This document shows, one piece after another, positions 1-22,329 of a stretch of 22,329 nt of DNA. Under the pieces are notes generated by a model. The model ran no database searches. It was not told the origin of the DNA and worked only from the letters and a program-made list of their open reading frames with translations. Each line of letters begins with the position of its first letter. Positions within the stretch are counted from its first letter, which is position 1. The position numbers and the translations under genes are program-made. Source of the DNA: a virus; IMG/VR virus record IMGVR_UViG_3300028490_000031, positions 1 to 22,329 of that record; one strand, given 5' to 3'.

Positions 1-1834
1 TAGCTTTCATACGTCTAAGTATACCTACCTGTACTTTATCAGAAGTACTAATGGCTCCTCCTCCTACATTAATCTTCTCATTAATAGACTTAACTAATGA
101 CTCCATATCCATTCCACTAAACTCAGTGGGGTCTTCAACTAGGCTGGCGGCTGAATAATCATCTGCAAGTGCTCCACCAGAGTCTGCTTTAAGCTTACGG
201 TAATCAGTAAGAGTCCGACCTAAATCTTTAGTAGCTTCTTCAAGTGTTATTGTAGAAGACTTCATTAAATCTTGTGAGTCTTTAATCAATACTTTTTGTT
301 TATCAATTCTAGACTTTACAAGGTCTAGGTCTTGTTTAAATGAATCGGTTGGCTCTCCACTATCTCTTGCCTCTTTTAGGCTTAGTTCAAGCTCTTTTTT
401 CTTATCAGCTAAAGTTTTAAACTTATTACGTCTTAACCCTAATTCAGCCGTGCTAAGTTTTAATGACCTAGCTGACTCTTGTTTAGTATTCAGCAATTTT
501 GTATGCTTATTAATAATTGTAGATGCTGCTAAAGAGTCGTCTCCCGATAGTTGACCTCTAAACTTAATCTGTCTATTGATGTAATTCTTTACAGTATCAT
601 TATCATTAGCAACTTCTACAAGTTCTCTAAGAAACCCAGTAAGCTCTCCCTCTTCAGTAACATCTCCTAGTTTATATACTCTAGGTTTTCCTGCTTCATC
701 AAAGTCCATATTTTTCATACTATCTCTTATGATATTTACTTTACCTTGTTTACCAATAGACTCACTCTCAGCCATATCTCTAAACTTGCCGCCTATCTCT
801 CTAGCAGAAATCTTACCTGCTTTAAAATCAGCTAACTGTTTAGGTGTAGCACCTACTGAGTTTGATATTCTTTTAATCTCATTTACTACCTTAGCATTAA
901 GATTTTCAACAGCGTCTAATGCTTCTTTACGCTTCCAGGGGTCCTTAATAGCTTTCTCTATAGTCTTTTTCATGAGAGCAGGGTCATTAAGCATATCACT
1001 ACTGATAGGAACATCAAGGTCACCTAGTAGCTTCATACCACCAGCTAATGACTGTAGCTGTTCTTTATTATAACTATTTATAACCTCATTGCCACCTGGA
1101 AATAAAAGACCACCTACTAAAGTAGAAGCTAGGTTTACAGCTAAGTTAACCGGGTATCTACCCCAATCAAATGACTCTTCAGCCGCAGACTCTATAGTTG
1201 TCTCTACACTGGCTAATGTCATATCAGCCGCTAGTGCACCTGCCTTAGTTTTAGCTACGGCTCCTATAGTACCACCAAGTAAGGCTGGTACAGCTGTGTT
1301 ACCTATAAATTCGGCTTGCTGTATGTCTATGTCTCTACTACCATCTTTATTATACTGAGCTGTATAAGCCTGCATATAATCTTTATCGTCTTCCCAACCT
1401 TGTATACGCTCTCTTATTATATCATCACTACTATCTGCTACGCCTGCTATTTTACGCACACCTAGGCCTGTTTTACCTACAAATGAGGCAATACCTGTCT
1501 GTAAATCTTCACCTATAGATGAAGTTACCCTAGCTACACTACTGTAGTTAGCCCCAGCCATTTCAGCTACTTGCGCATCAGTATAGTCGGGGTACATACT
1601 CTTATAGTACCTAGCTACATAGCCCTTAGTCTGAGAAGCGTTATCTGCATCTTTGTAGATTTCTTCCCAAGACATACCTGCTGCTTTTCTGTCTAAGGCT
1701 GTAGAAATCTTAGCCCAATCCGCATCACTGTCTGTAATAGTTGGTGATACAAACTCTTTTACCTTATCTATTCCACTATCCCAAGCACTGGTAGGTGGTG
1801 TACCTCTAGTGCCTTTTATTTGTTCTTGTTCCAT
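1..1834 (-). CDS. Large ejection-type internal virion protein, N-terminal 611 residues (runs off the left edge)
   Basis: The minus-strand frame is open from an ATG at 1834 to the window edge, giving at least 611 codons without a stop, so the C-terminus is missing. The start follows GGAGAATAAG and lies one base after the stop of the upstream gene. The protein is helical and charged. It has Gly/Ala-rich hydrophobic stretches at about residues 175-210 and 228-246, and a long Lys/Glu/Leu-rich probable coiled coil at about 430-530. I see no enzymatic motif in the visible part. Its size, its last place in the structural operon and its position after the portal and another helical internal protein match the large DNA-ejection proteins of podoviruses (the T7 gp16 position). 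That role is inferred from context; no family was recognised by motif. The missing part could carry an enzymatic domain such as a transglycosylase. Confidence 0.7.
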   Translation of the reverse strand, partial: MEQEQIKGTRGTPPTSAWDSGIDKVKEFVSPTITDSDADWAKISTALDRKAAGMSWEEIYKDADNASQTKGYVARYYKSMYPDYTDAQVAEMAGANYSSVARVTSSIGEDLQTGIASFVGKTGLGVRKIAGVADSSDDIIRERIQGWEDDKDYMQAYTAQYNKDGSRDIDIQQAEFIGNTAVPALLGGTIGAVAKTKAGALAADMTLASVETTIESAAEESFDWGRYPVNLAVNLASTLVGGLLFPGGNEVINSYNKEQLQSLAGGMKLLGDLDVPISSDMLNDPALMKKTIEKAIKDPWKRKEALDAVENLNAKVVNEIKRISNSVGATPKQLADFKAGKISAREIGGKFRDMAESESIGKQGKVNIIRDSMKNMDFDEAGKPRVYKLGDVTEEGELTGFLRELVEVANDNDTVKNYINRQIKFRGQLSGDDSLAASTIINKHTKLLNTKQESARSLKLSTAELGLRRNKFKTLADKKKELELSLKEARDSGEPTDSFKQDLDLVKSRIDKQKVLIKDSQDLMKSSTITLEEATKDLGRTLTDYRKLKADSGGALADDYSAASLVEDPTEFSGMDMESLVKSINEKINVGGGAISTSDKVQVGILRRMKA

Positions 1835-1835
1835 C

Positions 1836-3806
1836 TTATTCTCCTTTCAAGTAGGCTGGTTTTTCACGTGCAGGCGCTGAGGTCGTACCTGTCCCTGTAA
1901 CTCCTGAGATGGCATTACCTGTTGTAAAGCCTTCACTTGTTATACGCTCTCTATAGTTAATCTGGCCTTTAGATAGGCGTCTATTCTCATAAGCAGTAGC
2001 AGGTAACTTATATTTAATGTTAGGTTTACTTACATCTCGTTCAATAGTTTTAATGTTACTATCTCTAAATGTTTGCATAGCAGTTGCCATTGCTCGTGGG
2101 TCTCCGCCCTCTACACCTGCAATAATAATTCTTAATCTGTTATACTCATCTTCTGTAACAGAGGCACCTGATGTTTGTTTAACAAAGTCCACAACTAACT
2201 TACCGATTAAAGTGTTGGCTTCAATACTAGCTAATAGTCGGTCTTTATCAATCTTTCCCTTTTTACTAGAACCCTTATTCCATACAGTTTCTATAAAGCC
2301 TAAGTTTCTAGATGCTTCTTCAACTACGATAGGTGCAAATACACCTGATACAATATCATGCTGTAGCTCTTCTAGTCTACCTAAGATATCATTTACACCA
2401 TCAACCATTTCAACCTTATCGTTGATTTCATCACGCTCTTTGCTTAGTGAGGTGCTTGCTTCTGTATTTGTTAACTGCATATTAACTAGCCCTTGCTTAC
2501 TAGAAGCGTCAATAGGCTCTGTGGACTCCCATGCTTGATTAACTGTGGCCATATCAGATGATAACTTTAATGACTTTCTAGCTTGCTTACGCTCCTCAGA
2601 GTCTTTCATTAAGCTTATACCTTCATTAGCTCTAATTTCTAGCATTTCAGCAGTCTCAGGCGTTAGTCCAGGCTGCATAAGTTGGTTAGTTTGGTTCTCC
2701 ACAGATTTAACAACTTCACCAGGGGTAGCCCCTCTGTAATAGCCCCTATCAGTAACCATCTCACTGTTAGCTTTAACCATATCTTTAAGCTCAGTAGGTA
2801 TGTTAAGTTCTGCCATCTCCATCATGGTCATTGCTTCTTGAGGGTCATCACCATTCCATAACTTCTTCTCTAGTGAAGCTTCTTTGTGCCATACAGGCGT
2901 TTCTCTTAAGCCCATTTTATCTTGGTATATCTTTTGGCCTTTCTCCATGGCTTTAGTTGCTTTAGCATCTACACCTTTAACATCAGTAGCAGGTAGACCC
3001 TTAGTTACACCCATAGCTGTAATTGCACCAGTTAAGTCTACCACTTCTCCATTAGCTTGGCTCCAGCCTATCAGACCAATCTTGGTCATTTCTTTAAGCC
3101 CTTCTACAGTCATAGCTAGTTCTTCTTCTTCGTAGCCTTCACCTAAGGTCTTAGCGGCATATGATGTAAGAGAGTTCATTTGCTTTTCATCATTATAGTT
3201 AAACGATGATATAGGACCTTTGATAAGCTGTGACATAACAGGGTCACTACCAATAACTTGATTAAAAGCATCATAAGAGTCGGTAGCGCTTCCTCCATTA
3301 GCTAGGTCTCTATACATATTACCTACAACTTGGCTAGTAGTAGTCTTAGCTTGGAAATCATCTTGGTTCTGCTTTAGTTGTATGTTCTCATTAGCTACCT
3401 TAGTTATCTCGTCTTGCTGATTAGGCACTGTAGCACCTACTTGTGCTCCTACTTGTCTAGTCTGTGCCTTGTATTGATTAGCTCTATTCTTTTTATCAGA
3501 AGGGTTCATATACTTGTTGTATACATCTTGCTTCATTTGAGCCTCACTTTGAGCGACTCCTGCATTAATCCTAGATGTACCAGCGTTCATTCTAGCTGTT
3601 TCTAGTTGAGACATTTTAAGGTCTCTGCCAATTTGCTGGTCTTTAGCGTATGCAGGTGATTGCTTGTATGCAAGGTCTACCTTAGCTCCATCTAGTCTCA
3701 TTTGGTTCAACTCGTTAGTTGTCTCATTATGCTTAGCGGTTGCCTGACTTTCTTTTTCTCGGTTGTAAGCATGTATGCCTGCACCGAATGCTGCTCCTAG
3801 TCCCAT
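1836..3806 (-). CDS. Internal virion (ejection-type) protein, 656 residues
   Basis: This is a predominantly helical protein with a short Gly/Ala-rich N-terminus (MGLGAAFGAGIHAY) followed by Gln/Asn/Lys-rich probable coiled coil over the first 160 residues or so. Near the C-terminus, at about residues 545-595, is a segment around KQTSGASVTEDEYNRL. Segments of this kind are seen in internal or DNA-transfer proteins of short-tailed phages. The end is Gly/Thr/Ser-rich and looks flexible. The start codon overlaps the portal stop by one base (TAATG) and has an AAGGAGG site upstream, so the two are probably translationally coupled. The place between the portal and a still larger internal protein suggests the middle member of an ejection complex (T7 gp15 position). 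A structural role is likely; the exact role is inferred. Confidence 0.68.
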   Translation of the reverse strand: MGLGAAFGAGIHAYNREKESQATAKHNETTNELNQMRLDGAKVDLAYKQSPAYAKDQQIGRDLKMSQLETARMNAGTSRINAGVAQSEAQMKQDVYNKYMNPSDKKNRANQYKAQTRQVGAQVGATVPNQQDEITKVANENIQLKQNQDDFQAKTTTSQVVGNMYRDLANGGSATDSYDAFNQVIGSDPVMSQLIKGPISSFNYNDEKQMNSLTSYAAKTLGEGYEEEELAMTVEGLKEMTKIGLIGWSQANGEVVDLTGAITAMGVTKGLPATDVKGVDAKATKAMEKGQKIYQDKMGLRETPVWHKEASLEKKLWNGDDPQEAMTMMEMAELNIPTELKDMVKANSEMVTDRGYYRGATPGEVVKSVENQTNQLMQPGLTPETAEMLEIRANEGISLMKDSEERKQARKSLKLSSDMATVNQAWESTEPIDASSKQGLVNMQLTNTEASTSLSKERDEINDKVEMVDGVNDILGRLEELQHDIVSGVFAPIVVEEASRNLGFIETVWNKGSSKKGKIDKDRLLASIEANTLIGKLVVDFVKQTSGASVTEDEYNRLRIIIAGVEGGDPRAMATAMQTFRDSNIKTIERDVSKPNIKYKLPATAYENRRLSKGQINYRERITSEGFTTGNAISGVTGTGTTSAPAREKPAYLKGE

Positions 3807-5722
3807 TATTGTGGTCCTCCTTGATTAGTACCTGTTGGTATCTGTAGTTGTTGAGAGCTTGGCCCGTTCTGAGGGTTACCATTTGAACCACCCATTGCTC
3901 CGCCCATAATTGCTTGCATATTACCACCTGCCATTGCTAGTGAGGGGTCTAGTTGACCTTGACTAACCATGAGTGATGTTTGCTTAAATATGTCACTTAA
4001 TACATTTGAATACTTAGCTCCATAGTTTCTAAGACTTAATGATGATGCCATCATAAAACCAGCCGGGTTCATCTGTAGTAACGCTTGACCCATTGGACCA
4101 TTAACTACAGTCTCTAGCATCAGTTGGTCTTTCTCAGCCGTGTTGTCTTGTGCTATACTCTCTACCTTAACATCTACATCTGCATAAGACAGTGTTGATG
4201 AGGGGTCACCTAGTGGCGCAAGTGCAATAGCTCCTGTCTCTTTGTTGATAACGTAGTCACCACTACCTGGGTCTATAACTGGTTCCATTACTGGTTGAGT
4301 TACTAGTTGTCCCATTTCATCTACTTCTGGTTGACCTGTTTGCTGATTAATTACCGGCTCTTGTACAGGCTCATTAATCTTAAAGTATCTATCACCTACA
4401 AAGTGGTCAGTAGTTCTAATAACTTGCTCTGCTGATACATACTGCTTGGCTAGGTGAACTCCTTGTAGACCAATTCTTTTCATCATTATTTCAACTTTAC
4501 CAGTTATGTATGATAGCATACCAGCTGAGTGATTAGCTTGTATCTGAACCTTACGACCTGAGTCTGATGCGAATGCATTACCTAGGAAAGAGTCATTAAC
4601 CCCTAACACTAATTGAATACGTTGTAGAGCTTTATCAATAGCTGTATACTGATTAAGTATATCTCTTGACATATCCTCTAGTTTAATACCTGAAAGGTCC
4701 TCAACTTCTACAACAGCATTTACTCTGTTAAAGGCTTCTTTGAACTTATCTATGCTCTCAACTGCGCCCTCTTCTACAAATGCTTTTGATGTATTAATCA
4801 ATAGTTGTATTTGTATCAAGGCTTGGTTGATAGCTTTCTGACTCTCTACAACCTCTCTAAATGGTCCATAGAACTCATCAATATCTAGCTGGTCATTAAC
4901 CTTAACTGCTATGTAAGGGTTCTTAGCATCTTTAAACGTAATCTCTTTACGAGTTAAGATAATCTCATCATGCCATTGAACTGAGTAGTACTTACCATTT
5001 CTATCTCTAATTATAGAGTGTACTACGAGATACTTCTCATGTGCTTTGTAGATACCACTATAACCAAATGAATTCTCAGTATAGTTCTTATCTGCTTCAA
5101 CTCTATCAGTAAAGTTTCTACCTTCTGTTGCTTTATCAAGTTTAGTCTTACCATACAATTGTATGAAGTTGTCTTGACTAATCCATTTAAATCTATGGAA
5201 AAATCTAGCATCTGAATGGTCGTCTAGTTTAGACATAGGGTCAAGTGCACACTGATAAGATGGAGCATAGTTTATTTTAATATCATGTATATCTCTACCA
5301 TAATCATCTTGTGCACCTGTCTTAATTACATCCATGTAGGCTATCATCAAACCTGACGTTAGCCCATCAAGTATAAACTTACGCTTAACTGACTCAAAAT
5401 CATTGTTATCTAATGTATAACCTACATAGTCATTTAACGCTGTAGCTACATCAATAGCTTCATTGTTTCTAGACTTAATCTCTGGTCTATTCTGAACCTT
5501 GCCAAGGTAGCCCATCAAGGCACGAGTCATCATCAATACGATGTTGAACGTCTCTACAGGTTGCCCTCTACTGTTCAGAACAGCTATCTGCTCGTGAGTG
5601 TAGTGACGGTTGGTTAACATGTCCCTACATTCTTGAGCTTCCTTTTGGGAGTTCTCAAAAGTATCCATTGAATACTTAAGAGTCTCTTGAAGGTATCTAG
5701 GGTCGTTACTATATGCTTTCAT
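3806..5722 (-). CDS. Portal protein, P22-like family
   Basis: The portal forms the twelve-subunit ring at one capsid vertex through which the terminase pumps DNA. The 638-residue protein has the N-terminal pattern of P22-type portals: a helical start, then an NIVLMMTRALMGYLGK-like segment before PEIK at about residues 60-85, a helical region containing DVATALNDYVGYTLDNN, and an acidic LDPMSKLDDHSDARF segment near residue 160 corresponding to the family's wing region. An unusual Pro/Glu/Gln-rich insertion lies at about 450-495, and the last 40 residues are Gly/Gln/Asn-rich and probably disordered. The start has AAGGAG seven bases upstream. Unlike many phages, the portal gene is not next to the terminase or capsid genes but between two ejection-type proteins. 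Family assignment is from sequence pattern recalled, without a search. Confidence 0.85.
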   Translation of the reverse strand: MKAYSNDPRYLQETLKYSMDTFENSQKEAQECRDMLTNRHYTHEQIAVLNSRGQPVETFNIVLMMTRALMGYLGKVQNRPEIKSRNNEAIDVATALNDYVGYTLDNNDFESVKRKFILDGLTSGLMIAYMDVIKTGAQDDYGRDIHDIKINYAPSYQCALDPMSKLDDHSDARFFHRFKWISQDNFIQLYGKTKLDKATEGRNFTDRVEADKNYTENSFGYSGIYKAHEKYLVVHSIIRDRNGKYYSVQWHDEIILTRKEITFKDAKNPYIAVKVNDQLDIDEFYGPFREVVESQKAINQALIQIQLLINTSKAFVEEGAVESIDKFKEAFNRVNAVVEVEDLSGIKLEDMSRDILNQYTAIDKALQRIQLVLGVNDSFLGNAFASDSGRKVQIQANHSAGMLSYITGKVEIMMKRIGLQGVHLAKQYVSAEQVIRTTDHFVGDRYFKINEPVQEPVINQQTGQPEVDEMGQLVTQPVMEPVIDPGSGDYVINKETGAIALAPLGDPSSTLSYADVDVKVESIAQDNTAEKDQLMLETVVNGPMGQALLQMNPAGFMMASSLSLRNYGAKYSNVLSDIFKQTSLMVSQGQLDPSLAMAGGNMQAIMGGAMGGSNGNPQNGPSSQQLQIPTGTNQGGPQ

Positions 5723-5731
5723 TAATTCTCC

Positions 5732-6835
5732 TTACCATTTGTCTATGGAGACGCCCGTGCCACCATCGCCACTAAACATATTTGACTTACCAAGCATAGC
5801 TCCTGCAAATGAACCCCAACCTGCTGAGTCTTTACCAGCGGCATTAGCTTGTTGTTGGTAAGCCGCGCCTACTCCGTCATTCTGAGCTTGCCCAGAGTTA
5901 AATGATAACCATGCATTTTGTCTTCTCTGTGATTGACCTGCTGCTAAGTTACCCGTAGCTCCATACATCGCATTGTCTACTTGAGCATTAAACATAGACG
6001 CTTTATTCTCTGCACCTGCATTAGCTAAGCTAACACCAGTTTGTGTTTGAGCATTGAACTGAGACATAGCTGATTGTCTTTGCGCATTGCCTACATTGAC
6101 TCCAGTAGCCATTTGGCTATTAGCTAATTCACCTTGTAACATGCCGCCTGCGAACCCGGCTTGAAGTTGCTCACTTCTACCTCTGATGTTCTCACCGATA
6201 CCATACATACTATTTAATGTATTAGTGCCTTGTGCTTGTAGTTGATTAGCTTGCCCATAGGAGTCTACATCAATCTTACGTGATTGCTTAGCAAAGTCCA
6301 TGCTCATTCTATCAGCCATTTCTACATTGATACCACTTCTATTTATACCAGCTGTAGCAAGTCTTTGGTCCATGTCTTTCATGATGGTATCTCTATCTAA
6401 AGACAGTTGCTCTCTACCACTTGCAGATAATCTAGCTTGAGATACTTGCATAATACCATCAGCTACGTTATCCATGATAGGACCATAGCGTCTAGAGAAA
6501 GTATCCATTGCTTCTGTGTTATTACCAATGGCTTTTTGGAACTTCTCTATGAAAGAGTCCATGTTAGCTAGTACTGCTTTAGCATCTTCTGCTTTACCTT
6601 GGTAGGCAGTAGCATTAGTTACGCCTGCATGAGTATTCATTTTCTTGTACTCGCCTAGGGCCGCGTCGAAGAATCTGTCTGACCATTCAGCTTCCCTCTC
6701 TAAGTTACCTTTTGAGTACTCATACTTTTCTTTTTCAAAAGCTAAGTTTTTTGCATTTGCTTTTGCTTGTTTATTTGAAGATGATATTGAACCAACTGCT
6801 CCAATAACTGCTCCACCTATTGCGACTATACCCAT
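5732..6835 (-). CDS. Internal virion (ejection-type) protein, 367 residues
   Basis: The protein starts with a Gly/Ala/Ile-rich hydrophobic segment (residues 1-20, MGIVAIGGAVIGAVGSISSS). A charged coiled-coil stretch follows, then a long region rich in Gln, Asn, Ala and Gly (about 180-340) with repeated short NAQ/NAG-type motifs. A hydrophobic N-terminal helix followed by Gln/Ala-rich helices is typical of the first DNA-ejection protein of podoviruses (T7 gp14 or P22 gp7 type), which enters the host envelope. The ATG directly follows the stop of the preceding gene with no gap and has AAGGAGG upstream. It lies immediately before the portal gene. The role is inferred from composition and neighbours; a scaffold-like or tail-lumen role is the main alternative. 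Confidence 0.68.
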   Translation of the reverse strand: MGIVAIGGAVIGAVGSISSSNKQAKANAKNLAFEKEKYEYSKGNLEREAEWSDRFFDAALGEYKKMNTHAGVTNATAYQGKAEDAKAVLANMDSFIEKFQKAIGNNTEAMDTFSRRYGPIMDNVADGIMQVSQARLSASGREQLSLDRDTIMKDMDQRLATAGINRSGINVEMADRMSMDFAKQSRKIDVDSYGQANQLQAQGTNTLNSMYGIGENIRGRSEQLQAGFAGGMLQGELANSQMATGVNVGNAQRQSAMSQFNAQTQTGVSLANAGAENKASMFNAQVDNAMYGATGNLAAGQSQRRQNAWLSFNSGQAQNDGVGAAYQQQANAAGKDSAGWGSFAGAMLGKSNMFSGDGGTGVSIDKW

Positions 6836-7246
6836 TTAATCCTCCTTATCTATTTGTGCCATTCTTTGCAAACATTCTTCTTCAGTTTCCAAAGTTAGCG
6901 TCTTTATTATATTCATAAAAGTACAATCTGTTACACACATACCAAACTTCTGAGAGCCTGGTCCAGTTTCAAACACCATAGGTGCATGTATTAATGCATA
7001 CTCACCAGCTGGGTTATCTGTAACTAGCATTGACCCACTAGCTAACACATTAACATTCCACTCTTTATGTACTTCTCCTACAATCACTTGACCAGCTTGA
7101 ACTTGGATAGTTCTAGCCATCATGCCGCTGTTAGGAAGCATAGTATTAATTGTAGGTAAATCATCTTTACCAAATGTGTTAAGCTCTTTTTTCATAAACT
7201 CTATCATCTGGTCCATTGGCTTTAAGCCTATTAAGCCTTTCATCAT
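6836..7246 (-). CDS. Small cupin-like protein
   Basis: This is a 136-residue protein. Residues 45-115 alternate beta-strand-like segments with glycines and prolines in a pattern that suggests a single cupin (jelly-roll) domain: a VQAGQVIVGEVH strand pair, WNVNVLASGSMLV, then HAPMVFETGPGSQKFGMCVTDCTFMNI. Only some of the usual metal-binding His/Glu residues seem present, so enzymatic activity is not assured. The start overlaps the stop of the 914-residue tail gene by four bases (ATGA), implying translational coupling; a second ATG follows immediately. The next gene starts without a gap. The strict structural-operon position suggests a virion component or assembly factor. The fold call rests on pattern only. 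Confidence 0.55.
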   Translation of the reverse strand: MMKGLIGLKPMDQMIEFMKKELNTFGKDDLPTINTMLPNSGMMARTIQVQAGQVIVGEVHKEWNVNVLASGSMLVTDNPAGEYALIHAPMVFETGPGSQKFGMCVTDCTFMNIIKTLTLETEEECLQRMAQIDKED

Positions 7247-9987
7247 TTTGTAGTCTTTCTTGGTGTAATACTATACTCAATACTAGTGATTAGACCAGCT
7301 CCTATAGCTTCAAACGAAATTGATTTACCTTTGTTCTTACCTTTTGGTATATGTAAATTCAATTCTTTATCAAGTGCGAGTTCTATCTCTTCCCTTATAA
7401 CCTCTCTATCATCAATACTGACAATAAACAAGCCTACAAAGTACCCTGACATTCTAGCTCTATCCCACTCTTTAACAAGTGCTGGAGCACCCTCACTGAT
7501 GTTACCTGATTTATAGTTGAGTATACGCTCACCTTTACCAAGTGTATCAAATAGAACCTCGCCCTTAGAATGATGTAGCTTACCTTGTACATATCCTAGG
7601 CCTTTTACGTTGTCTGCTGACAAGAAACTGAACGCTGGTTTAGCGTCAATGTCATACTTCATCATAACCCTAGCAGGGTCTTTTGAGCCTTCCATGAAGT
7701 TAGTACACAAAGCATAGTAGCTTCTGCTAGTAGTCATACTATCTATTACTTCCCATTTACGAGAACCTAATAGATTGTAGCTTAGCTCTACAACTTGTCT
7801 ACCATCTGTGAAGCATAGGCCATCTTCACTAAAGAACAGAACACCATTTGATACAGCTTGAATACTTCTTGTATCTTGTGTTCCTTTACTATTAGTAATT
7901 GTAGACATACTAAAACTAGTTGGCAGGTCACCAGATAGAAGTTTAATTCTACCTTTCATGAATATAACCAAACCAAACACAGCTGAGGCTATGCCCGTTA
8001 TTTTTCTATCTACTACTACAAATGATTTGACTCTGTCCCAGTGGTCTGCATTACCAGGTTGTGACCAATAGATAGTATCTCCCACATAACCAAAGAGTCT
8101 ACCTTTATGCTCTGTCAAGCCTTCTAGACCAGCTGGTGGCGCATCTACAAAGTTATACTTTCCTATTTGACCAACTGATATAGTTACATCATCACGCTTA
8201 TCTATGTATTCATTTGTAGGGTCTACATTCTCTACCATGAAATATTCTGACAGGTTACCTCCTGCTCTATATAATCTAAGCTCCTTTGTATGAACTACCT
8301 TACTCAAGTCTACTTTGATGTGACCTTTGTATACACTAACTGGGTTGCTCTCAGTAGTCATAATGCTGCCTGCTGAGCCACCAGCCGCTAACTGGGCTAC
8401 ATTGTAGTTATATGTACCAGTTAAGGTTCTTATATCAAACACAGCTGGTAGACTAGGCGAATGAGCTTGTATAACATTCCACTTGTGTAAAGTAGCTAGT
8501 GTTCCTGCTCTATGTGATATAGCTCTAACCAATGTGTTATGGAACGTGAAACCTTTAAAGTCTGCATTGGTTGGTATATCTGCACCTTTGATATCTGACT
8601 CTATAACTTGGTTAGATAGTCTACTGTATGTAACTATTCCTTTATGGATAGGGAATACTTGAAAGTCGCTATCCACAAATACAGAACCAGATGAACCGCC
8701 TAACCCTCTAATCTTCTCTACAGATACTTTTGAATTACCAGTTAACTCTACAGTTAATGCAGGTAGTTGTATCTTACGAATACTAGCTGAGTGTTTATCA
8801 TTTAGCAGTGCATAGATTGTATCACCTTTAATTGTATAAACACTATCCTCTGCTTTAGCATAAGGAAACTTAAGCATATTTCTAATGGTTAATCTAGTGC
8901 CATCAAAGATAACCACTCTACCTTCTGATGGTGAGAACATATACAGCTTGCTATCCCATTCGATGGTAGTACCTTTGAAGAACTCATCACTAATAACTAA
9001 AGTAGTAGTTAATATATTCGTGCCATCAGCCAACCAGATACTTACTTCTGAACCTATGCGAACTAAGATGTACAGCTTATCGGCATAACTAAAGCTTGAA
9101 GCTATAGCTGTGATATCATCTGGAGGACTTGCATGAGCTACAGAGATACCTAATGTAGCCTTTGCCCATGTGTCTTTATCAGTTAATTGGTATGAGGCTG
9201 GCACATCTATTCTAGCCTCTACCGTAGTTAGCTTAACTGAATAAGGAACTGAATAGGCTTTACCTAATACAAGAGATAATCTGTGTGAAGAGAAGTTAGC
9301 TATCTTTGTAGAGGATACAAAGTTATAAGCTGTGTGTATCTCAACTAGTCCGTCTACAAAGTTACCACTACCTACAAATACAAACTTATCTGTATAGCCA
9401 CCGTGCTCATCTAGTGCTTCTCTATATACTTTAACAGTTGAAGGCAGAGTAAATGTAACAGTAGCTTTACCTGTGTTATCTCTTATATCGCCTATATAAA
9501 CAGAGTCTTTATCATCTACAAGTCTATATCTGATTTGAGCCGCATTGATAAGCCCGCCAGTTGATTGAGTAGTAAGAACTGCCTTAGCTCCAGCTATATC
9601 ATCAATGGTTAATACATGAGCAGAGATAGTTCCACCTGTCTTAGGTACGCCTACGTTGTCCCATGTGAACTCGCCATTAGCATCAAGAGCACCATCTGTA
9701 ATCTGACAAGCAGGTCCTCCATCACTATAAGCTAACTTACCTTGAAACTCTGCATAGCTTCTCCATGTATCAGATGATACAATCTTGAAATCTTGAGGGT
9801 CTGATTGTGGTACTTCAAACTCATAGAAACATCGTTTAGCTTCTCCCACATCAACTGGTAGCATAGCTGACTTCATGCCAAACTTCTCTATGTCTGCATC
9901 AAGTATAACAGTAGATTGAGTGGGGTCTAGGTAGTGTTTATCCACACCTATAACTACACCTGAGTCAAATCTATTAATAACTGGCAT
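7243..9987 (-). CDS. Large tail protein, probable tail nozzle/tubular protein (914 residues)
   Basis: This is a long, almost entirely beta-type protein. Between about residues 290 and 470 it contains repeated short motifs such as YADKLYILVRIG, WDSKLYMFSP and DTIYALLND, which look like blades of a beta-propeller. At about residues 640-720 comes the segment GRLFGYVGDTIYWSQPGNADHW followed by MKGRIKLLSGD. That combination recurs in tail tubular, stabilisation or nozzle proteins of short-tailed phages (P22 gp10 or T7 gp12 role). It would sit below the head-tail adaptor and close the tail. The start at 9987 has GAAAGGAGAAACC upstream and overlaps the end of the lipoprotein gene by 14 bases. The tail role is likely; the precise homologue cannot be settled by eye. 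Confidence 0.7.
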   Translation of the reverse strand: MPVINRFDSGVVIGVDKHYLDPTQSTVILDADIEKFGMKSAMLPVDVGEAKRCFYEFEVPQSDPQDFKIVSSDTWRSYAEFQGKLAYSDGGPACQITDGALDANGEFTWDNVGVPKTGGTISAHVLTIDDIAGAKAVLTTQSTGGLINAAQIRYRLVDDKDSVYIGDIRDNTGKATVTFTLPSTVKVYREALDEHGGYTDKFVFVGSGNFVDGLVEIHTAYNFVSSTKIANFSSHRLSLVLGKAYSVPYSVKLTTVEARIDVPASYQLTDKDTWAKATLGISVAHASPPDDITAIASSFSYADKLYILVRIGSEVSIWLADGTNILTTTLVISDEFFKGTTIEWDSKLYMFSPSEGRVVIFDGTRLTIRNMLKFPYAKAEDSVYTIKGDTIYALLNDKHSASIRKIQLPALTVELTGNSKVSVEKIRGLGGSSGSVFVDSDFQVFPIHKGIVTYSRLSNQVIESDIKGADIPTNADFKGFTFHNTLVRAISHRAGTLATLHKWNVIQAHSPSLPAVFDIRTLTGTYNYNVAQLAAGGSAGSIMTTESNPVSVYKGHIKVDLSKVVHTKELRLYRAGGNLSEYFMVENVDPTNEYIDKRDDVTISVGQIGKYNFVDAPPAGLEGLTEHKGRLFGYVGDTIYWSQPGNADHWDRVKSFVVVDRKITGIASAVFGLVIFMKGRIKLLSGDLPTSFSMSTITNSKGTQDTRSIQAVSNGVLFFSEDGLCFTDGRQVVELSYNLLGSRKWEVIDSMTTSRSYYALCTNFMEGSKDPARVMMKYDIDAKPAFSFLSADNVKGLGYVQGKLHHSKGEVLFDTLGKGERILNYKSGNISEGAPALVKEWDRARMSGYFVGLFIVSIDDREVIREEIELALDKELNLHIPKGKNKGKSISFEAIGAGLITSIEYSITPRKTTK

Positions 9988-10309
9988 TGGTTTCTCCTTT
10001 CGTTATTTCATGTAAGCTTATAGTAACATCATCACTTTTAGCGTCGATGCTATTTAATCTTACGTTGTGGTTCTCATTGAAGTGGTAATCCTTGTAAGGA
10101 ACTGTTTTAGCTTCTCTTAGTATCTGTAATGTAAATGCGCGTGCTTCAGGCGTCATATCGCCTCTGTAAGATATCTGTAATGGCGGCTTAGTTATCACAA
10201 ACCCAGCTCTATCGTTTTGGCTATCTAACACAGGTGACTCAAATGCACAGCCGTGCAAGAGTACAATAAATGTTAGTACCGATAAATTCATACCCTTGCT
10301 TGGTTTCAT
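9974..10309 (-). CDS. Small probable lipoprotein, 111 residues
   Basis: The N-terminus has a positively charged start (MKPSKGMN), a hydrophobic stretch LSVLTFIVLL and then HGC, giving a lipobox-like LHGC with the cysteine at residue 21. The His at -2 is unusual for a lipobox, but the overall shape fits a signal-peptidase II substrate. The remaining 90 residues are hydrophilic and would lie in the periplasm or at the cell surface. An alternative start is Met7. The gene's start touches the end of the gene before it, and its 3' end overlaps the 914-residue tail gene. No family was recognised. Possible roles are an outer-membrane spanin subunit, a superinfection-exclusion lipoprotein or a tail-associated lipoprotein; the sequence does not decide between them. 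No inner-membrane spanin partner is visible in the window. Confidence 0.6.
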   Translation of the reverse strand: MKPSKGMNLSVLTFIVLLHGCAFESPVLDSQNDRAGFVITKPPLQISYRGDMTPEARAFTLQILREAKTVPYKDYHFNENHNVRLNSIDAKSDDVTISLHEITKGETNASY

Positions 10310-10857
10310 TATTTAGCCTTTGTTAATTTCTCAAAGAAGAACAAACCTGGGGCTGCTTCTGTGTTACCTGTGATACCTCTGTATTTAACAAGTATCATCT
10401 TTGTCTGTGGGTCGTCTCTAACATAGAAGTCCATATCTGCTTCCCAATCATTGAAGTGAGGAACTGTTTTCATTGCAGCCACCAGTTGCACTATCGTTGG
10501 AGTAGCTGTATAAGCCGCAACAACAGTAGGTCTTGCTAGTTCCATCATATCATACCACTCAGTACCAATCTTAGCCGCAATAGTTTGACCTGCAGGTAGG
10601 ATAAATTTAATATCTGCATTAACTCGTTGCTCAATAATAAGCACTTCATTAGCTGCGGCAATTACACCTATGCTTGACTTAGGTACACCTGCTCTTTTGA
10701 ATACTACATGACTAGCTGTTGCCGCCTTAGCATCTAGAGTTAATTGAGCTTCTCCACTCCTATCACCTATTACTAAGTTGTCTTTAGCTACTACAGAACC
10801 ATCTTTTTGTAAAGATGTTCCTATCTTGCTCTTTTCTGCTTTTGTCATTACTGGCAT
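10309..10857 (-). CDS. Fibre- or decoration-like virion protein, 182 residues
   Basis: The longest reading frame extends to 10920, but I place the start at 10857. This ATG has AAAGGA six bases upstream, and using it removes a 53-base overlap with the gene before. The protein begins with a Lys-rich tail and then has beta-type segments (LTLDAKAATASHVVFKRAGVPKSSIG at about residues 40-65 of the shortened form) resembling the strand-turn repeats that precede the tips of phage fibres. A second half around WYDMMELARPTVVAAY and FNDWEADMDFYVRDD is unrecognised. It sits among small proteins between the two collar-domain fibres and the large tail protein, so a virion-surface role is likely but unproven. 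Confidence 0.6.
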   Translation of the reverse strand: MPVMTKAEKSKIGTSLQKDGSVVAKDNLVIGDRSGEAQLTLDAKAATASHVVFKRAGVPKSSIGVIAAANEVLIIEQRVNADIKFILPAGQTIAAKIGTEWYDMMELARPTVVAAYTATPTIVQLVAAMKTVPHFNDWEADMDFYVRDDPQTKMILVKYRGITGNTEAAPGLFFFEKLTKAK

Positions 10858-10867
10858 TTTATTTCCT

Positions 10868-11335
10868 TTATTTATATGTCCAATGAGCTGTTCCATCAGT
10901 CCATGGCTTACCTGTTTCATCTACCCAATCATTGTTAACTGGCGTAACTACAATGTGATTAGTCACTCCATATGTTTGGTTATCAGCTTCTACACCAGCC
11001 GCACTCTTTAACTCTTCTGTAGGGTCTTGGTCATTGTAAGACCAGGTAACTACTTGCCCGTGAGCAAACGGTACCGTCATAATAAGAGCCATCTTACTAG
11101 GGTCACTATGGTCAAACTCTACACTCTTAGGGTGAATAGGAGCGGCTCCATCAATAATGATGTTTATCGCATTTTGTATCTGCCCACTAGCTACCATAGC
11201 TTGGTCCCACTTAACTACAATCCCATCACGTTTAGCATCTAGTATATCAGATGAATTAACCTTAGGTACGGTTGGAGTAGGAGGAGTACCTCCACCACCA
11301 TCAGGACCTTGCATTAAATTTAAACCTAAATTCAT
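10868..11335 (-). CDS. Ig-like (SwmB-type) surface domain protein, 155 residues
   Basis: After a Gly/Pro/Thr-rich linker (residues 9-25) comes a single domain at about residues 30-130 with alternating strands: DGIVVKWDQAM, INIIIDG, MALIMTVPFAHGQVVTWSY, then an acidic loop ending GVEADNQTYGVTNHIV. This resembles the SwmB/bacterial Ig-like domains found in adhesins and phage decoration proteins. A C-terminal segment DETGKPWTDGTAHWTYK follows. The start has AGGATAAG upstream, four bases after the end of the previous gene. A role in decorating the head or fibre or binding the cell surface is inferred from fold and neighbours. The domain call is by pattern only. Confidence 0.58.
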   Translation of the reverse strand: MNLGLNLMQGPDGGGGTPPTPTVPKVNSSDILDAKRDGIVVKWDQAMVASGQIQNAINIIIDGAAPIHPKSVEFDHSDPSKMALIMTVPFAHGQVVTWSYNDQDPTEELKSAAGVEADNQTYGVTNHIVVTPVNNDWVDETGKPWTDGTAHWTYK

Positions 11336-11338
11336 GTC

Positions 11339-11560
11339 TTATCCTATTGAAGCTGTTCCACTAAATGTAATAGTCTTAACACCACTTAGTGAGTATCTAC
11401 CACCTGCAATTACTGTTGTTGAAGTAGTTGCTCCATCTTCCATCTTAGTTGTTACTGTACCCTTAGCTGTAAACTCTACAACTACATCTTCATTTTGAAC
11501 TGTGTATGGTGAAGTAACGTCACCTCTACCTAGTGGCATTGCTGGTATTCTATTAATCAT
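11339..11560 (-). CDS. Small beta-rich virion-associated protein, 73 residues
   Basis: This is a short protein with an initial MINRIPAMPLGRGDVTSPY segment followed by alternating Val/Thr-rich strands (VVVEFTAKGTVTTKME, TTSTTVIAGGRYSLSGVKTITFSG). The start follows a clear AAGGAG site seven bases upstream and the gene fits tightly between its neighbours, which supports it being real despite its size. I recognise no family. The beta-strand composition and the place directly after the fibre genes suggest a small fibre accessory or decoration protein; this is inference. Confidence 0.6.
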   Translation of the reverse strand: MINRIPAMPLGRGDVTSPYTVQNEDVVVEFTAKGTVTTKMEDGATTSTTVIAGGRYSLSGVKTITFSGTASIG

Positions 11561-11569
11561 TGTATCTCC

Positions 11570-12844
11570 TTAAGATATTCGTTGTATATATGCCAACTTA
11601 ATATATGGCGGCATGTTCTTTCCAACTACTGTGTTAGTAGCACCTGTTGCTTCACCAGTATTTATACCGGCTGCACTTTTATCTGTTCTATCAACTTTAG
11701 ACTTCTCTGTATGCAAACCCTTAGTACCACCTGTCCTGGTCTCGCTAGACTTCTCTGTTTCACCTGAGTGATGGTGAGAAGCTGAGTTATCACTAGTTCT
11801 ACCTACAGTAGCATCTGAGCTAGTTCCTTTTAGGATATAAGATTGGTTAGCTGTTGATGCTACGTAACCATCTAGCACTCTATTAGACTTACTAAGATTA
11901 GCATGTGTACCAGCTTTACCGGTAGTAAAGTGATGATGCTTCTTACTCTCATTTTCAGTTGTAAATGTATGCGTATGGTTCTTCATAGAGTGTGTATGGG
12001 TATGCATAGCATGGTCATGGTCCATACCATGGTCATGTTCAGTCATAGCATGTGTATGTGGAGGTATAACCATATCAGCATTACCACCTACCACTTTAAC
12101 ATCTGCATCAACTTTAGCGCCATAAATAAATCTATCGGTTAAATCTAGCGTAGTTCCTTTACCGTCACATAAAGCCCAATGAGCAGGTATAGCAGTTACT
12201 AAACCGCTCCATATAATAATACCTCCTATCGGTACTAATGCGCCTGCAGGTGCCGCAGCTCCTGCTGCTCCTGTATCGCCTTTAGGCCCTTGTGCACCTG
12301 CCTTACCTTGAGTACCTTGAGGTCCTGCTACGCCTGCATCACCCTTAGGCCCTTGTATCTCGCCAGCATCAGTCCACATAGTAGGAGTAGCTCCATCAGA
12401 TACCCAGCCGTGCCCCGTGTCTTTAGCTATCCACATATCGCCAGCTACAGAACCAGTAATTAGTTTAATAGTAGCTTCATCAGCTTTAGAACCTTTTACA
12501 GTAATACCAGTACCATTCTTACCTGCATCTCCTTTATCACCTTTAGTACCTTGAATACCTTGTGTACCATTAGCTCCAGCAACTCCAATAGGTCCCTGGG
12601 GTCCTTCAGCACCCTTAGGCCCAACAGGTCCCTTGGGTCCAGCTATTCCTTGGTCTCCCTTATCGCCCTTAGGACCTAGTGGCCCTTTATCACCCTTAGG
12701 ACCAGCTGGCCCCACAGGTCCAGGCGTCCCAGGTGAAACTACTCCAGTAGGTACACAAAGCAAGCATTCGCCATGTATCCAAAACTTAATAAGTTTTTCG
12801 TCAGCGGTAGTTAGTGTACCACTGCCTGGAGGAGTTACTGGCAT
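11570..12844 (-). CDS. Collagen-like tail fibre with tail-collar domain and His-rich tip
   Basis: The 424-residue protein has an N-terminal segment (1-38, with the cysteine-containing GECLLC) that may anchor it. A run of about 25 uninterrupted Gly-X-Y triplets follows at 39-113, then a small globular insert around [15 protein letters not shown] (135-160), and about 11 more triplets at 165-195. A phage tail-collar domain occupies roughly 204-245 ([25 protein letters not shown]). The tip after it holds many HxH motifs (262-305 and around 357) and ends in [13 protein letters not shown], the usual end of such fibres. The collagen runs should form a trimeric stalk; His pairs of this kind bind iron in T4 fibre tips. 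The start overlaps the preceding fibre's stop by one base (TAATG) and has no clear ribosome binding site, so it probably depends on translational coupling. Confidence 0.85.
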
Positions 12845-14370
12845 TATGCAATCTTCATTATGTACATCAATGTGTAGAATGGAGGTTGGTTATCACCAGC
12901 TTTCTCAGCAGACCCACTTATCATAGAAGAAGACGCAATGGTTATCTTATGATGGTGGTCACCTTTATCACTTGAATTAACATGAGTTGAATGTACATGG
13001 ATAGGACCATTTAAGTCTTGTTGCCCTCCTTTAGTAGTACCTACGTTATGTGCCTTAGGGTCTGCAGGTGGTACAGGTTGTAGTACATCCCACTTAGCTC
13101 CTGTTCCCTCTCTTAATGAACCTATAACAATGTCAGGCGTGTAGTTGCCATTAGCTGTGTGTTTTTCGGTGGATACAAAGTGCGTATGACTCTTCACATG
13201 TAAATTCTGAACGTCTGCTTTATGTGAATGTGTTACGCTATGATGGTGCTCACCAGCCGTATTAGTAGTGCCCTTATGTCCATGGTCCATAGCGTGTGTA
13301 TGCGCAGGCATAGTAGAGTCCTCAGAACCACCTTTAATATTGATATGGTTAGGGTTAGAAGTACCTTTGATAAACATGCCGTTTAAATCAGGCGTAACAC
13401 CTTTACCATCACACAAAGCCCAATCAGATGGTATAGTACTTACATTGCCGCTAAAAGCCACAATAGAACCTACAGGTACACCACTAACTCCTTGTATCAT
13501 ACTATGTAGTTGCTTAACTGTGTTAGCTCCTGCTACAGCATAAGGACTTGATGAGCCATTAAAGTTATTAATGATGTCTTGTGAACCTAAAGCTACTTCC
13601 CAAGCACCCCAGGCAGTACCATCAAATGTTCTGTCAGATATTCTTTTAGTTCCCTGTGAGTAAGCTGTTTGAATAGCTAAACCACTTGTAGGTCCTTTAA
13701 AGTTAGCAATCATAGTATTAGAGCTATCTGGTGCATTAGCTATTGCGGTACCTACCCAGTTACCTTGCTCAGTTAAAGCATCAGCATCAGTGGCTGACCC
13801 TCTATACATAAATGCATCTTTAGCATCGATACCACCAAGAGCTTCTGAGTTGTCTACGCTACCATTGTCGTTCTTATCATAAGTAGCTTTAGCCATGTCA
13901 CCTGCACCGATTGCTACAATTTTATTATCCACATACAGCTTAGTTGCTGGCTGATAATCTTTAGTAGGTGTAAATGGTGAAGTCTGGTCTAAACCTAAAA
14001 CATTGTCTCTCTTAGCATAGTTGTTAGCTATCCCTGATACTGCCGCTGCAATCTGAGCTGTAACTTGGCTCTGTGGAGTAGCGTGATGAGGCTGAGTAGC
14101 AGCGGCAACGCTAAATACTTGAGTAGGTGAACCAGCTAGTAATGCAAACTTCTTGTTAGCATTAGCTATAGTCATTCTTAAATCAAGTTCAGTTTGTACA
14201 TCGCTTGTTTGAGCACCTAGTTCATCAGCAGCCGGTATAATACCAGCATTAACTTTATGATAATCAACCGGGCCTGTACCACCTGTGATTAAATCTCTTA
14301 CTTGAGAAACCGTTCCCCAGCCCCAAGCAAAGTCTTCACTGACTGCGAGTTCTTTATGTATATGTACCAT
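12844..14370 (-). CDS. Tail fibre with pyocin-knob-like and tail-collar domains
   Basis: Domain order in the 508 residues: an N-terminal module (10-50) around [15 protein letters not shown] that is shared with the preceding 93-residue protein; a helical or linker region with [10 protein letters not shown] (142-151), a motif common in fibre shafts; a domain at about 195-262 with QGNW and [11 protein letters not shown] that resembles the pyocin-knob domain; and a tail-collar domain at about 298-337 ([21 protein letters not shown]). A tip at 350-508 is rich in HxH pairs and ends in [13 protein letters not shown]. The likely role is receptor binding as a trimeric fibre or spike. AGGAG lies six bases before the start. 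The tip is organised like that of the next gene, so the two fibres probably share an ancestor there. Confidence 0.82.
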
Positions 14371-14378
14371 CTAATCTC

Positions 14379-14660
14379 CTATAGTGGGTATTTAGCAAGT
14401 ATTTGGTCAATGATTGACTTCACACTTGTTGTATTATCGTAAGGCACAGAGTCAGCGTTAATCAATGTAAGAGTAACTGCTTGTCCATTTCTAATCTGCA
14501 TTACTGAGCCAAAGCCCCAAAGTAAATCTTCAACTCCACCGAGTTGCTTCATAAACTTTAAGTCTTTAACCTTAATCTGCTTGTTAAGTATGCTAACACA
14601 ATTTGATGTGCTAGTAGTCGCGGTTGTTGGACCCGTTGGTGTCGGTGTAGCTGTTGCCAT
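14379..14660 (-). CDS. Small fibre-anchor-like protein, 93 residues
   Basis: After a Thr/Pro/Ala-rich first 20 residues, the protein carries EDLLWGFGSVMQIRN (about residues 45-58) followed by LINADSVP. This matches the N-terminal module of the fibre encoded just downstream ([15 protein letters not shown] then KVNAGIIP). The shared pattern is E-D-x-x-W-G-[FW]-G-[ST]-V-x-Q-[IV]-R. I infer a virion-attachment module present twice: once alone and once fused to a fibre. The start has AGGAGAAAGAA upstream, and the gene overlaps the end of the adaptor gene by 50 bases in another frame. This is more than usual but is supported by the ribosome binding site. It could be a small adaptor between tail and fibre. 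Confidence 0.6.
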   Translation of the reverse strand: MATATPTPTGPTTATTSTSNCVSILNKQIKVKDLKFMKQLGGVEDLLWGFGSVMQIRNGQAVTLTLINADSVPYDNTTSVKSIIDQILAKYPL

Positions 14661-15663
14661 TTCTTTCTCCTGATAATTTATTAAACCCTCTATAGGTTGT
14701 TTCTTTTACGCCTCTGATTTGAGAGGTGAAACTCTTAGCTGATATCTTATGTGCTTTCTTTACTTCAGCATCATACTTCTTAATCTCTGCTTCACCTAGC
14801 TGGTAGTTACCCTCGTCATTATCATCTTGACGAGCCATACCTACAACATAGTGAATAAGAGCCTTTTCCCATACATCATCTAAAACTAATGCACCATTAT
14901 AAAATTCAACTATAGGAGGTAAAGCTACATAGAACACAGTGACGTAATACTCAGGGAAGAGTACATCAGTTGTTAGCCCATATATTCCTTGAGAATATAT
15001 ATTGTTCATATGGTCAAAGAAACCATAGTGCTCGTCTCCAGCTTTGAAACCTACATCGCAAAGAACACCTAGGTCTTGGTTATCACTAACGCTATGAACT
15101 ACCATTCTTAGGTCTAGACTAGAACCCACAATAGAGCCGAAGTCTGTATTGCCATGACAATCAACTGACTCTGTGAGTAATGTAGTAACTCCTAGAGGGC
15201 TATCAATAACAATAGCAGGGTCATTACTAGTAACAGCCACACCGTTAGGTGGAACCACTTCAATAGTTGATGATGTAGATACTGTACCTACGATGAAACC
15301 CTCAAACAACTCTAAGTCTGCATGCTCTGGGTATAACTCGATTAAGCTTCTATTTAAGTTTGATTTGATAGCAAATCTATGTGGTGGGTTCTTGATGTTC
15401 TCAAGGTCCTCTCTTGAATATATAGGAAGTTGAACTCCCATATACTCTAATCTCTCTACATCATAACAATCCTTAGGTAGAGGATATAGTACTTGGTCAT
15501 TAGCTAGCGGTATATATGTAATTCTACGGTGTATAGACGTAGTTTTACAGATGTCTTTTTGAGCATCATTAACTAGCTGTACAAGTCTATCATCAGGCCA
15601 ACCAGTCTTATCTCTGTCACCTAGTCTGTAACGAGCTGCATCTACAATCGTTTTAACTAACAT
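14611..15663 (-). CDS. Head-tail adaptor protein
   Basis: The start (MLVKTIVDAARYRLGDRDKTGWPDDRLVQLVNDAQKDIC, residues 1-39) is the helical signature of phage head-tail adaptors, which bind below the portal. The middle (about 110-260) is a beta-rich insertion. The region at 265-305, with WEKALIHYVVGMARQDD and a QLGEAEIKKYDAEVKK helix, is the usual C-terminal helical part of the family. The last 20 residues are polar and overlap the next gene. AAAGGAGT lies five bases before the ATG. The gene lies just below an intrinsic terminator, so it is the first gene after the capsid group. The protein should seal the portal after packaging and connect to the nozzle-type protein. Its 350 residues are long for the family because of the insertion. 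Confidence 0.78.
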   Translation of the reverse strand: MLVKTIVDAARYRLGDRDKTGWPDDRLVQLVNDAQKDICKTTSIHRRITYIPLANDQVLYPLPKDCYDVERLEYMGVQLPIYSREDLENIKNPPHRFAIKSNLNRSLIELYPEHADLELFEGFIVGTVSTSSTIEVVPPNGVAVTSNDPAIVIDSPLGVTTLLTESVDCHGNTDFGSIVGSSLDLRMVVHSVSDNQDLGVLCDVGFKAGDEHYGFFDHMNNIYSQGIYGLTTDVLFPEYYVTVFYVALPPIVEFYNGALVLDDVWEKALIHYVVGMARQDDNDEGNYQLGEAEIKKYDAEVKKAHKISAKSFTSQIRGVKETTYRGFNKLSGERNGNSYTDTNGSNNRDY

Positions 15664-15678
15664 TTATACTCCTTTAAT

Positions 15679-15706
15679 AAATATAATAAAGCCCACCTTA
15701 GTGGAC
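15679..15706 (-). terminator. Intrinsic terminator after the head genes
   Basis: On the minus strand a 6-bp stem (GTCCAC/GTGGGC, one G-T pair) with a TAAG loop at 15691-15706 is followed by TTTATTATAT. It lies ten bases downstream of the 154-residue gene and before the adaptor gene. The stem is short and the T-tract is interrupted, so partial read-through is likely. That would reduce transcription of tail genes relative to capsid genes. Confidence 0.7.
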
Positions 15707-15715
15707 TCTATATAC

Positions 15716-16180
15716 TTACACTGTAAGACTTGGAAGGTCTACGTAAATACCATTGTTTGTAGAACATGAGATAAACTCAGCTACAACTCTAAATGAACCT
15801 TTAGTTACATCTGCCGAGAATACAGCAGAGATACCATCAGCTTTACCGAAGTAAGCGTCTTTAAGAGTACCTACAACAGCTCCAACCTTAGTCAAATCAG
15901 CATCAGCTAAGATAGTCTTAGATGTTCCACCGATTGTTTTAAGAGTTGCTTTAGCTCCTGTGTCAAATGCTTCATCAACTACAACATAAAACACTGTTGC
16001 GATACTATCAGCTGGGATAGTATATACTTGGTAAGCATCACCTTTTTTAGCGTACTCATCTGCTTGCCCGAGTCTGTCACCGTTGACAGAAACCTTAGCA
16101 GGGTAAGTAGCTACACCAACCTCAGATACACGTCTGAGGTTGTTTTCAAATTGTGAAGATAGGTTAATTGTATTTGCCAT
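15716..16180 (-). CDS. Small head protein, possible capsid decoration protein, 154 residues
   Basis: This is a beta-rich protein with no transmembrane segment. It begins MANTINLSSQFENNLRRVSE and has strand-like stretches YQVYTIPADSIATVFYVVVDE (50-70) and GSFRVVAEFIS (about 127-137). A clear AAGGAG site precedes the ATG. It follows the capsid gene (separated only by the inserted endonuclease gene) and is the last gene before an intrinsic terminator, so it should be made in large amounts together with the capsid protein. Many phages place a decoration or cement protein here. I recognise no family by motif, so the role comes from position and composition. Confidence 0.6.
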   Translation of the reverse strand: MANTINLSSQFENNLRRVSEVGVATYPAKVSVNGDRLGQADEYAKKGDAYQVYTIPADSIATVFYVVVDEAFDTGAKATLKTIGGTSKTILADADLTKVGAVVGTLKDAYFGKADGISAVFSADVTKGSFRVVAEFISCSTNNGIYVDLPSLTV

Positions 16181-16199
16181 ATCTTACTCCTTATGTTTT

Positions 16200-17027
16200 T
16201 TAATTTTTAATATAGTAGCCATTTAGTCGGCTACCACTTTTAATGTAATTTCTTACACTAGTTCTAGAAGTATTTAAGAATTCTGCAGCCTTAGTGACTG
16301 ACTTAAACTCTTTTAATACTTCCCCCTCTAGATTTAATAAACGTACACTAGCCTTTCTACCACTCTTATAAGGAGCTATTCCGCCTGTATGAAGCTCTCT
16401 TGACCACTGAAAGTTGCCCGAAGATTTCTTGTTGAAACCTACAGAAACCCCAGTCTCATCAAGAGCTTGGAGCTTATCTCTATAAGTAGCTATATAGTCT
16501 CCCTCTAGGCTGTATTGATGTACAGCACCTAAGGGAGATACCCAAGGTTTAACCTCATCATTATGTGACCATATAAATTCTCCACTACGTGCCTCTCTAC
16601 ACGAGGCTGCAGTAATAGCAGATTTAGTAGAGTGGTTAGCTAATGCAGCTATTCTACAGGTTTTATAGCTCTCTATAAACTTACCATCTAAGGTAAATTT
16701 ATTAACTGGTCTATCCCAATTCCCATTGATAACTATTGCTAGCTTCTCTTGGTCTCTACGCTTGGCTCTGTTATCTTCAAAGGATAATACTTGCATATTA
16801 TCAAAGTGGTAAGCTAAAAGGTCTAAGTCTGATATTCTATCTATAGTAGGTACCAGGTTTTTATCACCTGTTTCTAAATAGATAGAGAACAACTCATCAA
16901 ATGGTTGCTCATCTAGCCAGAGTATAAACTCCTCCTTAGAGAAGCTTAACTCTTGACCATGTATATTACGTTGTCTACCGGTTATCCCATAAAACAGACG
17001 TTTTATCATATCAGACTTAGTCCGCAT
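16200..17027 (-). CDS. Homing-type HNH endonuclease with three NUMOD1-like repeats
   Basis: The N-terminal part contains VPTIDRISD (59-67) followed by AYHFDNMQVLSFEDNRAKRR (72-91). This is the signature of phage HNH nucleases (DR, then the DN and EN asparagines), although the first His is not obvious. Three C-terminal repeats, at about 107-153, 168-208 and 227-275, each start with a strand pair of the type VxxFxLDGKFIxxY and end in a helix and a GxFxWS or GYYI segment. This is the NUMOD1 DNA-binding pattern of homing endonucleases. The ATG overlaps the capsid stop by one base (TAATG). The protein is likely a free-standing selfish endonuclease that cuts related phage genomes lacking it; it is not expected to be part of the virion. 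Confidence 0.8.
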   Translation of the reverse strand: MRTKSDMIKRLFYGITGRQRNIHGQELSFSKEEFILWLDEQPFDELFSIYLETGDKNLVPTIDRISDLDLLAYHFDNMQVLSFEDNRAKRRDQEKLAIVINGNWDRPVNKFTLDGKFIESYKTCRIAALANHSTKSAITAASCREARSGEFIWSHNDEVKPWVSPLGAVHQYSLEGDYIATYRDKLQALDETGVSVGFNKKSSGNFQWSRELHTGGIAPYKSGRKASVRLLNLEGEVLKEFKSVTKAAEFLNTSRTSVRNYIKSGSRLNGYYIKN

Positions 17028-18193
17028 TATGGATTAACTCCGAAAAAAGTATCAACAGCTACAATTCCGTATTGGAACCCAGCAACTTTAGCTTCAGTAT
17101 AATCTGTGTTCTCTGCTTTCAAGATTGTTGATTGAACGTTTGTCCACATCTCAATTGCTGAACCACTTGTAATATCATAATCATCAGATGATTTGTATTT
17201 GTAATCAGGCTGTCTACCGAATGCTTGTTGTAATGCACCTGCACCAAGAACAAGTGCTCTAGAAGCAACTTTCTTACCTTTTGTATCAAAACCAGTCTCA
17301 CCACTAAAGATACCATCTTCATTGATTTGTCTAAGTCCTGCAACTTCAACAGCTGTCTTACCTAGTGCTCTAGATACTGACTCACCTTGGAAATCATCAC
17401 CTTCAACAATAATGAATGAACGGAATGTACCCATGTAACCACGGATTAATCTGTTATCATTACCTCTAACATCACCTTGTGAAAGGATAGCTTGAAGTTT
17501 AGTATCAAGTGCCATGTCTTCAGCTTGTTTAGCATCAATTACAAGTAAGTACTTTCTCATTCCACCTGCGAATTCAAATGGATCAAGTCTACGTCTTTTC
17601 CCACCTTCAGTATAACCTTTAGATGTTTTGATGATAGTTTCAAGTTTAACTAAGAAATCATAACCGAATGTATCAGTTGCAGTCAATGCACCAATAGTTG
17701 CTCTACCATTAGGTCTAACAATATGAGTAAGTTTCTCGTTGTTCAATCTACCTTGTGCAGCATCAAATAGCCATTGGTCAGATTGTCTTACATACCAGTC
17801 AGCTAGTAAACCTCTTGAATTCTCATGTTGAGATAGTGGTTGATTACCGATATCAATAGCATCAAACTCATCACCATTATCAAGACCATGTCTAATACGA
17901 CGTACTCTGATTTTGTCTGAGAATTGTTTCTTCTGCTCTTCGTTACCACGTAAACGTTCTTTATCTAGCTTTGCAGCTCCAGTTGCGTTACCACCGAATT
18001 GAAATACGACCTCGTGTCCCATTCCCTTTGATGCGTCTGTTGTTACGAATACAATTGCGTCTTTAGATGCACCCTTAAATCCTGCCCACCATGATGTAGC
18101 GGCTTTTTGAACTAGCCCCTCCAACATCCATTGACGTCTCTTTAAGATTGAACCGTAAGTCACAACTGATGTTTGGTTAGCTTGTGCTCCCAT
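17027..18193 (-). CDS. Major capsid protein (N4 gp56/DUF4043-like)
   Basis: The 388-residue protein shows the pattern of the N4 gp56/DUF4043 capsid family: GHEVVFQFGGNATGAA (58-73), then KERLRGNEEQKKQFSDKIRVRRIRHG (78-103), and RGLLADWYVRQSDQWLFDAAQG (about 128-149). These correspond to the strand and helices of an HK97-type fold. Immediately upstream lies an acidic scaffold-like gene, the standard partner. AAAGGG lies seven bases before the start. A homing endonuclease gene and a small head protein follow. The placement and the recognised family make the identification secure; the exact family name is recalled from pattern without a search. Confidence 0.87.
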   Translation of the reverse strand: MGAQANQTSVVTYGSILKRRQWMLEGLVQKAATSWWAGFKGASKDAIVFVTTDASKGMGHEVVFQFGGNATGAAKLDKERLRGNEEQKKQFSDKIRVRRIRHGLDNGDEFDAIDIGNQPLSQHENSRGLLADWYVRQSDQWLFDAAQGRLNNEKLTHIVRPNGRATIGALTATDTFGYDFLVKLETIIKTSKGYTEGGKRRRLDPFEFAGGMRKYLLVIDAKQAEDMALDTKLQAILSQGDVRGNDNRLIRGYMGTFRSFIIVEGDDFQGESVSRALGKTAVEVAGLRQINEDGIFSGETGFDTKGKKVASRALVLGAGALQQAFGRQPDYKYKSSDDYDITSGSAIEMWTNVQSTILKAENTDYTEAKVAGFQYGIVAVDTFFGVNP

Positions 18194-18211
18194 GTTATGC
18201 CCTTTGTTTAA

Positions 18212-18943
18212 TTAGAATATAGCATCAGCATAATTTTGTGCTAATGCTTCATTGGACCCATCATCAGATGGAGCCGTTTGACCTCCAACGTCACCTAGAT
18301 TTGGCTGGTCTAGGGTTTCTACGTTGTGAGTCTCTGTAGGGCTGTACATAATCGTAGCAGCCTGCCCGAGGAAGTCTTGTGGAGCTATCTTACCTTGTGC
18401 GAATTCATTAAGAAGTCGTGGAGGTAAATCTAACTCTAACATTTCAAGAGTAATCTGTGTTGTAGGGTTGTCTACATTAAACTGTGCAATTTCACCTTCA
18501 ACTGTTCTCTGTCCTGCTTCGTCAGCAGCCTGTTGCGATGCTGTATTGAACGCCTCATCATATGGATTGGCTCTAGCTGCTGCAAGTGTTTGCTTGATGT
18601 ATTCATCAGGGTCTGAGTATTTTAAGCTCTCATCTACTGCTGGTACGTGTTGCACAGTTGGTATAATTTCTTTTACCTTCTGTAATTCAAGCTCGTTCTT
18701 GTCTGCTCTAGCTTTCTCCCTACTCGTGGCTGCTTGTGACCCTCTACGACGTTTCTCGTTATCCAGCAGCGCCAACTGCATAGGGTCAAGGTCGTCGCCT
18801 TTAATGTCATAAGAACCGCTTTCGTTTCTGACTAAGTGTTCTGTAAAGAATGCTTTAGCGTCAAATGCTGTAGGGCCATCAATTGAGTGGTCCGTAGCTG
18901 TGACTCGTGAAGCTTCTTCTTGTGCTGTTTTTTCGTATTCCAT
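18212..18943 (-). CDS. Scaffold protein
   Basis: The 243-residue protein is acidic and polar, rich in Asp, Glu, Gln, Ala and Asn, with a central probable helix (about 78-100, NEKRRRG through ELELQKVKEI) and an acidic C-terminus. It has no recognisable enzyme motif. Acidic helical proteins encoded directly before the major capsid gene are typically internal scaffolds that guide shell assembly and then leave. The ATG has AAAGGA seven bases upstream and is the first gene of the late operon. The mRNA leader holds a large hairpin (18979-19038). The gap to the capsid gene is 18 bases. No protease is encoded in the window, so scaffold removal probably does not involve a nearby phage protease. Confidence 0.78.
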   Translation of the reverse strand: MEYEKTAQEEASRVTATDHSIDGPTAFDAKAFFTEHLVRNESGSYDIKGDDLDPMQLALLDNEKRRRGSQAATSREKARADKNELELQKVKEIIPTVQHVPAVDESLKYSDPDEYIKQTLAAARANPYDEAFNTASQQAADEAGQRTVEGEIAQFNVDNPTTQITLEMLELDLPPRLLNEFAQGKIAPQDFLGQAATIMYSPTETHNVETLDQPNLGDVGGQTAPSDDGSNEALAQNYADAIF

Positions 18944-18978
18944 GTTAAATTCCTTTGTATGGAGGGTTTTTAAGCATT

Positions 18979-19038
18979 AACTGCTTAGGGTAGGCGGCTT
19001 GACAAACAGGGAAGAGTTACCGCCTACCTTAAGCAGTT
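18979..19038. repeat. Large inverted repeat (19-bp arms, 22-base loop) in the late-operon leader
   Basis: The arms 18979-18997 (AACTGCTTAGGGTAGGCGG) and 19020-19038 are complementary over 19 positions with one imperfect pair (G-T on the plus reading, A-C on the minus reading). The loop is 18998-19019. A transcript starting at the minus-strand promoter near 19075 would contain it about 30 nt from its 5' end and 35 nt before the scaffold start. No T-tract follows on either strand, so it is not a standard terminator. It may act as an mRNA stabiliser or RNase III site, or as a protein- or terminase-binding site. Confidence 0.85.
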
Positions 19039-19045
19039 TATTAAA

Positions 19046-19057
19046 GAGATTAATCTC
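19046..19057. promoter_or_regulatory. 12-bp perfect palindrome, possible operator
   Basis: GAGATTAATCTC reads the same on both strands. It lies about 18 bases downstream of the minus-strand -10 box, within the first transcribed bases of the late operon. This is a reasonable operator position for a dimeric repressor. No matching second site was found in the window, so the role is tentative. Confidence 0.35.
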
Positions 19058-19074
19058 ATACTCAAATATATCAT

Positions 19075-19083
19075 ATTATAACA
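19075..19083 (-). promoter_or_regulatory. Late-operon promoter (extended -10, minus strand)
   Basis: On the minus strand the sequence reads TGTTATAAT, a perfect TATAAT with the TGn extension. No good -35 lies 16-18 bases upstream (GGGACT at best). Transcription would start near 19068 and run leftward through the hairpin into the scaffold gene. The bases after the box (ATGATATA) resemble those after the plus-strand box. Confidence 0.6.
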
Positions 19084-19130
19084 TAATTAATATTAGGAGT
19101 CCCTGAATTATCTCTATATAATGATAGATA

Positions 19131-19139
19131 TGATATAAT
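19131..19139 (+). promoter_or_regulatory. Terminase-operon promoter (extended -10, plus strand)
   Basis: The sequence reads TGATATAAT, a perfect extended -10 box, about 32 bases before the small terminase start. No recognisable -35 is present, and a second TATAAT sits 17 bases further upstream (19117-19122). The box and the following bases (TATAATAGATATA, then AT and AAGA) match the promoter candidate at 22240 at 19 of 21 positions. Confidence 0.62.
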
Positions 19140-19170
19140 AGATATAAATCAAGATACAAAGGTATACGAT

Positions 19171-19671
19171 ATGACCAAAGAAGAGCGAGAGCTAAAAGCA
19201 AAAGGCTTGTTAGCATTAGGCGGAACTCCTAAAGAGGTAGCAGAGACCTCTGGAGTAGCTTACCAGAAAGTACTATCCATAAAGAAGTCTATGATAAAAG
19301 AGAAGAGCAATGCTCAGATAGCAGAGGCTAGAGCCATATCTCCTGAGGTACTAGACATCGTTATAGAGAAAGCCAAAACAGAAGCACCTACAAAAGTAGT
19401 TAGAGAGCTAGAAGCCGTACAAGAAGGCTTGACGGGACTACAAGTACTAGACACAGAATTCCACACTACATTCTCACTTATATTAGGTAAGGCTGAGGAG
19501 TTTCTAGCCCGTGATGATTTAAAACCTAGCGAATGGGTATCTATTACAAACGCACTCAGTGGTGCATATAACAACATATTCAATAATTCAGGCGTTAATG
19601 TTCATGTAGACCAGAGCACCAATATCAATAGCAATAAGCTGAGTATGTTTAAAAATTCAATGAGGGGCTGA
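19171..19671 (+). CDS. Terminase small subunit
   Basis: The small subunit recognises the viral DNA and hands it to the large subunit. The 166-residue protein carries an N-terminal helix-turn-helix-like segment at about residues 14-38 (LALGGTPKEVAETSGVAYQKVLSIKK). A charged helical region follows (50-85), then a helical oligomerisation-like region, and a polar tail with GVNVHVDQSTNINSN. It lies two bases before the large subunit gene, the standard arrangement. The ATG has AAAGG nine bases upstream and a promoter candidate just before that. Sequence similarity among small terminases is low, so the call rests mainly on the helix-turn-helix and its neighbour. Confidence 0.78.
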   Translation: MTKEERELKAKGLLALGGTPKEVAETSGVAYQKVLSIKKSMIKEKSNAQIAEARAISPEVLDIVIEKAKTEAPTKVVRELEAVQEGLTGLQVLDTEFHTTFSLILGKAEEFLARDDLKPSEWVSITNALSGAYNNIFNNSGVNVHVDQSTNINSNKLSMFKNSMRG

Positions 19672-19673
19672 GT

Positions 19674-21290
19674 ATGACTAAGAAAAAAGATTATTGGTAC
19701 CTAAATATTAATAGAGAGCAGTTCGATGAGATATATAGAGGTACTACAGTATTAAAAGATAAGGTATTATTTGAGAAGCCTCCTGTATCAGATGAAGACA
19801 TGATACTAAACTATCTACCGTCTAAGCTGTGGAGACTGAACAACCTATATACAATTAGGGATAAGTTCGGTACTCCTATCGGATTTAATCTACATCGTGC
19901 GCAGCATATAGTTTATGCTGAGTCACTACGCCATGCTAGGCTAATAGTTCTTAAGTCGAGACAGCAAGGTATAAGTACACTGTGGCTCATTAGCTACTTT
20001 GATGATGCCGTCTTTATAGATAATAGTAACGTTGGTCTAATGGCACAAGATGCAGATGCTGCTACCGACCTATTAGAACGTGTTACTTACGCATGGGAGG
20101 ATATGGACGAAGCTATTAAAAGCTTCCTAGGAGTAATTAGAATAGTAAATAACTCAAAGGTTACTACGTTTAGCAATGGTTCAAAGATATATGTGCGTAC
20201 TTCTTTCCGTTCTGGTACATTGACACGACTACATATATCTGAGTTAGGTAAGATATCCAATAAGACACCTGAAAGAGCTAAAGAGACCAACTCAGGTACT
20301 CTACAAGCTATTAAGGCTGGTAACACAGTTATAATTGAGTCTACTGCTGAGGGGCGCGACAACCTGTTTGCACAGAAGTGGAGAACCGCTGAGACACATA
20401 TAGGCCCTCGCTCAGAGATGCACTTCAAAGACGTCTTCCTGTCATGGGTTGATGATACTGACTGTACACTTACTGTACCTGTTAGAGCTAAGGAGGAAGA
20501 TATAAGCTATGTTGAACTAGTTGAGCGAGATTTAAACATAGTGTTGACTGATGAGCAGAAGTGGTGGTGCTACGCAAAGAGGGAAGAACTAGGTGACGAT
20601 TTTGATAAAGAATATCCCTACAATCCTGAGTCTGCGTTCTCACAAGCACGTGATGGTGCCTACTACGGTAAACTACTGAAAGAGCTACGCGATGAAGGCC
20701 GTATACGCGAGGGCATATTTGAACCTGAGTTAAAAGTTGTGGTCTCATTCGACCTGGGTATTAACGATACGTTCGAGATGCTGTTCTGGCAAGATGATGT
20801 AGGCGCGTCGGGCCGTCGACAAGTTCGACTCATCGACCACTACCACAATACAGGCGAGTCGCTAGCCCACTACGTTGCTGTACTGCGAGACAGAAACTAC
20901 AGATATGAGAAGTTTGTGCTACCTCATGATGCTAAGAAGCGTGAGCTAGGGTCAGCTAAATCTATATCAGGACAACTAAAAGACCTGGGAATGACCAAGC
21001 AGAAGATATTGCCCCGCGATGATATCCTACCTGGTATCCAAGCAGTTAGAGAAATGATGCCATTGTTATGGATTGACCCAGTTAAGTGTTCGTATGTGGT
21101 GGAGGCTTTTGAGAACTACACTAAAGAATGGGACTCTAACCGCGGACAGTGGAAGAATGCTCCCAGGCACGACGAGTGGTCTAACCCTATGGACGCTACC
21201 CGTTACTACGCTATGTTTAAGCTAAAGGGTTTTAAACCTAAGAAGAAAACCAAGGCAGTAACTAATGTTGTTGATGGTATGGCTTTATAA
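19674..21290 (+). CDS. Terminase large subunit (packaging ATPase and nuclease)
   Basis: This is the motor that pumps DNA into the head and cuts it. In the 538 residues, the ATPase part shows a Walker A-like KSRQQGIST (94-102), a Walker B-like LTRLHISE (183-190, Glu190 as the catalytic carboxylate) and a coupling motif STAEG (223-227). The nuclease part shows SFDLGIND (358-365, Asp360), LPHDA (416-420, Asp419) and MDATRYY (506-512, Asp507), the RNase H-like acidic triad. All key residues look present, so the gene appears intact. The start follows GAGGGG, two bases after the small subunit stop. An endonuclease gene follows 14 bases downstream. Confidence 0.93.
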   Translation: MTKKKDYWYLNINREQFDEIYRGTTVLKDKVLFEKPPVSDEDMILNYLPSKLWRLNNLYTIRDKFGTPIGFNLHRAQHIVYAESLRHARLIVLKSRQQGISTLWLISYFDDAVFIDNSNVGLMAQDADAATDLLERVTYAWEDMDEAIKSFLGVIRIVNNSKVTTFSNGSKIYVRTSFRSGTLTRLHISELGKISNKTPERAKETNSGTLQAIKAGNTVIIESTAEGRDNLFAQKWRTAETHIGPRSEMHFKDVFLSWVDDTDCTLTVPVRAKEEDISYVELVERDLNIVLTDEQKWWCYAKREELGDDFDKEYPYNPESAFSQARDGAYYGKLLKELRDEGRIREGIFEPELKVVVSFDLGINDTFEMLFWQDDVGASGRRQVRLIDHYHNTGESLAHYVAVLRDRNYRYEKFVLPHDAKKRELGSAKSISGQLKDLGMTKQKILPRDDILPGIQAVREMMPLLWIDPVKCSYVVEAFENYTKEWDSNRGQWKNAPRHDEWSNPMDATRYYAMFKLKGFKPKKKTKAVTNVVDGMAL

Positions 21291-21304
21291 ATGAAAGGAA
21301 GATT

Positions 21305-21946
21305 ATGTGGGCAATGATAAAAAAGCTAGATAAAAGAGAAATGAAGAGAGGTGAGCGTACTTGTATGTCTCAGTTCTACCTATATGAGTGCAGTTGTGGA
21401 GAGACCAAGGAAACTACGGGGGCAGACATACGTAGTGGTAAGAGCAAGATGTGCAGAGCGTGCAGTAGCAAGGTTAATAACACACAAAGATTAGAAATGA
21501 GTGATACAGGTCTCTACACATCGTTCAGAGCTATGAAGAGCCGCGCTGACTCTACGGAGGGTCACTACAAAGATATAGGTATGTGTTCAGAGTGGAGGGA
21601 CTTTGACACGTTTAGAAAGTGGGCCTTGAAGCATGGCTGGGAAGAGGGGCTAACCATAGATAGGCGAGACAATCTAGGTGATTATGAGCCTGATAACTGT
21701 AGGTGGTTAACCAGAGGTGATAATGCTACTAGGGCTAACTATGCAGCACCTAAGGGTAAAATACCATACATCTGTGTATGTGAAGATAACTACAAACCAA
21801 AGAATGGTCCTATTAAATACAGGGTTAGGATTAAAGGGCATAAGGTAAGTGGTAAGTTTGATACTCCTAAAGAAGCTGCGATTGCTTATAACAATTATGT
21901 GATTAAACATAAGCTTGCCGACCGACCGCTTAACGAGATTTGGTAG
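21305..21946 (+). CDS. HNH homing-type endonuclease with zinc ribbon and AP2-like domain
   Basis: The 213-residue protein has an N-terminal Cys pattern C29-x-C31 and C50-x2-C53 that suggests a zinc ribbon. The HNH region runs from LYTSFRAMKSRA (70-81) through GLTIDRRDN (115-123) to YEPDNCRWLTRGDNATR (127-143), a common signature of phage HNH enzymes. A C-terminal part (about 165-213, YRVRIKGHKVSGKFDTPKEAAIAYN) resembles the AP2 DNA-binding domain often fused to these nucleases. The start has AAAGGAAG six bases upstream and the gene follows the large terminase gene directly. It is most likely a selfish endonuclease. Some HNH proteins next to terminases take part in packaging, so that role cannot be excluded. 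Confidence 0.83.
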   Translation: MWAMIKKLDKREMKRGERTCMSQFYLYECSCGETKETTGADIRSGKSKMCRACSSKVNNTQRLEMSDTGLYTSFRAMKSRADSTEGHYKDIGMCSEWRDFDTFRKWALKHGWEEGLTIDRRDNLGDYEPDNCRWLTRGDNATRANYAAPKGKIPYICVCEDNYKPKNGPIKYRVRIKGHKVSGKFDTPKEAAIAYNNYVIKHKLADRPLNEIW

Positions 21947-22005
21947 ACTTTATAAAGCCCGCGGGCACATAAGAGAACTGAGGTTGTTGATATTATAATA
22001 ATTAA

Positions 22006-22011
22006 TATAAT
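22006..22011 (+). promoter_or_regulatory. Possible plus-strand -10 box
   Basis: A perfect TATAAT with TTGTTG 16 bases upstream at 21984-21989 (three of six matches to the -35 consensus). It lies just past the endonuclease gene and would transcribe toward the right edge. In such AT-rich DNA a chance match is possible. Confidence 0.3.
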
Positions 22012-22044
22012 ACTGCGAAATTAGGTGTCTGAACGGTATATGAC

Positions 22045-22057
22045 TAATAGATATAAT
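22045..22057 (+). promoter_or_regulatory. Partial copy of the phage promoter motif
   Basis: TAATAGATATAA (22045-22056) is identical to 12 bases of the terminase promoter (19136-19147). The position corresponding to the TATAAT box is degraded here, but another TATAAT starts at 22052. This is either a weak promoter or a remnant copy. Confidence 0.3.
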
Positions 22058-22120
22058 TTATAAAGTAGGATTGGACCCTTGACCCTTCGTGGCATATATC
22101 AAATAGATAGATTAAGAAAT

Positions 22121-22156
22121 ATTTAAGATAGATTTAATCAAGATTTAAGATAGATT
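22121..22156. repeat. Two direct repeats of a 14-base AT-rich motif, 22 bases apart
   Basis: ATTTAAGATAGATT occurs exactly at 22121-22134 and 22143-22156. The 22-base period is close to two helical turns, which would place bound proteins on the same face of the DNA. Related TAGATTAAGA copies lie at 22108-22117, 22221-22230 and 22251-22260. The arrangement resembles iterons of an origin or a regulator-binding array. Confidence 0.6.
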
Positions 22157-22224
22157 ATGCTATTCGCGCACGTGTTTCTATTAATATATAGATGAGATAT
22201 GATATCAATCTATTTAATATTAGA

Positions 22225-22260
22225 TTAAGATTAATGTGGTATAATAGATATAGATTAAGA
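22225..22260 (+). promoter_or_regulatory. Promoter with extended -10, first copy of a 24-base direct repeat
   Basis: TGGTATAAT at 22237-22245 is a perfect extended -10 box. The 24 bases 22225-22248 recur exactly at 22306-22329. The bases from 22240 to 22260 match the terminase promoter (19134-19154) at 19 of 21 positions. It points right, toward genes outside the window. Confidence 0.6.
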
Positions 22261-22305
22261 GCAAGCCAAATCATCTTGAATGAATGATAACCGCTTTATC
22301 TTATC

Positions 22306-22329
22306 TTAAGATTAATGTGGTATAATAGA
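22306..22329 (+). promoter_or_regulatory. Second copy of the 24-base promoter repeat, cut by the window edge
   Basis: It is identical to 22225-22248 and includes the extended -10 TGGTATAAT (22318-22326). The two copies are 81 bases apart. What follows the -10 box is not visible beyond AGA. Confidence 0.55.

Follow-up and report, generated by a model that had tools for sequence, protein, structure and literature searches.

Gene organization around the terminase genes

The window analysed here is the whole IMG/VR record IMGVR_UViG_3300028490_000031 (22,329 bases), a fragment corresponding to approximately half of a phage genome. The structural genes are directed leftward, while the genes of the small (terS) and large (terL) terminase subunits run rightward from position 19171 and are followed by an HNH gene (Table 1). 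The same gene order is found in Pseudoalteromonas phage PH1, where a gap of about 740 bases separates it from a long rightward series of small and replication genes. Thus, the right edge of the window most likely precedes the early genes. The right-edge sequence (AAGATTANTGTGNTATAATAG) gave no match and the early half of the phage was not recovered.

By searching with TerL and the head protein, we found six IMG/VR contigs that belong to the genus-level group of the window phage (L004, L160, L005, L163, L162 and L003) and whose head proteins are 78-97% identical to that of the window. In all six, the region between terS (plus strand) and the gene at the scaffold position (minus strand) carries a divergent pair of promoters. 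Farther relatives include G007, G008, L225 (TerL 37%), PH1, KF-1, Amaethon, VPMS1 and two Manatee Spring genomes. The closest cultured relatives, as judged by TerL and the major capsid protein (MCP), infect Pseudoalteromonas, Vibrio, Edwardsiella and Dickeya, and the promoter motif described below is absent from those phages.

Table 1. Genes and promoter elements of the window, in order of position.
Feature	Position	Strand	Remarks
Internal virion protein	7243-9987	leftward	with structural genes
Major head protein	17027-18193	-	phrog_334, 1.6e-52
First gene of leftward structural operon (scaffold position)	18212-18943	-	phrog_24492, PHROGs function unknown
Late (scaffold/capsid operon) promoter	19075-19083	-	TGT, TATAAT (-10 at 19080-19075), then ATGATATA
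TerS/TerL promoter	19131-19154	+	TGa, TATAAT (19134-19139), block AGATATAAATCAAGA; upstream TTAAG boxes decayed
Small terminase subunit (terS)	19171-19671	+	phrog_18995, 6.4e-08
Large terminase subunit (terL)	19674-21290	+	phrog_2, 2.1e-25
HNH endonuclease gene	21305-21946		
Partial copy of the motif	22045-22056	+	CTAATAGATATA, without upstream box
Array of four TTAAG/TTAAT boxes	22112-22155	+	11-bp period; no good -10 downstream
Two box copies	22214-22230	+	TTAATATTAGATTAAGA, 11 bp apart, the second 15 nt before the E1 -10; HP1043/CosR-type site
Right-edge promoter E1	22237-22260	+	TGG, TATAAT, AGATATAGATTAAGA
Right-edge promoter E2	22306-22329	+	TGG, TATAAT; TTAAGA box 15 nt ahead of the -10; truncated at the window end

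Promoter sites in the window

According to the original prediction, the promoter in front of terS and a promoter at the right edge share a motif which is conserved past the -10 box. This similarity is real, as from TATAAT onward the terS promoter (TATAATAGATATAAATCAAGA, 19134-19154) and E1 (TATAATAGATATAGATTAAGA, 22240-22260) are identical at 19 of 21 bases. When TGn is included, 21 of 24 bases agree, in comparison to 14 of the 25 bases upstream and 5 of the 20 bases past the block. The motif also exceeds chance: with up to 3 mismatches allowed it has two matches in the window at 0.02 expected, and none of 100 shuffles reached two. The remaining copies that had been reported were confirmed as well, namely the partial one near 22045, the one at 22318, which reads TGGTATAATAGA up to the edge, and the late promoter of the minus strand with one extra base (TATAATATGATATA). 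None of the four window sites was listed by a scan for sigma-70 -35/-10 promoters.

The exact 21-mer was tried as a marker and rejected, with a chance-like result of 18 IMG/VR hits that by eye reduce to about nine distinct sequences, one being present six times. TGn precedes TATAAT in two of these nine sequences and the box pair in none, as seen in the printed 30-nt upstream flanks, and many of the hits look like protein-coding DNA. The 16-mer TGNTATAATAGATATA was likewise uninformative, giving mostly one match per contig among the matches listed in IMG/VR.

TTAAG direct repeats precede an extended -10

The TerS/TerL promoter has an orthologous site in each of the six contigs. We aligned on the -10 the sites from seven relatives (the window and the six contigs) together with E1 and E2, which gave a set of 15 or 16 sites. 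The -10 is TATAAT at all 15 sites except both sites of L003, with TGn in 14/15 and TATGn in 12/15. The hexamer TTAAGA (at most one mismatch) is found in 12 of 15 sites, in comparison to a simulated mean of 0.8-1.4. Its position is also fixed: in 11 of the 16 sites a TTAA starts 15/16 nt before the -10, in 10 it starts 26/27 nt before it, and 8 sites have both. Under the null these three counts never exceeded 4, 4 and 2 (order-1 resampling) or 7, 6 and 3 (rotation), with 5000 runs of either kind. The consensus promoter consists of TTAA(G) direct repeats 11 bp apart, followed by the extended -10 TATGnTATAAT, on both strands of the divergent region, and the -35 is mostly absent; TTGACA 17 nt before the -10 occurs only in the late promoter of L004 among the 15 sites. 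The boxes of the divergent partner lie at 47/48 and 58/59 nt. The pairs of TTAAG boxes before E1 and before the orthologous promoters of the relatives are the main conserved element, which the original prediction had missed, and the part of the promoter most likely to be bound by a protein lies upstream of the -10.

The quality of the boxes differs between sites. Strict pairs are present at the minus-strand sites of L003, L160, L162 and L163, and at 22122/22133 in the window. The right-edge stretch as a whole has TTAAG/TTAAT boxes at 22112, 22123, 22134, 22145, 22214, 22225, 22255 and 22306, and near boxes are good at both E1 and E2. At the 19134 and 19080 sites of the window two half-sites 11 bp apart were not found. 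The boxes of the late promoter are weak in the window and good in L160, L162, L005 and L003. No TTAA lies at 15/16 nt in either divergent promoter of the window, in either promoter of L004 or in the plus-strand promoter of L003, the minus-strand promoter of L004 and the plus-strand one of L003 having CTAAGA there. Since the TerS and late promoters of the window and both L004 promoters keep TGnTATAAT and have poor boxes, these particular sites may not need a regulator bound to the boxes.

A palindrome (TATTATGnTATAATA), whose centre lies between TG and the -10, was weighed as a possible operator and rejected. It is seen in several relatives but broken in the window and in L004, and its symmetry is largely a consequence of TATG combined with TATAAT.

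The block downstream of the -10

The bases past the -10 box had been proposed to be bound by a phage factor or to act in the transcript start. Their conservation in this genus is indeed beyond chance. AGATATA begins 0-2 nt after the -10 in 6 of 15 sites (the plus-strand sites of the window, L004 and L163, the minus-strand sites of L004 and L005, and E1), in comparison to a mean of 0.05-0.08 when the same intergenic DNA was simulated with models of order 1 to 3, and in each model 0 of 4000 runs reached 6; these 15 sites are not independent events because they are partly orthologous. The plus-strand sites, the minus-strand sites and E1 are mutually non-orthologous.

It could be argued that the block (AGATATAnATnAAGA) is directly recognized by a phage factor, or serves as the recognition element at the start site, and its presence on both strands, in L163 too, speaks for this. 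However, AGATATA is missing from the plus-strand site of L005, from every site of L003, L160 and L162, and from all 118 non-redundant promoters of the class from other phages (among the matches listed; 131 before removal of near-duplicates), so a dedicated phage factor binding the block is unlikely. Moreover, its offset from the -10 varies (0 or 2 nt, and 1 nt for the near-match at the late promoter of the window), which suits a start-site sequence better than a rigid protein site, and the AAGA downstream of E1 is part of another TTAAG box (22255). We consider this explanation very improbable. Around the start site the 118 promoters are rich in A/T: [AG]TATA occurs there in 33 of them, and in 6 within the following 12 bases. 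The AGATATA block, which is genus-specific and covers the probable start site from the discriminator into the first bases of the transcript, is best read as a putative inherited start-site sequence and not a separate protein site.

The same promoters in other phages

The pattern TTAA-N7-TTAAG-N5/6-TRTGnTATAAT is found in at least 120 stretches of IMG/VR with at least 156 sites, and many contigs contain several. All six isolate-derived records among the matches listed are presumed to be C. jejuni phages, namely NCTC12673, PC14, Los1, CP81, CPX and CP30A; two of the six (L255 and L202) match C. jejuni phages at 100% on the DNA level.

Phage NCTC12673 is T4-like, and its gene content is other than that of the window phage. 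Its whole genome contains 26 sites at exactly the pair spacing (with a relaxed -10), in comparison to a control mean of 0.6 for each other spacing (largest 13). The gap between TTAAG and TATAAT is 10 nt in 7 cases and 11 nt in 15, the upstream copy lies at 21 (7) or 22 (15), and any other gap occurs at most 4 times. G follows TTAA in 25/32 first and 26/32 second (near) half-sites, in a genome of 26% GC. A Shine-Dalgarno sequence and an ATG lie downstream of 19 of the 26 sites. The promoters of this phage are annotated (GU296433) as 'extended -10 region'; several of those so annotated contain the box pair, and many have, like the promoters studied here, two TTAAG boxes at equal spacing. NCTC12673 has no RNA polymerase of its own, and two A/T-rich promoter motifs appear to be behind most of its transcription; the text of that report makes no mention of CosR (PMC6024767).

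These counts bear on another explanation, in which the host is AT-rich and the sites are ordinary extended -10 promoters; periodic TTAA tracts would then only aid melting or bending, without a dedicated regulator. In C. jejuni, promoters generally have TGxTATAAT and, in about 89% of cases, a periodic A/T pattern in place of the -35 (PMC3656092), and the TerS and late promoters of the window could function by TATGnTATAAT alone. However, melting or bending needs no G, while a G follows TTAA in most near half-sites of NCTC12673, and TTAAG recurs at a single spacing (11 bp) and a single distance from the -10 (15/16). AT-rich control phages, moreover, contained no sites: the relaxed pattern was absent from T4, the Pelagibacter phage HTVC008M and phage K (50 kb each), and from PH1. 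This explanation is unlikely, although of the alternatives weighed here it is the one we take most seriously.

The strict pattern was found in only two of 16 named or related records, NCTC12673 (6 sites) and the L225 contig (3 sites). Helicobacter phage KHP30 had no sites, and CP220 had none of the strict form in its whole genome and 14 relaxed ones in 50 kb, a count inflated by 5 that lie inside repeat arrays. The gammaproteobacterial PmrA/BasR box, YTTAAK-N5-YTTAAK, has the same half-site and spacing; however, none of 200 Pseudomonadota genomes contained the full promoter pattern. In the L225 contig terL, the phrog_24492 gene and the head protein gene are all directed leftward, unlike in the window, and strict sites lie at 6552-6584, in front of the gene preceding terL, and at 3953-3985, in front of a stretch ending in the pair of phrog_24492 and head protein genes. 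In G008 a site of the same geometry (2934) is located between terL and the gene at the scaffold position. This type of promoter therefore stays associated with packaging and capsid genes even where the orientation has changed.

Phased repeats close to their own gene are a common target of HTH-ring TerS proteins, and the boxes of the window adjoin terS and follow terL, so the repeats could be a TerS-binding packaging site (pac/cos) located near promoters by accident. On the other hand, the boxes keep a constant distance to the -10 on either strand, and the same boxes precede many other NCTC12673 genes. We regard this as hardly credible. Middle promoters of T4 have a MotA box with a GCTT core near -30; by eye, no such core was seen near -30 in the 75 nt upstream of the 16 sites, TTAAG being there instead. 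Both a MotA-like and a TerS-bound repeat were dropped, as the same boxes are found across NCTC12673.

Candidate binding protein and host

Promoters with a similar arrangement are known from Campylobacterota. The H. pylori regulator HP1043/HsrA binds TTTAAG-N5-TTTAAG directly upstream of the -10, with no -35 and with an extended TG in some promoters, and a distal second site also occurs, as at rpoD (PMC5253667). The phage sites have the same 11-bp spacing of direct repeats, a near box directly before the -10 in place of a -35, and the extended TG, as in promoters of the HP1043/HsrA-CosR type. The known sites, however, serve host genes, while here they are found in phages, before packaging, structural and right-hand genes and in divergent pairs. 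The Campylobacter homologue of HP1043 is CosR, which in C. jejuni is an essential regulator of the OmpR/PhoB family and has been compared with HP1043 (PMC3139631); its homologues are widespread in epsilonproteobacteria (PMC10936212). Its cmeABC site contains TTAACCAAAATTAAGA with TATAAT behind it in the 40-bp DNA studied, and in this it resembles the phage sites; in contrast to them, the TTAA copies are 10 bp apart and CosR acts as a repressor (PMC10936212). Both this site and the 21-bp consensus derived from three C. jejuni CosR sites (tttaAanAaAAaTtAtgaTTt; PMC3139631) are looser than the HP1043 motif. Promoters of streptococcal CiaR also contain NTTAAG-N5-TTTAAG ten nt before TATAAT (PMC3091779), so that both box and distance fit the phage sites, although CiaR is a two-component regulator of Firmicutes without a known link to these phages. 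Since the same box serves CiaR, the motif alone cannot name the protein.

We also considered a regulator encoded by the phages themselves, of a family other than OmpR, which would bind the TTAAG repeats as an activator or repressor and so order gene expression. The boxes do precede right-hand, packaging and structural genes, and the four-box array lies before the presumed early region. On the other hand, one box common to unrelated phages fits a shared host factor better than several phage proteins, and we consider such a regulator improbable. As for the OmpR family, its DNA-binding domain (PF00486, Trans_reg_C) was found in none of 44 motif-bearing phage records, which were 43 of about 80 distinct records among the matches listed (counted by hand, one of them NCTC12673-like) and the complete NCTC12673, taken by accession. 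Of 15 further records one contained it, a bacterial genome. The absence of this domain from the 44 records points to a host factor, and the simplest reading of these sequences is that such a factor binds the boxes.

We thus propose, with a probability of roughly two in three, that these extended -10/TTAAG promoters are served by the host RNA polymerase together with a CosR/HP1043-like host regulator, in a host belonging to Campylobacterota. Host polymerase with the housekeeping sigma factor would read the strong extended -10, TATGnTATAAT, mostly without a -35, and an OmpR-family regulator of the HP1043/HsrA-CosR type would occupy the two TTAAG half-sites, of which the near one lies 15/16 nt before the -10. 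Placed on one face of the DNA, the regulator could contact the polymerase. In this proposal the binding of a CosR/HP1043 homologue to the boxes would be activating. Given the CosR-type anatomy of its promoters, the phage probably infects a campylobacterote. Searches for close relatives of individual genes did not return any: the best match of the HNH gene was 28%, in Polaribacter phages, TerL matched 17 plasmid records, none of which reached 60% identity, and the MCP search of bacterial genomes gave one gammaproteobacterial bin at 42% identity.

The original prediction can be revised accordingly. One type of promoter does stand before packaging, structural and right-hand genes, but a phage-specific nature is not supported, as its architecture is that of the housekeeping/HP1043-CosR promoters of Campylobacterota and is common to unrelated Campylobacter phages. 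A single switch for packaging and right-hand genes remains plausible; it would act through a host regulator and not through a phage factor.

Possible consequences for phage and host

It is possible, and we put this forward only tentatively, that unrelated Campylobacterota phages have converged on the essential orphan regulator CosR/HP1043 as a general activator, and that replicating phage DNA also titrates this regulator from host genes. Titration would follow from the number of boxes in the NCTC12673 genome, some 26-39. After infection with this phage cmeABC rises two-fold (PMC6024767), and cmeABC is an operon repressed by CosR (PMC4943160); to speculate, its rise might be a symptom of CosR titration. 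Expression of katA also rises on NCTC12673 infection, which was related to Fur in that report (PMC6024767). As the regulator is essential, host cells could not shed it to escape. If a host regulator does serve these promoters as proposed, the phages exploit one that their host cannot do without, and the virus seems to borrow the switch of its host. The box would also be a sequence marker tying unassigned environmental phages to Campylobacterota hosts by promoter anatomy alone, and the role of the periodic signal that replaces the -35 in these bacteria would become testable on compact phage promoters. Neither a link between phage promoters and CosR/HP1043 nor CosR titration is stated in the titles and abstract openings of the papers found, and in the text seen of one report CosR is named only as a possible factor in oxidative stress during phage infection (PMC8540345).

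Further observations at the locus

In L162 (5724-5740, terS in plus orientation) TATAAT is followed by ATGATATG, and terS starts about where transcription should begin; the terS message of this phage is likely leaderless, as far as the sequence indicates. The 5' leader of the leftward transcript, in contrast, can form a long stem of about 20 bp or more in the window (18976-19041, minus strand), L004 (5426-5548), L005 (4170-4285) and L003 (9257-9386). The stem sequences differ among these four relatives, the loop keeps CUUCCC, and the z-scores range from -4.9 to -8.3. The window stem had no Rfam match, and by eye no stem was seen in the short regions of L160, L162 and L163. This element is possibly involved in processing or stability. 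In NCTC12673 (GU296433), an inverted repeat spans the -10 and start site near 77752, 89363, 97140 and 123034 (minus strand), e.g., GATACCGTTACGGTATC, which might reflect a second regulator or a hairpin at the 5' end.

Repeat arrays occupy the gap after terL in the PH1 locus (L153, 19033-19774, rich in GGACGTCT) and in L003 (11712-11784, 9-bp units of CTATCTTCA). Together with the TTAAG boxes of the window they perhaps mark an origin or end region. Besides the HNH gene of the window, extra small genes are located at 6270-6944 in L004 and at 8795-9256 (minus strand) in L003, and thus such genes occupy three different places around terS and terL in close relatives, as mobile endonuclease genes do. 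The terL frame of L004 (6937-8442) is broken near codon 100, which is either an assembly error or real.
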